A stretch of DNA of 64,000 bases, from the NCBI GenBank assembly GCA_900470445.1, contig UCAU01000028.1, positions 62,196-126,195 on the forward strand. The letters run 5' to 3'. Position 1 is the stretch's first letter. Each line of letters opens with the position of its first letter. This document shows, in pieces, positions 1 through 64,000 of this stretch. The notes below the pieces were generated by a model. That model searched no databases, was not told the origin of the DNA, and was given only the letters and a program-made list of their open reading frames with translations. Made by a program: the position numbers and the translations under genes. The DNA comes from Hyphomicrobiales bacterium (lineage in GTDB: Bacteria; Pseudomonadota; Alphaproteobacteria; Rhizobiales; Devosiaceae).

Positions 1-33
1 ACCCGTCTCTTGCTGCCACCAGCAACCGGCCAT

Positions 34-50
34 GTCAAATATTGTTTGAC
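34..50. repeat. Inverted repeat in the left-edge noncoding stretch
   Basis: A 17-bp dyad with 6-7-bp arms (GTCAAAT/GTTTGAC type) lies just beyond the end of the ROK regulator gene. It has the form of a regulator binding site for a gene left of the window, but nothing in view ties it to a protein. The other bases of 1-87 show no gene. Confidence 0.35.
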
Positions 51-87
51 GCGCGGAAAAGCACAATTTTTACAGGAAAGATTTGGG

Positions 88-1266
88 TTAGGTCCGCAAA
101 TCGAGGTTGGAAAGATCAAACTCCTCATGATGCGCCAAGGCCGCCGCCCCGATCGCACATTCAAACGCCCCGATCCGCGACACCGTCAGCAGCGGCAGGC
201 TCATCCCTGGCACCATGCGCCGCCCCAGCGGCCCCGCCACCCGCTCCACCACAGCATCCAGCACCGGCAGCATAGCCCCGCCCAGCACCACCTCATCAGG
301 GTCAAAAATATTGGTGATATCCACCAGCCCCTCGGTCAAATGTCCCGCTAGCGTGGTCACCGCCCGCTCGGCGTCCGGGTCACCCACGGTCAGTCCCGCC
401 GCCACCTGCGCCGGCAATTGCGGATCGGTCGCAGCCTCATCGACATCCCGATTGGTCGCATAGCGCTGCAGCGCCTTCAGGTTCACAAAAGTCTCCATGC
501 ACCCGCGCTGCCCGCAGCTACACAGCGGCCCGTCCGCCGCAATCCGCAAATGCCCGAACTCCGTCCCCAGCCCATTGCCCCCGCGCAGCAGCTTGTCGTC
601 GATAATCACCGCGCCGCCGCAACCTGTCCCGATCTTGAGGTAAACCACCACCCCATGATGCGGCCGCGGGTCCGAATAAATATGCCCGAACGCTGCCGCA
701 TTGGCATTGTTCTCGACATGGCAGGGCAGGGCGATCCGCGCCGCAATCAGCGCCCCGAGCTCGACATCCTTCCACCCCAGAATCGGCAGGTTGATCACAT
801 GCCCATCCCGCCGCACCAGCCCCGGCACGGTCACCCCCATCGCCCTGATACTGTCGCGATAGAGCGTCAGGCTCGCCAGCTTGTCCGCCACTAGGCCCAC
901 CACCTGTTCGGGCGCCAGTCCCCGGCCAAACGGCATCTCGTCCGTCTCGGCCACGCCCGCCGCCAGATCGAGCAGGGCGAAGCGCAACACGCCCACCCCG
1001 ATTTCCACGCCAAAGAAATAAGCCCCCTTCGGCTCCAGCGCGATATCGATCCCCGGCCGTCCTACATCGCGCCGCTTGGGACTGTCCTCGCGCGCCCTCT
1101 CGCTGACCATGCCGCGCGCCAAAAGGTCATCGATCATCCCGGTAATAGAGGCCCGCGTGAGGGATAGCCGCCGCGCCAGCTCCGCCCGCGACACCGGCCC
1201 GCTGACCCGCAAAATCCCCAGCAGCCGCCGCTCATTAATGTGCCGCACCAGCGACTGATTGGCCAT
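88..1266 (-). CDS. ROK-family transcriptional repressor (NagC/XylR type)
   Basis: A 392-residue DNA-binding sugar sensor. Residues 1-65 form a winged helix-turn-helix (RELARRLSLTRASITG), followed by a ROK domain with the zinc-binding CSCGQRGCME signature. This is the usual layout and length of NagC/XylR/Mlc-type repressors. I start at the ATG at 1266 (MANQSLVRHINERR), because the upstream in-frame codons add 12 residues that do not look like family sequence. It is transcribed away from the sugar operon that begins at 1418 and is the natural candidate to control it, with a sugar or sugar phosphate as inducer. The effector is unknown. Its coding strand is unusually G-rich for this genome. Confidence 0.9.
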   Translation of the reverse strand: MANQSLVRHINERRLLGILRVSGPVSRAELARRLSLTRASITGMIDDLLARGMVSERAREDSPKRRDVGRPGIDIALEPKGAYFFGVEIGVGVLRFALLDLAAGVAETDEMPFGRGLAPEQVVGLVADKLASLTLYRDSIRAMGVTVPGLVRRDGHVINLPILGWKDVELGALIAARIALPCHVENNANAAAFGHIYSDPRPHHGVVVYLKIGTGCGGAVIIDDKLLRGGNGLGTEFGHLRIAADGPLCSCGQRGCMETFVNLKALQRYATNRDVDEAATDPQLPAQVAAGLTVGDPDAERAVTTLAGHLTEGLVDITNIFDPDEVVLGGAMLPVLDAVVERVAGPLGRRMVPGMSLPLLTVSRIGAFECAIGAAALAHHEEFDLSNLDLRT

Positions 1267-1319
1267 GTTTCCGGTTTCCGTGACGGCGTAAAAACTCACC
1301 AAGCTCTAGCGGCGCCAGG

Positions 1320-1368
1320 TTGACAGCACAACTCTGCCGCTATTATGCTTCTTAAGTTAACAAATTAT
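1320..1368 (+). promoter_or_regulatory. Likely promoter and operator of the sugar operon
   Basis: TTGACA at 1320-1325 is followed after 15 bases by TATTAT at 1341-1346, a good sigma-70-type pair. Just downstream lies an AT-rich patch with two short palindromes (CTTAAG, GTTAAC) around 1350-1362, the kind of site ROK repressors bind. The stretch sits between the divergent ROK regulator and the Gfo/Idh gene. Confidence 0.5.
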
Positions 1369-1417
1369 CGAACCGCCCGGCAATGGCGTATTCGACCAGC
1401 GGCGGGAGCACATCGAA

Positions 1418-2494
1418 ATGCCCAAAAAGCAGGAGCGGCTGCTGCGTGTCGGCGTGCTGGGCTGCGGCGCCATCGCCCAGGCCGCCCATTTCGAAAGCTG
1501 CACCAAGGCCGCCAATGCCGAGCTCTACGCCATCTGCGACGTGGCCGACGATTTGCGCAACCGCATGGCCGCCACTCACGCCCCGCAAAAAAGCTTTGCC
1601 GATTACGATGCCATGCTGGCCGATCCAGACCTGGAAGCGGTGATCATCGCCACCTCCGACGCCTTCCACGTCCCCGCCGCCCTGCGCGCCCTCGAGGCCG
1701 GCAAGCATGTGCTCTGCGAAAAGCCCCTCGCCACCTCCATCGAGGAAGCTGAAAGCCTGCGCGCCGCCGTTGCCACCTCAGGCAAACGCCTCCAGGTCGG
1801 CCACATGAAGCGGTTCGACGCGGGGCTGCAGGCTGCCAAGTCCTTCATCGACAATGGCATGGGCCAGCTCGTCGCCCTAAAAGCCTGGTATTGCGACAGC
1901 ACCCACCGCTATCCCATGACCGACGCCGTCCAGCCCCTGATCATCGCCAGCGCCGCTGCCCGCAAACCGGTCGAAAACCCCAAGGCCGATCTCGACCGCT
2001 ATTACATGCTCGCCCATGGCAGCCATCTGGTCGATACCGCCCGCTATTTCGCCGGCGAAATCAACGCCGTTCATGCCCGCCTCTCCAATCGCGCCGGCAT
2101 GCGCTGCTGGTTCATCGATGTCGAATTCGCCAATGGCACGCTGGGCCATCTCGATCTCACCGTCGCCGTCCGCATGGATTGGCACGAGGGCTTCCAGATC
2201 TATGGCGAAAACGGCTCCATTCTCGGCAAGACCTATAATCCTTGGTATTACAAAACCAGCGAGGTCGACATTTTCGACGAAGCAACCGGCGCCAGCTCCC
2301 GCGTTCTCGGCGCCGATGGCCATTTCTACCGCCGCCAGCTCGAAGCCTTTGCCGATACCATCCTGACCGGCGCCCCCCAGACCGGCGCCGATATCGAAGA
2401 CGGTATCGCCTCGGTCCGCGCCATGGTCGCCATCGCCCACTCGGTTAAGTCAGGCCAGCCCGCCCGCCTCGCCGACGTCGCGGGAGCCCTCTGA
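1418..2494 (+). CDS. Gfo/Idh/MocA-family oxidoreductase
   Basis: A 358-residue NAD(P)-dependent sugar or polyol dehydrogenase. The N-terminal Rossmann fold carries VGVLGCGAIAQ near residues 11-21 and the family signature EKPLATS near residue 100; the C-terminal half is the alpha/beta substrate domain. Length is normal. A GGGAG Shine-Dalgarno precedes the ATG. It is the first gene of a same-strand operon, its stop overlaps the start of the TIM-barrel isomerase (ATGA-type junction), and the pair is a common unit for oxidising and isomerising inositols, keto-glycosides or uncommon sugars. The substrate cannot be read from the sequence. Confidence 0.9.
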   Translation: MPKKQERLLRVGVLGCGAIAQAAHFESCTKAANAELYAICDVADDLRNRMAATHAPQKSFADYDAMLADPDLEAVIIATSDAFHVPAALRALEAGKHVLCEKPLATSIEEAESLRAAVATSGKRLQVGHMKRFDAGLQAAKSFIDNGMGQLVALKAWYCDSTHRYPMTDAVQPLIIASAAARKPVENPKADLDRYYMLAHGSHLVDTARYFAGEINAVHARLSNRAGMRCWFIDVEFANGTLGHLDLTVAVRMDWHEGFQIYGENGSILGKTYNPWYYKTSEVDIFDEATGASSRVLGADGHFYRRQLEAFADTILTGAPQTGADIEDGIASVRAMVAIAHSVKSGQPARLADVAGAL

Positions 2495-3315
2495 TGCGCC
2501 TGGGCATCTTCGCCAAAACCTTTCCCGGCGCCGATCCCATAACGGTCCTCGCCCAAGCCAAAGCTGCCGGCTTCGCCTCCGTGCAATACAACATGGCCTG
2601 CTCGGGCCTCCCCTCGATGCCCGACGCCATCACCCCAGCGCAGGCCCAAGCCGTCCACCACGCCGCCGAGCAAACCGGCCTCGCCATCGCCGCGGTCTCG
2701 GGCACCTACAATATGATCCACCCCGATCCCGCCATCCGCGCCACCGGCCTAGCCCGCCTCGAAATCCTCGCCGCATCCAGCGCCGACATGGGCACGAGCC
2801 TGCTCACCCTCTGCACCGGCACCCGCGACCCCCACGACCAATGGCGCCGCCACCCCGATAACGACACCCCCCAAGCCTGGCGCGACCTCCTCACCGAAAT
2901 GGAAAAAGCCGCCGCTATCGCCGAGCGCCACAACATCCGCCTCGGCATCGAGCCCGAACTCGCCAATGTCGTGGACTCGGCCGTCCGCGCCCGCCAATTG
3001 CTCGACGCCATCGCCAGCCCATCCCTCGCCATCGTGCTCGATCCGGCAAATCTGTTCGAACACGCAACCCTGCCGGAACAGCGCGACATCGTCGCCCACG
3101 CCGTCGATCTTCTGGCCGACCGCATCGTCATGGGCCACGCCAAGGACCGCACTGTCGACGGCGCCTTCACCACGGCCGGCACGGGCGTGCTCGACTATCG
3201 CCACTATATCGCCCGCTTGCGCGCCATCGGCTTTACCGGCTACCTGATCACCCACGGCCTCGAAGCAAGCGAGGCCCCCGCCGTCGCCACCTTCCTGCGA
3301 CAAGCCTTGTCATGA
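2494..3315 (+). CDS. Sugar phosphate isomerase/epimerase (xylose-isomerase-like TIM barrel)
   Basis: A 273-residue TIM-barrel protein of the AP endonuclease 2/xylose-isomerase-like family (IolE, hydroxypyruvate isomerase and relatives). Acidic and histidine residues expected to bind metal and substrate are visible: LGIEPELANV in the middle, MGHAKDR near residue 210, and a final GLEASE stretch. It overlaps both neighbours by a few bases, so it is translationally coupled to the Gfo/Idh dehydrogenase upstream and the hydrolase downstream. It probably isomerises or dehydrates the keto-sugar made by the dehydrogenase; the reaction is inferred from context only. Confidence 0.85.
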   Translation: MRLGIFAKTFPGADPITVLAQAKAAGFASVQYNMACSGLPSMPDAITPAQAQAVHHAAEQTGLAIAAVSGTYNMIHPDPAIRATGLARLEILAASSADMGTSLLTLCTGTRDPHDQWRRHPDNDTPQAWRDLLTEMEKAAAIAERHNIRLGIEPELANVVDSAVRARQLLDAIASPSLAIVLDPANLFEHATLPEQRDIVAHAVDLLADRIVMGHAKDRTVDGAFTTAGTGVLDYRHYIARLRAIGFTGYLITHGLEASEAPAVATFLRQALS

Positions 3316-4112
3316 AACGCCAGACCCTCGTCCGCGACGGCATCTCGCTCGCCTGGTACGACAGCGGCGGCTCCGGCACGCCCATCCTGTTCCAACACGG
3401 CCTCTGCGGCGACATCAACCAGACCCGCGAAGCTATCCCCGCCAGCCTCCGCCTCATCACCCTCGAATGCCGCGCCCACGGCGCTTCCGAAACCGGGTCG
3501 CTGCAAAACCTCTCCATCGCCACTTTCGCCGCTGACATCGCCGCGCTCATCACCGAGCTCGGCTTGGGCCCTATTATCCTCGGCGGCATCTCCATGGGCG
3601 CCGCCATCGCCACGCGCCTCGCCGTCCACCGACCCGATCTGGTGCGTGCCCTCACCCTGGTCCGCCCGGCTTGGATCGCCTCTGCCGCCCCACCCAATAT
3701 GCAGCCCAATGCAGAGGTCGGTGCGCTCCTCGCCCAAATGCCCGCAGACGCCGCCCGCGCCACCTTCCGCGCCAGCCCCACTCACGCTCATCTCGCCAAA
3801 ACCGCGCCCGACAATCTCGCCTCGCTGCTGGGCTTCTTCGAGCGCCAACCCATCGCCACCACCGCCGCCCTGCTGCAAGCCATCGCCGCCGACTGCCCCG
3901 GCATCACCGAGCACGATCTGGCCGCGCTGACCGTGCCCAGCCTCGTCATCGGCACCAGCCACGACGCCATCCACCCCTGGCCCATGGCCACCCGCCTCGC
4001 CGCCCTCATTCCGGGCGCCAAACTGCTCGAAGCCACACCCAAATCCATCGACAAACCCGGCTATCTGGCCGACCTTCACACCGCGCTCGCCGCCTTCTCC
4101 GAGGAAATCTGA
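3312..4112 (+). CDS. Alpha/beta-fold hydrolase
   Basis: A 266-residue single-domain alpha/beta hydrolase. The oxyanion motif is FQHG (27-30) and the nucleophile elbow is GGISMG with Ser94. The acid is probably the Asp in GTSHDAIHP. The usual C-terminal catalytic His before the last helix is not obvious: the corresponding stretch reads TPKSIDKPGYLADLH, so the base may be displaced or absent. It sits inside the sugar operon, overlapping the isomerase gene and one base from the epimerase-like gene. It may cleave a lactone or ester intermediate. Substrate unknown. Confidence 0.85.
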   Translation: MKRQTLVRDGISLAWYDSGGSGTPILFQHGLCGDINQTREAIPASLRLITLECRAHGASETGSLQNLSIATFAADIAALITELGLGPIILGGISMGAAIATRLAVHRPDLVRALTLVRPAWIASAAPPNMQPNAEVGALLAQMPADAARATFRASPTHAHLAKTAPDNLASLLGFFERQPIATTAALLQAIAADCPGITEHDLAALTVPSLVIGTSHDAIHPWPMATRLAALIPGAKLLEATPKSIDKPGYLADLHTALAAFSEEI

Positions 4113-4113
4113 A

Positions 4114-4803
4114 ATGCCCAGCCCCACCTGGCTTGCCGACCTGCCGCGCCATCGGCTCCTCGCCGAATATTCCATGTGGTCGGCCGATCTGGTCCGCCTC
4201 GCCGATGATTTGGCCCGCATCGAGCCCCATGCTGATCTGCTCCATATCGACGTGGCCGACGGCCATTTCGCTCCCGCGCTCCTGTTCTTCCCCGACCTCG
4301 TCGCCCGCATGCGCAGCGCCACAACCCGGCCCATCCACGTCCACCTCATGGTGACCGACGCGGTCCTGCTCGAGCAGATCACCCAATTCGCCGATGCCGG
4401 CGCGGACCTGATCAGCATCCACGTCGAAAACGCCGCCGTTGCCGACGCGGCTCTCGCTCTCCTTGCCAGCCGCAACGTGGCCAGTGGCATGGTTGCTCGC
4501 ATCGAAACCCCCGTCGCCAATCTGGCGCCCTATCTCGACCGCCTCGATTTCCTGACCCTGCTCGGCACCGCCATCGGCGTAAAAGGGCAGGGGCTCGACC
4601 CCAAAGCCGGCCCCCGCCTGCAGGAGGCCAAAGCCCGGATCGCCCAATCGAACCGCAACATCGTGCTCGCCGCCGATGGCGGCATTCGCGACACCACCGT
4701 ACCCCTGCTGCGCGCCGCCGGCGCACAAACTGTCGTCATGGGCTCGCTAGCCTTCGGCGCGCCAGACCTTGCCGCCCGCATGGCCTGGCTACACGCGCTC
4801 TAG
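4114..4803 (+). CDS. Ribulose-phosphate 3-epimerase-like protein
   Basis: A 229-residue TIM barrel of the ribulose-phosphate 3-epimerase family. Expected metal-site and catalytic stretches are present: HIDVADGHF near residue 48 (family MDGxF), HVHLMV near 75, and AADGGIRD near 190, followed by a phosphate-binding VMGS. Length is typical. The start ATG has GAGGAAATC ahead of it. The divergence from housekeeping Rpe and the location in a sugar operon suggest action on another ketose phosphate (allulose-, xylulose- or ribulose-phosphate). It lies three bases before a ROK kinase that could supply the phosphosugar. Confidence 0.85.
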   Translation: MPSPTWLADLPRHRLLAEYSMWSADLVRLADDLARIEPHADLLHIDVADGHFAPALLFFPDLVARMRSATTRPIHVHLMVTDAVLLEQITQFADAGADLISIHVENAAVADAALALLASRNVASGMVARIETPVANLAPYLDRLDFLTLLGTAIGVKGQGLDPKAGPRLQEAKARIAQSNRNIVLAADGGIRDTTVPLLRAAGAQTVVMGSLAFGAPDLAARMAWLHAL

Positions 4804-4805
4804 CC

Positions 4806-5693
4806 ATGACCAGCGCCCACGCCATCGGCATCGATATCGGCGGCACCAGCCTGCGCGGGGCCCGGGTCGACTTCTCCGGCCGCATCCTCGCTCGCGAGGA
4901 AACCGCCACCCTGGCGCAAGCCGGCCCCCAGGCCGTCGTCCAGCAGATCGCCGACCTCGTCGCCAAAATCGCCCCGGACCGCACTGGAATTACCGGGGCG
5001 GGCGTCTCTTCACCCGGCCCCATCGATACCGAACGCGGCCTCGCTTTGGGCGTGCCAACCCTTGCCGGCTGGTCCGATATCCCCATCGCCAGCATGATCC
5101 AGGCCGCGCTGAGCCTGCCCGTCCGCCTCGAAAACGACGCCATCGCCGCCGCCATCGGCGAATGGAAATTCGGCGCCGGGCAGGGCCTCTCCCACCTGCT
5201 CTATGTCACCATCAGCACCGGCATTGGCGGCGGCATCATTCTCGATGGCAAAGTCCTGCACGGGAGAATGGGCATGGCCGGCCATATCGGCCACATGACC
5301 ATCGAGCGCGACGGCGCCCCCTGCGCCTGCGGCAATCGCGGCTGCTGGGAAGCCTACGCCTCCGGCACCGCCTTCGCCCGCCGCATCGCCCCCCATTTCC
5401 CCAACCCAAAATCCGCCTTCACCGCCGCCACTGCGGGCAATCCCCTCGCCCTCCAACTCGTCACTGAGGAGGCCGACTGGCTCGGCATCGGCATCGCCAA
5501 CCTGCTCCACCTCTTCAGCCCCCAAACCGTGATCCTGGGCGGCGGCATAGCCAATGGCTTTCCGCTGCTGCTCCCGGGTATTCGGCGACGCGTCCAGGCC
5601 AATGCCATGCCGGCGTTTCGTGATGTCCCGATTGTCCCGGCAGCGCTGGGTGAAAATGCAGGTCTGGTCGGCGCTGCGGCCATGGTGATGTGA
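4806..5693 (+). CDS. ROK-family sugar kinase
   Basis: A 295-residue ROK protein without a DNA-binding domain, hence a kinase rather than a repressor. The ATP-binding DIGGTS motif is near residue 12, the catalytic-loop Asp lies in ENDAIAAAIGEW, and the zinc motif CACGNRGCWE is near residue 180. It would phosphorylate a hexose or hexosamine with ATP in the cytosol. It follows the epimerase-like gene by two bases and appears to end the first part of the operon; a gap of 115 bases then precedes the first SDR. Sugar specificity is unknown. Confidence 0.88.
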   Translation: MTSAHAIGIDIGGTSLRGARVDFSGRILAREETATLAQAGPQAVVQQIADLVAKIAPDRTGITGAGVSSPGPIDTERGLALGVPTLAGWSDIPIASMIQAALSLPVRLENDAIAAAIGEWKFGAGQGLSHLLYVTISTGIGGGIILDGKVLHGRMGMAGHIGHMTIERDGAPCACGNRGCWEAYASGTAFARRIAPHFPNPKSAFTAATAGNPLALQLVTEEADWLGIGIANLLHLFSPQTVILGGGIANGFPLLLPGIRRRVQANAMPAFRDVPIVPAALGENAGLVGAAAMVM

Positions 5694-5808
5694 GGCCGCT
5701 CAACGGGAATTTTTACGCAAGCAAACATATATATTGACGAGCCGAAGTAATCTCTCCTACCGTCACCCTGTCCAGAAGCGCGCCAACGCGCCGGGCAGGG
5801 AGAACCAC

Positions 5809-6537
5809 ATGAGCCAAAATCTTGCCGGCAAAATCGTACTGGTGACTGGCGCCAGCTCCGGCATCGGCCGGGCCCTGGCGCTTTCCGTCGCCGAAGCCGG
5901 CGCCAGCGTCGCCCTGGTCGGCCGTTCGGCCGATCGCCTCCAACTCGTCGCCAATCTCATCGGCCCCACGGCCCTCGTCCTCCCCGCCGATTTGGCTGAC
6001 GCAACTGCCGTCGAAACCGTCGCTAGTAAAACCCTCGCCCATTTCGGCCGCGTCGATATCCTGCTCGCCAATGCCGGCCTCTACATTCCCGGCGACGTGG
6101 CTGACGGCGATGCCGATGCCTGGGACGAGCTGGTGCAGGTCAATGTCAGCAGCGTCTTCCGCCTGATCCGCGCCGTGCTGCCCGGCATGATCGTCCGGCG
6201 CTCTGGCGATATCGTCGTCACCAGCTCGATTTCCGGCCATCAGGCCATTCAGTGGGAGCCGGTCTATTCCGCCTCCAAACACGCCATTCAGTCCTTCGTG
6301 CATGGCCTGCGCCGCCAGGTTGCGCCTGACAATGTGCGGGTCGGCGCCGTTGCGCCCGGCGTCGTGCTCAACGAGCTCTGGGGCTATGACGATCCCAATG
6401 AGATCGACGCCAAGGTCGCCGCCCATGAAGGCCTGCGCTCGCAAGACGTCGCCGACGCCGTCCTCTTCATGCTGACCCGTCCGCCCCACGTCACCATCCG
6501 CGATCTGGTCATCCTACCGCAGAACCAGGATATCTGA
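5809..6537 (+). CDS. Short-chain dehydrogenase/reductase (SDR)
   Basis: A 242-residue classical SDR. The cofactor motif TGASSGIG is near residues 13-20, NAG in LLANAGLY near 85, and the catalytic YSASK near 155 after a conserved Ser. The ATG at 5809 is preferred because AGGGAGAA precedes it; the reading frame runs upstream without a better start. The stop overlaps the GMC oxidoreductase start (TGATG). A TTGACG at 5734-5739 could be part of a separate promoter. Likely an NAD(P)-dependent alcohol or sugar oxidoreductase working with the GMC enzyme. Confidence 0.88.
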   Translation: MSQNLAGKIVLVTGASSGIGRALALSVAEAGASVALVGRSADRLQLVANLIGPTALVLPADLADATAVETVASKTLAHFGRVDILLANAGLYIPGDVADGDADAWDELVQVNVSSVFRLIRAVLPGMIVRRSGDIVVTSSISGHQAIQWEPVYSASKHAIQSFVHGLRRQVAPDNVRVGAVAPGVVLNELWGYDDPNEIDAKVAAHEGLRSQDVADAVLFMLTRPPHVTIRDLVILPQNQDI

Positions 6538-8180
6538 TGCAGCCCTACGACTACGTCATCGTGGGCGCCGGCGCCGCCGGTTGCGTGCTCGCCAATCGGC
6601 TCTCCGCCGACCCCAATGTCCGGGTCGCCCTGGTCGAAGCCGGCCCTGACCGCAATTCCCGAAAAGCCATCATCCGCATGCCGCTGGCCATGGTCGCCTT
6701 CATGGCCCCCGCTTTGGCCTTTCTCGGCGGCCCCAAATTCATGTCCTGGTTCACCACCGATCCCGAACCGGGCCTGCAAGGCCGCCAGATCGCTCTGCCG
6801 CGCGGCAAGGGCAGCGGCGGCAGTACCAATGTAAACGGCCAGATATTCATCCGCGGCCAGCGCGAGGATTTCGACCACTGGCGCGACCTGGGCAATCCCG
6901 GCTGGTCCTATGACGATCTACTGCCCTATTTCCGCAAGCTCGAACGCTTCGAACCCGATCCCACTAGCCCGGTCGACCCCGCCTTCCACGGCACCAATGG
7001 CCCCCTCACCGTCGCCCCCCTGCGCAGCCTCAACCCAATGGCCCGCGTCTATCTCGAGGCCGCCGCCCAAGCCGGCATTCCCTTCAATCCCGATTTCAAC
7101 GGTGCCAATCAGGCCGGCGCCGGCCTCTACACCTTCACCCAGCGCAATGGCGAACGCGTCACCGCCGAAGGCGCCTATCTCGATCCCATCCGCCACCGCC
7201 CCAATCTGCACATCCTGAGCGAACGCACCGTCACCAAAATCCTGTTCGACGGCAAACGCGCCACCGGCATCGCCTACGACAGCGCATCAGGGCAGGGCAC
7301 TCTCCCCGCGCGGGAAGTCATCCTCTCCGCCGGCTCCTTCGTCTCGCCACACCTGCTCCTGCTCTCGGGCATAGGCGACACCGGCCAATTGCAGCGCCAC
7401 GGCATCACCCCCGTCCAGCACCTCCCCGGCGTCGGCGAAAACCTGCAGGATCATCTCGACGTCACCCTGGAATATCGCGCCAAATCCACCGCGCCCTATG
7501 GCATTTCCTGGCGCGCCCTCCCGCGCAATATCCTCCACGTCCTAGACTGGCTCTTCCGCCGCCGCGGCCTCTTCGCCTCCACCACCGGGGAGGGCGGCGC
7601 CTTCATCTCAACCGTGCCCGGCCAATCCCGCCCCGATATCCAGCTCTTCTTCTGCACGGCCGTTGGCAACACGCAAAACGCCGGCGGTTTCACCGGCCAT
7701 GGCTTTCTCATGCATGTCTGCCAGCTCCGCCCCGGCAGCATTGGCCGCGTCAGCCTCACCAGCGCCGATCCCCACGCTAAGCCCTCGATCCTCTACAATT
7801 TTCTGCGCCATGAAGGCGCCATGGACGCGCTCCGCGCCGGCATCCGCATCGCCCGCAATATCATCGCCCAGTCCCCCTTCGCCCCGCATCTGGACCGCGA
7901 AGTCGACCCTGGCCCGGACGAACAAAGCGATGGCGCCCTCGACGCCTTCATCCGCCGCAGCGTCGGCACGCTCTTCCATCCCGTGGGCACCTGCGCCATG
8001 GGCACAGGCCCCGACGCCGTTGTCGACCCGGCGACCCTCCGCGTCCACGGCGTCACGGGCCTGCGCGTCGTCGACGCCTCCATCATGCCCACAATCGTCT
8101 CCGGCAACACGGTCGCCGCCACCTATTGCATCGCCGAAAAGGCCGCCGACCTCATCATGAAGGAACCAAGCAATGGCTGA
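6537..8180 (+). CDS. GMC-family FAD-dependent oxidoreductase (choline dehydrogenase-like)
   Basis: A 547-residue glucose-methanol-choline oxidoreductase. The FAD-binding VGAGAAGCVLANRL motif is at the extreme N-terminus, the first GMC signature (GKGSGGSTNVNG) near residue 95, and the C-terminal active-site histidine in HPVGTC plus SGNTV with a conserved Asn. There is no signal peptide, so it should be cytosolic. It overlaps the SDR genes on both sides. It should oxidise an alcohol or sugar hydroxyl using FAD; the electron acceptor and substrate are unknown. Confidence 0.92.
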   Translation: MQPYDYVIVGAGAAGCVLANRLSADPNVRVALVEAGPDRNSRKAIIRMPLAMVAFMAPALAFLGGPKFMSWFTTDPEPGLQGRQIALPRGKGSGGSTNVNGQIFIRGQREDFDHWRDLGNPGWSYDDLLPYFRKLERFEPDPTSPVDPAFHGTNGPLTVAPLRSLNPMARVYLEAAAQAGIPFNPDFNGANQAGAGLYTFTQRNGERVTAEGAYLDPIRHRPNLHILSERTVTKILFDGKRATGIAYDSASGQGTLPAREVILSAGSFVSPHLLLLSGIGDTGQLQRHGITPVQHLPGVGENLQDHLDVTLEYRAKSTAPYGISWRALPRNILHVLDWLFRRRGLFASTTGEGGAFISTVPGQSRPDIQLFFCTAVGNTQNAGGFTGHGFLMHVCQLRPGSIGRVSLTSADPHAKPSILYNFLRHEGAMDALRAGIRIARNIIAQSPFAPHLDREVDPGPDEQSDGALDAFIRRSVGTLFHPVGTCAMGTGPDAVVDPATLRVHGVTGLRVVDASIMPTIVSGNTVAATYCIAEKAADLIMKEPSNG

Positions 8181-8943
8181 TTTCACCGGCAAGGTCGCCC
8201 TGGTCACCGGCACCACCGGCATTGGCCGAGCCACCGCCCTCAAACTCGCCGCCGAGGGCGCCCAAGTCATGGCTTTGGGGCTAGACACAGCGGGCAATGC
8301 CGAGCTCGCCACCCACGCCAACATCGCCACGCGCCTGACCGATGTCTCCGTTCCCGAACAGGTTCAAGCCGCCATTGCCGAAACCGTAGCCCGCCTGGGT
8401 GGCCTCGACATCATCGTCAATTCCGCCGCCATCCATCCCTATGGCGATTGCGTCACGACCAGCCCGCAAACCTTCGCGCAATGCCTCGCCGTCAATGTCG
8501 GATCGATCCACCTCACCGCCCATTTCGGCGTGCCGCTTCTGCGCCAGCGCGGCGGCGGCAGTATCGTCAACATTTCCAGCGTCCAGGGCCATGCCAGCCA
8601 GAATAACGTGGCCGCCTATGCCGCCTCCAAAGGCGCCATCCATGCGCTGACCCGCGCCATGGCGCTCGATTTCGCCGGCGACAATATCCGCGTCAATTCG
8701 GTCAGCCCCGGCTCGGTCCGCACGCCCATTCTCGAGCGCGCCGCCCGCCACAGCGACGGCCAGGATGTTGATATTGCAGCAGCTTTCGCCCGCTTCGGCG
8801 CGGCCCATCCGCTGGGCCGCATTGGCGAGCCCGAGGAAGTCGCCGAGCTGGTCGCCTTCCTCGCCTCATCCCGCGCCGCCTTCATCACCGGCGCCGACCA
8901 CCGCATCGATGGCGGTTTGACCGCCGGCATTGCCGTGCGCTGA
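8173..8943 (+). CDS. Short-chain dehydrogenase/reductase with a shortened dinucleotide motif
   Basis: A 256-residue classical SDR with NSAA near residue 80, a Ser in SIVNISS and catalytic YAASK near 155. The nucleotide-binding loop reads TGTTGIG, one residue shorter than the usual TGxxxGxG, which is odd and may alter cofactor binding. It overlaps the GMC gene by 8 bases, so it is coupled to it. It ends the plus-strand operon and abuts, tail to tail with no gap, the KbaZ-like gene on the other strand. Substrate unknown. Confidence 0.85.
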   Translation: MADFTGKVALVTGTTGIGRATALKLAAEGAQVMALGLDTAGNAELATHANIATRLTDVSVPEQVQAAIAETVARLGGLDIIVNSAAIHPYGDCVTTSPQTFAQCLAVNVGSIHLTAHFGVPLLRQRGGGSIVNISSVQGHASQNNVAAYAASKGAIHALTRAMALDFAGDNIRVNSVSPGSVRTPILERAARHSDGQDVDIAAAFARFGAAHPLGRIGEPEEVAELVAFLASSRAAFITGADHRIDGGLTAGIAVR

Positions 8944-10224
8944 TTACAATAGTCCGGCAGCGCGCGAATAGAGGTCCGTCTGTTGCCGTACGGCGAGCAG
9001 CAGCAGTGAGCGGGCATCTGTTTTTTGCCCTTCCGCGGCCGCCGCCGCGTGCAAGGTACCAAGAAACTGGCTGATCAGCGGCATGGGAATCTCGCGCTCC
9101 CCAAGTGCAGTCATCAGCCGATCCACGGCCGCAATCGCATCGGGATGCGGCCAATAATACCGGATGCGGTCCGAATAGCTGAAATGGCGCTGGACCCGCA
9201 GGGCAGTATCATCGCCGTGATAGTATTTTTGCCAGTGCTGCGGCTCGCGCAGCATCAGCTCTTCCATCGCCAGGGCGACCGTCTCGTTTGGGGCAAGCAG
9301 ACCCAGTGCAACGGCGATTTGGTCAAGTCCGTAGATTGCTTCACGCAGCACAAAGGTCAGTGCCGGACCAACCTTGAGGATCGAAAATCCATCGGCGACC
9401 AAACCCGCCAGGGCCGTCTCGGGCTGGTAGTCGGTCGAATGAGCTTCGAAGACGAATTGCGGTACCTGGCGCAGCACGGCGCTCAGCGCTTGCGCCTTGG
9501 CCGGATCATAGACAACAAGGTCTTCATTGCCGAATTCGACGCCGGGCTGCACGACGATCCCAACCACACGGGCAAATGCATCCTCCAGGCTGCGCACTGC
9601 GAATGCCTTGCGGTGCACCTCGATCGTATCCAGCGCCGCCGCCGGCGTGGTGACCTGCAAATGGTTCAGCGCTTCCAGCGCGCCACCGGGGACCGGCACT
9701 TCGGTGCCGATGATATAGACCGGCTTGTCGCCACCAGGGGGCAGGGCGCCCTCGGCCGCTTGCGCCAGCAACGCCGCACGTTCGGCGGTGGTCTCATCCG
9801 GCAGGGCGACAGGCTCACCCCGGCAGCCCATGCTGGTGTCGAGATGCAGCTTGGTAAAACCGGCGGCGGCAAAAGCAGCGATCATTACCCGCGATTTCTC
9901 CATCGCTTCGTCAGCCGGCAGGTGCTTCCAGGGGTTTGGTCCGAGATGGTCCCCGCCCAGGATTAGCTTGCCCGGATCGAAGCCAACCTTGGCAGCAATC
10001 CCCTCAACAAATTGTCGGAAGCGCAGCGGGGTCATCCCGGTATAGCCGCCATCCTGGTTGACCTGATTGCAGGTGGCCTCGATCAGCACTGCATGCTGGT
10101 TATCGCGGCCGGCACTCAGTGCGCTCTCGATCACCAAAGGATGCGCCGAACAGATCGACACAATGCCGGCATGCTTGCCAGCGCGGTGTTGCCTGGGGAG
10201 GTCCAACAGGATTGCGGTGCTCAT
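8944..10224 (-). CDS. KbaZ/GatZ-family protein, probable D-tagatose-6-phosphate 4-epimerase
   Basis: A 426-residue TIM-barrel protein of the GatZ/KbaZ family, long known as the non-catalytic subunit of tagatose-bisphosphate aldolase. Family stretches include the N-terminal GIVSICSAHP, LIEATCNQVNQDGGYTGM and LGGDHLGPNPW. No class II aldolase catalytic subunit (GatY/KbaY) lies next to it. In Agrobacterium a stand-alone family member acts as D-tagatose 6-phosphate 4-epimerase, converting tagatose-6-phosphate to fructose-6-phosphate after a tagatose kinase. Here it overlaps the kinase gene by 4 bases, which supports that role (inference). Confidence 0.85.
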   Translation of the reverse strand: MSTAILLDLPRQHRAGKHAGIVSICSAHPLVIESALSAGRDNQHAVLIEATCNQVNQDGGYTGMTPLRFRQFVEGIAAKVGFDPGKLILGGDHLGPNPWKHLPADEAMEKSRVMIAAFAAAGFTKLHLDTSMGCRGEPVALPDETTAERAALLAQAAEGALPPGGDKPVYIIGTEVPVPGGALEALNHLQVTTPAAALDTIEVHRKAFAVRSLEDAFARVVGIVVQPGVEFGNEDLVVYDPAKAQALSAVLRQVPQFVFEAHSTDYQPETALAGLVADGFSILKVGPALTFVLREAIYGLDQIAVALGLLAPNETVALAMEELMLREPQHWQKYYHGDDTALRVQRHFSYSDRIRYYWPHPDAIAAVDRLMTALGEREIPMPLISQFLGTLHAAAAAEGQKTDARSLLLLAVRQQTDLYSRAAGLL

Positions 10225-11165
10225 GCCGCCACCTGCTGGCTGACAAACGCATCGAGTTCGGCTCGGGTGGATGTCCCTTCCATCGGGCCTTTGCGGCCCA
10301 CGGCCAGTGCGCCGGCGCCATTGGCGCGGCGCAGGTTGGTTTCCGCATCCAGACCGGCCAGCCAGCCGGCAAGGAAGGTTGCGCCAAAGGCGTCACCGGC
10401 ACCGGTCGGGTCGATTTCCTCGACCGCGAAGGCTGGCACGAACAGATCGTCCTTGCCGTCCAGATAACGCGCGCCCGCCGCGCCTTGCTTGAGCACGATG
10501 GCGCGAACGCCGCGTGTCAGAATGTCCTTGGCCGCTGCTTCTTCGGTGGTTTCCGGGGAAAACAGCAGCACTTCCGGCCCGCTCGGCATGAACAAATCAG
10601 TCTGGGCCAGCACCTTGTCCAGCGCCTCCCGCAGCCCTGCAAAGCCCAGCATTTCCTTGCGGATATTTGGGTCGAACGACACCGTACCGCCGTGCGTCTT
10701 GACCTGTTCGAGTGCGAACAAAACCGCCTCGATAATCCCGGGCGACACCAGCGAAGACCCCATGACATGCAAATGCCCCGCCGATGCGATGACGGTCTTT
10801 GCTTCGTCCGTCAGCCCGATCTGTCCATTGGCACTGTGCTTGATGTTGAACACGAAATCGCGCTGCCCATCCGTGCGATACCGCACGAAAGCGCTGCCGG
10901 TCACCGCGTCTTCATGCACACGAATGGCCGAAACATCGACCCCGTCCTGCCGCAACCGCTCGATATTGAGCCAGCCGAAATCGTCATTGCCCACGCAACT
11001 GACCATGGCGCAGGGCTGTCCCTGCTTGGCAAGCTGGTCGATAAAGATGGCCGGAGCTCCTGAGGGATATGGCCCCACCAACTCGATGGGCTCGCGAAAA
11101 CCTTTGCCCGGCGCAACGGCCATGATCTCGACGACGATTTCGCCAATGGTAACGACTTTGATCAC
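10221..11165 (-). CDS. PfkB-family sugar kinase, probable tagatose kinase
   Basis: A 314-residue ribokinase/PfkB kinase. The C-terminal signature DPTGAGDAFGATF with catalytic Asp and anion hole is intact (around residues 250-265). N-terminal sequence TIGEIVVEIMA is typical of the family. Translational coupling (4-base overlap) to the KbaZ-like gene suggests it makes the substrate of that enzyme, hence tagatose or a related ketohexose. The gene starts at ATG 11165; 185 noncoding bases separate it from the amidase gene upstream. Confidence 0.87.
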   Translation of the reverse strand: MIKVVTIGEIVVEIMAVAPGKGFREPIELVGPYPSGAPAIFIDQLAKQGQPCAMVSCVGNDDFGWLNIERLRQDGVDVSAIRVHEDAVTGSAFVRYRTDGQRDFVFNIKHSANGQIGLTDEAKTVIASAGHLHVMGSSLVSPGIIEAVLFALEQVKTHGGTVSFDPNIRKEMLGFAGLREALDKVLAQTDLFMPSGPEVLLFSPETTEEAAAKDILTRGVRAIVLKQGAAGARYLDGKDDLFVPAFAVEEIDPTGAGDAFGATFLAGWLAGLDAETNLRRANGAGALAVGRKGPMEGTSTRAELDAFVSQQVAA

Positions 11166-11330
11166 GGTCTCAGCGGCCTTTCAAACGAAGGGCCGATTGC
11201 AAGCTCCGGCCACGCCGAACGATACCTTGTTCTCCTCGCTTGGCGAAAGCCAAAGACAATAATGTTGTACGATTGATGGAGACGATTTTGGCACGGACGC
11301 CGGAGTGGTGATCTGCGCGGGGGCAGTTGG

Positions 11331-11348
11331 CCATCGGTAGTTCGATGG
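11331..11348 (-). terminator. Short stem-loop after the amidase gene
   Basis: A perfect 6-bp stem (CCATCG/CGATGG) with a 6-base loop begins 2 bases past the amidase stop. It lacks a good T-run, so it is a weak or factor-assisted terminator at best. The remainder of 11166-11330 holds no gene that I can see. Confidence 0.35.
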
Positions 11349-11350
11349 TT

Positions 11351-12763
11351 TCAATTTGCTTCAGCAGGGCTCATCAGTTCGGCAAGGCGGATCGGAGTGT
11401 AGTCTTCAAGATATGGGCCGATGATCTGTACGCCGAGCGGGCGGCCGTCCGGGGTTTTGCCGACAGGCATGACTGTGGCCGGAAGGCCCGCGGCGGTGGC
11501 AAGGCTCGCCCAGGCGACGGTATCTCCGGCGTCGATGGTTTGTCCGTCCACCTCGATATGGGTAGTGGCCGCGTCGGCATGGGTTAGGGCGGGGACGGAC
11601 GTTGGCGGACAGATCACGGCGTCATAGGACTTGAAAAGTTCACGCCAGGCCCAGCGCAATTTTACGCGGGCTTCGTTGGCCACCAGCCAGTCGGCATGCG
11701 AGATGACGCTGGCACGCAGGCGCATGGCAGATATGGATTGATCTTCGGGGAGGAGGGCCGCGACTTTTGCGCGGCCTTGTTCGGCCGCTTCTGCTGTCTG
11801 CCCCAGGCCCAGGGCTCCGCCCAGCAGCGCCATGTAGATGGATGCGCTTTCGGCAGGATCGGGAATGATGCCGATCGCCGATTGTACCGAGGCGCCACGG
11901 CGGGCGAGGGCCAAGGCGAAGGTTTCGACGGCTTGGCGAACGCAGGCTTCGGTGGGCACGAGGGGATGTTCGGGCAGCACCAGGACGCGGAAATCGGAGA
12001 CCGTATCATGCCGGGCCGGGGGAAGAGCGAGACGGTAGCCGGTGGCTTCGTCAAGGTCCGGACCAGCCATGATGGAAAGGCCCAGCGCAAGGTCGCGGGC
12101 GCTATTGGCCATGGGGCCAGGCGCCGACATGTCGAGGCGGGCCTTGCGCCCAGCGAGAACATGCCCGCGCAGGGGTAGCAGGCCGGCGGTGGAATTGTGC
12201 CCGAAGATGCCGCAGAAATGGGCGGGGCCGCGGATGGACCCGCCGAGGTCGGAGCCGATGTCGAGTGCCGACAGACCGGCAGCAATGGCGGCGGCGGCGC
12301 CCGAGGACGAGCCGCCGGGCGTGTGGCCGGGTGCAAGAGGATTGTCGGTACGCCCATAGACGGCATTGGTGGCGTTCCAGCCGCTCAGACCCTCGGAAAC
12401 GTTGGTCTTGCCAAGAATAATCGCACCGGCAGCGCGCAGGCGGCCGACGACAACAGCGTCTTCGGTCGCAATGGCGTGGCGGAAGGCTTCGAGTCCCCAA
12501 CAGGTTGGCAGACCGGCGGTGTCGAAGGATTCCTTGATCGTAACGGGTACGCCCAACAGCGGTAGGCGCTCGCCGGCAGCCAGGCGCTTGTCAGCTTGCA
12601 CTGCTGCTCGGCGGGCGCGGTCAAAGTCGCGGACCACCACGGCATTTATGGCGCCGTCCTTGGCCTCGATGGCGGCAATCGCTGTTTCCGTGAGGTCCCT
12701 TGCCGAGAGCGCACCCGCCGCGAGGTCCGCGGCGAGTGCGGTGGCATCCTTGTTCACGGTCAT
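11351..12763 (-). CDS. Amidase (amidase-signature family)
   Basis: A 470-residue amidase-signature hydrolase with the Ser-cisSer-Lys triad visible: Lys77 in VTIKES, the Ser cluster GGSSSG at 150-155, and the nucleophile Ser176 in SDLGGSIRGPA. Length is standard. It would release ammonia from an amide in the cytosol. It is the last gene of a minus-strand operon and overlaps the nucleoside deoxyribosyltransferase gene by 4 bases. Context suggests an amide formed in catabolism of a nucleobase or other N-heterocycle; the substrate is not known. Confidence 0.92.
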   Translation of the reverse strand: MTVNKDATALAADLAAGALSARDLTETAIAAIEAKDGAINAVVVRDFDRARRAAVQADKRLAAGERLPLLGVPVTIKESFDTAGLPTCWGLEAFRHAIATEDAVVVGRLRAAGAIILGKTNVSEGLSGWNATNAVYGRTDNPLAPGHTPGGSSSGAAAAIAAGLSALDIGSDLGGSIRGPAHFCGIFGHNSTAGLLPLRGHVLAGRKARLDMSAPGPMANSARDLALGLSIMAGPDLDEATGYRLALPPARHDTVSDFRVLVLPEHPLVPTEACVRQAVETFALALARRGASVQSAIGIIPDPAESASIYMALLGGALGLGQTAEAAEQGRAKVAALLPEDQSISAMRLRASVISHADWLVANEARVKLRWAWRELFKSYDAVICPPTSVPALTHADAATTHIEVDGQTIDAGDTVAWASLATAAGLPATVMPVGKTPDGRPLGVQIIGPYLEDYTPIRLAELMSPAEAN

Positions 12764-13335
12764 GATGCTTTGTCGTACCAGTCCCGAGCGGCCTTGAGGG
12801 CCAATTCGAACACCGAAAGGTCGCTCCAGGGCAGGGTTGCACCAGCGGGGGCTCGGACGACAAGGCCGCCGCGGGCAATGATGCCGCCGTCAAGCATAAG
12901 GTTGTCCACCATGGCATGGTCCTCGACCATCCAGCCATCGCTGTGACCGCGCACCATGCCGTCGGCAGCCGGCCCGACCTGACCGGCATAATAGTCTTGG
13001 GTCAAACGGACATCGTAATCGCGTGGGTCATTGGTATAGGCGAAGGCATCCTTGCCCAGGGCGCACATGAAGCCGATCTCGTAGGCCGTTCCGACATCGG
13101 CCGACACCCCGCGAAAAGGCGTCATATTGGCGAGAACGAAATCGGAGCCGCGCATCACCTCTTCATTGGCCTTGCTGATGGCCATGCCGAAGGCGAACTT
13201 TTCTGCAGGAAAGTCGCCCGATTCAAAGCTATTGGCTTCAAATCCATATTGGCGGGCCAAGATACCCTTGCGGGCGATGATGTCGGCCCCATCCGGAAAG
13301 AAGACTTCGGGACCGGCAATATAAACCTTTTTCAT
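12760..13335 (-). CDS. Nucleoside 2-deoxyribosyltransferase
   Basis: A 191-residue protein of the nucleoside 2-deoxyribosyltransferase family. The diagnostic N-terminal YIAGPEVFFP is present and an acidic stretch expected for the catalytic Glu and substrate binding follows (SADVGTAYEIGFM near residue 80-92, where Asp and Glu sit in family positions). The enzyme would exchange or hydrolyse the base on deoxynucleosides. It overlaps the amidase gene by 4 bases and shares a base with the RarA-like gene upstream, so all three are co-translated. It is the clearest sign that this operon concerns nucleosides. Confidence 0.88.
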   Translation of the reverse strand: MKKVYIAGPEVFFPDGADIIARKGILARQYGFEANSFESGDFPAEKFAFGMAISKANEEVMRGSDFVLANMTPFRGVSADVGTAYEIGFMCALGKDAFAYTNDPRDYDVRLTQDYYAGQVGPAADGMVRGHSDGWMVEDHAMVDNLMLDGGIIARGGLVVRAPAGATLPWSDLSVFELALKAARDWYDKAS

Positions 13336-13919
13336 CAGGCAAGCTCACCCGCAGCAATAGCCGCCATGATGCGGTCGCGATAGGAGGTGTCGACGTCCGT
13401 GATCTTGTTTTCGACGCGGCTGGCTTCGGTCATGAAGTGCTCGTAGCCCCGGCCCATTTCCCAGCCTCGTTTGGTGTGCATGTCGATGGCGAAGTCCGGC
13501 ACCTCCGGTCCCTTGCCGCGCACCTGGTTTTCGAGCTTGGCGAAGTTGACCATGTCGTCGGTCGTACGATCCTTGGGACTGTCGGCGATCAGACGAATGG
13601 CGTGGGCGGCGAAAAGGAAGCGATCTCCGATCGGACGCGGATAGCGCGCGTGGTTGCGATAGAGCGCGTCGATGGTGACGATCAGGTCCTTGTTGCCGTA
13701 ACCCACATCTTCGACCGCAATCACGATAAGGCGGGACCAGAGCATTTCCTCCATTTCCGCGCTCGTCATGTACATTTCATAGGCGATGAGCAGGGCGGTT
13801 TCGGCGAGGCCGCGCCGCAGGCTCTTCTGAAGGCCGGAGATCACCTCGTCGGCGGGCAGGCCATGCAAGGTCTTGACGTTCTGCCAGGGATCGGGCGGGA
13901 GAGTTACTTTAGTGCTCAT
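13335..13919 (-). CDS. Orphan protein resembling the C-terminal domain of RarA/MgsA AAA+ ATPases
   Basis: A 194-residue soluble protein. Residues about 20-100 match by eye the tetramerisation region of RarA/MgsA/WRNIP1: SGLQKSLRRG, then an Ala-rich helix, then RLIVIAVEDVG, compared with the family pattern of KSxRG and RRLVRxASEDxG. There is no Walker A or AAA+ module, and the length rules out a complete RarA. The C-terminal half (TKRGWEMGRGYEHF) has no familiar motif. It sits between the cupin and the deoxyribosyltransferase genes, co-translated with the latter. Function unknown; an enzyme or scaffold role in nucleoside metabolism is inference only. Confidence 0.7.
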   Translation of the reverse strand: MSTKVTLPPDPWQNVKTLHGLPADEVISGLQKSLRRGLAETALLIAYEMYMTSAEMEEMLWSRLIVIAVEDVGYGNKDLIVTIDALYRNHARYPRPIGDRFLFAAHAIRLIADSPKDRTTDDMVNFAKLENQVRGKGPEVPDFAIDMHTKRGWEMGRGYEHFMTEASRVENKITDVDTSYRDRIMAAIAAGELA

Positions 13920-13925
13920 CTGGTC

Positions 13926-14228
13926 CTACTTGAGTTCGATTTCGACGAATTCGACAGTGTTGTCTGAGAGGTTGGCGACGTCGTGCTCGGCGCCTAGGGT
14001 GCGAAAATAGGATTCGCTCGGGACATAGTCGACGTCGCGGGTGGAGCCATCCATGTCGATGATGGTCAGCGTGCCGGCGCGGGTTGGGACAACGACATAG
14101 TCATGGCCATGGGTGTGCCAGCCGGTGTCGGTGCCGGGTGGAAAGGTATAGCGGGTCACCCTGACCTGTTCATTGTCCACCTGCACGGTGGCGATACAGG
14201 GTTTAAGGTCTTCGATCTTGTGCGGCAT
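13926..14228 (-). CDS. Small cupin-domain protein
   Basis: A 100-residue single cupin. The metal-binding motif 1 reads WHTHGHDY (His38, His40, His42) and motif 2 supplies His82 in GAEHDV. Such proteins bind metal and either act on small molecules or sense them. It lies 4 bases after the permease gene and 6 bases before the RarA-like gene within the operon. The role is not defined. Confidence 0.85.
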   Translation of the reverse strand: MPHKIEDLKPCIATVQVDNEQVRVTRYTFPPGTDTGWHTHGHDYVVVPTRAGTLTIIDMDGSTRDVDYVPSESYFRTLGAEHDVANLSDNTVEFVEIELK

Positions 14229-14232
14229 CGGT

Positions 14233-15009
14233 TCATTTCCACTTGTCGTTGACGAACTTCTCGGCGGCCACCGCCGAGGTGAAGCATAGCACCGAGATTA
14301 CCGTGGCGATGACGCTGGTGCCGAAGGCCCGTTCCGTCGCAAATTCGGTCGCCGATTGGCGGAAAAGAAAGCCGAGGCCGCTTTTGCCCATCAAGAATTC
14401 GGCCAGCATGGCCGAAAGCACAGCCGGCGGCGCCGAAAGACGCAGGGCAATCATCCAGTTGGGCACCGCCGAAGGCAGGACCAGATGGACGAACCGACGC
14501 CAGCGATTGGCGCCAAGCACCTTGAAGAGATCGCTGCTGCCGGCAGGAAGCGCGTTGAGGCCGGCGGCGGTGAAGACGAAGGCCGGAAAGAAGGAAATGA
14601 TGATGACGATGCCCAATACCGTCTTCATGTCATAGCCCAAAAGGCGGGCGAGAACCGGGATCAGGGCGACAACGGGCACGGATGAGAAGATCAGCCCGAG
14701 CGGCACCAGAATGCCGCTCAGAATGCGCGACGACCAGGCGATGACCGCCACCATGGTGCCGAGAGCCATACCCAGGATCAGACCGGCTGCAGCCAGAAAC
14801 AGGGTCTGGCCGGCATTGACGAGATAAACGCCCGGATTGAAGACAATGTCGCCCACAACGCTGATCGGGTGCGGAATGACGATGGAGTTGACGCCCGTGA
14901 TCGTCACCCATGCCTGCCAGGCGATGAGAACGCCGGCGACGCCCCAATAGCGGGAAACGAGGGTCTTTACCCAGTCGAGCGGGCTCTTGGTTTGCGATAA
15001 CTGGTTCAT
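14233..15009 (-). CDS. ABC transporter permease, NitT/TauT type
   Basis: A 258-residue inner-membrane permease with about six hydrophobic segments and the cytoplasmic EAA-like loop (LFKVLGANRWRRFVHLVLPSAVP) typical of SsuC/TauC/ThiX proteins. The start is the ATG at 15009 (MNQLSQTK), which overlaps the stop of the upstream permease; a much longer reading frame through it is antisense-like sequence and not genuine. With the sister permease, the ATPase and two NMT1-like binding proteins it forms one importer for a small nitrogenous or sulfurous organic compound. Confidence 0.88.
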   Translation of the reverse strand: MNQLSQTKSPLDWVKTLVSRYWGVAGVLIAWQAWVTITGVNSIVIPHPISVVGDIVFNPGVYLVNAGQTLFLAAAGLILGMALGTMVAVIAWSSRILSGILVPLGLIFSSVPVVALIPVLARLLGYDMKTVLGIVIIISFFPAFVFTAAGLNALPAGSSDLFKVLGANRWRRFVHLVLPSAVPNWMIALRLSAPPAVLSAMLAEFLMGKSGLGFLFRQSATEFATERAFGTSVIATVISVLCFTSAVAAEKFVNDKWK

Positions 15010-15764
15010 TTGTACCGTCCGTAAACGAACTGTTCGAGCAGGCCCATGAGGCCGAAGACGATCAGGGAGGCGGTCGAGGCAATCAATACGGCGCTCCAGA
15101 GCAGGGGAATCTGGAAATTCTGCATGGCACTGACCATGAGCAGACCCAGGCCACGCGAGGAGCCGAACCACTCGCCCAGGATGGCGCCGATGAAAGCCGC
15201 CGGCACCGAATATTTCAGGCCGCTGACGATGGCGGGTAGGGCAGCGGGCAGATCGAGGCGGAGCAGACGCGTCATGCGGCTGGAGCCGAGAACCTGGAAC
15301 AGATCCCGGTGCCCGGTGGTCGAATTGTTGAGGCCCGAGGTCGTCGACACATAGAGGATGAAGAAGACGTTGAGCGCGGCAATCGCCATGCCGGTGAATT
15401 CGCGATTGATCAGCACGATGAAGAGCGGGGCCAGCGCGATGGCCGGGATGGCGTGGATGACGCTGGCCAGCCGATCCATGCCAGGGCGCATGACGGGCAG
15501 CACATGGACGAGGCCGGCAAAGCCAATGCCGGCAACGCTGCCTGCAGCATAGCCCAGCGCCACCATGGTAAAGCTTGCTGCCATGGCCCGGCCGAAAAGC
15601 GGGGCGCGGGAAGGCTCGAACATGAACTGGAACACCGCGCTCAGCGGCGGCCAGGTCAGGCCAGCAAGGCGATTGGCGCCGATGGCCTCCCAGGCGGCGA
15701 GGAACAGGGCGATGCCGACAATGCCCAAGGTCAGCGATTGCCAGCGCTCGGCAGTCATCTTCAT
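15006..15764 (-). CDS. ABC transporter permease, NitT/TauT type
   Basis: A 252-residue inner-membrane permease with six predicted hydrophobic helices and an EAA-like loop (LFQVLGSSRMTRLLRLDLPAALP). It is a paralogue of the next gene, so the channel is probably a heterodimer. It overlaps the downstream permease by 4 bases and shares one base with the ATPase gene upstream. Confidence 0.9.
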   Translation of the reverse strand: MKMTAERWQSLTLGIVGIALFLAAWEAIGANRLAGLTWPPLSAVFQFMFEPSRAPLFGRAMAASFTMVALGYAAGSVAGIGFAGLVHVLPVMRPGMDRLASVIHAIPAIALAPLFIVLINREFTGMAIAALNVFFILYVSTTSGLNNSTTGHRDLFQVLGSSRMTRLLRLDLPAALPAIVSGLKYSVPAAFIGAILGEWFGSSRGLGLLMVSAMQNFQIPLLWSAVLIASTASLIVFGLMGLLEQFVYGRYK

Positions 15765-16573
15765 CAGTGGTGCCCTTCGGGTTCGAGGGCGAGGGTAAGT
15801 TCGTCGGCCAGGTGGTGGAACTCCGTGGTGCGCTGCACATCGGGGCTGCGCGGCCGGGCGAAGGGCACCTGAAGCTCCTTGATGATGCGGCCGGGGCGGC
15901 CGCTCATGACGATCACCCGGTCGGCTAGGAAAAGCGCCTCCTCCACCGAGTGCGTGACGAGGAGCGTGGTGATCCGCTGCTCGCTCCAGATGCGCTGCAG
16001 TTCGACATTCATGTGGCGCCGGGTGACGGCGTCGAGGGCGCCGAAGGGTTCGTCGAGCAACAGGACATCGGGCTTGAGCGCCAGAGCACGGGCGATGGAG
16101 ACGCGTTGCCGCATGCCGCCCGAAAGCTGGCGGGGGCGGGCCTTTTCGAAGCCGGACAGTCCAACAAGGGCAAGAAGTTCGGCGATGCGCGTGTCGTCCA
16201 CTGGTCGACCGGCGACCTTGTAGGGAAGGGCAATATTGTCGCGGATCGTCAGCCAGGGCAGCAGGGCATGATCCTGGAAGGCCACGCCCAGGCGGTGGCC
16301 CTTGGACAGGTCGGTGGGATTGCTGCCTTCCACGGTGATGCGACCGGTGCTGGCATCGTCAAGTGCCGCAACGAGGCGCAGGATAGTGCTCTTGCCGCAG
16401 CCGGAAGGACCCAGCAACGCGACGAATTCGCCCTGCTCAATCTTGATGTCGACATCGTCGATGGCCTTGAGTTCCTGGCCGCCATCGAGCGTGAAGGTCT
16501 TGCCGACGTGATCGACATTGATGGCCCAGGCTTCGACGGTAGACGTGGGGGCAGGGGAGATGGGAGAGTTCAT
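15764..16573 (-). CDS. ABC transporter ATP-binding protein, NitT/TauT/SsuB type
   Basis: A 269-residue ABC ATPase. Walker A is GPSGCGKST, the Q-loop, signature LSGGMRQR and Walker B VLLLDEPFGALD with the H-loop VTHSVEEA are all intact. I choose ATG 16573 (MNSPISPAPT), 13 bases after the SDR stop; an upstream in-frame start would overlap the SDR and adds an unlikely N-terminus. It powers the two following permeases and is fed by the NMT1-like proteins. Confidence 0.9.
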   Translation of the reverse strand: MNSPISPAPTSTVEAWAINVDHVGKTFTLDGGQELKAIDDVDIKIEQGEFVALLGPSGCGKSTILRLVAALDDASTGRITVEGSNPTDLSKGHRLGVAFQDHALLPWLTIRDNIALPYKVAGRPVDDTRIAELLALVGLSGFEKARPRQLSGGMRQRVSIARALALKPDVLLLDEPFGALDAVTRRHMNVELQRIWSEQRITTLLVTHSVEEALFLADRVIVMSGRPGRIIKELQVPFARPRSPDVQRTTEFHHLADELTLALEPEGHH

Positions 16574-16586
16574 CGGCGTCTCGAGT

Positions 16587-17426
16587 TCAATAAGGGGTGT
16601 CGCCGGCATCGGCATTGACCGCCTGGCCACGGATCATCATGGCGTCGTCGGTGAGCAGAAATGATACGATGCGCGCCACTTCGCGCGGTTCGGTATGGCG
16701 CCCCAGGGTTGCGCTCTGCATCTGGGCAAAGACATCCTCGGCGGGCGTCTGGGTGAGCCCGGAATAGACGGCGGCCACTTCGCGCAACATCGGCGTAGCC
16801 ATGCCGCCGGGGCAGACGCAGTTGACGTTGATGTCATGGGGCGCGAGCGCCTCGGCCAGGGTCCGGGTGAGGTTGATCAAGGCCGCTTTGCTCGCGCTAT
16901 AGGCCATGGAATCGACATGGCCCTTCTTGCCGGCTTCCGAAGCGATATTGACGATGGTACCGCGAACGCCATCGGCGATCATCTGTCGGGCGACGAGGCG
17001 AGCCAGGTCATAGGCGCCGAAGAGGTTGACTTCGAACTGGCGGGTCCAATCGGCGCGGGAAATGGCGAGCGGATCGGCATGCAGGACAATGCCCGCGCAA
17101 TTGACGAGCCCGTCCAAACCGCCAAGCCAGGCGATGGATTTGGCGACGCAATCGACGGCGGCGGCTTCGTCGGCCACGTCGAGCGCATAGCCGAAGACAC
17201 CGTTAGTGCTGCCGCCCAGTTCGGTCGCCGCTGCATCGACCGCGTCCTGGCGGAGGTCGACGACGACGACCTTTGCGCCTTGTCCGACCAACAGGTTGGC
17301 AATGGCCTTGCCGAGGCCGCCAGCGGCGCCGGTGACAATGAAGCGCTTGCCGGCATGGACCGGAAAGATCGCCGGCTCACGGATGGGGAGGGGACCCCTG
17401 CTTTGGATAGTCTCGAATTTCGTCAT
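16587..17426 (-). CDS. Short-chain dehydrogenase/reductase
   Basis: A 279-residue SDR with an N-terminal extension of about 30 residues before the cofactor motif VTGAAGGLG. NCAG near residue 110 and catalytic YSASK near 180 are intact. The start ATG at 17426 lies 2 bases after the amidohydrolase stop; a longer upstream frame overlapping that gene is not real. NAD(P)-dependent oxidation or reduction of an intermediate in the imported compound's catabolism is likely. Confidence 0.87.
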   Translation of the reverse strand: MTKFETIQSRGPLPIREPAIFPVHAGKRFIVTGAAGGLGKAIANLLVGQGAKVVVVDLRQDAVDAAATELGGSTNGVFGYALDVADEAAAVDCVAKSIAWLGGLDGLVNCAGIVLHADPLAISRADWTRQFEVNLFGAYDLARLVARQMIADGVRGTIVNIASEAGKKGHVDSMAYSASKAALINLTRTLAEALAPHDINVNCVCPGGMATPMLREVAAVYSGLTQTPAEDVFAQMQSATLGRHTEPREVARIVSFLLTDDAMMIRGQAVNADAGDTPY

Positions 17427-17428
17427 GG

Positions 17429-18823
17429 TCAGGCCACCAATTTTTCGAAGCGCTCGGTTATTACAGGCAGGCGTTGCTTGAGCTTGGCCTTGATGGCTTC
17501 GGCATCGATCCCCTGTAGTTCCCGATCCTTCATCACCACCTTGCCGTCGACGACGACCGTCTCGACGTCCCTGCCGACCAATACGCTCGCGGCTATGAAC
17601 AGGGGATCGTAGAGGGGAGCCGCATCCATCATGGACGTGTCGCAGAGGATGAAGTCGGCCTTCTTGCCCACTTCGAGGCTGCCGACCTGATCGAAAATGC
17701 CGAGGGCCCGTGCGCCGCCGTGGGTGCCGATCTTGAGCAGTTCTTCGGCCGAGATCGGCTCGCGTTCGTGATAGACCGCGCTGTTGACAGCTTGCTGGCC
17801 GACGCGGGCCACATGGGCGACCTGAAAGATGTCGAGCGTGCCGCCAGCGCCCGCGCCGTCCGTGCCGAGGCCGATATCGATCCCACGGCGCCACATTTCG
17901 ATGAGGCGGGGTGAACCGATCGAGTAATTGTTGAAGCCGCAATGGCAGGCTGAAAGCCGGTGCCTGTCGTAGAGGTCCACCTCCCGGGGGGAGAGCAGGA
18001 CCGAATGGGCACAATGGAGGTGATGGCTGAGGACACCCATCTGGTCGAGCCATTCGGTGGGGCGCTTGCCGAATTTTTCGAGCGTGTAGTCGATCTCGTA
18101 GCTGCCCTCGCAGAGGTGGGTGTGGATCTTTACGTCGAGCGTGCGCGACGCTGCGGAAATGTCGCGGATGAGGTCAGGCGAGCAGACGATCACCTGGCGG
18201 AGCGAGAGCCAGGCCGAGACGCGGTCATTGCTCTTCCAGCGTTCGACCAGCGCCACATTGCGTTCCAGCGCTTCGTCATGGCTCATCAGCATGTTGGCCG
18301 GAACTTCGGCGCCGATCGTCTCGCTCTGGTCGATCGTGGACAGCGCGATGAACCCGCGAATGCCCACGTCCATGGCGGCGCGGCCCATTTCGTCCGGATG
18401 CGGCCCGCCGGCTTCGGCAAAGCAGGTGGTGCCGACCTGAAGCATGTTGGAATAGGCGACGAGGCCGGAGAGATAGACGTCTTCGGGGTCGAGGCAGCTT
18501 TCCCACGGGATGAGATAGTTCTTCCAGACGGGCAGCTTGAGCGGGCGACCTCGGGCAATGTCCTGCAACTTGCCGCGCAGCAATTGCTGGCCGGTATGAA
18601 AATGCGCATCGATAAGGCCCGGCAGGATGATGCGGCCATTGCCATTGATGACCGTCTTGCCCTTGTAGCGCCCCGCTTCATTGGTTGGGCCCATCCAGAC
18701 GATTCGGTTGCCGTTCACGGCGATGGCGCCGTCGCGGATGACGCGGTTCTCCTTGTCGAGCGTGACGATTTCGGCGCCGGTAACGAGAAGGTCGACGTCT
18801 TGGGGTTCCTGGGTCTGGTTCAT
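17429..18823 (-). CDS. Amidohydrolase (TRZ/ATZ/SAH-deaminase-like)
   Basis: A 464-residue metal-dependent amidohydrolase of the cytosine deaminase/chlorohydrolase group. Metal ligands are visible: His74 and His76 in DAHFHTG, HTHLCEG in the middle, HCAHSV, and the Asp in LGTDGAGAG near residue 340. Family members deaminate or dechlorinate N-heterocycles such as guanine, cytosine, triazines or S-adenosylhomocysteine. It follows the binding-protein genes in the operon, so the imported molecule is probably its direct substrate. Confidence 0.9.
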   Translation of the reverse strand: MNQTQEPQDVDLLVTGAEIVTLDKENRVIRDGAIAVNGNRIVWMGPTNEAGRYKGKTVINGNGRIILPGLIDAHFHTGQQLLRGKLQDIARGRPLKLPVWKNYLIPWESCLDPEDVYLSGLVAYSNMLQVGTTCFAEAGGPHPDEMGRAAMDVGIRGFIALSTIDQSETIGAEVPANMLMSHDEALERNVALVERWKSNDRVSAWLSLRQVIVCSPDLIRDISAASRTLDVKIHTHLCEGSYEIDYTLEKFGKRPTEWLDQMGVLSHHLHCAHSVLLSPREVDLYDRHRLSACHCGFNNYSIGSPRLIEMWRRGIDIGLGTDGAGAGGTLDIFQVAHVARVGQQAVNSAVYHEREPISAEELLKIGTHGGARALGIFDQVGSLEVGKKADFILCDTSMMDAAPLYDPLFIAASVLVGRDVETVVVDGKVVMKDRELQGIDAEAIKAKLKQRLPVITERFEKLVA

Positions 18824-18853
18824 CTGAAAATCCTAAAATCAAAGGCAGAGAGA

Positions 18854-18878
18854 CCCGCGCCGTAAATGCCGGCGCGGG
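18854..18878 (-). terminator. Strong intercistronic stem-loop after a binding-protein gene
   Basis: A perfect 9-bp GC-rich stem (CCCGCGCCG/CGGCGCGGG) with a 7-base loop lies 8 bases beyond the binding-protein stop and before the amidohydrolase gene. Such hairpins often protect the binding-protein transcript or partly terminate, giving more binding protein than downstream enzymes. Confidence 0.6.
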
Positions 18879-18886
18879 CGGCAGGG

Positions 18887-19900
18887 TCAGGCCAATTTGA
18901 GCGCGTCTGCGACGATCGATGTGTCGATAATGTCGCCGATGGGCGGCAGGTCGGTGCGGCCGGTAGCGCGCGCCGCGTCATACATCGGACCCTCCATTTT
19001 GGCGGGGTCGAGGGCGTAGAGCGGGAAGTCCGGATCGCCGCCGGGCCGCATGAAGCCGATCTGCAATTCGTTCTGGCGGGTCTGCTGATCGACATCGAGG
19101 CCGAAATCGGCGCCATATTTCTCGACCGTGATCTTGGCGCCAAGGGCGGGGTCGGCCTCGTCGGCCCTGAAGCCCTTGATGATGGCAGCGGTATATTTGA
19201 CCAGCGCAGTGCGATTGGCTTCGAGATAGGCCCGGGAGACGAAAGCAATGCCGGCATAGCCGGGAAAGCCCAGTTCGTCGAAGGACCGGAAGAAGAAGTC
19301 CTTGTCGCGCACCAGGCCCATCTGTTCGAGCGTAATTGTCTGGTTCGTGGCAAAGGCGGTGTAGCCTTGTCCATCGCCGGCCACCAAGGGCTCGGGCGAG
19401 AAGCCGGCGGTGACCATTTCCCAGTCATTGGGCAGGCCATTGAGGCTAAGGGTCGCCTCAATGGACGTCTGCTCGGCAGGACCCTGGGCCAGGATTTTCT
19501 TGCCCACGATGTCCTTGGGTTCAAGGATCGGTGCGGCAGCGAGCGAGATGATACCAAGCGGCGAGGTCTGCATACGCGCGGCAATGATGACGAAGTCATT
19601 GCCCTTGCCCACGGCGTCAAGGAAAGGCAGCCAGCTCGTATAGCCGATTTCGGCGCTGCCGGCGGCGACCATGGTCAAGGGATCGGGGGCGTTGGGGCCG
19701 CCCGGCATGACGGTGACGTCGAGCCCCTCTTCGGTGAAATAGCCATTTTCGAGGGCGAGCCAATGGTCGACATATTCGACGTTGGCGATCCATCCCAATT
19801 GCACGCGTAGCGGCGTCAGGTCCTGGGCGAAGAGGCCTCGGGGAAGCCCGGCGGCAGCCAGGCCAAGGGCGGCAGATTTGAGCAGAGTGCGTCTTTGCAT
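18887..19900 (-). CDS. ABC transporter substrate-binding protein, NMT1/THI5-like
   Basis: A 337-residue periplasmic binding protein. The N-terminus MQRRTLLKSAALGLAAAGLP resembles a secretion signal with paired arginines (possible Tat). The mature part starts near LTPLRVQLGWIANVEY, typical of NMT1/THI5-like proteins (ThiY, SsuA, pyrimidine-precursor binding proteins). It is a paralogue of the preceding gene product, with similar WIxNVEYxxxWxALxxGYFTEEGL. Ligand unknown; the context points to a heterocyclic nitrogen compound. Confidence 0.9.
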   Translation of the reverse strand: MQRRTLLKSAALGLAAAGLPRGLFAQDLTPLRVQLGWIANVEYVDHWLALENGYFTEEGLDVTVMPGGPNAPDPLTMVAAGSAEIGYTSWLPFLDAVGKGNDFVIIAARMQTSPLGIISLAAAPILEPKDIVGKKILAQGPAEQTSIEATLSLNGLPNDWEMVTAGFSPEPLVAGDGQGYTAFATNQTITLEQMGLVRDKDFFFRSFDELGFPGYAGIAFVSRAYLEANRTALVKYTAAIIKGFRADEADPALGAKITVEKYGADFGLDVDQQTRQNELQIGFMRPGGDPDFPLYALDPAKMEGPMYDAARATGRTDLPPIGDIIDTSIVADALKLA

Positions 19901-19946
19901 CGTGGCAGACTCCGGAATTTCCGTTTGGAACAGGCGAGGGCATTGA

Positions 19947-19968
19947 CCGTCCGGAGGATGCCGGACGG
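19947..19968 (-). terminator. Intercistronic stem-loop between the two binding-protein genes
   Basis: A perfect 8-bp stem (CCGTCCGG/CCGGACGG) with a 6-base loop in the 158-base gap between the two NMT1-like genes. No T-run follows, which suits transcript stabilisation or partial attenuation. Confidence 0.55.
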
Positions 19969-20058
19969 CGTTGGGCGGAGTGGCGATGACCTCTTGGCGA
20001 TTTTCCTCAACGTCCCGTGCATGGGGAGAGGAGCCGATGGGGCCTGTCCAGCAGCAGA

Positions 20059-21087
20059 TCAGAGCGTCGCGTAAGCCTCTTCGGCGATGCTGAAATCGAC
20101 GAGATCGGCAACCGGTGGAACCGTACGGCCGGCTGCTTGAGCGGCCTCCGTCATGTTGCCGGTGATGTCGGCGGGATCGAACAGATAGAGCTTATAGTCC
20201 GGCGCTGGCTTCATCAGCGGGATCTGGAGTTCCATCTGACGGGTCTGCTGGGCCAGATCGAGGCCGAGATCGGCACCGTAATTGTCAACAACGATCTGCG
20301 CCGCATAGGCAGGATCGGCAAAGGCGTATTCCCAGCCCTTGATCATGGCGCGCGTGTATTTGACCAGCGTCTCGCGGTTTTCCGCGACGTAGTCCTTCTT
20401 GGCCACCATCAGACCGGCCTTCACGACATAGCCAATGTCGTCGAAGAGCGTCACGATGAAGTCCTGGTCCTGCACCATGCCCATATTCTCAAGCGTGATC
20501 GGCTGGTTGGTAGCAAAGCAGAGATAGACGTCGCCATCGCCGGCCAGCAGCGGTTCCGGCGAGAAGCCCGTGGGGATGACTTCGTAGTCGAGTGGCAGGC
20601 CGGCCTTGGCCAGCACTGCGTCGAAGATGGAGGTGTCGGATGGATTCTGGGCGAGAATGCGTTTGCCCACGAGGTCTTGCGGCGTGCGCACCGGGTTCGC
20701 GGCGAGAGACAGCAGTCCCGAGGGGCTCTTTGCCCAGGCAGAGCCGAGAATTTGAAAATCGTTACCCTTGCCGATGGCGTCAAGCAGGGGCATCCAATTG
20801 GCGAAGGCGAGCTGAGCCGCGTCGGAGGCAAGGGAAACCAGGACGTCAGGGGCGTTGGGTCCGCCGGCGAGGTAGGGCGCATCCAGGCCTTCCTCGGTGA
20901 AATAGCCCTGGTCGAGCGCGGCCCAGAAGCCGGCATATTCAACATTGGAGATCCAGCCAAAGGCGGTGGTGATACCGGCTGTTTCCTGGGCGAATAGCGG
21001 ACGGGGCAGCCCACCGGCGAGAAGGCCCGCTGCCCCTGCCATCAGCAGGTGGCGCCGGGTTAGTTCAAAATCCCTGTTCTTCGGCAC
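20059..21087 (-). CDS. ABC transporter substrate-binding protein, NMT1/THI5-like
   Basis: A 342-residue periplasmic binding protein, first gene of the minus-strand operon. The N-terminus has paired arginines and a hydrophobic segment (TRRHLLMAGAAGLLAGGLP), a plausible Tat-type signal. The mature domain (TTAFGWISNVEYAGFW) is a paralogue of the next protein. Two binding proteins for one permease/ATPase set suggest two related ligands, or a duplication followed by divergence. It is transcribed divergently from the RpiR regulator. Confidence 0.9.
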   Translation of the reverse strand: MPKNRDFELTRRHLLMAGAAGLLAGGLPRPLFAQETAGITTAFGWISNVEYAGFWAALDQGYFTEEGLDAPYLAGGPNAPDVLVSLASDAAQLAFANWMPLLDAIGKGNDFQILGSAWAKSPSGLLSLAANPVRTPQDLVGKRILAQNPSDTSIFDAVLAKAGLPLDYEVIPTGFSPEPLLAGDGDVYLCFATNQPITLENMGMVQDQDFIVTLFDDIGYVVKAGLMVAKKDYVAENRETLVKYTRAMIKGWEYAFADPAYAAQIVVDNYGADLGLDLAQQTRQMELQIPLMKPAPDYKLYLFDPADITGNMTEAAQAAGRTVPPVADLVDFSIAEEAYATL

Positions 21088-21144
21088 TTTTGACGTTCCC
21101 TTGGCATCAACTGACCTCCCGCTCTGCTTGCAAGTTTCTTCCCT

Positions 21145-21193
21145 TGCAATCTCTTGTTACAGTGAGGCTACCACACGTAATATCTTTTACAAG
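21145..21193. promoter_or_regulatory. Candidate RpiR operator region in the divergent promoter
   Basis: The 124-base gap between the binding-protein gene and the RpiR gene holds TGCAATCTCTTGTTACA (21146-21162) and CGTAATATCTTTTACA (21176-21191), both imperfect dyads of TGTAA/TTACA half-sites. A related TGTAATTTATTTTGCA occurs upstream of the nucleoside hydrolase gene. Binding by the adjacent regulator is inference. Confidence 0.4.
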
Positions 21194-21211
21194 ATTGTTT
21201 TGAGGCAAAAA

Positions 21212-22114
21212 ATGGTGATGCATAAAAAAGCGGCAACTGGCTATTTGCCCGCCGGTTCGGTCGTCGCGGAGCGCATCGAAGCGGCTTATCCCGAGATGTC
21301 GCAAGCCCTTCAGACGTTTGCAGATTTCGTGCTGAGTGAGCCAATCCGCATTGCCCATATGTCGATCAACGAGACCGTGCAGGCAACTGGGGTTTCAGTA
21401 GCAACGGCCAACCGGTTTGCGCGCAAGCTTGGCTTTGAGGGGTATGCGCAGTTTCGCGGGGAGGTGATCCGAGGTTTTGAGTCCATCTTCGAGCCGGTCG
21501 AACGGCTCAGGACGACACTGTCCAAGGGCTCAAGCGTACAGGATGCGGTATTGGCTTCTCTCGAGGAGGATTTGCGTAACCTCAGCGAGACCATGCAGGG
21601 GCTCGACGCCACGCGCATCGAGCAGGCCGTCAACATGATTTTAGCCGCGCGCAATATCTTCTTCATCGCCTTCGATGCGGCGGCGGCCTTGGCTAACGTC
21701 ATGTCCCACCGGCTCGAACTGGCCGGCCACTACGCCCGCACAATCGACAATGGCGGCGGCATGCTGTCGGCTTCGCGCGCACTTTCGCACTACGACGAGA
21801 ACGATCTGGTCATCGCGATCGCTTTTCCGCGCTATATGCGTGAGACGGTGGAACTGGCAACGGCCGCGCATCGGCGGTCCATCCCTGTCCTCTCGATTAC
21901 CGACAACCAGACTTCGCCACTGGCAAGGTTGGGTACGCTCACGCTCTATGTGCGCGCCCGCCGCACCTACAGTTCGACTTCGGACACTGCCATTCTCGCC
22001 ATGCTCGAAGCCTTGGCTGCCGGGGTGGCGGCCAAGTCACCGGGTGCTGCGGATGCCGCGCAGAAATTTGCGGACTTCGCCTATCCCTGGCTGATTACGC
22101 CGGAAGGCCGGTAG
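21212..22114 (+). CDS. MurR/RpiR-family transcriptional regulator
   Basis: A 300-residue regulator with an N-terminal HTH_6 domain (ETVQATGVSVATANRFARKLGF around residue 52-73) and a C-terminal SIS sugar-phosphate-binding domain from about 125 to 280. I start at ATG 21212 with GAGG six bases ahead; a longer frame runs back into the divergent gene and is not credible. It is flanked by the nucleoside-type operon on one side and a convergent nucleoside hydrolase on the other, so a ribose- or deoxyribose-phosphate ligand would fit (inference). Confidence 0.9.
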   Translation: MVMHKKAATGYLPAGSVVAERIEAAYPEMSQALQTFADFVLSEPIRIAHMSINETVQATGVSVATANRFARKLGFEGYAQFRGEVIRGFESIFEPVERLRTTLSKGSSVQDAVLASLEEDLRNLSETMQGLDATRIEQAVNMILAARNIFFIAFDAAAALANVMSHRLELAGHYARTIDNGGGMLSASRALSHYDENDLVIAIAFPRYMRETVELATAAHRRSIPVLSITDNQTSPLARLGTLTLYVRARRTYSSTSDTAILAMLEALAAGVAAKSPGAADAAQKFADFAYPWLITPEGR

Positions 22115-22119
22115 GCGCT

Positions 22120-23076
22120 TCAGGCACCCATCACCATGGTTTCTACAAATAGGGCTTCGAACTTTTCGGCTTCGACAGCGATGGCCACCTCGGCATTGGG
22201 CACCGTCGTGCCAGTGCGCCGTCGGTCGGGGATGACTTGGCCGCGGGTCAGTTCGCCCACGCATTCGACGTCGACCTGCATGGCTTCGAGGGATACGATG
22301 GAGGGATCTTCCGCCACGGCCACCGCTAGAGGATCGTGCAGGGCGCAATAGGTGATGTCCGGATATTGCGCCTGGTAGGCAGCCAGATAAAAGCGCGCTG
22401 CCTGCATGACGATACCGGCTGCCGGTCCGCCGCGCTTGGCAATGTCGTCCATCATCGGAGCGGTCAGCCTGGTCTTCATGGTGACGTCCATGCCGACCAT
22501 GGTGATCTTGGCGCCGGATTTGAGCACGATGCGGGCGGCCTCAGGATCGTTGAAGAAATTGGCGTCCGCGACGGGGCTGGGAATGCCGGGCACGCCTGGA
22601 TGCCAGATGGTGCCACCCATGAGCACGATGCCGGCGAGCTTTTCGGCAATATCGGGCGCCTTCATCAGGGCATGGGCCAAATTTGTCATCGGACCAACCG
22701 GAACCAGGGTCAATTCCCCTGGACTGGCCCGGACCAGTTCGATGATGAAATCGGGGGCCCAGATGTCGAGCGCCTTGGCCTTGGGGGCGGGCAGGTCGAC
22801 ATTGCCGATGCCGTTTGCCCCATGGATGCGGCTGCCGAGCTTGGCGAAGGGGCGGCTCAGGGCGCGCGAGGCGCCCGAGGCCACGGGAATTTCCGGGCAT
22901 CCTGCTGCTTCCAGAATTTGTAGGCTGTTCCGCGTCGCAGCGGCGACGTCAATATTGCCATAGGTCGTGGTCAACGCCTCAAGCGTAATGCCGGGCCGAT
23001 TGACGGCGTAAAGGATCGCCATGGCGTCGTCGATTCCGGTGTCGACATCGAGGATGATGCGGCATTGTTTTGGCAC
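22120..23076 (-). CDS. Inosine/uridine-preferring nucleoside hydrolase
   Basis: A 318-residue nucleoside hydrolase that cleaves the N-glycosidic bond of (deoxy)ribonucleosides. The calcium-binding N-terminal motif DVDTGIDDA is at residues 10-18, and further ligand residues lie in VPVGPMTNLA and near the C-terminal HDPLAVA. I start at the GTG at 23076 (VPKQCRIIL): GGAG stands 7 bases ahead, and the longer frame adds a 22-residue tail not usual in the family. It ends 5 bases from the RpiR gene, tail to tail. Confidence 0.9.
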   Translation of the reverse strand: MPKQCRIILDVDTGIDDAMAILYAVNRPGITLEALTTTYGNIDVAAATRNSLQILEAAGCPEIPVASGASRALSRPFAKLGSRIHGANGIGNVDLPAPKAKALDIWAPDFIIELVRASPGELTLVPVGPMTNLAHALMKAPDIAEKLAGIVLMGGTIWHPGVPGIPSPVADANFFNDPEAARIVLKSGAKITMVGMDVTMKTRLTAPMMDDIAKRGGPAAGIVMQAARFYLAAYQAQYPDITYCALHDPLAVAVAEDPSIVSLEAMQVDVECVGELTRGQVIPDRRRTGTTVPNAEVAIAVEAEKFEALFVETMVMGA

Positions 23077-23388
23077 GAGGCGGCTCCGAAAGTGCGTGTG
23101 GGGGAATGTTCCGGAGCCTATCGACTGTAATTTATTTTGCAATTCCTCGCGGAGGTGAAAATTTCACACCAGCGGGTGTGAGCCAAGGGTGGCGATTTCT
23201 CGGCTTCGTGCCGCCTCTGCTGCGTGAATCCGCACGGAACCTATTTCCACCCGCCATTGCTCGAAGTGTTGGCGCGGGGCATGGTGATCTCCGGCGCGGA
23301 ATACCTATATGGATCGTGTCTAGAGCACTGGAACGGCCGAGCCGTAATTCAACTTAAACGGCAAAGCGGACCCCAAGAGGAGCACAGC
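23077..23388. other. 312-base divergent intergenic region
   Basis: No gene is visible. It separates the nucleoside hydrolase gene from the F420 island. It holds TGTAATTTATTTTGCA at 23127-23142 (candidate RpiR site upstream of the hydrolase), a short hairpin around 23160-23180 (TTCACACC/GGTGTGA), and the AAGAGGAG Shine-Dalgarno of the next gene. Confidence 0.5.
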
Positions 23389-23814
23389 ATGAGCGACTTC
23401 AATGATCAGGTGATTGCCGATTTCAACCAGAACGGGGGGCATCCCGGGGGCATGTTTGCGGGCGCTCCGGTGCTGCTGCTGCACGCTATCGGCGCCAAGT
23501 CCGGCTTGGAGCGGGTTCAGCCGCTCATGTATCTTCGCCCGCAGAACGACGGTCCCTGGTATATTTTTGCCTCCTATGGCGGCGCCCCCAAAGACCCCGC
23601 ATGGTTCCGTAACCTACAGGCGCACCCCGATGTCGAAATCTCCGTTGGCGATGGCAAGACCATCGAGAAAATCCCGGTCCGTGCGCGGGTCGTCGAGGGC
23701 AGCGAACGCGACACCATTTATGCCGAACAGGCCCGCCGCTTTCCGCAATTCGCCAAATACGAAGAAGTGACGACCCGCGATATCATCCCGGTGATTGAAC
23801 TCACCCCGCGCTGA
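23389..23814 (+). CDS. Deazaflavin-dependent nitroreductase-like protein (DDN family)
   Basis: A 141-residue split-barrel protein of the F420-binding DDN/nitroreductase family common in mycobacteria. Recognisable stretches are LLLHAIGAKSGLERVQPLMYL, FASYGGAPKDPAWFRNL and RARVVEGSERD. The start ATG follows AAGAGGAG. Members use reduced F420 to reduce quinones, nitro compounds or other oxidised organics. It lies 120 bases before the F420-dependent glucose-6-phosphate dehydrogenase gene on the same strand, which supports a real F420 link. Physiological substrate unknown. Confidence 0.88.
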   Translation: MSDFNDQVIADFNQNGGHPGGMFAGAPVLLLHAIGAKSGLERVQPLMYLRPQNDGPWYIFASYGGAPKDPAWFRNLQAHPDVEISVGDGKTIEKIPVRARVVEGSERDTIYAEQARRFPQFAKYEEVTTRDIIPVIELTPR

Positions 23815-23890
23815 TCGGCCCCGCATGACTGGGCAGCAAATCGGAAAGACGGTCAGCGACTTTCCGATTGGCAATTGACTTGCTTGGAAT

Positions 23891-23908
23891 TTTGACCAAA
23901 CGATCAAA
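23891..23908. promoter_or_regulatory. Candidate operator of the F420 operon, copy 1
   Basis: An 18-bp imperfect dyad TTTGACCAAACGATCAAA (half-sites TTTGAyC/GrTCAAA) ends 26 bases before the fgd ATG. Its reverse complement matches 17 of 18 bases of a second site at 28565-28582. The form is typical of TetR-family operators; no TetR gene lies in the window. Confidence 0.65.
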
Positions 23909-23934
23909 TAAATGGTCGAGGGAGAATTTTGAAC

Positions 23935-24948
23935 ATGCGCTTCGGGTATAAGGCGTCGGCCGAGCAGTTTGCTCCCAGTGCCCTGCTTGGCTTCGCCGTG
24001 GAGGCGGAGCAGGCCGGGTTTGACAGTGTTTTCGTCAGCGACCATTTCCAGCCCTGGAAACACACCGATGGCCATGCCCCGTTTGCCCCGGCCTGGATGG
24101 CGGCAGTGCTGGCGCGGACCGAACGCATTGTGCTGGGCACGTCGGTGCTGACGCCGACATTTCGGATGCATCCCTCGGTGGTGGCGCATGCCTTCGGCAC
24201 GCTGGGCGCCATGTTTCCCGGTCGGGTGATCCTGGGCGTCGGCACGGGGGAATCCCTCAATGAAGTGCCGGCGACTGGCCTCGAATGGCCCGAACTCAAG
24301 GAGCGCTCGGCGCGACTGCGCGAGGCGGTCAAGCTGATCCGCTTGCTCTGGAGCGAGGACCGCGTGAGCTTTGAGGGCGAGTATTACAAGACCGTCAACG
24401 CCACCATCTACGACAAGCCGGCCGAGCCGGTGCCGATCTATATCGCGGCCGGTGGCCCGCTTAACGCCAAATATGCAGGCCGGGCCGGCGACGGTTTTAT
24501 CTGCACGTCCGGCAAGGGCGCTGAGCTTTATGTCGATCAGCTGCTGCCCAATGTCGAAATCGGCCGGGCCGAGTCCGAGCTGGCGGGAAAACCCTTCGAG
24601 CGCATGATCGAGGTCAAGGTGTCGTTCGATACCGATCCCGGCCGGGCCTTGAATGACACGCGCCATTGGGCCGCGCTTTCCCTCTCGGCCGAGGAAAAGC
24701 ACTCGGTGCAGGACCCCGCTGAAATGGAACGACTGGCATCGGAACTGCCGATCGAACGGGTCGCCAAGCGCTGGATTGTCTCCAGCGATCCCGACGAGCA
24801 TGTCGCGTCTATCAAGACCTATATCGATTATGGCTTCGATCATCTGGTCTTCCACGCGCCGGGCACCGACCAGAGCCGATTTCTGGCCCTTTACGCCAAG
24901 GAAATCCTGCCGCGCTTGCGCCAACTGACGGTGGACTCGCCATCATGA
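23935..24948 (+). CDS. fgd: F420-dependent glucose-6-phosphate dehydrogenase
   Basis: A 337-residue luciferase-like TIM barrel that oxidises glucose-6-phosphate to 6-phosphogluconolactone while reducing F420. Sequence is very close to mycobacterial FGD1: [11 protein letters not shown] at the N-terminus, SDHFQPWKH with His37 and Trp41 (FGD1 His40, Trp44), LGVGTGE with Glu106 (Glu109), and the phosphate-binding TSGKG lysine (Lys194). A GGGAG lies ahead of ATG 23935; a TTG six bases upstream is a possible alternative start. It overlaps cofE (ATGA). Fgd is classically actinobacterial, so presence in an alphaproteobacterial setting suggests transfer. Confidence 0.93.
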
Positions 24949-25778
24949 CGCTGCCGCGCTTTTCCGCCTGGGCCGTGACCGGTATCCCCGAAGTACACGA
25001 CGGCGACGATCTGGCCACGCTGATCTGCGACGCGGTGGACAAGCAGGCTGAAGGCGACGCCGAACTCGCGCTCGCCGAAGGCGATATTCTCGTCGTCGCC
25101 AGCAAGATCGTCGCCAAGGCGGAGGGGCGCCTGGTGCCGGCGACAGACCGCGAAAAGGCCATCACCGAGGATACTGTCCGTGTCGTGGCAGAGCGGGTGC
25201 ATGCTGGCGGCGTCACGCGCATCGTGGAAACGCGGCAGGGGCTGATCATGGCGGCGGCGGGCATTGACATGTCCAATGTGCCGGATGGCTTCGCGCTACG
25301 TCTGCCCGAGGACCCAGACCTGTCCGCGCAACAGCTTTGCGCCATTCTGCGCGAACGGCTGGGCATTTCGCTGGGCATTATCATCACCGATACATTTGGG
25401 CGGCCCTGGCGCGTCGGCCAGACCGATGTCGCCATCGGCGCGGCCGGCCTGCAATTGACCGAAGACATGCGGGGCGGCAACGATGCCAATGGACGCCCAC
25501 TGCATGCCACTATCGCGGTGGTCGCCGATGAAATCGCCGGCGCCGCCGATCTGGTCAAGGGCAAGGCAGGCGGCCTGCCGGTCGCTGTATTGCGCGGGCT
25601 GCATCGGCTGGTCACCGGCCTTGATGCGCCGGGTGCGAGATCGCTGGTGCGCTCGCTGGAGGAGGACATGTTCCGCTTCGGTTCGGCGGAAGCCTACCAG
25701 CTTGGTTATGACACAGCGCGGGCGGAATTTGAGGGCGGCGCCGCCGCCACGCCGCTCGCGGGTAGACAGGGAAATTGA
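24945..25778 (+). CDS. cofE: Coenzyme F420-0:L-glutamate ligase
   Basis: A 277-residue CofE/FbiB-N enzyme that adds the first and further glutamates to F420-0 using GTP. Family motifs are the N-terminal substrate-binding [17 protein letters not shown] and the [21 protein letters not shown] stretch near residue 145. It lacks the C-terminal nitroreductase-like domain of FbiB and is of normal CofE length. It overlaps fgd by 4 bases and runs into the importer genes. It is the only F420 biosynthesis gene in the window, which fits salvage of imported F420-0. Confidence 0.92.
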
Positions 25779-25780
25779 TC

Positions 25781-26737
25781 ATGCGCATTTTCGCGCTCGC
25801 GCTCGCACTCGCCGCTGCCTTGCCTGCACTAGTCGTCAATCCGGCCCTCGCCGCCACCACCTATCCCCTGACGCTGCAAAATTGCGGCATGGCCGTGACC
25901 TTCGACAAAGCTCCCACGCGCGTCGTCAGCATCAAGTCGACGGCGACCGAACTGCTGCTGTCGCTCGGCCTCGGTGACCGCATTGTCGGCGTCGGGTTCC
26001 AGGATGGGCCCTTGCCCGACGAACTGGCGGCGGCGGGCAGCAATCTGAGCGTTCTCTCGGACAAGCTGCCATCCCAGGAAGTGGTGCTCGAGACCGAGCC
26101 CGATTTTGTCTATGGCGGCTGGGAAAGCAATTTCGCGGCCGACGGCGCTGGCGAGCGGCCGACCCTGGCCGCACTGGGCGTTGCCAGCTACGTGGCGCCG
26201 GCCGCCTGCCGCAGTGTCAAGCCACCGAAATTGACCTTCGATTCCATCTTCGGCGAGTTCGAAGAAATGGGCGCTATTTTCGACGTCGAAGCCGCCGCAA
26301 CGGCACTGGTCGACGCCCAGAAGGCCAGCCTTGCCGCTGTAAAGCCCGATCCGCGCGGCCTCACCGCCGTGTGGTATTCCTCGGGCACCAAGGCCCCCTA
26401 CGTGGGCGCAGGCAACAATGCCCCAGCCATGGTGATGGAGGCGCTTGGCCTCAAGAACATTTTTGGCGATGTCGATGACGGCTGGATTTCGGCGAGCTGG
26501 GAAGCCGTTGTCGATGCCAATCCCGACGTGATCGTGCTGGTCGATGCCGCGTGGAACTCCGCCGCACAGAAAAAGAAGCTGTTGGCGGAAAATCCGATCA
26601 CCAGCCAGCTCGACGCGGTGATCAATCAGCGCTACCTCGTCATTGCCTTCCCGGCGTCCGAGGCCGGCGTGCGCAATGTACCGGCCACGCTCGACATGGC
26701 GCGCCAATTGACGGCGCTTGATCTGCCGACGCCGTGA
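25781..26737 (+). CDS. Putative F420-0 ABC transporter substrate-binding protein
   Basis: A 318-residue FecB/BtuF-like periplasmic binding protein with a clear signal peptide (MRIFALALALAAALPALVV, cleavage near ALA-AT). I use ATG 25781, eight bases after AGGGA. Two Cys residues (NCGM, AACRS) flank the usual binding lobes. The order fgd-cofE-binding protein-permease-ATPase matches the actinobacterial cassette proposed to import F420-0 (families TIGR03868, TIGR03869, TIGR03873, recalled, not searched). A heme, B12 or siderophore ligand is the alternative. Confidence 0.82.
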   Translation: MRIFALALALAAALPALVVNPALAATTYPLTLQNCGMAVTFDKAPTRVVSIKSTATELLLSLGLGDRIVGVGFQDGPLPDELAAAGSNLSVLSDKLPSQEVVLETEPDFVYGGWESNFAADGAGERPTLAALGVASYVAPAACRSVKPPKLTFDSIFGEFEEMGAIFDVEAAATALVDAQKASLAAVKPDPRGLTAVWYSSGTKAPYVGAGNNAPAMVMEALGLKNIFGDVDDGWISASWEAVVDANPDVIVLVDAAWNSAAQKKKLLAENPITSQLDAVINQRYLVIAFPASEAGVRNVPATLDMARQLTALDLPTP

Positions 26738-27753
26738 TGGCGCCTAGAGCATCCTACGGTCTCGCCTATACGGGCCTGTGGATTCTATTGCTCGCCAGCG
26801 TGGCTATCGCGGTTACTATTGGGCCGGCCAGCATCTCGGTAAGCGAGGTTTGGCAGACCATTCTGCACCATCTGGGGCTGGCTGCGGACAGCTCTGTATC
26901 GCGCCTGCGCGACGCCATTGTCTGGGAATTGCGCTTGCCGCGCGTGCTGGCGGCCCTGGGCGTCGGCGCCGGGCTGGCGCTGGCGGGCACGGTGATGCAG
27001 GTGCTGACCCGCAACCCGCTGGCGGACCCCTACCTCCTGGGGCTGTCGTCCGGCGCGGCACTAGGCGCGGTGATTTTCCTCCTCGCCGGAGCGGCGCTGC
27101 TCATGCCGCTGGGCGCCTTTATCGGAAGCCTTACCGCGCTCGCTCTGGCCCTGCTGATCGCCAGATTATTGGGTGGAGCGACGCCGTCGCGCGCCATTCT
27201 GGCCGGCATCTGCATTGCCGCGCTCGCCTCGGCGGGCACTTCGCTGCTGATCTTCTGGTCGGCAACGGGGGATTCCTACCGCGAAATCCTGAGCTGGCTG
27301 ATGGGGTCGCTGAGCGGCACTACCTGGAGCGATGCGGGCCTGGTTGCCCTGGGACTCCTGCTTTGCGCGCCCGTCATCCTGTTGTCTGGGCGGGGTCTTG
27401 ATGCCTTCGCCTTCGGCGAGACGGCCGCTGCGGGCCTCGGCATCGACGTCACAAGGCAGCGCTGGACGCTGCTGGCGGCGACGGCGCTGTTGACCGGCGT
27501 CATGGTCGCCATCGGCGGCGCCATCGGTTTTGTCGGCCTTGTCGTGCCCCACGCGGTTCGCCTTGCCGTGGGCTCGCGCCACCGCGTGCTGCTGCCCATG
27601 TCCATGCTGGTCGGCGCCATTTTCATGCTGTGGAGCGACACCGCCGCGCGCAGCCTGTTCGATCCGCGTGAATTGCCGGTCGGCATTGTCACGGCGCTGG
27701 TGGGCGCGCCGGCATTCCTGCTCATCCTGCTACGCTACCGGCGGGTGACATGA
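26737..27753 (+). CDS. Putative F420-0 ABC transporter permease (FecCD family)
   Basis: A 338-residue permease with about ten hydrophobic helices, of the FecCD/BtuC family; conserved stretches include GDPYLLGLSSGAALGA-like LADPYLLGLSSGA and FVGLVVPHAVRL near residue 265. Start ATG 26737 overlaps the binding-protein stop by one base; the GTG three bases upstream is an alternative. It forms the channel for the binding protein upstream and the ATPase downstream. Confidence 0.87.
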   Translation: MAPRASYGLAYTGLWILLLASVAIAVTIGPASISVSEVWQTILHHLGLAADSSVSRLRDAIVWELRLPRVLAALGVGAGLALAGTVMQVLTRNPLADPYLLGLSSGAALGAVIFLLAGAALLMPLGAFIGSLTALALALLIARLLGGATPSRAILAGICIAALASAGTSLLIFWSATGDSYREILSWLMGSLSGTTWSDAGLVALGLLLCAPVILLSGRGLDAFAFGETAAAGLGIDVTRQRWTLLAATALLTGVMVAIGGAIGFVGLVVPHAVRLAVGSRHRVLLPMSMLVGAIFMLWSDTAARSLFDPRELPVGIVTALVGAPAFLLILLRYRRVT

Positions 27754-28541
27754 GCGGGCTCGTCATCAAGAACGCCATCGTACGGGCAGGGGAACGGACC
27801 ATTCTGGCCGATGTCGGTTTTTCGGCCCCCGCCGGCGCCGTCACCGGCCTGATCGGCCCCAATGGCGCAGGCAAGTCGACCCTGATTGCCGCCGTGATGG
27901 GCCAGCGGCGTCTGTCCGGTGGCACGATTGCCTTTGATGGCATTGACCTGCCCGGAACGCGAGCCGCCGAGCGGGCCAGGCTATGCGCCCATGTCGAACA
28001 ATTCGCCACCACCACCGAGCGGCTCAGCGTGCGCGATGTGGTGGCCCTGGGCCGCGTGCCCTTTCAGTCAGACTGGCAGGCCGTGCCCTCGCCCCATGAC
28101 GACGTCGTGGTGACGGACGCGATCGAGGCTCTGGGCATGTCCGCCTTTGGCGACCGCCTCTACCACCGGCTGTCAGGCGGCGAGCAACAGCGTATCCAGA
28201 TCGCCCGTGCCCTGGCGCAGGAACCGCAGCTCCTGCTGCTCGACGAGCCGACCAGCCATCTCGATATCAAGGCGCAATTGCTGGTGCTGGAAGTGTTGCG
28301 GCAGCGGGCGCGGGCGGGCTGTACTATCGTGGTGGCCATGCACGATCTCAACCTGGCCGCCCGCTATTGCGATCATCTCGTCGTGCTCGATAATGGACGG
28401 ACTGCAGCCGAGGGGACACCGGCCGATGTGCTGGCCCCGGACCTGCTCTTGCGCGTCTATGGCGTGCAATCGACCATCGTCACCGTGCCCGGCAGGGACT
28501 ATCCCATCGTGATTTACGACTCCGCCGTCAATTCCGATTGA
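27750..28541 (+). CDS. Putative F420-0 ABC transporter ATP-binding protein
   Basis: A 263-residue ABC ATPase of the FecE/BtuD type. Walker A GPNGAGKSTL, signature LSGGEQQR, Walker B LLLLDEPTSHLD and the H-loop MHDLNLA are intact. It overlaps the permease by 4 bases and ends 65 bases before the LLM oxidoreductase. It completes a three-gene importer placed directly after cofE. Confidence 0.9.
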   Translation: MSGLVIKNAIVRAGERTILADVGFSAPAGAVTGLIGPNGAGKSTLIAAVMGQRRLSGGTIAFDGIDLPGTRAAERARLCAHVEQFATTTERLSVRDVVALGRVPFQSDWQAVPSPHDDVVVTDAIEALGMSAFGDRLYHRLSGGEQQRIQIARALAQEPQLLLLDEPTSHLDIKAQLLVLEVLRQRARAGCTIVVAMHDLNLAARYCDHLVVLDNGRTAAEGTPADVLAPDLLLRVYGVQSTIVTVPGRDYPIVIYDSAVNSD

Positions 28542-28564
28542 CAATAGCGCGCCGTCAGCCAAAA

Positions 28565-28582
28565 TTTGATCGTCTGGTCAAA
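28565..28582. promoter_or_regulatory. Candidate operator of the F420 operon, copy 2
   Basis: TTTGATCGTCTGGTCAAA, a near-dyad, differs at one base from the reverse complement of the site at 23891-23908. It ends 24 bases before the LLM oxidoreductase ATG, almost the same distance as copy 1 from fgd. It suggests that the LLM gene has its own promoter under the same regulator. Confidence 0.65.
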
Positions 28583-28606
28583 TTTCAGTGCGGGGAGTGC
28601 GCAGCC

Positions 28607-29608
28607 ATGGAATTCGGGATTACTTTCAAAGGCTTTGTCGACGCCGAGCGGGCCCGATATCTGGTGCGGGCGGCCGAATATGCCGGCTTTACCTATTGCT
28701 GGTTCTACGATTCCCACATTCTCTGGCGCGATTGCTACGCCGCCATCGCCATGTGCATGGAACACACCGAGCAGATGCGCTTCGGCCCGCTGGTCACCAA
28801 TCCCGATGTGCGCGACTGGTCGGTCGCAGCCTCCATCTTCGGCTCGCTGTCCAAGCAGAGCGGCGGGCGGTTCGATCTTGCCGTCGGGCGCGGCGATAGC
28901 TCGATGCGCGTCATGGGCAAGAAGCCCGCGACCCTGGCCCGTGTCGCCGATTTCATCACCAAGACCAAGGCCATGATCCGCGGCGAGGAAGTTTCCTATG
29001 GCGAAATCCCCGCGCCGGTGAAATTTCCCTGGGCCGTCGGCCACGAAATCCCCAGCTGGATTGCCGCCTATGGCCCATTGGCGCTCAAGACCGCCGGCGA
29101 ATCCGCCGATGGCGTGGTGTTGCAGATTGCCGATCCGGGCCTGTGCAAATGGTTCACCGACCAGTGCCTCGAAGGGGGCAGGGCGGTCGGCAAGGACATG
29201 TCCAATTTCCGCTCAATGGCGGCGGCCCCCGCCTATTTCGGCGACAAGAAAAAGGCGATCGAAGCGGTCAAATGGTTCCCCGCCATGGTGGGCAACCATG
29301 TCGCTGATATCGTCGAAAAATACGGCGCCGATTCCGATCAGGTGCCCAAAAGCCTCACCAGCTATGTCGAAAAGCGCCGTGGCTACGACTATTCCAAGCA
29401 CGGCCAGCCCGATAACCCGTTCCTTGATTTCATCACCGATGACATCGTGGAAAGTTTCTGCGTGCTGGGCGAACCGCAGGACCACATCGCCAAGATCCGC
29501 GACCTCGAAACGGCCGGCGTCACCCAGTTCAACATCTATCTCGACTCCGGTGACGAGGAAGAAATCATCTCCCGCTACGGCCGCGAAGTCATCCCGGCAT
29601 TCCGCTGA
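28607..29608 (+). CDS. LLM-class F420-dependent oxidoreductase, CPS_4043-like
   Basis: A 333-residue luciferase-like TIM barrel. The sequence (FYDSHILWRD, GPLVTNPDVRDWS, AVGRGDSSMRVMGKKPATL) fits the CPS_4043 family of predicted F420-dependent oxidoreductases (TIGR03842, recalled). Start ATG 28607 follows GGGGAG. It is in line with the F420-0 importer and shares its candidate operator with fgd, so it is probably a consumer of reduced F420. FMN use cannot be excluded, because LLM proteins divide between the two cofactors. Substrate unknown. Confidence 0.87.
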   Translation: MEFGITFKGFVDAERARYLVRAAEYAGFTYCWFYDSHILWRDCYAAIAMCMEHTEQMRFGPLVTNPDVRDWSVAASIFGSLSKQSGGRFDLAVGRGDSSMRVMGKKPATLARVADFITKTKAMIRGEEVSYGEIPAPVKFPWAVGHEIPSWIAAYGPLALKTAGESADGVVLQIADPGLCKWFTDQCLEGGRAVGKDMSNFRSMAAAPAYFGDKKKAIEAVKWFPAMVGNHVADIVEKYGADSDQVPKSLTSYVEKRRGYDYSKHGQPDNPFLDFITDDIVESFCVLGEPQDHIAKIRDLETAGVTQFNIYLDSGDEEEIISRYGREVIPAFR

Positions 29609-29632
29609 GCCGCATCAGGGTCTGAGGGGAAA

Positions 29633-30397
29633 TTAGGTGAGCGCGGCCCAGACGGAGCCAAGGCCGCCGATTTCGCCATGGATAGATTTGGCGCGGCCGA
29701 TTGGTGCGACTAAGCGCGAGCCTGTCGTAATCACCTGTCCCTTGCGCAAGGAGACGCCACGTGTAGCGGCATGATTTGCCAACAACGCCAATGTGCGCAG
29801 GATGGTGTGAAGGTCGCAGCCGGTCGAGGTCGTAGCCACTTCGACGCCATCGAGCTGCAGCGCTGATCCGGCGCCGGCCGGGTCGAAAGCCTGCCAGTCC
29901 GCCCTCCCGTCACCAACGACGAAGCCGGCGCTATTCTGCAGGTCGCTCAGCTGTGTCAGCCTGTCTACCTGGTCCCGGTCCGTCCAACTAAAGGAGATGA
30001 GTTCGAGCAGGGGGTGAAAGCTTGCAATGGCCTCGCGGACGGTTGGGACATCATAGGGAATGTCCCTCGCCGGCAGATCCTGGCCAAGAGTGAGAGCGAT
30101 TTCCAGCTCGACAAGGACAATCGGCAACGGGCTCTTGGGTGCCTGATGGCCCTGGTCAAAAACCAGACGTGCTGGCAGCGGCGACAGAAAGGGCGCCGGC
30201 TCATCACCGGCAAATATCTTCCAGCCTCCCACCGGGCCAAGCTGGGCGATAATCGCATCCTGAATGCGGTGGGCCTCGGCCTGCGATCGTGGCCGCAAAT
30301 GCTCGGGCAAGTGTGGCAGCGTCGTTCCCGTTTGGCGGGCATCCAGCAAGAGACGGGCCGCCTCAGGCGCTCCAGAAGTGTTCACAATGGTCTCCAT
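29633..30397 (-). CDS. 2-keto-4-pentenoate hydratase/decarboxylase-like protein (FAH superfamily)
   Basis: A 254-residue MhpD/DmpH-like enzyme of the fumarylacetoacetase superfamily. Expected metal-site acids lie in VLVELEIALTL near residue 95, and a family C-terminal stretch TTGSRLVAPIGRAKSIHGEIGGLG is present. It would hydrate a 2-hydroxy-dienoate or process a related keto acid. It lies 53 bases after the LacI regulator on the same strand and ends 24 bases from the LLM gene tail to tail. It may have been separated from a wider pathway. Confidence 0.85.
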   Translation of the reverse strand: METIVNTSGAPEAARLLLDARQTGTTLPHLPEHLRPRSQAEAHRIQDAIIAQLGPVGGWKIFAGDEPAPFLSPLPARLVFDQGHQAPKSPLPIVLVELEIALTLGQDLPARDIPYDVPTVREAIASFHPLLELISFSWTDRDQVDRLTQLSDLQNSAGFVVGDGRADWQAFDPAGAGSALQLDGVEVATTSTGCDLHTILRTLALLANHAATRGVSLRKGQVITTGSRLVAPIGRAKSIHGEIGGLGSVWAALT

Positions 30398-30450
30398 TTA
30401 GGGAATGCGGCGGGCCGCACATTGCCGGACGCCTAGCGGGCGGGGCGGCT

Positions 30451-31488
30451 TCATGCAGAGCTGGGCGCTCCGCGCAAACGGTGCCGCCATGATTCATGAC
30501 TTGCCGGGCCACTTGATTGCCGCTCGACCAGATGGGGGACAAGGTTGATCCGCTGGGGTGGCAATTCATTCATGAATGGCGACTGCCCCGCGCGGGACAG
30601 CAACACTCTGACCGCTGCAATACCCATTTCGCGGTGGGGCATGTGTACGGTGGTCAGCTGGGGCGATATCTGCGTGGCGATCGCATAATCGGCATGACCA
30701 ACGACGGAGACATCCTCTGGAATGCGTAGTCCAAGCCGCATCAGTTCGGATACTACCGTCACGGCGACAATGTCGCTGCCGCAAAAGAACGCCGTGGGCT
30801 CAAAACCGCTCGCCGCCATGGCGGTTACAGCCTCGCGCAGGTCGCCGGCCGCCCGATCGTCAGAGAAGCCAATCTCACGCAGCTCCATGTCTTCCACTTC
30901 AGCGATTGCATCGGCAAAGCCGGCGAGGCGCGCCAGCCGCCCCGGATATCCCAGCCGTCCATGTGCGTAGACGACGCGGCGGTGACCCAGGGATTGCAAA
31001 TGGTGCGCAACGTAAACACCTGCTTCTACGTCCGCCGCGCTCACCTGATCCTTCTGCCACAAGGGCGGAACGATGTGATTGACCACCACGGCCGGTAGCG
31101 CGCTGCTCAGGGCCGTCTCAAGCATCGCCGGCGTCTGCGGTCCGACCAGGATATAGCCAATGGCGCCGTTCTCGATGCGCGGTAGCTCGGCTGGATCATC
31201 CAGCCAACGCACCGACATGACACAGCCGTGGGCAGTCGCTTCATGGTCAATGCCGTTTTGTACGTCGACCCATAATTCCCGGCTGGCTGTCGCCCGGTTC
31301 TTGAAGATCACCTCAATGTTCTGGCCGGCACCTTGGCGTCGGGCGTTGTAGCCAAGGGCGGCAGCCGTATCCACGATCAGGTGCCGCGTCGGCTCGCTCA
31401 CCCCGGGCTTCCCGCTCAGTGCGCGGGAAACTGCAAATTTGGAAATACCCAAATGGTCGGCAATTTGCTGGATCGTTACCCGCTTCAT
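30451..31488 (-). CDS. LacI-family transcriptional regulator
   Basis: A 345-residue regulator with an N-terminal LacI HTH (VTIQQIADHLGISKFAVSRALSGKPGVS), a hinge helix and a periplasmic-binding-protein-like ligand domain. I start at ATG 31488 (MKRVTIQQ); an ATG 21 bases upstream, preceded by GAGAGG, is a possible earlier start. It is divergent from the oligopeptide-type transporter operon starting at 31836 and upstream of the hydratase, so it probably represses the sugar operon until a glycoside or sugar binds. Confidence 0.9.
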   Translation of the reverse strand: MKRVTIQQIADHLGISKFAVSRALSGKPGVSEPTRHLIVDTAAALGYNARRQGAGQNIEVIFKNRATASRELWVDVQNGIDHEATAHGCVMSVRWLDDPAELPRIENGAIGYILVGPQTPAMLETALSSALPAVVVNHIVPPLWQKDQVSAADVEAGVYVAHHLQSLGHRRVVYAHGRLGYPGRLARLAGFADAIAEVEDMELREIGFSDDRAAGDLREAVTAMAASGFEPTAFFCGSDIVAVTVVSELMRLGLRIPEDVSVVGHADYAIATQISPQLTTVHMPHREMGIAAVRVLLSRAGQSPFMNELPPQRINLVPHLVERQSSGPASHESWRHRLRGAPSSA

Positions 31489-31835
31489 GGCGCATGCCCG
31501 AAGGCACATCCTCTCGTTATTTTTATTTTTGTTAGGCTGCGCCTTTTGCAGTGTCAATGTGAATTGCTCTCTATCGCCCGTTTTGTGACCTTTTGATACT
31601 GCTTGGCAGGCCTGCCGCCTTAAAAATGTCTTTGAAATTCAAGGTTTTGTCGGGCTCGTTCTTCTGAGGTCGTTTTCAAGATACAAAACAAACAACAAAA
31701 TTTATGGGTTGACCTTCGTGTTTTCGTATGGTCAGTTTGGATAACAAAAAAGACAAAAACGCACTTTTAATGCGGAGGCAAGGTTTAACTTGCCGGCAGG
31801 GGAGGGACTCGCCGAAGGGCGAGGGTTGAGAGCGC
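31489..31835. other. 347-base divergent regulatory region
   Basis: No gene is visible. The stretch 31630-31780 is clearly AT-richer than its surroundings, as expected of a double promoter. It contains a perfect 12-bp palindrome GGCAGGCCTGCC at 31605-31616, a TTGAAATTCAA near-palindrome around 31630-31642, and TTGACC at 31709-31714. I cannot assign the LacI operator with confidence. Confidence 0.5.
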
Positions 31836-32972
31836 ATGGCCATTGTCGAGGTCCAGCAGGCTGCAAAAGTGCCGGCCGCAGACCAGGTGGGTCTGGCCAG
31901 TCAGCGCCAGCTGGTGTGGCTCAAATTTACCGAGCACAAACTGGCCGTGGTCAGCCTTGTGGTTATCGCGCTCATTTATCTGATCGGCGCATTTTGCGAG
32001 TTCGTGGCACCCCGCACACCGGACCACTACGATTCCGCCTATACAATGCTGGCGCCCCAGCCACTGAAGTTCTTCTATACCGATGAGAACGGCGCCACAC
32101 AGTTCGGCCTGCACGTCACCGGCTTTTCATCGCAACGCGACCCGGCAACGCTCCGCCGCGTGTTCACGGCCGATGAATCGATCCGTGTGCCGGTATCGTT
32201 CTTCGTAAAGGGGCAGCCCTATCACATGTGGGGCTTCATTCCGGGTGATATCCATCTGATTGGGCCGGTCGATCCTGCCCAGCCATTCTATCTGCTGGGC
32301 TCGGATCGTATGGGTCGTGATGTGCTCAGCCGGGTGATCTACGGGACGCGCATATCGACCTCCATCGGCCTCATCGGGGTTGCCGTTAGCCTAGTGCTCG
32401 GTGTGATCCTGGGCGGTATTTCTGGCTATTTTGGCGGTGTGGTCGATAACCTCATCCAGCGCGTGATTGAATTCATCATGTCGGTGCCCACGATTCCATT
32501 GTGGATGGGCCTGGCGGCGGCGATCCCGGTGACCTGGTCTCCGGTGCTGGTCTATCTCATCATAACTATGATCATCTCGCTGATCGGCTGGACCTCGCTG
32601 GCGCGTGAGGTGCGCGGGCGCTTCATGTCCTGGCGGAACGAGCCATTCGTCACGGCTGCCCGGCTCGATGGCACCAGTCAGATGACGATCATCGGACGTC
32701 ATCTTGTCCCGGGCTTCATTTCGCACATCATCGCGTCGGTGACGCTGGCCATTCCAGCCATGATCATTGCCGAAACCTCATTGTCCTTCTTGGGCATTGG
32801 GCTGCGGCCACCGGTCGTGAGCTGGGGTGTGCTGCTGCAGGAGGCGCAAAACATTCGCTCGCTGGCAGAAGCACCCTGGCTGTTGGCGCCCGGCGTACTC
32901 GTCATCATCACCGTGCTTGCCCTGAATTTCCTTGGTGATGGCCTGCGCGACGCGGCGGACCCCTATTCATGA
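31836..32972 (+). CDS. ABC transporter permease, DppC/OppC type
   Basis: A 378-residue inner-membrane permease; six or so hydrophobic segments, with a long periplasmic insert between helix 1 and the BPD_transp domain (residues 60-150), as in oligosaccharide-type relatives of DppC. The GSDRMGRDVLSRVIYGTR signature and EAA-like loop (FVTAARLDGTSQMTIIGRHLVPG) are clear. It opens an operon whose order is unusual: permease C, two ATPases, enzyme, binding protein, then permease B last. Confidence 0.92.
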   Translation: MAIVEVQQAAKVPAADQVGLASQRQLVWLKFTEHKLAVVSLVVIALIYLIGAFCEFVAPRTPDHYDSAYTMLAPQPLKFFYTDENGATQFGLHVTGFSSQRDPATLRRVFTADESIRVPVSFFVKGQPYHMWGFIPGDIHLIGPVDPAQPFYLLGSDRMGRDVLSRVIYGTRISTSIGLIGVAVSLVLGVILGGISGYFGGVVDNLIQRVIEFIMSVPTIPLWMGLAAAIPVTWSPVLVYLIITMIISLIGWTSLAREVRGRFMSWRNEPFVTAARLDGTSQMTIIGRHLVPGFISHIIASVTLAIPAMIIAETSLSFLGIGLRPPVVSWGVLLQEAQNIRSLAEAPWLLAPGVLVIITVLALNFLGDGLRDAADPYS

Positions 32973-34006
32973 GTACCGAACCCCTTTTGAGCATTCGTGG
33001 CCTCAACGTGCACTTCAAACTGCGCGAAGGGCTGATCCGAGCGGTGGATGGCGTCGATGTCGAGGCGCATGCAGGCAAGACGCTGTGTATCGTGGGCGAG
33101 AGCGGGTCGGGCAAGTCGATGCTGGCCCGCTCGATCCTGCAGATCGTTTCCCCGCCCGGTCGGGTGACCAGCGGCGAAATCATGTTCCGCCGCCCCGGCC
33201 AGGCGCCGGTGGACATTGCCAAGCTCGATCCGAAAGGAAAGCCGATCCGGGCCATTCGGGGCCGCGATATCGCGATGATCTTCCAGGAACCGATGAATTC
33301 GCTGTCGCCAGTCCACAGTATTGGCGATCAACTCGTCGAGAAAATCCTGCTGCATCATAAGATCGGGCAGAAGGCCGCAATCGACCGCGCCGTCGACGCG
33401 CTGGATAAGGTTGGCATCCCCAATCCCAAGCAGCGATTGGCCAACTATCCGTTCGAGCTCAGCGGCGGCATGCGGCAGCGCGTCATGATTGCTATGGCGC
33501 TGGCTTGCCAGCCGGCCCTGCTCATAGCCGACGAACCCACAACGGCGCTCGACGTCACCACCCAGGCCAATATTCTCGATCTGATTGCCGGCTTGCAGGA
33601 CGAGTTCGGCATGGGCGTAATTTTCATCACGCACGATCTCGGCGTCGTGGCCGAAATCGCCGATGAGGTCGCGGTCGTCTATCTGGGGCGGGTCGTCGAA
33701 CGCGGCAGCGTCGACGATATTTTCTACAATCCGCAGCACCCCTATACTTTGGCTTTGTTGTCTTCGATCCCAAAGCTCGGAGCCCGCCGGGCCAAGGGGC
33801 AGCGCCTGCATGCGATCGAGGGCATGGTGCCCCACCCGCTCAACCGTCCGGCGGGTTGTCCGTTCAATACGCGCTGCCCGGAGGCAAAGGCAGGGCTGTG
33901 CGACGTCGTTGATCCGCGCAATTTGCAATTGGAGCCGGGCCATTTCGTCGCGTGCCACATGCGGGATCCCGAAGTGGCGCAACTGCGGACCGAGGTGTTG
34001 GCATGA
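32969..34006 (+). CDS. ABC transporter ATP-binding protein, DppD/OppD type
   Basis: A 345-residue ATPase with Walker [10 protein letters not shown], signature LSGGMRQR, Walker [13 protein letters not shown] and the C-terminal Cys-rich oligopeptide-transporter extension ([15 protein letters not shown]) that can hold an iron-sulfur cluster. It overlaps both neighbouring genes by 4 bases. Confidence 0.92.
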
Positions 34007-35043
34007 GCGTTACGCCAGCAGAAGGCGGCCTGCTCATGCGGGCGCGCGACCTCAAGGTGCATTTCCCGATCAAGCGTGGCGTGCTCAAGCGCACGGTTGG
34101 CCAGGTCCGGGCTGTTGATGGTGTCAGTCTCGACATACGTTCGGGCGAGACGCTCAGCATTGTGGGCGAGAGCGGCTGCGGCAAGACTACGTTGGGACAG
34201 GCGCTGGTGCGCGTGCTCGAGCCCACCGCCGGGAGTATCGAATATCGCAAGCCGGGCGAAGGGCCTGCCGATATCGCCCATCTCGGGGAAACCGAATTGC
34301 GGCGCTACCGTTCCGATATCCGCATGATCTTTCAGGATCCGTTCGCGTCGCTCAATCCGCGGCGGCGCGTCGTCGACATTATCGGGGAATCGCTGCGCAA
34401 TTTTGGCGTGACCGACGAGCGTGATGTGGAAGCCCGCGTCGCCAGCCTGCTGCGCAAAGTTGGCTTACGGCCCGAATATATGAGCCGCTATCCCTACGCC
34501 TTTTCGGGTGGCGAACGGCAGCGCATCGGCATTGCCAGGGCACTGGCGGTTCATCCGCGGCTTGTTGTTGCCGATGAGTGCGTTTCGGCCCTCGACGTTT
34601 CCATTCAGGCCCAGACACTCAATCTGATGCAGGATCTGCAGGAAGAGTTTGCGCTCACCTACGTCTTCATCAGCCACGATCTGAGCGTGGTCGAATATAT
34701 CTCCGACCGGGTGGCGGTGATGTATGCTGGGCGGATCGTCGAGTTGAGCGACACCGAACCGCTTTTTGCCAAGCCACGCCACCCCTATACCGCCGCGCTG
34801 CTCGCCTCGGTGCCTCGGCCCGATCCGCGCAGTGCTCGGATGCGCAAGCATATGCGGCTCAAGGGCGAAGTGGCTGATCCGGCCAATCGCCCCAGCGGCT
34901 GTGCCTTTCATCCACGCTGCCCATTCGCCACGGACCTTTGCCGCGCCGAAGACCCGCAATTGCGCTCGGTCGGCTCGTCCGATGTGGCCTGCCATTTTGC
35001 CGACAGCCTCGATCTTAAGGGAGTGAACGCCGATGCTGCATGA
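34003..35043 (+). CDS. ABC transporter ATP-binding protein, DppF/OppF type
   Basis: A 346-residue ATPase, partner of the previous one. Walker [11 protein letters not shown], signature FSGGERQR, Walker [12 protein letters not shown] (Cys in place of the usual Pro) and the C-terminal [14 protein letters not shown] motif are visible. The ATG at 34003 overlaps the upstream stop; a longer frame into that gene is not credible. It overlaps the next gene by 11 bases. Confidence 0.91.
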
Positions 35044-37138
35044 CCATGAACCGAGCTCGGCGTCAGGCGCCACTGACACCAAGACGTGGTGGCAGCGGCC
35101 ATACCGCATGGTGCAGACGAACCTGCGACAACCCGATGCGCTTTACGATCAGCGCAAGCTGGCACAGGAGATCAAGGCATTCGGCGCCGATGTGCTGCTC
35201 TACAATATCGGCGGCATCTACGCCTTCTACCCCACCAAACTGCCGCTGCAGGCCATAAACCCGATGATGAAGGGTGATGCGCTGGGCGATGCGATCGAAG
35301 CCGCGCATGCTGAAGGCATCGCATTGGTTGGTCGCTTCGATATGTCCAAGGCAACTCGGCTTGGCTATGAGGCACATCCCGAGTGGTTCGTGCACAATGC
35401 CAAGGGCGAGGCTCTCGAATACAACGGGACCTATCAGGCCTGCGTTAATGGCGGCTGGTATCAGGATTATGCGCTCGACATCATCAGCGAGTCCCTGGGC
35501 AAGTACGATGTGGACGGCGTGTTCTTCAACATGTTCGGCTACACCAACTTCACCTATTCGGGGCATTATTTCGGCACCTGCGTGTGCGACAATTGCCGCC
35601 GCCGTTTCCACGACATGTACGGCAAGCCGCTGCCGCTCAAGGAAGACTTTTCCGACCCGTCCTATGCGGATTATCTGGAATTCAAGGATCGCACGTCGCT
35701 TGAGTTGCGCTCCAAGGTTTATAAGCACATCAAGCAGGTCGCGCCCAAAGTCGCGATGACCGGGCACCGCGGCGATAGCGACCTGATCCGCATGGAGACG
35801 CAGCGCGCCGTGGATCGGCCGCAACCGGAATGGCCCTATCAGGCTGGCGAGCAGGCACGCTGGGGCCAGGCCTATGGCCAGGGCAAGACCGTCTCGTCTA
35901 CTTCGGCCAATTTCATCGATTTTGCCTGGCGCTTTGTGTCGGAAACCGGCGCCTATCAGCTCGCCCGCGCGGCCCAGCAATTGGCCAGTGGGGCCACGCT
36001 CGACTTCTATCTGCTGGGGGTAATGGATCAGGACGACAAATCGGCTTTTGCCGACACGTCCAAACTGTTCCAGTGGCACAAAGCCAATGAACGGAACTAT
36101 GCGGGGCTGAAGCCCGCTTCCAGGATCGCGCTCTATCATTCTCATAACGTGGTGCCCGGACATGGTGCCGGGGGCTATTCCAAGCGCCCGGCCAGCGGCA
36201 AGCATGCGGAGGCCGCATTCCGTGGGGCTTATCGCGCTTTGCTCGAAGCACGCCTGCCGTTCGATATGGTGGTGGACGAAGTCATCACGGGCAAGAATGG
36301 CGCCAAGGTGCTTGCTCAGTATGAGGCGCTGGTCATGCCCAATGTGACCTGTCTCTCCGATGCCGAGGCCACAGTCATCGATGCCTGGGTTGAGGCAGGC
36401 GGCGTGTTGTTGGCGACCGGCGAAACCGGGTTCTATGATGAAAAGGGCGTGGCGCGGGACAAACCGCTTCTGCAAAGCCTGCCGATCATCGGAAAGCCCA
36501 TGCCGCGCCAAAATATGAAAGGTTCATATTTCCGCGTCCGGCCCGGCGAATTGCCCATTGGCGATGGCGTGAAGCTGCTGATGCTTGACCACACCTATTA
36601 TGTGGCCCAGGCCAAGCAGGACGCCGAAACGCTGCTGACTTTATTGCCTCCGCAACGCTTCGGCCCGCCTGAATTGTGCTTCCCCGATTATGAAAGCGTC
36701 CTGCCGGGGGCCGTCACAGGCACTCACGGCAAGGGCAAGGCGATCTACGTGCCTTGGCACGCCGACGCGCTTTATTACCGCGACAGCCTTCCCCATACCC
36801 GCACCTTCTTGACGGACCTCGTGGTCCGCAACATACCGGCTTCGCCGGTCAAGGTTGAAGGCCGCGGCGCGCTGGAAGTGACCATCCAGGCTCAGCCCGG
36901 CACTGGCAAGACGCTGGTTCACCTCGTCAATTATGGCGGGCAGCGCAACAACCTCTACGAAGATGCGCCCGCGCTGCACGGCCTGCGCCTGGCTATGCGT
37001 GGTGTGCAGGGCGAGGCAACCGCGCTGGTGTCTGGCAAGACGATCATGCCTGAAGGGGAAGCCGATCGGGACGGCTATGTCTGGTACGCCCTGCCGCCCG
37101 TCGAGGCATTCGAAGCAATCCAGTTCACTACGGCCTGA
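35033..37138 (+). CDS. Glycoside hydrolase-like protein (GHL6 barrel with GH42-type trimerisation domain)
   Basis: A 701-residue cytosolic protein with no signal peptide. Residues about 20-330 look like the GHL6-type TIM barrel (YNIGGIYAFYPTKL, DGVFFNMFGYTN, CVCDNCRRRFHDMYGK), and residues 380-610 resemble a beta-galactosidase trimerisation (GH42M) domain (LPFDMVVDEVI, ALVMPNVTCLSDAEA). Encoded between the ATPases and the binding protein, it very likely acts on the oligosaccharide or glycoside that the transporter imports. I cannot name the linkage; the candidate acids are not certain by eye. Confidence 0.82.
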   Translation: MLHDHEPSSASGATDTKTWWQRPYRMVQTNLRQPDALYDQRKLAQEIKAFGADVLLYNIGGIYAFYPTKLPLQAINPMMKGDALGDAIEAAHAEGIALVGRFDMSKATRLGYEAHPEWFVHNAKGEALEYNGTYQACVNGGWYQDYALDIISESLGKYDVDGVFFNMFGYTNFTYSGHYFGTCVCDNCRRRFHDMYGKPLPLKEDFSDPSYADYLEFKDRTSLELRSKVYKHIKQVAPKVAMTGHRGDSDLIRMETQRAVDRPQPEWPYQAGEQARWGQAYGQGKTVSSTSANFIDFAWRFVSETGAYQLARAAQQLASGATLDFYLLGVMDQDDKSAFADTSKLFQWHKANERNYAGLKPASRIALYHSHNVVPGHGAGGYSKRPASGKHAEAAFRGAYRALLEARLPFDMVVDEVITGKNGAKVLAQYEALVMPNVTCLSDAEATVIDAWVEAGGVLLATGETGFYDEKGVARDKPLLQSLPIIGKPMPRQNMKGSYFRVRPGELPIGDGVKLLMLDHTYYVAQAKQDAETLLTLLPPQRFGPPELCFPDYESVLPGAVTGTHGKGKAIYVPWHADALYYRDSLPHTRTFLTDLVVRNIPASPVKVEGRGALEVTIQAQPGTGKTLVHLVNYGGQRNNLYEDAPALHGLRLAMRGVQGEATALVSGKTIMPEGEADRDGYVWYALPPVEAFEAIQFTTA

Positions 37139-37149
37139 TTTTTTCGCAC

Positions 37150-37180
37150 CGGGACCAAAGCGGCGACAAGCCGCGACCCG
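37150..37180 (+). terminator. Intercistronic stem-loop before the binding-protein gene
   Basis: An interrupted stem-loop: outer CGGG/CCCG and inner GCGGC/GCCGC (37160-37174) with a 5-base loop. It follows the glycoside hydrolase-like stop and precedes the binding-protein Shine-Dalgarno. It could act as an mRNA processing or stability element that lets the binding protein be made in excess. Confidence 0.4.
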
Positions 37181-37205
37181 GATGAAGCTAGAGGAGGAAG
37201 AACCC

Positions 37206-39140
37206 ATGCAAGCCGCACTGACTTCACGTTGGTTATCGCCCTTCGTCGGCGTCGCAGCAATTCTGCTGTCCACGGCCGTCGTCGTCGCACAGGACTACAA
37301 GGAAGCCCCCATGCTGGCCGATCAGGTTGCTGCGGGCACTTTGCCTCCAGTCGCCGACCGGCTGCCGGAAACCCCGATGGTGGTCGAGCCCTTCGAAAGC
37401 GTTGGGCAATATGGTGGCACCTGGCGCCTGGTGATGAGCTCGCCCAGCGACATCGGCACGCTGGCCCGCACCATCGGCTACGAGAATTTTGTCCGCTCGG
37501 TGACCTGGCAGCCCGATGTCGAGCAGGCCGATATCGTGCCGGACGTGATCATGAACGTCGCCGAAAGCGTCGACGTCAATGAAGATGGATCGGAATACAC
37601 CTTTCACCTGCGTAAGGGCCACAAATGGAGTGACGGTGAGCCCTACACGGCCGACGATGTGATGTTCTGGTACACGGACGTTTATTCAAACACCGAACTA
37701 TTCCCGGCAAAGCCGACATGGTCGGTGCGCAATGACAAGCCTCTGGTGGTCGAGAAGATCGACGAAACGACCGTCAAGTTCATCTTCGGCGGACCCAATG
37801 GCCTGCTTCTTCAGTATATGGCAACGCCATCGAATGACGCCGAGCAGAACCAGCCCTTCGCGTATCCGCGGCATTATCTCGAGCAGTTCCATCCCACCTA
37901 TAATGAAGCTGCTGCCGGCGCTGAATGGGTGCAGAATTTCCACGCCAAAGCCGACATGTGGCGCAACCCGGAATTGCCACGGCTGCATGCATGGATCATT
38001 ACCCAGGGCATTGGCCAAGGCAGCGGTGCTCAGGTGATCGCCGAGCGTAATCCCTACTACTTCAAGGTCGATAACGCGGGCAATCAATTGCCGTATATGG
38101 ATCGCGTCACCGTCGACATCATCACCGATCCCCAGGTCACCCTGCTCAAGGCCGCCAATGGCGACTTTGACATGTTGGATTCATATGTCGGCTTCGTCGC
38201 CACTCCGGAAAACCGGGGCACCTTCTTCGACAACCAGGAATCCGGTGGCTACGAGTTCTACGAAGTGCTGCCCAACCGTGCCAACCTGATGATCATTTCG
38301 CTGAACATGACGCACAAGGACCCGGTCCTGCGCGAAGTGTTCGGCAACAAGACGTTCCGCCAGGCCCTGTCCACGGCCATCAACCGTGACGAGGTTATCG
38401 AACTGGTCTGGCTGGGGCAGGGGCTGCCCTACCAGACAGTGGAGCGACCAGAATCCCCGCTATTCGACGAGGAAATGGCGACCCAGTTCACCCAGTTCGA
38501 CATTGCCAAAGCCAATGAAATGCTCGACGGGATCGGACTGACGGAAAAGGATGGCAATGGCATTCGGCTGCTGTCCGATGGCCGGCCGTTGCAGTTCACC
38601 ATGGACATCTCGGTAATCCGTCAGCCCTGGATCGACAGCGCCGAGTTGATCAAGGGATATTGGAAGCAGATCGGTGTCGACCTGCTGATCAACACCTCCG
38701 ACACGACCGCGCTCAACCAGCGCATCGAATCCAATGAGCATGACTCGGCCGTCTGGTCGGCCTCTGGCGGCCCGGACTCCCTGTTCGATCCCAAATACTA
38801 CTTCCCCTCGTCATGGGCGGCCTTCTACGCCACCACGTGGGGACAGTGGTTCACCAAGGACACCAATCCGGAAGAGCCGCCCGAGGCGGCAAAAAAACAG
38901 ATGGCGCTCTATCAGGAAGTGTTTGCCACGACCGACGTCCCTAAACGCCTGGCGTTGATGAAGGACCTGCTCGCGATCTCGGCAGAGGAATTCTATACGA
39001 TCGGTGTCATGCAGCCGACTTCGGACTACGGCATTGTCAACAAGCGAATGGCCAATTTCCCGGGCGTGCTGCTCGCCAGCAGCGAATATGCCCATCCAGG
39101 CGCTGCCAATCCCGAACAGTTCTACTACGCCGCCCCGTAA
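37206..39140 (+). CDS. ABC transporter substrate-binding protein, family 5
   Basis: A 644-residue periplasmic binding protein, longer than DppA and typical of oligosaccharide-type members. A signal peptide (SPFVGVAAILLSTAVVVAQ, cleavage after VVAQ) precedes the mature domain; the SBP_bac_5 stretch YTFHLRKGHKWSDGEPYTADDV near residue 130 is diagnostic. GGAGGAAG precedes ATG 37206; an ATG 24 bases upstream is possible. It delivers ligand to the two Opp-type permeases. The linked glycoside hydrolase suggests a carbohydrate, not a peptide. Confidence 0.92.
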   Translation: MQAALTSRWLSPFVGVAAILLSTAVVVAQDYKEAPMLADQVAAGTLPPVADRLPETPMVVEPFESVGQYGGTWRLVMSSPSDIGTLARTIGYENFVRSVTWQPDVEQADIVPDVIMNVAESVDVNEDGSEYTFHLRKGHKWSDGEPYTADDVMFWYTDVYSNTELFPAKPTWSVRNDKPLVVEKIDETTVKFIFGGPNGLLLQYMATPSNDAEQNQPFAYPRHYLEQFHPTYNEAAAGAEWVQNFHAKADMWRNPELPRLHAWIITQGIGQGSGAQVIAERNPYYFKVDNAGNQLPYMDRVTVDIITDPQVTLLKAANGDFDMLDSYVGFVATPENRGTFFDNQESGGYEFYEVLPNRANLMIISLNMTHKDPVLREVFGNKTFRQALSTAINRDEVIELVWLGQGLPYQTVERPESPLFDEEMATQFTQFDIAKANEMLDGIGLTEKDGNGIRLLSDGRPLQFTMDISVIRQPWIDSAELIKGYWKQIGVDLLINTSDTTALNQRIESNEHDSAVWSASGGPDSLFDPKYYFPSSWAAFYATTWGQWFTKDTNPEEPPEAAKKQMALYQEVFATTDVPKRLALMKDLLAISAEEFYTIGVMQPTSDYGIVNKRMANFPGVLLASSEYAHPGAANPEQFYYAAP

Positions 39141-39155
39141 CCCTCCCAACCCCGC

Positions 39156-39180
39156 CATCCGGCCCACGGGGCCGGGTGGT
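39156..39180 (+). terminator. Strong intercistronic stem-loop after the binding-protein gene
   Basis: An 11-bp stem (CCATCCGGCCC/GGGCCGGGTGG, one T-G pair) with a 3-base loop begins 16 bases past the binding-protein stop and ends before the permease Shine-Dalgarno. It is not followed by a long T-run, so it probably stabilises the upstream transcript and lowers downstream expression. Confidence 0.6.
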
Positions 39181-39193
39181 GCTTTGCAGGAGC

Positions 39194-40189
39194 ATGACCC
39201 AAATGACCGCCTTCATCGCGCGCCGCTTGTTCTACATGCTGGTGACTATCGCGGCCATTTCGGTCATGACCTTCGTCATCATCCAATTGCCGCCCGGCGA
39301 CTATGTGACGGCCATGGTGGCCCAGCTCAACCTGCAGGGGACCACTGTCGATCCCGCCGAAATGGCGGCATTGCGGGCCCGTTACGGGCTCGATGATCCG
39401 GTGCACGTGCAATATTGGAAGTGGATTTCCAACATCATCTTCGCCGGCGACTTCGGCTATTCGCTGGAATGGCGTCGGCCTGTTGCGGACCTGCTCTGGA
39501 ACCGGCTTGGCCTCACCTTCGTGCTGGCGCTGATCACCCTGCTTTTCATCTGGGCGATCTCGCTGCCAATCGGCATTTACAGCGCCGTGCGCAAGAACTC
39601 GATCGGGGATTATCTGGCGACTTTCGTGGGGGTGCTGGGGCTGGCCATCCCTAATTTCCTGTTCGCGCTGGTGCTGATGTATTTCTCGTTTCGCTATTTC
39701 AATACCGGCATTGGCGGGCTGTTCTCCCCTGAATATGAGAATGCGCCCTGGAGTTGGGGCAAGCTCGTCGATCTGGGAACGCACCTGATCATTCCGACGA
39801 TCGTGCTCGGCACCAGCGGCACGGCCTCGCTGATCCGTATCCTGCGGGCCAATCTGCTGGACGAATTGGGCAAGCCCTATGTCGTCACCGCACGCGCCTA
39901 TGGCCTGTCCGAGAACCGGTTGCTGCTGAAATATCCGGTGCGCATCGCGCTCAACCCGTTCATTTCGACCGTGGGTTGGGTGTTGCCCACGCTGGTGTCC
40001 GGCGCGACCATCACTGCCGTTGTGCTCAATTTGCCCATGACCGGCCCGCTGCTGCTGCAGGCACTGATCAGCCAGGACATGTATCTGGCCGGCAGCTTCA
40101 TCATGATGCTGAGCGTGCTCACCGTGATCGGAACGCTGCTGTCCGATCTGCTTCTCGCCTGGCTCGATCCACGCATTCGCTATTCGTGA
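39194..40189 (+). CDS. ABC transporter permease, DppB/OppB type
   Basis: A 331-residue inner-membrane permease with the family N-terminus (FIARRLFYMLVTIAAISVMTF), PPGDYVTA, and an EAA-like loop (YVVTARAYGLSENRLLLKYPVR). ATG 39194 follows GCAGGAG; a second ATG nine bases on is an alternative. It is the last gene of the operon, away from its partner permease at the front, an atypical order. It ends 34 bases before the LysR gene, tail to tail. Confidence 0.91.
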   Translation: MTQMTAFIARRLFYMLVTIAAISVMTFVIIQLPPGDYVTAMVAQLNLQGTTVDPAEMAALRARYGLDDPVHVQYWKWISNIIFAGDFGYSLEWRRPVADLLWNRLGLTFVLALITLLFIWAISLPIGIYSAVRKNSIGDYLATFVGVLGLAIPNFLFALVLMYFSFRYFNTGIGGLFSPEYENAPWSWGKLVDLGTHLIIPTIVLGTSGTASLIRILRANLLDELGKPYVVTARAYGLSENRLLLKYPVRIALNPFISTVGWVLPTLVSGATITAVVLNLPMTGPLLLQALISQDMYLAGSFIMMLSVLTVIGTLLSDLLLAWLDPRIRYS

Positions 40190-40223
40190 TCGATGGCAGG
40201 GAGCAATGTGGGGGTGCCTGCAA

Positions 40224-41141
40224 TTAATCTATCGTGACGACGCTCGGCACTTCGGCGAGAGCGGTTTTTCGCATTTCACGGACAATCACTTCGGTGGCGG
40301 CCGAGAGTGGCCGGCCGATTGCGGTAATGACGCTCCAGCGGAACGGTATCCGGAAGGTGAGCGGAATGACCCTGACGCCATCTAGCGGGAGTCCAATGGC
40401 GGTCAGGGGTTCGACGATGGCGACGCCAAGGTTTTTGCGGGCGAGGGACAAAGACACATAGGTGGCATTGCAGTCGATGACCGAGGACATGCCGATGTTA
40501 TGTGCGGTCAGGGCCTCTTCGATCGGCATTCTCAGGCGATACGGATTGGCCGCGACAATCAGGCGTTGGTTCTTGAGGTCGGTGGCGGCGATAGCCGATA
40601 AGCCCGCCAGCGGGTGATCGACCGAGACCACAGCATTGCATTGGACTTCCGCCTGCCAGTGTACTTCGATGCCCGGATTGTCGAGCGGCCAGCTTGCAAT
40701 ACCTATCTCTGCCGTGCGCGCAATCACGGCCTGAACCACGTTCTCCGACGAGATGCTCTGGATGTGGATCTTGTTGGGCAGAAGTTCCGGCGGAATGTTC
40801 GCCAATGTGCTGGGCAGCAGGCTGCTGGCCAGGGCGGGTACCGCAGCGATCTGAATAGGAAGCTGTTCCGATTTTTCGATTGCCTCTGCGCGGTCACCGA
40901 TGGCGCGCAGGCCGGAGAGAAACACTTCTACCTGCTCTGAAAAGGCCAGGCCCTGTGCCGTGGGCGAGATGCGCGGGCCATTGCGATGGAGGAGGGCAAA
41001 GCCGACCTCTGCCTCAAGATCTTGGATAAGCCGGGTGATGACAGGTTGCGAGCGGCCAATGGCCTTGGCGGCGCCGGTCATGCTGCCGATAGATACGACA
41101 GCAGAAAATGCCTCGAGCTGTTTGGTTTCGAAATATTTCAT
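40224..41141 (-). CDS. LysR-family transcriptional regulator
   Basis: A 305-residue LysR regulator: N-terminal HTH (LEAFSAVVSIGSMTGAAKAIGRSQPVITRLIQDLE), then the substrate-binding domain. ATG 41141 follows a strong AGGAGGG. A longer frame extending into the esterase gene is false. It is the last gene of the minus-strand catabolic operon, downstream of the carboxylesterase by 16 bases, so it may be expressed with the genes it regulates. Effector unknown. Confidence 0.9.
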   Translation of the reverse strand: MKYFETKQLEAFSAVVSIGSMTGAAKAIGRSQPVITRLIQDLEAEVGFALLHRNGPRISPTAQGLAFSEQVEVFLSGLRAIGDRAEAIEKSEQLPIQIAAVPALASSLLPSTLANIPPELLPNKIHIQSISSENVVQAVIARTAEIGIASWPLDNPGIEVHWQAEVQCNAVVSVDHPLAGLSAIAATDLKNQRLIVAANPYRLRMPIEEALTAHNIGMSSVIDCNATYVSLSLARKNLGVAIVEPLTAIGLPLDGVRVIPLTFRIPFRWSVITAIGRPLSAATEVIVREMRKTALAEVPSVVTID

Positions 41142-41157
41142 CGTCTGCGCCCTCCTG

Positions 41158-42633
41158 CTACGGCCTTTGCCAGAGTCCCAGCCTCGCCGCAAACATGTCC
41201 GCTTGCACGCCAACTGCGCCCTGCGCCACGTGCAGCACCACCTGGTTGTCGGCGGAGAAGCGCGGCCAGTCGTCCGGCACCGCGCCGGCAATGAACGCGC
41301 GCCAGATTTCGTGCACCTGATCGGCGAAGTCCGGATCGGTGACGCGCTGGCGCTCGGGTTGGCGGGAGAGGTCCATGCCATCGCGATACCAGACGGCGCC
41401 CAGTTCGGCGCCATGGGCGGCTCCGGCCTCGTCGGGGGTAATCGCGCCGAAGAGATATTTCCACACCGGCTGGTGGGCGGAACAGAGCCGCGCAAAGCGG
41501 CTGGCCGGATTCTGAAACACGAGGTCTCCGGCCACCGCGCGCCAGATGCCGTGCGGGGAAATGCCTGGCAGCGCGGTGCGATAGCGCTCGACAATGTCCG
41601 CTCCGGTCAGGTCCAGCGGTCGGACGCGCTCATGCAGCAGGCTTGCGGCGCCGGCATAGTCGAGTTCTGCGGGCAAGACGCTGGAATGAGTGAGATATTC
41701 GGCGCTGGTGCAGCCGATCATCATGGGCACACGGGCTATTCTTCCCGCAGCCGCGGCGGTTTCGGGATGTTCGAGCAGGGTGATGCCATCGATGATGGGC
41801 ACGAAGGGCACACCGAGCATGGCGGCGGCACCGTCGCGGTCGAAATCGTGGTGCTCGTAGCTTTGGTTGCAGAGATCGCGCTGGGCGACCAGCAGGTCAT
41901 TGATGGGAATGTTCACCAGGCCCTCGGGACTGGTGCCCAGGGCCGCGCACATGCGGGCGGTGAGCTTTCGCGCGTCAACCATGGTGGCAATAGCGGTGCT
42001 GGCGCCGCTTTGCGGCATGGCGCGGGCGAAGAGACCCCGTGCAGCCGGCATGGCCATCACTGCGGCAATGGCAAAGCCGCCGGCCGAGCGGCCAGCGAAG
42101 GTGACGCGCTCGGGATCGCCACCGAAGCGGGCAATGTTGTCGCGCACCCAGGAGAGGGCCGCGAGCAGGTCGAGCAGGCCGCGATTGTCGGGCTGGCCGG
42201 GGATGTGCAGAAAACCCAGTGAGCCGAGCCGGTAATTGACGGTGACTTCGACTATGCCGCTGGCGGCGAAGGCGCCGCTTTGCAGGATCGGTTCATTGGC
42301 CGAGCCCACGGCATAGCCGCCGCCATGCACCCAGACCAGCACGGGGGCGGCGCCATCAAGCGAAGGCGTGCGGATATTGAGGGTCAGAAAATCGATGCCA
42401 TGGGCGAGGCCGGACGTGGCATTGCGCCCCACCGGGCCATAGGTGGCGATTTGCGGGCAGACCGGCCCCAGCTTGGTCGCGTCGCGAATGCCGGACCAGG
42501 GCTCGACCGGCTGCGGCGCGAGGAACCGGCGCGCCGGGGTGACCGGGGCCGCGTAAGGCACCGAGAGAAAGGAGAGGTAGCCGTTTTCGGCCAGTCCTTC
42601 GATCGTGCCGCCGGGCAGGGTGAGCATGGTCAT
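41158..42633 (-). CDS. Carboxylesterase, type B
   Basis: A 491-residue alpha/beta hydrolase of the carboxylesterase B family. The oxyanion hole HGGG is at 103-106 and the nucleophile elbow is GRSAGG with Ser183, slightly divergent from the common GESAG. The motif VNYRLGSLGF near 132-141 is typical. No signal peptide, so a cytosolic enzyme. It sits between the importer genes and the LysR gene. It may hydrolyse an ester in the imported compound or a pathway lactone. Confidence 0.9.
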   Translation of the reverse strand: MTMLTLPGGTIEGLAENGYLSFLSVPYAAPVTPARRFLAPQPVEPWSGIRDATKLGPVCPQIATYGPVGRNATSGLAHGIDFLTLNIRTPSLDGAAPVLVWVHGGGYAVGSANEPILQSGAFAASGIVEVTVNYRLGSLGFLHIPGQPDNRGLLDLLAALSWVRDNIARFGGDPERVTFAGRSAGGFAIAAVMAMPAARGLFARAMPQSGASTAIATMVDARKLTARMCAALGTSPEGLVNIPINDLLVAQRDLCNQSYEHHDFDRDGAAAMLGVPFVPIIDGITLLEHPETAAAAGRIARVPMMIGCTSAEYLTHSSVLPAELDYAGAASLLHERVRPLDLTGADIVERYRTALPGISPHGIWRAVAGDLVFQNPASRFARLCSAHQPVWKYLFGAITPDEAGAAHGAELGAVWYRDGMDLSRQPERQRVTDPDFADQVHEIWRAFIAGAVPDDWPRFSADNQVVLHVAQGAVGVQADMFAARLGLWQRP

Positions 42634-42643
42634 TGGCGGTTCC

Positions 42644-43438
42644 CTATACGGCCTTGCGCAGCCCGATCAGGCGCTCGAGCGCGATCACCACGACAAGCGA
42701 AATCAGGATCAGGATCACCGAAAGCGCGGCAATCTGCGGATCGGTGGAATATTCGAGATAGCGATAAATCTCGGTGGGCAGGGTCGAGGCTTTGACCGAG
42801 ACGAGGAACAGCGAAATCGTGGTCTCGTCGAACGAGATGAGGAAGGCGATCACCCATCCGGCAATCAGGCCGGGGCGGATCAGCGGCAAGGTGATGCGCC
42901 AGAATACCTTGAGGGGCGAAGCCCCGTGCACCATGGCGGCTTCCTCGACCCGCCGGTCAACCGAAGACAGGCTCATGCTAACGGTGCGCACCGTATAGGG
43001 AATGGTGACGCCCAGATGGGCGAGGATAATACCGGGATAGGAATCGAGCAGGCCGAAATTGGCCAGCACCAGCACCAGCCCCACCCCGAGCACGATATTC
43101 GGCACGATGAAGGGCGCGATGACGAGGAAATTGACCGCCCCTTCGCCCCGGAAGCGATGCCGGGTCAATGCCAGCGAAAGCAGCGTTCCGATCGCTACAG
43201 CGCCGAAGCCGACCACGATGCCGATCCCCAGGCTGCGCCAGAAGGCGCCGATGAACGTGGCGTTCTGGAACACCAGGGCATAGGAGCCCAGGGAATAGCT
43301 TTCCGGGGGGAAGGCCAGATATTGGCGCGTGTCGAAGGAAACGATGAAGACGATCAGAATCGGCGCGAGCAGGAAGAGGTAGATCGCTGCGATCAGGATG
43401 CGCCAGGACCAGCGAGCGAGCAGGGAGGTCTGGTTCAT
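42644..43438 (-). CDS. ABC transporter permease, PotC type
   Basis: A 264-residue inner-membrane permease with six helices and an EAA loop (EEAAMVHGASPLKVFWRITLPLIRPG). It belongs to the spermidine/putrescine/iron permease group and pairs with the PotB-like gene one base upstream. It ends 10 bases before the esterase start. Confidence 0.9.
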   Translation of the reverse strand: MNQTSLLARWSWRILIAAIYLFLLAPILIVFIVSFDTRQYLAFPPESYSLGSYALVFQNATFIGAFWRSLGIGIVVGFGAVAIGTLLSLALTRHRFRGEGAVNFLVIAPFIVPNIVLGVGLVLVLANFGLLDSYPGIILAHLGVTIPYTVRTVSMSLSSVDRRVEEAAMVHGASPLKVFWRITLPLIRPGLIAGWVIAFLISFDETTISLFLVSVKASTLPTEIYRYLEYSTDPQIAALSVILILISLVVVIALERLIGLRKAV

Positions 43439-43439
43439 C

Positions 43440-44303
43440 TCAGGCCTCCAGAGCCCGCAAAGCGCGGCGATAGAGGATGATGACCGAGCTGAAGATAATC
43501 AGCAGTAGCAGCGCCAGAGCGGCGGCCAGTGGCCAGTTGAGCGTCACGGTGGCTTCCGAGAAGACCTCGGTACCCAGCACGAACACGCGGCCACCACCCA
43601 TCAGGCGCGGGGTGACGAAACCGGAAATGGCGAGCACGAAGACCAGCAAAGCCGCGGTCAGCACGCCGGGCAGGCTGAGCGGCAGGATGATACGCCAGAA
43701 TACCTTGAAGCGATTGGCGCCCAGCATGGCGGCGGCTTCCTCAAGCTGGGCATTGAGCCGGCCCAGGCCAGAGAGAATGGCGAGGATGGCATAGGGCATC
43801 AGGATTTCGATCATGGCGATAGTGGCGCCGAGGAAATTATTGGCGAGGCGAATGGGGGCGTCGGTGAGCGAGAGGGCCTGCAAGGTGCCGTTGATGACGC
43901 CGCGATCGCCCAGGATCACCATCCAGCCATAGGTGCGCACCACGCCGGACGTGAGCAGCGGGGCGATGGCGAGGGCCGTGAGCAGGCCGCGCCAGCGGCT
44001 GGTGGTGCGGGCAAGAAACAGGGCGATGGGGTAGGACAGCAACACGGCGAAGAAGGTGACGGACAGGCCATAGGTCAGCGTGTTGGTGGCCACCCGCCAA
44101 TAGAACGGATCGAAGATCACCGTGCTGTAATTGGCCAGCGTCCATTCCCCGTTCGGCCCACCAAACGCCGAAGTCGAAAAAGAGGCCCGCAGCAGCCAGA
44201 GCATGGGCATCACGAAGCTGACGCCGAGTGCCAGAAGGCCCGGCAAGAGGAGCCAGAGCAGCAGGGTGCGAGACGATCGTTTATCGGCCGCCAGCGTGCT
44301 CAC
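43440..44303 (-). CDS. ABC transporter permease, PotB type
   Basis: A 287-residue inner-membrane permease, six helices, EAA loop (EEAAAMLGANRFKVFWRIILPLSLPG). It overlaps the ATPase gene by 4 bases upstream and lies one base before the PotC-like gene. It forms a heterodimeric channel with that protein. Confidence 0.9.
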   Translation of the reverse strand: MSTLAADKRSSRTLLLWLLLPGLLALGVSFVMPMLWLLRASFSTSAFGGPNGEWTLANYSTVIFDPFYWRVATNTLTYGLSVTFFAVLLSYPIALFLARTTSRWRGLLTALAIAPLLTSGVVRTYGWMVILGDRGVINGTLQALSLTDAPIRLANNFLGATIAMIEILMPYAILAILSGLGRLNAQLEEAAAMLGANRFKVFWRIILPLSLPGVLTAALLVFVLAISGFVTPRLMGGGRVFVLGTEVFSEATVTLNWPLAAALALLLLIIFSSVIILYRRALRALEA

Positions 44304-45358
44304 GAAGCCGCCTCGCCAATCAGGGTCACGTCATCGGGCGCGATGGAGAGGGACACCGTTTCGCCCAGCGCAGGCAGCTTGCCGGCATGGGTGGGCAGGT
44401 CAGCGACGATGGTGCGCTCGCCGACCCGAACTGTGAGGGTCAGCAACTGGCCGCGATAGACCAGATGTTCAACCACGCCGCTGAAATGGTTCGGACCTTG
44501 GTCGCCCAGCACAATGCGGTGTGGCCGCACCAGCAGGCGCACGGCTGCCCCGGCGGGAGTGGTCTCGTTAAAGGCGAGGCGGCCGAAGCCGGGAATATCA
44601 GCCTGGCCGTCGCTGGCGGTGCCGGAGAAGAAATTGCCGGCGCCGATAAAGCCGGCGACGAATTCGGTGGCCGGGCGGTCAAAGACTTCACGCGGTGTGC
44701 CGATCTGCTCGATGCGGCCGGCCGACATCACCGCCATGCGGTCGGCCATGGAGAGCGCTTCGTCCTGATCGTGGGTGACAAAGATCGAGGTGACGCCGGT
44801 GCGGGCCTGGATGTCGCGGATTTCGTCGCGCATTTCCTCGCGCAGCTTGGCGTCCAGATTGGACAGCGGTTCGTCGAGCAGCAGCAGATCGGGTTCGATG
44901 ACTAGCGAGCGGGCAATGGCGCAGCGCTGTTGCTGACCGCCAGAGAGCTGGGTGATGCGGCGTTCCCCATAGCCGGCAAGCTTGACCAGATCGAGCGCCC
45001 GGGCCACCCGATCAGCCCGTTCGGCCTTGGGCACGCCGCGCATTTCGAGGCCGAAAGCGACATTTTCGGCCACGTTCATATGCGGAAACAGCGCGTAGGA
45101 CTGGAACACCATGCCCATATTGCGCCGATAGACCGGCAGCTGCGCAATGTCGCGCCCTTCGAGCAGGATGCGGCCTGAACTGGGCGCGATCAGCCCGGCC
45201 ACCATGCGCAATATGGTGGTCTTGCCGCAGCCCGAAGGGCCGAGAAGGGCGAGCATTTCGCCCTTCTGCAGGTTGAAGTCGACATGGTCTACCGACGAGG
45301 CCGTGCTGCCCGGATAGGTCTTCGTCAGGCTTTCGACGATGAGATGGGAATCGGGCAT
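44300..45358 (-). CDS. ABC transporter ATP-binding protein, PotA type
   Basis: A 352-residue ATPase: Walker A GPSGCGKTT, signature LSGGQQQR, Walker B LLLLDEPLSNLD, H-loop VTHDQDEA, then a TOBE domain from about residue 270. ATG 45358 (MPDSHLIV) is the start; the frame upstream into the binding-protein gene is not real. It drives uptake through the PotB- and PotC-like permeases. Confidence 0.92.
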   Translation of the reverse strand: MPDSHLIVESLTKTYPGSTASSVDHVDFNLQKGEMLALLGPSGCGKTTILRMVAGLIAPSSGRILLEGRDIAQLPVYRRNMGMVFQSYALFPHMNVAENVAFGLEMRGVPKAERADRVARALDLVKLAGYGERRITQLSGGQQQRCAIARSLVIEPDLLLLDEPLSNLDAKLREEMRDEIRDIQARTGVTSIFVTHDQDEALSMADRMAVMSAGRIEQIGTPREVFDRPATEFVAGFIGAGNFFSGTASDGQADIPGFGRLAFNETTPAGAAVRLLVRPHRIVLGDQGPNHFSGVVEHLVYRGQLLTLTVRVGERTIVADLPTHAGKLPALGETVSLSIAPDDVTLIGEAAS

Positions 45359-45371
45359 CGGCTCAATATTC

Positions 45372-46436
45372 CTAGTTAAACGCGATGACTTCGCGGTTGA
45401 TGCGCTGGATCCAGTCCGAATAGACCGTGGCGATATAGGGCCAGTCGAGGCTGGTCTGGGCGGCCTGGGCTTCCTTGCTGCCATAGATGCGGGCGGCAAC
45501 GGCATCGGTGAGTTCCACCTTGGAATTGACCGGACCATAGAAGCTCTGTTCGGCAAAGGTGGCCTGGGCTTCGGCGCTCAGCGCATAATTGATGAACAGC
45601 TGGGCGGCTTCAGCGTTCTTGGAGCCTTCGACCAGATTGATCGTGTTGGTCTGGCCGATGCTGCCTTCCTTGGGTGCGGAAATGCCGATAATGCCGCCTT
45701 GGGTATCGTGCAGATATTGCGCCCGGCCGTTCCAGCAGATGGAGAGATCGACTTCCCCGCTCTGCACTACGGCATAGCAATCGGGCGCCGGATCCCAGGT
45801 CAGCACATTGGGCGCGAATTCATTGATCGCGGCGATGGCCGGATCGATGCTCTCTTTGTAATCGGTGCCGGCGATCTTATCGAGAATGGGGATCAGGATG
45901 ACGCCACGGGTATCGGCCAGGCGGGCAGCGATGCGGCCCTGATATTTGGGGTCTTTGAGATCGGTCCAACTGGTGGGCGGCTCGGAGACGGTCTCAGTAT
46001 TGTAGAGGATAACCAGATTGTCCTGCGAGAAGGCGATATTGCGGTCTTCCCCGATCCGGGCCCAGTCCGGTGTGTCGGCGAGGTTTGTGACCACAGCCGG
46101 GTCGAGCGGAGCAAACAGGCCCTCGGCATTGCCCTTGATGGCGACGGCAACGTCGATCAGCGCCACGTCGACAGTCGGATCAGCCTTTTGCAGGGTCAGC
46201 AGGGCCAGCGTTTCCGCCGAATTCTTGGACTGCTCATAGGTGACTTCAATGCCCGGATGCTGGGCCTTGAACGGCTCGATGATGAACTTCTGATAGTTGT
46301 CGGCGAAGACGCCGGAAAAGCCCACAATGTGGACGCTACCGGTTGTGGCGTCCTGCGCCATAGCGACGCCACCAACGGTGAAGGCGGTTGCCGCGGCGAG
46401 GATGGCAGTCAGGTGGCGGATGGTCGGTCGGGTCAT
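45372..46436 (-). CDS. ABC transporter substrate-binding protein, PotD-like
   Basis: A 354-residue periplasmic binding protein with a signal peptide (cleavage near VAMAQ-D at about residue 28) and a mature domain beginning VHIVGFSGVFADNYQKFI. Features such as NLVILYNTE and TNTINLVEGSKNAE are typical of the PotD/iron family 1 proteins. The ligand is unknown; the linked monooxygenase, esterase and isomerase suggest an organic compound rather than a polyamine. Confidence 0.9.
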   Translation of the reverse strand: MTRPTIRHLTAILAAATAFTVGGVAMAQDATTGSVHIVGFSGVFADNYQKFIIEPFKAQHPGIEVTYEQSKNSAETLALLTLQKADPTVDVALIDVAVAIKGNAEGLFAPLDPAVVTNLADTPDWARIGEDRNIAFSQDNLVILYNTETVSEPPTSWTDLKDPKYQGRIAARLADTRGVILIPILDKIAGTDYKESIDPAIAAINEFAPNVLTWDPAPDCYAVVQSGEVDLSICWNGRAQYLHDTQGGIIGISAPKEGSIGQTNTINLVEGSKNAEAAQLFINYALSAEAQATFAEQSFYGPVNSKVELTDAVAARIYGSKEAQAAQTSLDWPYIATVYSDWIQRINREVIAFN

Positions 46437-46460
46437 GATGTTGTCTCCAAGGGATGTCAG

Positions 46461-47474
46461 TTAGCCGCGTGGTGTCCAGGCCGCGCCGAGAACGCGCAGC
46501 CAATTGCCGCCGAGCAGTTTTGCGATGGTCGCCTCGCTCCAGCCGCGCGCCAGCATGCGGGCGGTGAGGTTTGGCATGTCGGTCATCCGGCGAATGCCCT
46601 CGGGCTTGTTGATCTTGACCGAGCCAAATTCAGTCAGCGTGCGTGCTGTGCCCTTGTCGCGATTGGCCCAGAGCAGCCAGTCGCTGGGGCGGGGCCGGTC
46701 GAGAGAAAAGTCGGTGCCGATGCCGACATGGTCTTCGCCAATCAGATTGATCACATGCTCCATGGCGTCGAGCACGTCTTCGACCGTGGCGTCATTGCCG
46801 GCGGCAAGGCCGGGCGCGAAGAGGCTGATGCCGACAAGGCCGCCCTTTTCGGCGCAGGCCTGGAACAGATGGTCGGGCTTGTTGCGTTTCACATTGTGCA
46901 GGGCGCGCGGCAGCACGTGGGAAATGCAGACCGGCCCCTTGGCATAGGCGATAGCATCGGCGCTGGTCTTGTCGCCGACATGGCTCAAATCGCACAGCAC
47001 GCCGACGCGGCCCATTTCGTCGAGCACTTCGCGGCCGAAACCGGTAAGGCCACTATCGTTTTCTTCGAGATACCCGGCGCCGGAATAGTTCTGGGTATTG
47101 TAAGTCAGCTGCATGATGCCGACGCCCAGATCCTTGAAGATCTCGACATAGTCGAGCTTGTCTTCGAGTGGTGAGGTGTTCTGCCAGCCGATGATGATGC
47201 CGGTCTTGTTCTCGGCTTTGGCGGCTTGGATATCGGCTACGCTGCGCACCGGGCGGATGATATCGGCATGCTCGCGCAGGAAGTGCTTCCACTGCGAAAC
47301 ATAGTCGATGCCTTCGCGGAAGTTCTCCCACAGCACAGTCGAGACATTGACTGCAGTGAGTCCGCCGGCGCGCATTTCCTCAAAGATCGGCCGGCCCCAG
47401 AGCGAGGTCTGCAGGCCATCGACGATGATCGAGCGATCATGCAGGGCTTGGGCTTGTTCGGGGACTTGGCTCAT
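46461..47474 (-). CDS. Membrane-dipeptidase (peptidase M19) homologue lacking several metal ligands
   Basis: A 337-residue TIM barrel of the M19 renal-dipeptidase family: GFGREVLDEMGRVGVLCDLSHV and PVCISHVLPRAL are typical, with His165 and His186 at two metal positions. The first ligand motif, normally DGHxD, reads DGLQT (19-23), and the bridging Glu (normally in VEGG) is replaced in GWQNTS (Gln98). It probably does not carry a normal binuclear zinc site. It overlaps the isomerase-like gene upstream by one base and precedes the binding-protein gene. It may have a new activity on the imported compound. Confidence 0.85.
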   Translation of the reverse strand: MSQVPEQAQALHDRSIIVDGLQTSLWGRPIFEEMRAGGLTAVNVSTVLWENFREGIDYVSQWKHFLREHADIIRPVRSVADIQAAKAENKTGIIIGWQNTSPLEDKLDYVEIFKDLGVGIMQLTYNTQNYSGAGYLEENDSGLTGFGREVLDEMGRVGVLCDLSHVGDKTSADAIAYAKGPVCISHVLPRALHNVKRNKPDHLFQACAEKGGLVGISLFAPGLAAGNDATVEDVLDAMEHVINLIGEDHVGIGTDFSLDRPRPSDWLLWANRDKGTARTLTEFGSVKINKPEGIRRMTDMPNLTARMLARGWSEATIAKLLGGNWLRVLGAAWTPRG

Positions 47475-48094
47475 CAGACGGTTTCCTTGGAATGCTGTGT
47501 GGCGCCCAGAGCGCGGGCAACAAAGTCCAGCCGGTCCTGGCCCCAGAACAGTTCGTCGCCCACCACATAGGTCGGCGTGCCGAAAATGCCGCGCCGTTCG
47601 GCCTCGGCGAGATTGCCGTGCCACTGCGCAATGATGGCCTCGGGTTGCGGGTCTCGCACCAACGCGGCCCCTTCGGCCCCGATGGTGGCCAGGGCCAGCT
47701 CGCGCAGGGTATCAAGATCGGCAATGTCGCGGTCTTCGGCCCATAGGCCGCGCTGGATGGCGAAGGAGAAGGCAAACGCATCCAGCCCCGCCTGCTGCGC
47801 TGATATCACCGCCTGGGCGGCGGGTTCGACGGTGCGGCAGGGATAGAATTTGGGCGTCAGGTTGAGCGGAATATCGAGGAATTTGCGCCAGCGATCGAGC
47901 TCGACCGCGTGGTAATTCTGCCGGCTGTCGGGCCTGGTGCGCAGTGGAATGCCGCCATTGGCTTCGATGATGCGGATGGGGCGCAGCACTAATTTGGCGC
48001 CGGCCGCCTCGGCAATGTTTTTGGCGCGCTGGGCGCCGAAATAGGCCCAGGGCGAGGAAATGCCGTAAAATATCTGCAGGACTGGTTCGCTCAT
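47474..48094 (-). CDS. DsbA-family 2-hydroxychromene-2-carboxylate isomerase-like protein
   Basis: A 206-residue kappa-class GST/DsbA-like protein. The N-terminal SSPWAY places Ser13-Ser14 where HCCA isomerases have the catalytic Ser, and GIFGTPTYVVGDELFWGQDRL near the C-terminus is a family hallmark. Such enzymes use glutathione to isomerise ring-cleavage products. It is coupled to the monooxygenase gene upstream (4-base overlap), pointing to an aromatic or heterocyclic substrate. Confidence 0.87.
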   Translation of the reverse strand: MSEPVLQIFYGISSPWAYFGAQRAKNIAEAAGAKLVLRPIRIIEANGGIPLRTRPDSRQNYHAVELDRWRKFLDIPLNLTPKFYPCRTVEPAAQAVISAQQAGLDAFAFSFAIQRGLWAEDRDIADLDTLRELALATIGAEGAALVRDPQPEAIIAQWHGNLAEAERRGIFGTPTYVVGDELFWGQDRLDFVARALGATQHSKETV

Positions 48095-49536
48095 GCGGAC
48101 AGCACCTCCTCATCGGCGTCAATCCATTCGTCACCGAGAAGCTCGGGCACGGCAAAGTCGCGAAACGCCTGCAGATGCACGGCACGGTCTTCGACAAAGA
48201 GCGAGCGGGCGATCGCCTGGGCGAGACGAGTGGCGCCTTCGCCGATTGACGGAATGCCGCTGGTAATCTTGCCGTGGGTGAGAACCGCCGGATAGGCAAA
48301 GCAGAAGATGTTGGAAATGGCGGGCGGCGCGTTGTCGCGCGGCAGGAATTGGAAGCCTGGGCCGAGATAAGGCATGGCCGCAAGGACGGGATGCTCCTCA
48401 CCGGCCGGTGGCTGGTAAGCGTCTGCCCAGCGCCGGATGAATGGCGCGATGGCGGCAAATTCCGGCCGGCTGGCGAAATCGACGGCAAAGCCGGTGGCGA
48501 AAATGATGAAATCTGTCGGGTACTTGCCCTTGGGGGTGGTGATTTCCACCATCCCGCCATGCTCTTCGAGCTTTTCAATGGGGCTCGCCAGATGGAAGTG
48601 GGCGTTGGAATGGCGGGTGACCCGCAAGACGCTATGGCGCGGCGGGGGAATCTGGGCGCGCTCGCCTTCGACCATATAGGCCCATTTGGCCGCGTCAGGC
48701 AGGCCGAGATAGCCATAGGTCATGCCCCGGCTGCCGACACCGCTGAATTTGTCGACGCGCGGAATGTCGGCACGGCGGATGAAGATATCCACTCGCGCCG
48801 CACCCGCCTCCAAGGCAGCTGCTGCGTTGTCCATGGCGGAGGCGCCGGCGCCCACTACAGCGACACGCTTTCCCTTGAGTGCCGCCATGTCGATGCGTTC
48901 GGAACTGTGGGCGTGGTAGCGGGCCTTCAGGTCTTTTGCCACCTCGGGCAGCCCAGGCGTGTCGAGCCCGTCGATGCCCGTTGCAAGCACGGCGCGCCGG
49001 GCGAGGAGGGTGCCTGGCCTGCCGGCTCTATCGAGGCTCAAGGCGATAAGGCCATCATCACGCAGGGTCACGGCGGTAATGGCGGTGTCGTTTTGCACTG
49101 GCAAACCGAGCACCTGCCGGTACCAAACCAGGTATTCCATCCACATAGGGCGTGGAATCAGGCTCATATCTGTGAAGGCCTGGGCGCCATACTGTGCCTC
49201 GAACCAGGCACGGAAGGTGAGGGATGGCACACCGAGGGCCGGGCCGGCCGCATCCTTGCGGGTGCGAAGCGTTTCCATGCGGGCGGAGGTGATCCAGGGA
49301 CCTTCCTGGCCGGCAGGTGCGCGATCGAAGGCTCGAACGGCATCAACGCCGATATTGCGCAGCGCAGCAGTGGTAACCAAGCCCAACATGCCGGCACCGA
49401 TCACCGCCACGTCAAGAACCCGCTCGCCGCTTTCCACGCGGGCTGGAACCCAAGGTTTGGCCGGCAGGTTGAGCCAGCCTAGATCTTGCCTCAGGCGCTC
49501 TTCGAGTTCTCGTAGCGGTGCGGTGTAAGCGGTCAT
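48091..49536 (-). CDS. Flavin-containing monooxygenase-like FAD/NAD(P)-binding protein
   Basis: A 481-residue two-dinucleotide-fold flavoprotein. The FAD motif VIGAGMLGL is near residue 45 and the NAD(P)H motif VVGAGASAMD near 230; the FATGF-type stretch (FIIFATGFAVDF) near 355 is typical of FMO-like and Baeyer-Villiger-type enzymes. It is the first gene of the minus-strand operon. It would hydroxylate or oxygenate the imported compound; the canonical FMO fingerprint is not fully present, so the exact class is uncertain. Confidence 0.87.
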   Translation of the reverse strand: MTAYTAPLRELEERLRQDLGWLNLPAKPWVPARVESGERVLDVAVIGAGMLGLVTTAALRNIGVDAVRAFDRAPAGQEGPWITSARMETLRTRKDAAGPALGVPSLTFRAWFEAQYGAQAFTDMSLIPRPMWMEYLVWYRQVLGLPVQNDTAITAVTLRDDGLIALSLDRAGRPGTLLARRAVLATGIDGLDTPGLPEVAKDLKARYHAHSSERIDMAALKGKRVAVVGAGASAMDNAAAALEAGAARVDIFIRRADIPRVDKFSGVGSRGMTYGYLGLPDAAKWAYMVEGERAQIPPPRHSVLRVTRHSNAHFHLASPIEKLEEHGGMVEITTPKGKYPTDFIIFATGFAVDFASRPEFAAIAPFIRRWADAYQPPAGEEHPVLAAMPYLGPGFQFLPRDNAPPAISNIFCFAYPAVLTHGKITSGIPSIGEGATRLAQAIARSLFVEDRAVHLQAFRDFAVPELLGDEWIDADEEVLSA

Positions 49537-49745
49537 ATCAGTTCAGTGCTGTGATAACCTCATTATGCATATTTAGAATTGTCATTGCTCTAGGATGTGT
49601 CAAACGAATTTTCTAGTTGGCCGCCGACGTGTAGAAAAACGCAGTGCCCATTGGAAGATTCTTGGGAGAATTAAGCTGAACCGCGTTTAACGGCTTCAGC
49701 GCCTGACAGGTGAGTGGCGGAGGCCGATCGCGGGCCGTGGGCCGA

Positions 49746-50306
49746 TCAAGCGTTTCGCTGGCGATACCGGCTGGCGCCCCAGCGTGATGTCAGCAGGAAC
49801 AATGCTGCGGCCGCAGCCACGAACATGCCTAGCCGCACGAATTGCGGTGCCACGTCGTCTTTGGCGGCAAACCAGAAGTTCGCCAGCAGCCAATAGGCGG
49901 CGAGCTGGTAGAGAATAGCGACGCTGAAAAAGCCCAGCACGGCGCGCCGGTCCAGCCAGCATGCACACAGGCACAGCCCTGCAAAGAACCAGAAATGCAT
50001 GTCCTGATAGAGCTGCAGGCCTTCAGGATGAAGCGGCAGGGTGGTCATGGTCAGCAGCGCGATCTGGGCGGCCAGTGCCATGCTGGAAACTACCGGCACG
50101 GCGCCATTCTGCCGCCGCCGGCGCCAGTAGAAGGTTGGCAAGGCAGCCGCTAGGAGGCCGCCTGCCAGCATGAGGAGCGAGGGCAGCGGGCCCGCGAGCA
50201 GCCAGTTCAGGCCGGCCAGCAGCACCGGAAGGATCCAGAGCAGGGCCTTGAAACCATTCTCAAGTCGCCCTCGCTGGGGCCCAGGTTCAGTCGCGTTCAA
50301 AGTCAT
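49746..50306 (-). CDS. Small polytopic membrane protein
   Basis: A 186-residue inner-membrane protein with about six hydrophobic segments and charged ends. The stretch YQDMHFWFFAGL followed by a Cys/Asp and a helix resembles the membrane sensor part of some alphaproteobacterial chemoreceptors (DMHxYFFA pattern), but no signalling domain follows, so it is stand-alone. It lies 27 bases downstream of the MHYT-GGDEF-EAL gene on the same strand, suggesting they act together. Function not known. Confidence 0.7.
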   Translation of the reverse strand: MTLNATEPGPQRGRLENGFKALLWILPVLLAGLNWLLAGPLPSLLMLAGGLLAAALPTFYWRRRRQNGAVPVVSSMALAAQIALLTMTTLPLHPEGLQLYQDMHFWFFAGLCLCACWLDRRAVLGFFSVAILYQLAAYWLLANFWFAAKDDVAPQFVRLGMFVAAAAALFLLTSRWGASRYRQRNA

Positions 50307-50333
50307 GCAGATACCCCCAAGGATCAGATGAAA

Positions 50334-52439
50334 TCAGGCCGAACGAGCGATCAAATTCATTTCTACGGTCTCGGCGCGGACGACCACGACGGCCTGTGCC
50401 GCCACGTTGTGTCCGGTCAGGGTCAACTGGCCGCTGGTAACGATCTGCTGCAGCGGGGCAGGGCGGCCAAACAGATAGCCCTGCGCCTCATCGCAGCCCT
50501 CGGTGGTCAGCAGTGCCAATTGACCATGCGTCTCGATACCCTCGGCCAGAACCGGAATTTCGAGGCTTTTGCCCAGCGCCAGCACGGCGCGAATAATGGC
50601 CTTAGCCTGGGGGCTCGATTCCACCTCGCTCATGAATGAGCGATCGAGCTTGATCTTGTCGAAGGGGAAGGCCCGCAGCGTATCGAGCGATGAATAGCCG
50701 GTGCCGAAATCGTCGAGCGCAATGTTCACGCCCAATTCCTTGATCTGCCGCAGCATATGCAGTGAGCGTTCCTTGTCGGCAAAGATGGTCGACTCGGTCA
50801 GCTCCAGTTCCAGCCGGTCAGGCGCCAGCCCGGTTTCGCGCAGCACTTCCATGACCAGTTTGGGCAAGTCGGTATGGGCAAACTGCACCGGGGAAAGATT
50901 AACCGCCACCTTGTAGGGCGGCTCCCAGGAGGCGGCCTTAGCGCAGGCGGTGCGCAATACCCATTCGCCCATCTGCAGGATAAGCCCGTTTTCCTCGGCC
51001 AGCGGAATGAACTCGGTCGGCGGAATAAAACCCCGCTGCGGATGCTCCCAACGCAGCAACGCTTCGTAGCCGCGGATTTCGCCGGTCGTCAGCGAAGTCT
51101 GCACCTGATAGTGCACGTCGAGCTGGTTGCTCTCCAGCGCCTCGCGCAATTCGCCCGCCAGATTGCGGCGCGCCCTGACCATTTCGTCCATGGACCGCTC
51201 GTAAAAGCAGACGGCGCGGGTGATATCGGCCTTGGCGCGATACATGGCCAGATCGGCATTATTGACCAGCGCTTCTTTGTCGGTCGCATTATCGGGATAG
51301 ATGGCCACGCCCATGCTGGCACCGGGAATGACCTCGAAATCATCGAGACGAATGGGCTTGAACAGGGCCGTTTCGAGCCGCGACAGGAAATTGGGTAGCT
51401 CGGCCGGGCCCTGCATGCGATAGATCGCTGCGAATTCATCGCCGCCGAGCCGGGCTGCAAACTCGCCCTCGCCCAGCAGCTTGTTCATGCGCCGCGCCAG
51501 CACCTGCAGCACTTCGTCGCCGGTGCCGTGGCCGTGCAGATCGTTGATCTCCTTGAAGCGATCCAGATCGATGCCGATCAAGGCGACCTTGCCGCCGGTT
51601 TCGGCCGCCAGATCGATTTCGTGGTCGAGATGATCGTTGAAGCTGGCCCGGTTCGGCAGGCCGGTAAGGCTGTCGCTCATCGCCATATGGCGCAGTTGCT
51701 CGTAGGATTCGGCGCGCATGCTGCCATCGATCAGGTAGCTGGCGGCGCCCGCTCCCAGAATGACCAGTGCGACGCCTGCCACGGCAATTGCCAGGGCCTG
51801 CAAGGCCGACGGATTGGAGAATGAGCCGTCGATCAGCATCGGGGAGACCTGGAACGCGGTCATGCCGGTAAAATGCAGGCTGACAATCGCCAGCACCAGC
51901 ACGCCTGTTGCCAGATACTTGTCCGCCCAGGAGACGCGCCGCATCGCCAGGTGCAGTGCCAGCGCGGAAAAGACCACTGACAGCACGATGGAGGCCACTA
52001 GATAGTCCATGTCCCACGACACCAGACCCTGCACGCGATAGGCCATCATGCCGGTATAATGCATCGCGACAATTGCGGCCCCGACAACCGCTCCACCCAG
52101 CGCCGGCGCCAGCCGCGTCAAACCGCTTGCCGCTAGGATAAACCCCAGCTGCACGCCCAGCATGGCGATCAGCAGCGATACAATGGTCATGACCGGATCA
52201 AAGCCGACCGGGGCGCCGGGATCATAGGCGAGCATGGCAATGAAATGGGTGCACCAGATCGCCGAACCCGCCGCCACCGCGGTCAGAAAATGCCAGCCGG
52301 CCCGCTGCAGGCCGGTGGTATTGGCGGCGCGATTGAACAGGCGAATAGTGGCCGAGGAGCCGGCTAGGCAGACCAGTGCCGCTACGGCCACCAACCAGAT
52401 ATTGTGGTCATAAAATACGCAACCCAGCACAGTCATCAT
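50334..52439 (-). CDS. MHYT-domain GGDEF/EAL signalling protein
   Basis: A 701-residue membrane protein that makes or breaks cyclic-di-GMP. The N-terminal seven-helix MHYT domain (His in THFIAM, AMHYTGM, SLHFTGM) is thought to sense oxygen, CO or NO through copper. A GGDEF domain (RLGGDEF, near residue 333) and an EAL domain (YEALLRW, near 458) follow, both with intact core motifs, so either activity is possible. It may govern motility or the exopolysaccharide genes nearby. Confidence 0.93.
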   Translation of the reverse strand: MMTVLGCVFYDHNIWLVAVAALVCLAGSSATIRLFNRAANTTGLQRAGWHFLTAVAAGSAIWCTHFIAMLAYDPGAPVGFDPVMTIVSLLIAMLGVQLGFILAASGLTRLAPALGGAVVGAAIVAMHYTGMMAYRVQGLVSWDMDYLVASIVLSVVFSALALHLAMRRVSWADKYLATGVLVLAIVSLHFTGMTAFQVSPMLIDGSFSNPSALQALAIAVAGVALVILGAGAASYLIDGSMRAESYEQLRHMAMSDSLTGLPNRASFNDHLDHEIDLAAETGGKVALIGIDLDRFKEINDLHGHGTGDEVLQVLARRMNKLLGEGEFAARLGGDEFAAIYRMQGPAELPNFLSRLETALFKPIRLDDFEVIPGASMGVAIYPDNATDKEALVNNADLAMYRAKADITRAVCFYERSMDEMVRARRNLAGELREALESNQLDVHYQVQTSLTTGEIRGYEALLRWEHPQRGFIPPTEFIPLAEENGLILQMGEWVLRTACAKAASWEPPYKVAVNLSPVQFAHTDLPKLVMEVLRETGLAPDRLELELTESTIFADKERSLHMLRQIKELGVNIALDDFGTGYSSLDTLRAFPFDKIKLDRSFMSEVESSPQAKAIIRAVLALGKSLEIPVLAEGIETHGQLALLTTEGCDEAQGYLFGRPAPLQQIVTSGQLTLTGHNVAAQAVVVVRAETVEMNLIARSA

Positions 52440-52681
52440 GGTCGTTGAACTTTCGACAATCTTCGCCGGCTTAGGTTGGCGTACGTACGCCTTTACCCCG
52501 AGATCAGTTGAAAGTTGATGAATAGAGTTATGTATTTCTGGTTACTTTATCCGACAAACATTCTGCGCGATCACAGTGCCGGTGCCGCCACGTACCAGGC
52601 GCTGGTTTGAAAACCTTTTTCGGTCCGATCGCATCGGCTATCGTGGTGCAGACCGCTCCGTTGTGCCGCCAGGGAGGGCGC

Positions 52682-53050
52682 ATGAAAAAGCACCGCGTTT
52701 ACGCAATCAGCGTCGCGAGCGTCTATCCGCACTATCTGGCCAAGGCAGAGAAAAAGGGGCGCACCAAAGCCGAGGTCGACGAAATCATTTGCTGGCTGAC
52801 CGGGCATAGCCAACAGACGCTGGACGAGGAGCTGGCAAAGAAAACCAGTTTCGAGGATTTCTTCGGGCAAGCGCCCAGGCTGAACCCGGCGCGGACACTG
52901 ATCACCGGAATGATCTGTGGTTACCGGGTGGAGGACATCGAAGAACCGCTCATGCGCGAATTGCGCTATCTCGACAAGCTGATCGACGAACTCGCCAAGG
53001 GCCGGCCCATGGAAAAGATCCTGCGCAAACAGCCTGGCCCTTCGGACTGA
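52682..53050 (+). CDS. DUF2200-family protein
   Basis: A 122-residue soluble protein recognised as DUF2200 by [24 protein letters not shown] and the conserved IICWLTGHS and [10 protein letters not shown]. The ATG 52682 follows AGGGAGG. Biochemical function is not known. It stands alone between the MHYT gene and the exopolysaccharide operon, with a 240-base gap upstream in which I see no gene. Confidence 0.85.
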
Positions 53051-53061
53051 GAGCCATCGTC

Positions 53062-53082
53062 CCCCTCCCGCAGGGGGAGGGG
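53062..53082. terminator. Likely bidirectional terminator or REP-like hairpin
   Basis: An 8-bp stem (CCCCTCCC/GGGAGGGG) with a 5-base loop between two convergent genes, 11 bases after the DUF2200 stop and 24 bases past the Wzz/BY-kinase stop. It has the form of the GC-rich elements common between genes in this group of bacteria. Copies elsewhere could not be searched. Confidence 0.55.
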
Positions 53083-53106
53083 TCAGATCGACAACAGCCC
53101 AGGCAC

Positions 53107-55404
53107 TCAGACCTTCTCGGTCGCGTCCACCTGATAATAGCGGCTATAGGAGCCCATATAGCGCTCGGCGCCGCCCGGATCGCTATATTGGGCGAGTTTG
53201 CGGAAATCGACCTTGTTGAGCACGACGCCGACAATGTCCTCGGCCAGTTCGGGCTCGTGCTCGATCAGCGAGCGGACCAGCCGGCGCGGGGTGCGGCCCC
53301 ATTCGGTGACGAGGATGAAGCCATCGGTCCAAGGCAGCACGGCGCGGGCATCCATGACTGGGCCGAGCGGGGGCAGGTCGATGACGACATAGTCGTAGCT
53401 CTGCCGCGCCTCTTCGAGCAGGCTTTGCATGCCATCCGAGGAGAGGAAATCGCTGCTCTGGCCGGAGGATGAGAGTGCGGGCAGGATATGCAGGCCGCTG
53501 CGCGGGTCCGCCAGCACGACATCGCGCCAGGACACCGTCCCGCCAATATCCATCAGCCCGCTGGTGGCGCCGGGTGCCACCAGGCGCGTCGAGGCGGCCT
53601 GGCGCAAATCGGCGTCGATCAGCAATACCCGCTCGCCATCGGTGGCCAGCATTTCGGCCAGCGCGACCGAATAGGTGGTCTTGCCTTCGCCCGGCAATAC
53701 CGAGACCACGCCGATAACGGCGCTGCGGTCCGGCTTACCGCGCGCCCGCATCACCAGCTTGGCCGATTTCAGCGTTTCGACGAACGCCGTGGTCGGCCGG
53801 TTGGCGCGGCGTTCTTCCACCTGCTTCTTGATCATGCCATGCAGGGCGAGAGCAGCCTTGGTCTGGTCGCCGCGACTCCCCTTGTGCGCATCGGGGCCCA
53901 GCCGGGGCAGATAACCCAGGAAGCGCAGGCCCAGCTCGTTCCCGACCTGATCGCCAATGCGGAAGGTGCGTTCGCGCAATTCGTTGAACGTGCCGAACAT
54001 CAGCCCCAGGAACAGTCCGAAAATGACGCCGCCGGCCGCCACGAACAGGGTGCGCGGACCCGAGGCGCTTTCGGGCGCCTGCGCCACGGTGATGATGCGA
54101 GCCGAGGGAATGGGGAAGGACTGGCGTTGCACGGCTTCTTCGTAGCGCGACAGGAAGGAATTGTAGATCACGCCCAGTGTGGTCGAGCGCTGCTGCAATT
54201 CGGTGAGCTTGACCTGCGCCTGATTGGTCTGGGAGGCGAGCTGGCCTTCGGTCTCGATAGCGTCGCGCAGGCTCGATTCCTGCCGTTGGGCAATGGTCAG
54301 CTGGCTCTGATACTGCTCGTTCAGCCCCTGTAGCTGGGCAAAAATCTGGGCCTGCAGCGCCTGGTTTTCCGCCTTGAGTGCAGTCACCTGCGGGTGATCC
54401 TCGCCATAGGTGGCCGACACTTCGTTGATGCGGCTCTGGATCGAGGCATAACGGATGCGCAGATCGGATATGGTCTTGTCGTCAACGCCCGAGCCGCTGA
54501 GCAGCGCAATGCTGGCGCCGGCAGCCGATGGCCCGGCGTCGATCGTGGCCTGCAGCTGCACGGCAAGCGCATTGACGCGGGCACTTTCGGCCTGCGCCGT
54601 CACCAGTTGGGCGGTTAGCGCCTGCAGCCGCTGGTTGCTGAGATTTTCGTCCTCGCTGGTCGAAAGGCCGCTTTGCTGGCGATATTCCTCGACGGCAAGC
54701 GTGGCCTGGCGCTGGTTGTCGCCCAGTTCGGTCAGCCGCTGCTGCAGCCAATCGGCGGCTTGCTTGGTGGCGTCGATATCGGCGTTGAGCTGGTCCTGCA
54801 CGAAGACATTGGCATAGGCAGCAGCGATGCGCTGCGCCAGTTCTGGGCTCGATGCCTCGTACCCGACGCGGATTACCGCACTGCGGCCGACGCGCTCGAC
54901 GAACATATTGGCGCGTAGGGCGCCGGCGGCTTCCTCGGGCGTGGCCTGCAAATCGTCCGGATCAGCTTCGGGCGAACCCAGGATCGGGCTCAGCAGGCCA
55001 AGCAGCATGCCCTTGACCCGTCCGCTGAAGGAGGGCGGCGGATTGAGGAATTCCCGATCCGTCATCAGGTTTTCCGCTTGCGCCACCGCAGTGGCAATCC
55101 GGCTCGAGCGCATCACCTCGATCTGGTTGAGCACTTCGGATTCAAGGTCCACGGCGCTGGTCTGGGGCGCGATGTCGCTGACCGAATCCTTCAAATTCTT
55201 GTCGAGCAGGATCTGGCTGGTCGCCACATAGCTTTTGGGCGCCAGCATCAGGTAGATCACGGCCAGCATCAGGCCCAGCCCGAGGCAGAGCAGCAGCACG
55301 CGCAACTGCCGGCGCAGGATCGAGAACAGGCGATCGACATCGAGCAGCCCGCGATCGGAGCTGTGAGGGTCGGACATGGCCGGCAACTGGCTCCGTTCAA
55401 GCAT
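53107..55404 (-). CDS. Polysaccharide co-polymerase with BY-kinase domain (Wzz/ExoP type)
   Basis: A 765-residue inner-membrane protein controlling exopolysaccharide chain length and export. Wzz domain with a first TM near residue 50 (LLLCLGLGLMLAVIYLML), long periplasmic coiled-coil, a second TM near 455, then a tyrosine-kinase domain: Walker A LPGEGKTT near 571, LLIDADLR, and VVIDLPPLGP. The C-terminal tail is rich in Tyr (ERYMGSYSRYYQ), the likely autophosphorylation cluster. ATG 55404 follows GGAAGGAAG; ATG 55377 is an alternative. It overlaps the glycosyltransferase gene by 8 bases. Confidence 0.9.
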   Translation of the reverse strand: MLERSQLPAMSDPHSSDRGLLDVDRLFSILRRQLRVLLLCLGLGLMLAVIYLMLAPKSYVATSQILLDKNLKDSVSDIAPQTSAVDLESEVLNQIEVMRSSRIATAVAQAENLMTDREFLNPPPSFSGRVKGMLLGLLSPILGSPEADPDDLQATPEEAAGALRANMFVERVGRSAVIRVGYEASSPELAQRIAAAYANVFVQDQLNADIDATKQAADWLQQRLTELGDNQRQATLAVEEYRQQSGLSTSEDENLSNQRLQALTAQLVTAQAESARVNALAVQLQATIDAGPSAAGASIALLSGSGVDDKTISDLRIRYASIQSRINEVSATYGEDHPQVTALKAENQALQAQIFAQLQGLNEQYQSQLTIAQRQESSLRDAIETEGQLASQTNQAQVKLTELQQRSTTLGVIYNSFLSRYEEAVQRQSFPIPSARIITVAQAPESASGPRTLFVAAGGVIFGLFLGLMFGTFNELRERTFRIGDQVGNELGLRFLGYLPRLGPDAHKGSRGDQTKAALALHGMIKKQVEERRANRPTTAFVETLKSAKLVMRARGKPDRSAVIGVVSVLPGEGKTTYSVALAEMLATDGERVLLIDADLRQAASTRLVAPGATSGLMDIGGTVSWRDVVLADPRSGLHILPALSSSGQSSDFLSSDGMQSLLEEARQSYDYVVIDLPPLGPVMDARAVLPWTDGFILVTEWGRTPRRLVRSLIEHEPELAEDIVGVVLNKVDFRKLAQYSDPGGAERYMGSYSRYYQVDATEKV

Positions 55405-56311
55405 GTGACTGGCTTCCTTCCGTTGGCTGGCCATAGAGAACGGCCTGTTTGGCGCCAAAAATGCCGCCGATGACGCCGACATGCAGGGCGCCGCGCAGCA
55501 GGTTTTTCCTCCAGCGCGATGGCGAGAATAGGGTCAAAATGGTCATGACCCCGCAAAACGCCGCCTTGCCTGATGCAATCGCGGTAGCTTTGATATTGGC
55601 GACAACACCTTGGCTCAGATGTGTGCCATGGGTCTGCCCGGCCCGAAACCGACGCTGCACCAGCCAGCCCATGGCGGCGCGATTGGGCGGCACGATCTCG
55701 GTGACCAGCGCGTCGGGCGCAAAGGCGATACGGCCACCCATGCCCGAAAGGGCGTAAAAAAACTGGGTGTCTTCACCCCCCGATCGTCCAAGCGCCAGGT
55801 CGAAGCGCAACGATTTATAGGGCGCGACCCAGCGGATCAGCGCGTTGCAGGTATAACCAGTGCGGATCTGTCCATCGACATAGACGGGCAGTGTGGAGTG
55901 GAAATCCCCCTCGACCATCCATTGCGGTGCATCCGGGCCATAAATGGCCTCCACCGGCCCCAGCACGACATCGGCCTGTTCCGCTTCGGCTGTCGCCAAC
56001 AGGGCCGTCAGCCAGTGTTCGGTGACCAGTTCGTCATCGTCGACAAAGGCGATGAAATCGGCGTCGGCCGCATCGAGGCACGCATTGCGGGCAATCGAGA
56101 TATTGGAGGCGGGGCTATGCACATAATGGATCGGGAACGGGAAATCCGCCGCCAGCGCCGCGACCATCGTGCCGGCCGACGGCGTCGTGTCATTGTCCGA
56201 GACGATCACGCGAATGCGGGCGCCGTTGGTCGCAATCTTGGCGACCGAAGCCAGGGTCTCGGCCAGATAGGGGCGGCGATAGGTGCAGATGCAGATGTCG
56301 ACGCTGGTCAT
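55397..56311 (-). CDS. Family 2 glycosyltransferase
   Basis: A 304-residue GT-A glycosyltransferase. The nucleotide-sugar-binding N-terminus (VDICICTYRRPYLAETLASV), the metal-binding FVDDDE near residue 93, and a C-terminal amphipathic membrane-associated region (GMGGRIAFAPDALVTEIVPP) are clear. Start ATG 56311 overlaps the upstream stop. It adds one sugar to a lipid-linked exopolysaccharide repeat at the inner leaflet; the sugar is unknown. Confidence 0.9.
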   Translation of the reverse strand: MTSVDICICTYRRPYLAETLASVAKIATNGARIRVIVSDNDTTPSAGTMVAALAADFPFPIHYVHSPASNISIARNACLDAADADFIAFVDDDELVTEHWLTALLATAEAEQADVVLGPVEAIYGPDAPQWMVEGDFHSTLPVYVDGQIRTGYTCNALIRWVAPYKSLRFDLALGRSGGEDTQFFYALSGMGGRIAFAPDALVTEIVPPNRAAMGWLVQRRFRAGQTHGTHLSQGVVANIKATAIASGKAAFCGVMTILTLFSPSRWRKNLLRGALHVGVIGGIFGAKQAVLYGQPTEGSQSHA

Positions 56312-57324
56312 GCGCGCTTGGCTCCAAAACCTGAAGTGGCGGCCTGCGCCAGGTGCAGCCAGAAGCCCGAGGACCAGGCCAGGTGCATGATCATGGCGGC
56401 AAAGCCCACCAGCGGCGCGCCGCTCATGGGCAGGCCATATTCGGTGAAATGTTTGCGCGTGGCGACAAAGCCCATGGTCAGACAGAGCGCGCACCAGGCC
56501 AATAGCGGGATCAGCGCCACCCAATGCACGAAGCTCAGCGCCGCCAGCACTACGGCCGGCAGGATGGCCAGCGGCAGCATCTGGCGGATACGCGGAATGA
56601 CGCGATGCTTGAGCACATTGCGTGCCCGCCCGCGGCCATAGCCGAAATATTGCTTGAACAGGCCCGAGGGGGTCGAGCGCGGATAATAGGTCATCTCGGT
56701 CGCGTCGGTCAGCCAGATGCGATAGCCGGCCTGCCGCAGGCGGTGGTCGAGCTCGGCATCCTCATTATGCCGGAAGGTCTCGTCATAGCCGCCGACCGCG
56801 CGATAGGCCGGAATGCTCATCAGGGCATGGTGGCCATGGTCAACAAAGGCGCCGCCCTTGCCGGTGCGATGGGCCGAACCGCCCGTGCCGACCAGCGAGT
56901 TCTGTGCCGTCGCCACGGCCCGCTGAAAGGTGTTCTGGCCCACCGTGGTCATCGGCACCACCACGCTATTGGCGCCGATGGTCTGTGCCTCCAGCACCAA
57001 GGCGCGGCAATAGTCCGCCGGATAATCGCCATGCGCATCGATGCGGATCACATAATCGAGCCCGTCGCCGAACTGGGCAACCGCCTGGTTCATCGCCGCG
57101 CTCTGGATGCGCTTGGGATTGTGCGCCAGTTGCACCGGCTCGCCCCGGGCAATGAAGCTCTCGACAATGGCCTGCGTGCCATCGGTGCTGCCACCGTCAA
57201 TTACCACCACGGGCCAATCCATCGCCTTGGCTTCCACCAGCAATTGTTCGAGCAGGTGGGCGATGTGCTTGGCCTCATTGAGCGTGGGCACGGCGATCAG
57301 GCATTTGCCACTTGGCAAGCTCAT
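56308..57324 (-). CDS. Family 2 glycosyltransferase, ExoA-like
   Basis: A 338-residue GT2 enzyme with VVIDGGSTDGTQAIV and the DAHGDYP metal motif near residue 97, followed by three hydrophobic segments at the C-terminus. The arrangement resembles succinoglycan glycosyltransferase ExoA. It overlaps its neighbours by 4 bases each side. Confidence 0.9.
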   Translation of the reverse strand: MSLPSGKCLIAVPTLNEAKHIAHLLEQLLVEAKAMDWPVVVIDGGSTDGTQAIVESFIARGEPVQLAHNPKRIQSAAMNQAVAQFGDGLDYVIRIDAHGDYPADYCRALVLEAQTIGANSVVVPMTTVGQNTFQRAVATAQNSLVGTGGSAHRTGKGGAFVDHGHHALMSIPAYRAVGGYDETFRHNEDAELDHRLRQAGYRIWLTDATEMTYYPRSTPSGLFKQYFGYGRGRARNVLKHRVIPRIRQMLPLAILPAVVLAALSFVHWVALIPLLAWCALCLTMGFVATRKHFTEYGLPMSGAPLVGFAAMIMHLAWSSGFWLHLAQAATSGFGAKRA

Positions 57325-58475
57325 GCGGCTTCCTGTTCTGGCTGCGAGCTGCCGCCAAGCTGTTGCAGCCGCTCAACCAATTGGCGGCAATCGGCGTCGT
57401 GAAACGAGAAATTGGCCGGGTCTTGCTCCAGCACGGCCGAAGCCAGCGCCTGCAGCCGGGTGGCATCGAGTTCGCCCAAGGCCGCGGCCAGTGTGCCCGC
57501 TTCGATATCGGGCACGGTGATGCCGATACCCAGCCGCTGGGTGAAAGCCGAGGTCTCGGTGCCGGCCAGCGTCACCGGGATGGCGCCGTGAAAGCTGCCC
57601 TCGTAAATACGGTTGGGCAGCAGCCATTGCGAATTCTTGCCGGCCTCGAAAAAGTCGATCGCCCAGGCCAGGTGCACATCCGAATAGATCGAGGCCAAAT
57701 CGTCGGGATTGCGATATTCGCCGTCGAACCGCAGATAGGGCTCGGCCTCCACGAAGCCGTGAAAATCCTCGAATTCACTGAGCGCCGGACGGCCGCGGAG
57801 GATCACCTGCACCCGCCCGCTCATTGCCCGGGAGAAGGTCGCTAGCGCGTCCAGCGACCGGCGGCAGCGCAGCGCGCCGAACCAGCCGATCTTGATCACG
57901 CCGGTATCGGGCAATCCCAGCGCCGGGTTGCTGCCACGCTCGGGGCTGTGCGGCACCTTGTTTTCCACCAGCAGCGCGGGCAGGGGACCCAATCCGCCAA
58001 GATGGTTGGAAATGAAGGCGGGCGAGCTGGTCATCAGCAGGGATGCCGGCTGCGCCCAGCGCCGCTCTGCGCCCCGCATGGCCTGACCGATCAGGTCGGT
58101 GCGCAGCAATAGGCGATGGATATCGAGGCATTCATAGACAATGGGAATCGTACCGCCCCAATGCGCCTGCAGCCGTCCGGCCAGCGGCAGCATTTCGAGG
58201 TTGCGCGCGATGATGACATCCGGCGGCGGCAAATGCCCCAGCCGCCGCACGATCGACATGGCCGCTCCCACCACAGCCATGATGCGCTGGGCGAACCGCG
58301 CATCGAAGGTTTCACCCAATTGCACAGCGTGGGTGACCGGCAGATCGGGCATGGCGACGCCGGAACGGCGGAAGCCGGCAGCGGCGATTTCCGCTCCGCC
58401 TGTCTTCAGCATGCCAATACGGCGGCCGACCGCTGGGTCGGCCAGATTGGGAACCAGGTAAAGTACCCTTAGCAA
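57321..58475 (-). CDS. Glycosyltransferase (GT-B type)
   Basis: A 384-residue glycosyltransferase, first gene of the exopolysaccharide operon. RVLYLVPNLADPAVGRR opens a GT-B fold; a donor-site region (IKIGWFGALRCRRSLDAL near 200, and EGSFHGAIPVTLAGTE near 310) follows. I favour the TTG at 58475, with GGAG eight bases ahead, because the protein then begins at the usual place; an ATG at 58556 would add 27 residues with no family look and a poor ribosome site. Confidence 0.83.
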   Translation of the reverse strand: MLRVLYLVPNLADPAVGRRIGMLKTGGAEIAAAGFRRSGVAMPDLPVTHAVQLGETFDARFAQRIMAVVGAAMSIVRRLGHLPPPDVIIARNLEMLPLAGRLQAHWGGTIPIVYECLDIHRLLLRTDLIGQAMRGAERRWAQPASLLMTSSPAFISNHLGGLGPLPALLVENKVPHSPERGSNPALGLPDTGVIKIGWFGALRCRRSLDALATFSRAMSGRVQVILRGRPALSEFEDFHGFVEAEPYLRFDGEYRNPDDLASIYSDVHLAWAIDFFEAGKNSQWLLPNRIYEGSFHGAIPVTLAGTETSAFTQRLGIGITVPDIEAGTLAAALGELDATRLQALASAVLEQDPANFSFHDADCRQLVERLQQLGGSSQPEQEAA

Positions 58476-58896
58476 CGTTGCGTCTCCTGCCTGCCGGTCC
58501 GCCACGATCCAGGAATGGATCGCGATTCCGGCTCTCGCTGGCACTGGGATTCGCATTTGAGGCGGCCTAGGCCTCGTAGCGCTCCATGCACCAGGTCAGT
58601 TTTATCAACTTGCGCTCATTCAAGGCTGCTGCCCGCGACGGATCGCGAGCGGTCATCACTTCTGTGACTCGGTTTACGGCGAAGGGCACACTGCGCCCTC
58701 CGGGGCCACCCGAAGGCGGCGGTCGAAGCAGTGGCGCTAGTTAACGCGGGCGTGATGGAAGGGGTCAATACGAGTGGCCGGGGAACAGGTCTGCGACCAG
58801 CGCATGCGTCCGGCACCTTCGATGGCTGTCAATAAAATGAAATATTACAAGGATTTGCCGAGCAAAGCTGCAGCTTTGATTCCGAATGGGGCTTGT
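58476..58896. other. Noncoding upstream region of the exopolysaccharide operon
   Basis: About 420 bases with no convincing gene, between the glycosyltransferase gene and the HupE terminator. Contains a perfect 16-bp palindrome CAAAGCTGCAGCTTTG at 58863-58878 and AT-rich sequence around 58830-58850; the operon promoter should be here. Confidence 0.45.
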
Positions 58897-58934
58897 AGAA
58901 AACAAATCGGCCCGCGCCTTGACGGTGCGGGCCG
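58897..58934 (-). terminator. Rho-independent terminator of the HupE/UreJ gene
   Basis: A stem of 8 perfect pairs (CGGCCCGC/GCGGGCCG) extended by three more pairs, loop TTGAC, followed on the minus strand by ATTTGTTTTC. It lies 24 bases past the HupE/UreJ stop. Confidence 0.8.
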
Positions 58935-58958
58935 TGCCACGAAAAAGCCTGGAAAGGG

Positions 58959-59546
58959 TCAGAGCCAGCCGGCCAGGATTCCAACGCCGCCAATAGCAAA
59001 CGCGCCGCCCGCAACCTGTGCCGCGAGCTTGCCATGCCGGCCGATCAGGCGGGCAATGCCGAAAGCCGCCGCGATCCCAGCCAGATGGAGCAGGGCGGTC
59101 GAGACCGCGAAGCCCGCTGCATAGGCGATGCCACTCGAATCCGCTGGCATTTCCGCGCCATGGGCATGACCGTGGAACACGGCGAAAACGCCAACCAGCG
59201 CCATGGCTGCCGCCACCGGCATCGGCCGGCCCCAGGCCGCCGCTGCGCCGATGACGACGCTCGAAAGCGCAATGCCCAATTCAACGAAGGGTAGATCGAT
59301 CTGCGCCGCACCCAGGATGAAGCCGACAATCATCATGCCGACAAAGGACAGCGGTACCAGCCATAGGGCGCGGCCGCCCAGCACATAGGCAAAGACGCCG
59401 ACCGCCACCATTGCCAGAATATGGTCGAGCCCGCCGATCGGGTGCTCAAAACCATGGAAGAACCCGGCCGTATGGCCGACCCCGGTATGGGCAAAGGCGA
59501 GGCTGGGGCTGAGGACCAATATGGCCAGGGCAATGATAAGACGCAT
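58959..59546 (-). CDS. HupE/UreJ-family protein
   Basis: A 195-residue membrane protein with a signal peptide (LAILVLSPSLAFA) and the family histidine motif GFEHPIGGLDHILAM at about residues 32-46, then several helices. Members are suspected nickel or cobalt transporters, or accessory proteins of hydrogenase or urease. No such enzyme is in the window. ATG 59546 is preferred over one six bases upstream because of GGAAGG spacing. Function is presumed metal transport. Confidence 0.88.
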   Translation of the reverse strand: MRLIIALAILVLSPSLAFAHTGVGHTAGFFHGFEHPIGGLDHILAMVAVGVFAYVLGGRALWLVPLSFVGMMIVGFILGAAQIDLPFVELGIALSSVVIGAAAAWGRPMPVAAAMALVGVFAVFHGHAHGAEMPADSSGIAYAAGFAVSTALLHLAGIAAAFGIARLIGRHGKLAAQVAGGAFAIGGVGILAGWL

Positions 59547-59637
59547 CGTCATCCTTCCGGGGACGCCGCCCCTTGAGTGATCGTTTCCGCCTGAGGCGCT
59601 TCCTGTAACTCGCAAGGGTATTTATTGCTGTACGGCG

Positions 59638-59651
59638 CCGTTTGTAAACGG
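59638..59651. promoter_or_regulatory. Inverted repeat in the hupE-MAPEG divergent promoter
   Basis: A perfect 6-bp dyad, CCGTTTGTAAACGG, in the 145-base gap between the divergent HupE and MAPEG genes. It has the form of a regulator binding site. The regulator is unknown. Confidence 0.45.
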
Positions 59652-59691
59652 ATTCGCGCTACCACCGGGCCACCACAGAAGAGGCGAAACA

Positions 59692-60084
59692 ATGCTGCTG
59701 ATGATTTTCCTGGTGCTGGCCCTATTGGTCGTGGCGGTACAATTGCCCGGCAGCTACCTCACCAAGCAGGTGGGCGTCGCGGCGCAGATCGGGCCGCGCG
59801 ACGATCTGCCCGAGCCAACACAGGAACTGGCCCGTTCCCGCCGCGCCCTGGCAAACTTGCAGGAAACGCTGCCGATTTTCCTGACACTGGCCGTGCTGTC
59901 CATCCTCTACAATGAGCAAGGCTGGGCCTCGCTGGTCGGCGCCGGGCTCTATTTCCTGGCGCGCGCGGCCCATCTGTATTGCTATCTGAAAGGCCTGTCG
60001 CCCTGGCGTTCCGTGTGTTTCCTGGCGGGCTTGCTCGGCTGCCTGATGATGGCTGTGCCACTGGTTCCACACATCTGGTCATGA
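59692..60084 (+). CDS. MAPEG-family membrane protein
   Basis: A 130-residue integral membrane protein with four helices. The motifs PGSYLTKQVG near 20 and RALANLQETLPIFLTLAV near 50-67 fit the MAPEG family (membrane-associated proteins in eicosanoid and glutathione metabolism). Substrate in bacteria is mostly unknown, possibly glutathione-linked detoxification. It is 60 bases upstream of tRNA-Trp, on the same strand. Confidence 0.87.
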   Translation: MLLMIFLVLALLVVAVQLPGSYLTKQVGVAAQIGPRDDLPEPTQELARSRRALANLQETLPIFLTLAVLSILYNEQGWASLVGAGLYFLARAAHLYCYLKGLSPWRSVCFLAGLLGCLMMAVPLVPHIWS

Positions 60085-60143
60085 ACCTGCTTGAGGTACT
60101 TGCGCGAAGCGATCTTTGCCATTAGACACTGCCGCACGCCTAC

Positions 60144-60219
60144 AGGGGTTTAGCTCAGTTGGTAGAGCATCGGTCTCCAAAACCGAGGGTCGTGGGTTCG
60201 AGTCCCCCAGCCCCTGCCA
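60144..60219 (+). tRNA. trnW: tRNA-Trp (anticodon CCA)
   Basis: A 76-base tRNA with encoded CCA. The acceptor stem AGGGGTT pairs with AGCCCCT; the D-loop carries AGCTCAGTTGGTAGAGC; the anticodon stem-loop is TCGGT-CTCCAAA-ACCGA with CCA; the T-arm is GTGGGTTCGAGTCCCCC. It lies upstream of secE-nusG, as in many alphaproteobacteria, but here with several genes in between. Confidence 0.97.
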
Positions 60220-60248
60220 GGCGTAATCATTGATTTAGAACTATTTTT

Positions 60249-60277
60249 CGCCCGGTACCCTGCCAGCCGGGCGTTTT
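60249..60277 (+). terminator. Rho-independent terminator after tRNA-Trp
   Basis: Stem CGCCCGG/CCGGGCG of 7 perfect bp, loop of 11 bases, followed by TTTT. It stands 30 bases after the tRNA and upstream of the cold-shock gene. Confidence 0.75.
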
Positions 60278-60291
60278 GCTCGTGGCCCCGT

Positions 60292-60320
60292 TTGACTCCG
60301 GGTCAATAATTTGCGATTTA
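60292..60320 (+). promoter_or_regulatory. Likely promoter of the cold-shock gene
   Basis: TTGACT at 60292-60297 with GATTTA at 60315-60320, 17 bases apart. TTGAC is also one arm of a dyad (TTGAC-N5-GTCAA). Transcription from here would give a 5' leader of about 70-80 bases, as typical for csp mRNAs whose leader folds with temperature. Confidence 0.45.
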
Positions 60321-60400
60321 TGGTTCCCCTAAGCATGTTGCTTGGGGAAACTCCGCCCGGACGCATATGCGGATGGGCCTTAAATGGCAGAACGACACAC

Positions 60401-60610
60401 ATGGCCACTACTGGCACCGTAAAATTCTTCAACACCACCAAGGGCTTCGGCTTCATTTCGCCCGAAAATGGCGAAAAGGACGCTTTTGTCCACATCTCCG
60501 CTGTGCAGAAGTCGGGCCTGCAGGGCCTGTATGAGGGCGACAAGGTGACGTACGAGCTCGAGACCGGCCGCGATGGCAAGGTTTCGGCCACGAACCTGAC
60601 GCTGCTCTAA
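60401..60610 (+). CDS. Cold-shock protein (CspA family)
   Basis: A 69-residue single cold-shock domain that binds single-stranded RNA/DNA. RNP-1 (KGFGFI) is at 14-19 and RNP-2 (AFVHIS) near 28-33. Start is ATG 60401; the frame upstream is untranslated leader. It has its own promoter and terminator, hence a monocistronic unit. Confidence 0.96.
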   Translation: MATTGTVKFFNTTKGFGFISPENGEKDAFVHISAVQKSGLQGLYEGDKVTYELETGRDGKVSATNLTLL

Positions 60611-60659
60611 GCGAATTCAAGGATCGCGCCCGCCAATGGCGGTCGCAACCGATCAGGAG

Positions 60660-60696
60660 CCACCGGCGCGTTCATCGCCCGGTGGTTTTTTGTTTT
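60660..60696 (+). terminator. Rho-independent terminator of the cold-shock gene
   Basis: Stem CCACCGG/CCGGTGG of 7 bp with a 12-base loop, followed by TTTTTTGTTTT. It begins 50 bases after the cold-shock stop. Confidence 0.88.
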
Positions 60697-60753
60697 GGTG
60701 GGGTGGCGGCGTATGACGGGCGGCCGTGACTTAAGCCGCCCCCGTTCAGCTAT

Positions 60754-61107
60754 TTACCCGTTCAGCGGGCGTGGAAGCACAAGGTCGTTGACCTTATAGA
60801 TGTGGAATTCGCTGTCCGCGACGGCATCCAGCATCTTGAACTTCTCGACGAAAGCCGGGTCGGCGAAGAATTCGTCGACATTGTTCTCATCGCGGATCGC
60901 CTCGATGTTCACCACGGTTTTGCCGTCCGTGCTCTTGGACAAATTGCTCCACAAAAATCCCTCCTTTCGCTCCGCGACATAGTGCACGACGTCCTGGATG
61001 ATCCTGAATGCTTCCTCCTGCTTGCCGGGATGAGCATGGATGACATTGACGACGAACACGGTGGGCTGGGGAGCGAAGGCAAATTCGGCCTTAGGGGCAG
61101 AGGTCAT
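60754..61107 (-). CDS. Antibiotic-biosynthesis-monooxygenase-like (ABM) small protein
   Basis: A 117-residue ferredoxin-like protein of the ABM/dimeric alpha-beta barrel fold. VFVVNVIHAHPGKQEEAF, FLWSNLSKSTDGKTVVNIEAI and the C-terminal FKMLDAVADSEFHIYKV fit the family. Members act on quinones or polyketides or serve stress roles. Start is ATG 61107. It is divergent from a LysR regulator that may control it through the palindrome at 61204-61219. Confidence 0.78.
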   Translation of the reverse strand: MTSAPKAEFAFAPQPTVFVVNVIHAHPGKQEEAFRIIQDVVHYVAERKEGFLWSNLSKSTDGKTVVNIEAIRDENNVDEFFADPAFVEKFKMLDAVADSEFHIYKVNDLVLPRPLNG

Positions 61108-61203
61108 GAGATATCCAATCAAAGTCGCCGGCGGGATTTACCAGCGGATTGAGAGTTAGCCGGCGACAGCGGCGGAAAAAACAGGCTAGTGCTCCAGACA
61201 TAT

Positions 61204-61219
61204 CGGACATTTATGTCCG
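61204..61219. promoter_or_regulatory. Palindromic operator between the ABM gene and the LysR gene
   Basis: CGGACAT-TT-ATGTCCG, perfect 7-bp arms with a 2-base spacer, in the 128-base divergent gap, 16 bases before the LysR ATG. A second GACAT half-site lies just to the left (around 61197). Autoregulation by the LysR protein, or control by another repressor, is plausible. Confidence 0.6.
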
Positions 61220-61235
61220 CAATGGAGACCGCCTC

Positions 61236-62117
61236 ATGGATAGTATCGGGTCTTTGAATGCCTTCGTCGTGGCGGCCGAAGCGCGCAGTTTCGTGCGGGC
61301 GGGCGAGGCGCTGGGGGTGTCCTCGTCCGCCATTGGCAAGACGATCGCTCGCCTTGAGCAGCGTCTGGGCGTACGGCTGTTTCACCGCAACACCCGCAGC
61401 ATTGCGATTACTGCCGAGGGCGCCATGTTTCTGGAGCGGTGCCGGCGTATTTTCGACGAACTGGAAGCTGCCGAGCAGGAACTGTCGCAAACCATGGCGG
61501 CGCCGCGCGGCAGGATTCGCGTGAGCCTGCCGCTGGCCGGCATGCTGTTCATGCCCACGATCACCAAATTCATGCAGATGTTCCCTGACATCACGATCGA
61601 CCTCGATTTCACCGATCGGCTGGTCGATGTGGTTGAGGAGGGGTTCGACGCGGTGGTGCGCACGGGGGACGTCAGCGATAGCCGCCTGATGATGCGAACC
61701 CTGGGCAAGTTCTCGCATCGCGTCGTGGGGTCGAGAGACTATTTCAGCCGGTTCGGCGTGCCGGAAAAGCCGCAGGATCTTTCGGCGCATGTCTGCCTGC
61801 ACCACAAATATCCCTCGTCGGGCAAGCTGGAGCGCTGGCCGCTGCGTCACGATGTTGCGGCAGGCAAGCTGGACCTGCCGATATCATCGATGGCCAGCAC
61901 CCTGGAGCCCCTGATCAGCATTGCCGAATCCGGGCTCGGCATTGCCTGTCTGCCGCTCTTCACGGTGGTGCAACATATTGCCGATGGACGGCTGGTTTCG
62001 GTACTGGAAGATTATGTGGAGGATGCCGGTGAATTCCGCATTCTTTGGCCCTCAAGCCGCCATCTCTCCCCGAAGGTGCAAGCCTTCGTAAAATTCATGG
62101 CAGACAATCTGCTTTGA
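61236..62117 (+). CDS. LysR-family transcriptional regulator
   Basis: A 293-residue LysR regulator with N-terminal HTH (LNAFVVAAEARSFVRAGEALGVSSSAIGKTIARLEQ) and LysR substrate domain from about 90. ATG 61236 follows GGAG with 8-base spacing; the upstream frame is antisense. Divergent from the ABM-like gene, as commonly found for LysR and a target gene. It converges with a small secreted protein gene downstream. Confidence 0.9.
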   Translation: MDSIGSLNAFVVAAEARSFVRAGEALGVSSSAIGKTIARLEQRLGVRLFHRNTRSIAITAEGAMFLERCRRIFDELEAAEQELSQTMAAPRGRIRVSLPLAGMLFMPTITKFMQMFPDITIDLDFTDRLVDVVEEGFDAVVRTGDVSDSRLMMRTLGKFSHRVVGSRDYFSRFGVPEKPQDLSAHVCLHHKYPSSGKLERWPLRHDVAAGKLDLPISSMASTLEPLISIAESGLGIACLPLFTVVQHIADGRLVSVLEDYVEDAGEFRILWPSSRHLSPKVQAFVKFMADNLL

Positions 62118-62141
62118 ATGGCGGCCTCTTCGGCGGCGATA

Positions 62142-62438
62142 CTAATTGTTCGGAAACGTCGGCCTGGGCTGAAACACCGGCGGCGTGAATTTGGGCAGGC
62201 TGTCCAGCCGCTGCTGCAATTGCATGTCGCGGAGCGTGTTCTGCATGCTCTTGAGCTGGATATCGTAATTCTGCTGCTGGCCGGTCTGGCGCGCCTCATC
62301 CTGCAGGCAGGCAATGCGCTGCTGGTTGGCGGCGATTGCGTCGGGCGTTGAGCCGGGCACGCGGCTGGGGCAGGCGGCCTGGGCCAGTCCCGTCGAAATA
62401 ATGATAATGCCGGTCGCCAGGGCGATGGATTTGAACAT
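62142..62438 (-). CDS. Small exported protein, function unknown
   Basis: A 98-residue protein with a clear signal peptide (SIALATGIIIISTGLAQAA) and two Cys residues (ACP, IACLQ) that could form a disulfide. The mature part is rich in Gln and helical (QDEARQTGQQQNYDIQLKSMQ) and ends Pro-rich. Not recognised as a named family. It is alone on this strand between the LysR gene and the next small gene. Confidence 0.75.
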   Translation of the reverse strand: MFKSIALATGIIIISTGLAQAACPSRVPGSTPDAIAANQQRIACLQDEARQTGQQQNYDIQLKSMQNTLRDMQLQQRLDSLPKFTPPVFQPRPTFPNN

Positions 62439-62505
62439 GCCGTCCTCCTGTCCCTATAGATGGAGGTCGCAGCGCCTATTCACAAGTCACGCTTGAGACA
62501 AGTGC

Positions 62506-62787
62506 CTATTCGGCGGCCATGGGCAGCTTGTCGGTGTGGCGCGCCTTGAGCCGATTGAGCTGGTGGGCGGCATGAGCGAGCAGGGCGGTGCGCACTTCGG
62601 CTGAAGAAACCGACCCCACATCGGCGCGCACCTTGAGGTCCAGGTGATAGGTCGTGTTATTGCCCATGAAGCGCTCGTGAATGGTAACACGCACGACACC
62701 GGTTACCCGGCCGGCAATCGTCTTGTGCGGGCCGTAATAGCGGACCTCGCAGGCTTTGACCTCGAACAACGCATTACTATATGCCAT
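62506..62787 (-). CDS. Small cytosolic protein, function unknown
   Basis: A 93-residue soluble protein. ATG 62787 (MAYSNALFEV) is preferred because GGGAGG lies nine bases ahead; a longer frame adds an unlikely N-terminus. Beta-strand-rich (KTIAGRVTGVVRVTIHERF), ends with a helix. I do not recognise the family. Confidence 0.7.
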   Translation of the reverse strand: MAYSNALFEVKACEVRYYGPHKTIAGRVTGVVRVTIHERFMGNNTTYHLDLKVRADVGSVSSAEVRTALLAHAAHQLNRLKARHTDKLPMAAE

Positions 62788-62943
62788 GGTGCCAGCCTCC
62801 CGCTGCCACTTTTTGGTCGCAATTGGATCAAATGCCATTGCGAGCGGGTATGCAACAACAAACCACGATGTTTTACACTCGTCGTTAATGGCCACGGGTC
62901 GGGTGGTCCGCAAAGCCCTGGTCCAGATTCTTGCCCCGGCCTG

Positions 62944-62972
62944 TTGCAATCGTTGCCCATATTGAATAGATA
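62944..62972 (+). promoter_or_regulatory. Likely promoter of secE-nusG
   Basis: TTGCAA at 62944-62949 and TAGATA at 62967-62972, 17 bases apart, in the 257-base gap before secE. A perfect 6-bp hairpin (GTTTTG-CAC-CAAAAC, 63012-63026) lies in the leader. Confidence 0.5.
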
Positions 62973-63044
62973 CCGGCATTCCAGCCGTGCGGGATTCCTG
63001 CGCGGCCTTTGGTTTTGCACCAAAACACCAGAGTAGATTCGCCT

Positions 63045-63239
63045 ATGGCCCGACCGAACCCAATCCAGTTTCTGCAGCAAGTGCGGCAGGAAACATCCAA
63101 GGTTACCTGGCCTAGCCGGAACGAAGTCCTGATCTCGACGGTCATGGTTCTCGTACTGGTTACGGCGGCGAGCCTGTTCTTCCTGCTGGCCGACCAGGTT
63201 ATTTCCTGGGGCGTGGGCCTGATGCTTTCGATCCGCTGA
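63045..63239 (+). CDS. secE: Preprotein translocase subunit SecE
   Basis: A 64-residue single-pass membrane protein with the conserved QVRQETSKVTWPSRNEV amphipathic segment followed by one transmembrane helix (TVMVLVLVTAASLFFLL). This is the usual short SecE of alphaproteobacteria. Gene order secE-nusG-rplK confirms it. It stabilises SecY in the inner-membrane translocon. Confidence 0.97.
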   Translation: MARPNPIQFLQQVRQETSKVTWPSRNEVLISTVMVLVLVTAASLFFLLADQVISWGVGLMLSIR

Positions 63240-63277
63240 GCGGGTCACGGACACAAGACTAGGAGCGGCGACGCGGC

Positions 63278-63808
63278 ATGGCCAAGCGCTGGTACATCGT
63301 TCAGGCTTACAGCAATTTCGAGCGCAAGGTGGCGGAAGACATTCGCCAGAAGGTTGCGCAGAAAAAGCTCGAGCATTTGTTTGAAGACGTGATCGTTCCG
63401 ACCGAAAAGGTCGTCGAGATCCGTCGCGGCCGCAAGGTCGATGCCGAACGCAAGTTCTTCCCGGGCTATGTCTTGGTTAAGATGGATATGACCGACGAGG
63501 CGTTCCATCTGATCAAGAATACGCCCAAGGTTACCGGTTTCCTCGGTTCGGACAACAAGCCGATGCCGATTTCGGAAAAGGAAGCCATGTCCATCCTGCA
63601 GCAGGTGCAGGAAGGCGTGGAGCATCCCAAGCCCTCCGTCAGCTTCGAAGTGGGCGAGAATGTCCGCGTGTCGGACGGTCCCTTCGCCAGCTTCAATGGC
63701 GTGGTGGAAGAGGTCGACGAGGAACGCGCCCGCCTCAAGGTGGAGGTGTCGATTTTCGGGCGTCCCACCCCGGTGGAGCTCGAATATGGTCAGGTCGAGA
63801 AGGTCTGA
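63278..63808 (+). CDS. nusG: Transcription termination/antitermination protein NusG
   Basis: A 176-residue NusG: N-terminal NGN domain (RWYIVQAYSNFERKVAEDI, FFPGYVLVKMDM) and C-terminal KOW domain (GENVRVSDGPFASFNGVVEEVDEE). It binds RNA polymerase to affect pausing, antitermination and Rho. It lies 38 bases after secE with an AGGAG ahead of the start. Confidence 0.98.
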   Translation: MAKRWYIVQAYSNFERKVAEDIRQKVAQKKLEHLFEDVIVPTEKVVEIRRGRKVDAERKFFPGYVLVKMDMTDEAFHLIKNTPKVTGFLGSDNKPMPISEKEAMSILQQVQEGVEHPKPSVSFEVGENVRVSDGPFASFNGVVEEVDEERARLKVEVSIFGRPTPVELEYGQVEKV

Positions 63809-63820
63809 CGATTACAAAAT

Positions 63821-63856
63821 TCTGGCGTAAGCCAGATACGCCCGGCTTCGGTCGGG
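63821..63856 (+). promoter_or_regulatory. Two tandem tetraloop hairpins in the rplK leader
   Basis: TCTGGC-GTAA-GCCAGA (63821-63836, GNRA loop) and CCCGGC-TTCG-GTCGGG (63841-63856, UUCG loop, one G-T pair) lie between nusG and rplK. In E. coli the L11-L1 mRNA leader is bound by L1 to repress translation; these hairpins may serve such a purpose, or form a terminator/antiterminator. Inference. Confidence 0.5.
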
Positions 63857-63960
63857 TGAAATCTGTGGGAGAGGGCGGTGGCTGCCAAGCTGCCGGGAAA
63901 ACCTCCTACCACAGCGTCAAACGGTCCGCATGACAGCGGGCGCAATTAGATAGGACGATT

Positions 63961-64000
63961 ATGGCAAAGAAAATCGTTGGCTACGTAAAGCTGCAGGTGC
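63961..64000 (+). CDS. rplK: 50S ribosomal protein L11, 5' part only
   Basis: The first 13 codons (MAKKIVGYVKLQV) are those of ribosomal protein L11; the gene continues beyond the window. Position after nusG is the standard order. The protein forms the GTPase-associated region of the large subunit. Confidence 0.93.
   Translation, partial: MAKKIVGYVKLQV

What the first reader, a model, noticed from the sequence alone, without database searches (positions are those of the whole stretch)
23389..29608. Coenzyme F420 salvage island in an alphaproteobacterial genome
fgd, cofE and a FecBCD-like importer sit in one overlapping operon, flanked by two predicted F420 users (a DDN-like protein and a CPS_4043-like LLM oxidoreductase). 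Family knowledge: a three-gene ABC cassette next to cofE, in one case also fgd, was proposed in Actinobacteria lacking the rest of F420 biosynthesis to import F420-0. The same arrangement here suggests an alphaproteobacterium that takes F420-0 from other microbes, adds the glutamate tail with CofE, reduces it with glucose-6-phosphate via Fgd and spends it on its own reductases. No cofC, cofD, cofG or cofH is in the window.
Basis: partly seen in the sequence, partly recalled or inferred. Interest (0 to 1): 0.92.

Follow-up and report, generated by a model that had tools for sequence, protein, structure and literature searches.

The report
Borrowed F420 cofactor island in Devosia
This bacterium, probably a Devosia, carries genes predicted to take up a nearly finished rare redox cofactor (F420) made by other microbes, finish it and use it, although the genes to make that cofactor from scratch were not found in its genome.

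Summary
At 23389-29608 (+) lie a Ddn-like FDOR, Fgd, CofE, a FecBCD-type importer and an LLM oxidoreductase. SBP and permease pass the cut-offs of the putative F420-0 importer models; the ATPase is best matched by its model but below cut-off. The genome (99.97% complete) shows no CofC, CofD or CofH. Of 136 genomes of its family, 69 carry cofE, all with the SBP gene just downstream; 0 have CofD and 0 have CofH over cut-off. The F420H2-reductase family PF04075 occurs in 32 of the 69 and 0 of the 67 others. Salvage is the best reading; cargo F420-0 is inferred, not shown.

A refinement: of 38 actinobacterial importer genomes, 38 have CofE, 25 CofD and 2 CofH over cut-off. In ten Cellulomonas-type loci cofD directly follows the importer; there the only known useful cargo is Fo. 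The family may thus import 5-deazaflavins generally. My searches of the held library showed no paper on such an importer.

The parts
23389..23814 (+). Ddn-like F420H2-dependent reductase (FDOR-A, PF04075); predicted user, not a conserved island gene
   Evidence: PF04075 93.8 bits, TIGR00026 84.7 bits; family occurs in 32 of 136 family genomes, all 32 with cofE
23935..24948 (+). [quoted passage not shown] TTG frame start 23929)
   Evidence: TIGR03554 501 bits; full-length match to solved F420-dependent glucose-6-phosphate dehydrogenases 5lxe and 3b4y
24945..25778 (+). cofE: F420-0:L-glutamate ligase, single domain, no FbiB-type nitroreductase part
   Evidence: TIGR01916 228 bits; NF009810 (449 positions) matched only over 14-257; solved CofE 7uld, 2phn, 2g9i
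25781..26737 (+). substrate-binding protein of the importer, class III fold
26734..27753 (+). FecCD-type permease of the importer
   Evidence: TIGR03869 439.4 bits over cut-off 437.35; PF01032
27750..28541 (+). ATPase of the importer
   Evidence: TIGR03873 304 bits, best family but below cut-off 372.4; PF00005
28607..29608 (+). LLM-class oxidoreductase of the CPS_4043 family, predicted F420 user
   Evidence: TIGR03842 481 bits; nearest solved relatives are methylenetetrahydromethanopterin reductases; on the same strand in 33 of 33 main cassette loci

Best explanation
The island is a cofactor-salvage operon. The binding protein captures, in the periplasm, F420-0 (or a related form that already carries the phospholactyl tail) released by other microbes. 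The permease/ATPase brings it into the cell. CofE adds the glutamate tail. Fgd reduces the cofactor with glucose-6-phosphate, and the LLM oxidoreductase and the FDOR spend the F420H2. Shown here: gene identities, no match for CofC, CofD or CofH, co-occurrence and linkage of cofE with the importer across the family, and confinement of PF04075 to those genomes. Inferred: the cargo, its source, the direction of transport and every enzymatic step.
For: Models and cut-offs. No CofD, CofH or CofC in the own genome. Family of 136 genomes: CofD 0 of 136; CofH over cut-off 0 of 136, with 7 weak sub-cut-off hits; cofE over cut-off 69 of 136; SBP over cut-off 66 of 136; all 66 are among the 69; the 3 further cofE genomes have a sub-cut-off SBP in the same place; in 69 of 69 the SBP match starts 152-615 nt after the cofE match on the same strand. 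PF04075: 32 of 69 cofE genomes, 0 of 67 others, Fisher p 4.5e-12; inside the window's genus 31 of 60 against 0 of 15, p 1.9e-4 (uncorrected for relatedness). CofE-SBP-permease-ATPase together in 33 of 33 main cassette loci, true Fgd in 27. The alphaproteobacterial cassettes, apart from the second copy L062, form one clade, SH-aLRT 98, beside the actinobacterial ones.
Against: No ligand is shown for any TIGR03868 protein in what I saw; NCBI's kind for it is hypothetical equivalog. The deazaflavin for which I saw supernatant values is Fo (PMC11917521 passages; its presence also in PMC11104420), which a genome without CofD could not use. The ATPase misses its model's cut-off and the permease barely passes. 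The importer also occurs with CofD in 25 of 38 Actinobacteria, so it is not specific to F420-0 salvage, and there cofE lies within the fetched locus in only 15 of 38. CofG was not searched separately, and an unrelated enzyme replacing CofD cannot be excluded. PF04075 is missing from 37 of the 69 cofE genomes.
Confidence: 0.72

Rival explanations
1. The importer carries Fo, not F420-0, in all its hosts; Devosia uses Fo, or Fo phosphorylated by its own flavokinase, directly, and CofE acts on something else.
For: Fo is the form for which I saw supernatant values. In 24 of 38 actinobacterial importer genomes CofD is over cut-off and CofH is not. No SBP position clearly separates hosts with CofD from hosts without. 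Fo phosphate works with F420 enzymes (PMC8498797 passage).
Against: CofE acts on the carboxylate of the lactyl tail (family knowledge), which Fo lacks, yet cofE is beside the importer in 69 of 69 family genomes with cofE and present in 38 of 38 Actinobacteria.
Confidence: 0.13
2. The importer carries finished F420-n, and CofE only lengthens tails.
For: F420-n would serve Fgd directly; nothing in the sequence excludes longer tails.
Against: F420-2 and longer exceed the usual porin limit of about 600 Da (recalled), and none of the seven island genes is a TonB-dependent receptor; the strict company of CofE favours a tail-less cargo. Outer-membrane receptors elsewhere in the genome were not searched.
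Confidence: 0.1
3. The ABC system is an ordinary heme, B12 or siderophore importer that sits next to F420 genes by chance.
For: Same fold and superfamily as BtuF, heme and siderophore binding proteins; PF01497/PF01032. The heme ATPase model comes within 18 bits of its cut-off (243.3 of 261).
Against: No heme, B12 or siderophore model reaches its cut-off, and each scores below the F420-0 model for the same protein. The linkage to cofE holds in 69 of 69 family genomes, and importer genomes in another phylum carry cofE in 38 of 38.
Confidence: 0.04
4. Devosia makes F420-0 by unrelated enzymes, and the importer only recovers leaked cofactor.
For: Absence of homologues cannot exclude unrelated enzymes.
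Against: CofC, CofD and CofH all gave no match; CofD 0 of 136 and CofH over cut-off 0 of 136 in the family.
Confidence: 0.03

Closest known systems
Putative F420-0 importer cassette TIGR03868/TIGR03869/TIGR03873 of Actinobacteria (Jonesia denitrificans, marine actinobacterium PHSC20C1; model text recalled)
   Same: Same three genes; SBP and permease over cut-off; cofE beside them in part of the actinobacterial loci (15 of 38 fetched loci) and, as recalled for PHSC20C1, fgd too
   Different: Gram-negative host; cofE linked in 69 of 69; CPS_4043-type LLM oxidoreductase built in; ATPase below cut-off; separate clade
4mlz, periplasmic binding protein of Jonesia denitrificans (solved structure)
   Different: Actinobacterial; the title seen names no ligand
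Cellulomonas-type importer-cofD-cofC clusters (seen here)
   Same: Same importer family next to late F420 genes (one example checked against models)
   Different: They keep CofD and, in nine of ten loci, CofC, but their genomes gave no CofH match, so they would need Fo, not F420-0
Solved F420-dependent glucose-6-phosphate dehydrogenases Fgd1 (3b4y, 5lxe)
   Same: Full-length match, 459-468 bits; the residues recalled as phosphate-binding (Lys198, Lys259, Arg283) are kept
   Different: Those hosts make F420 themselves (family knowledge)
BtuF/BtuCD vitamin B12 importer
   Same: Class III binding-protein fold and FecCD permease family
   Different: All B12 models score below their cut-offs

Membership tests
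Putative F420-0 ABC importer (TIGR03868/69/73) | Substrate-binding protein over the curated cut-off | tested here: met
   414.1 against 392.4 bits
Putative F420-0 ABC importer (TIGR03868/69/73) | Permease over the curated cut-off | tested here: met
   439.4 against 437.35 bits
Putative F420-0 ABC importer (TIGR03868/69/73) | ATPase over the curated cut-off | tested here: not met
   304.1 against 372.4 bits, though the best of 193 families; hence called a variant, not filed as a full member
Putative F420-0 ABC importer (TIGR03868/69/73) | Binds and transports F420-0 | not testable with these tools
   No ligand data; only gene company and phylogenetic profile
F420-0:L-glutamate ligase CofE (TIGR01916) | Full-length match over cut-off | tested here: met
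   227.8 against 180.65 bits, profile 2-244 of 244
[quoted passage not shown]
   501.2 against 420 bits
[quoted passage not shown] a 20-residue tag offset in the 3b4y chain assumed) | tested here: met
   All three aligned to the same residue in the printed alignment to 3b4y (counted by eye)
FDOR-A / Ddn-like reductase (PF04075) | Match over gathering score | tested here: met
   93.8 against 22 bits
TIGR03842 (CPS_4043) LLM oxidoreductase | Match over cut-off | tested here: met
   480.6 against 295.45 bits; use of F420 itself not tested
F420 producer (complete biosynthesis) | CofC, CofD and Fo synthase in the genome | tested here: not met
   No match for CofD, CofH or CofC
Heme, vitamin B12 or siderophore importer | SBP, permease or ATPase over a heme, B12 or siderophore model cut-off | tested here: not met
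   SBP: EitA 139.5 of 640, BtuF 22.3 of 234, IsdE 22 of 298.65; permease BtuC 238.7 of 461 (PRK09535) and 233.6 of 334 (PRK03784); ATPase heme 243.3 of 261, the nearest miss

The most novel reading that the evidence does not exclude
The importer family is a general 5-deazaflavin vitamin importer that supports an F420 cross-feeding economy. One receptor type, recognising the deazaflavin head, brings in Fo in Cellulomonas-type and other Actinobacteria that keep CofD and CofE but lack Fo synthase, and brings in F420-0 in Devosia, Pelagibacterium and several Arthrobacter that keep only CofE. F420 would then behave like B12 or thiamin: made by some, scavenged at different stages by others, including most sampled members of a Gram-negative genus.
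Probability: 0.52. Interest if true: 0.82.

Novelty: new variant of a known kind. Interest (0 to 1): 0.68.

Why it matters
The passages I saw of a 2021 review (PMC8498797) discuss organisms that make F420; the words uptake, salvage and auxotroph do not occur in its main text. If this reading is right, most sampled members of a culturable genus (60 of 75) depend on F420 made by neighbours, genome counts that look for the whole pathway miss such users, and the cofactor becomes a shared good. It is directly testable: named Devosia strains carry the cassette and a close relative of the binding protein has a solved structure (4mlz) that could be soaked with ligand. An F420 importer might also help biocatalysis in hosts that cannot make the cofactor.

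Tried and rejected
A close copy on known plasmids: a tblastn of the SBP against 72,556 plasmid records gave 1265 records with a match, all below 60% identity, the best listed 37.8%. A marker residue telling Fo importers from F420-0 importers: none clear; the best column differs by 0.53 in frequency between 25 sequences from hosts with CofD and 13 from hosts without. The idea that the importer marks CofD loss: rejected, 25 of 38 Actinobacteria have CofD over cut-off (29 of 38 at E 0.001). The more distant SBP group (L076-L080, 34-38% identity to the window SBP; L076 at 269 bits against TIGR03868) was set aside as a paralogue: the five loci show no cofE.

Papers: no paper on an F420 importer was seen in the held library. 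Searches: F420 with five uptake or transporter phrases, 0 papers; three model names and two phrases, 0; Cellulomonas with fbiC and F420, 0; F420 with salvage, 63 papers, 25 listed; Devosia with F420, nine listed: by title eight on mycotoxins and one on a ciliate consortium; 130, 14, 20, 30 and 279 papers, of which 25, 14, 15, 15 and 10 listed; of these I saw listings and starts of abstracts, and passages of eight papers (PMC8498797, PMC6450877, PMC11104420, PMC3012119, PMC12855090, PMC3288000, PMC11917521, PMC7253369). No paper was read whole. The 2017 Ney paper is not held. The origin of the TIGR models was not found in print here, so their text is recalled. PMC3012119, PMC12855090 and PMC3288000 gave nothing on F420 uptake in the passages seen.

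Limits of counts: the 38 Actinobacteria are those among the best 80 of 110 relatives found; the other 30 were not examined. Their genome completeness is not given; L143 lies on a 6.6 kb contig and groups with Cellulomonas that have CofD, so its lack of CofD may be an assembly gap. Fisher tests treat related genomes as independent. The tree used 84 of 120 rows after removing near-identical ones, by the quick method, with long branches flagged (L169, L062, L077, L154, L175, L061). The output was cut, so only part of those ORF lists was seen.
Full report
WHAT IS THERE. The window (G000:C43:62196-126195, genome 4.80 Mb in 108 contigs, 99.97% complete) holds on its + strand, in order, a Ddn-like FDOR, Fgd, CofE, a substrate-binding protein, a FecCD-type permease, an ATPase and an LLM oxidoreductase. 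NCBIfam assigns Fgd, CofE, SBP, permease and LLM over curated cut-offs, the permease barely; the ATPase is best matched by TIGR03873 but under its cut-off. CofE lacks the nitroreductase half of FbiB. In mycobacteria that half reduces dehydro-F420-0 (PMC6450877, passages), so the salvaged compound should already be reduced F420-0 unless another reductase exists; this is inference. CofD, CofH and CofC gave no match in the genome, while the same searches passed the cut-off in 3 of 14 control genomes each.

WHO CARRIES IT. The genus is most likely Devosia: contigs of genomes in the window's genus (g1) have the lengths of named Devosia records, for example G040:C8 49951 bases = L104 D. riboflavina, G079:C3 394872 = L103 D. 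subaequoris, G036:C229 200582 = L172 D. psychrophila. In that family of 136 genomes cofE passes its cut-off in 69, in three of 16 genera. The SBP passes in 66; all 66 are among the 69, and the other 3 (G013, G051, G052) have a sub-cut-off SBP in the same place. In 69 of 69 the SBP match begins 152-615 nt after the cofE match on the same strand. CofD is found in 0 of 136. CofH passes its cut-off in 0 of 136, with 7 weak hits below it, none of them in the window's genus. One genome, G081, has only a short cofE-like stretch of 35.5 bits with a stop inside.

ISLAND ANATOMY IN RELATIVES. Of 40 loci fetched, five are paralogues without cofE (L076-L080) and two are divergent second copies (L061, L062). 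In the other 33, CofE-SBP-permease-ATPase are together on one strand in 33, and the LLM is on the same strand within the locus in 33, upstream of the rest in 6. Fgd at 83% identity or more is present in 27; five Pelagibacterium-type loci have a 33-34% LLM in its place; one (L100) shows neither. One such replacement (L073) falls in TIGR03557 over cut-off and not in TIGR03554, as do LLM genes beside cofE in an Arthrobacter (L162) and a Cellulomonas (L165); in two Pelagibacterium-type examples the lysine of the Fgd SGKG motif is not kept. The reductant may therefore differ while the salvage core stays.

AN INDEPENDENT TEST. PF04075, the Ddn-like family (use of F420H2 is family knowledge), occurs in 32 of 136 genomes. 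All 32 are cofE genomes: 32 of 69 against 0 of 67, Fisher p 4.5e-12; within the window's genus 31 of 60 against 0 of 15, p 1.9e-4. In 30 of the 32 the gene lies on another contig than the cassette or more than 50 kb away; only G000 and the same-species G076 have it nearby (coordinates). So linkage does not explain it. The tests are not corrected for relatedness, and 37 cofE genomes have no PF04075, but the direction is what a working cofactor supply predicts.

THE SAME IMPORTER IN ANOTHER PHYLUM, AND WHAT IT CARRIES. A scan of a collection of 84,980 species genomes with the SBP alignment found 110 relatives; the best 80 were kept: 42 alphaproteobacterial loci, 36 of them titled Devosia or Pelagibacterium, and 38 actinobacterial ones (Cellulomonas, Isoptericola, Arthrobacter, Jiangella, Glaciibacter and others). 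In those 38 genomes CofE is over cut-off in 38, CofD in 25 and CofH in 2 (G150, G165). So 24 have CofD without CofH over cut-off, and 12 have neither. cofE lies within the fetched locus in 15 of 38 (some loci are short). In ten loci (L142, L145, L146, L149, L150, L152, L155, L159, L168, L174) the cofD match lies on the same strand within about 100 nt of the ATPase match, and cofC is nearby in nine of them (identities checked against models for L168). None of these ten genomes has a CofH match. For them the only known useful cargo is Fo. PMC11917521 (passages) cites a study that measured Fo and F420 in cells and supernatants, and gives 1.2-2.6 micromolar Fo in supernatants of Streptomyces, M. 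smegmatis and Rhodococcus; F420 values were not in the passages I saw. Among hosts without CofD, Arthrobacter sp. ATA002 is titled a complete genome (L160/G154) and has CofE but no CofD or CofH match. No SBP position clearly separates the two groups, which fits one receptor type that reads the shared deazaflavin head; this is inference.

ORIGIN. On a quick tree of SBP plus permease (84 rows) the alphaproteobacterial cassettes form one clade (SH-aLRT 98) beside the actinobacterial ones, except the divergent second copy L062; long branches are flagged. This fits one old acquisition followed by vertical inheritance and loss; the direction of transfer is not settled.

COMPARISON WITH WHAT IS KNOWN. 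The cassette is named by NCBI as a putative F420-0 transporter, kind hypothetical equivalog; the rationale (a few Actinobacteria, mostly without the rest of the pathway) is recalled. My searches of the held library gave no paper with the model names or an F420 importer. The review PMC8498797 (passages) reports trace F420 in two Alphaproteobacteria, Oligotropha carboxidovorans and Paracoccus denitrificans, and says that predicted alphaproteobacterial producers encode Fgd; its main text does not use the words uptake, salvage or auxotroph. New here, as far as these searches go: the family-wide Gram-negative case, the PF04075 profile test, and the Actinobacteria with CofD but no Fo synthase that widen the cargo to Fo.

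VERDICT. I put about 0.8 on a deazaflavin importer in general and 0.72 on the full F420-0 mechanism in Devosia. The decisive bench tests are listed.

Noticed in passing
L142, L145, L146, L149, L150, L152, L155, L159, L168, L174: Importer genes directly followed by cofD, with cofC nearby in nine of ten and cofE within the fetched locus in five, in Cellulomonas-type genomes without a CofH match: predicted Fo-import and F420-assembly clusters.
   Followed up: yes
L071-L075 (Pelagibacterium-type): Fgd is replaced by a 33-34% identical LLM; the one tested against models (L073) is TIGR03557, the same kind that sits beside cofE in an Arthrobacter and a Cellulomonas. The SGKG lysine of Fgd is not kept in L072 and L073, so another hydride donor is likely.
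   Followed up: partly
L061 (G074) and L062 (G092): Two genomes carry a second, divergent cofE-importer cassette whose CofE scores higher on TIGR01916 (266 and 247 bits) than the window's. L061 shows no Fgd-like match, L062 only a partial 34% one. G092 seems to be a metagenome-assembled genome, so its second copy could be contamination.
   Followed up: partly
L076-L080: A paralogous importer (SBP 34-38% identical to the window SBP) without cofE in the locus, with a conserved neighbouring protein in all five; two examples of that neighbour (L080, L077) matched no Pfam family. Cargo unknown.
   Followed up: partly
G081:C52:36875-37123: A short cofE-like stretch (35.5 bits) with an in-frame stop in a 2.0 Mb genome of the same genus: possibly a remnant after loss of the pathway.
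   Followed up: no
window 30451-35043: Downstream oligopeptide-type ABC transporter genes (OppC-like permease 31836-32972, two ATPases to 35043) beside a LacI-type regulator (30451-31557, - strand); unrelated to F420 as far as seen.
   Followed up: no
window 20059-23142: Upstream NMT1/THI5-like binding protein, RpiR-type regulator and a nucleoside hydrolase; no link to the island was tested.
   Followed up: no
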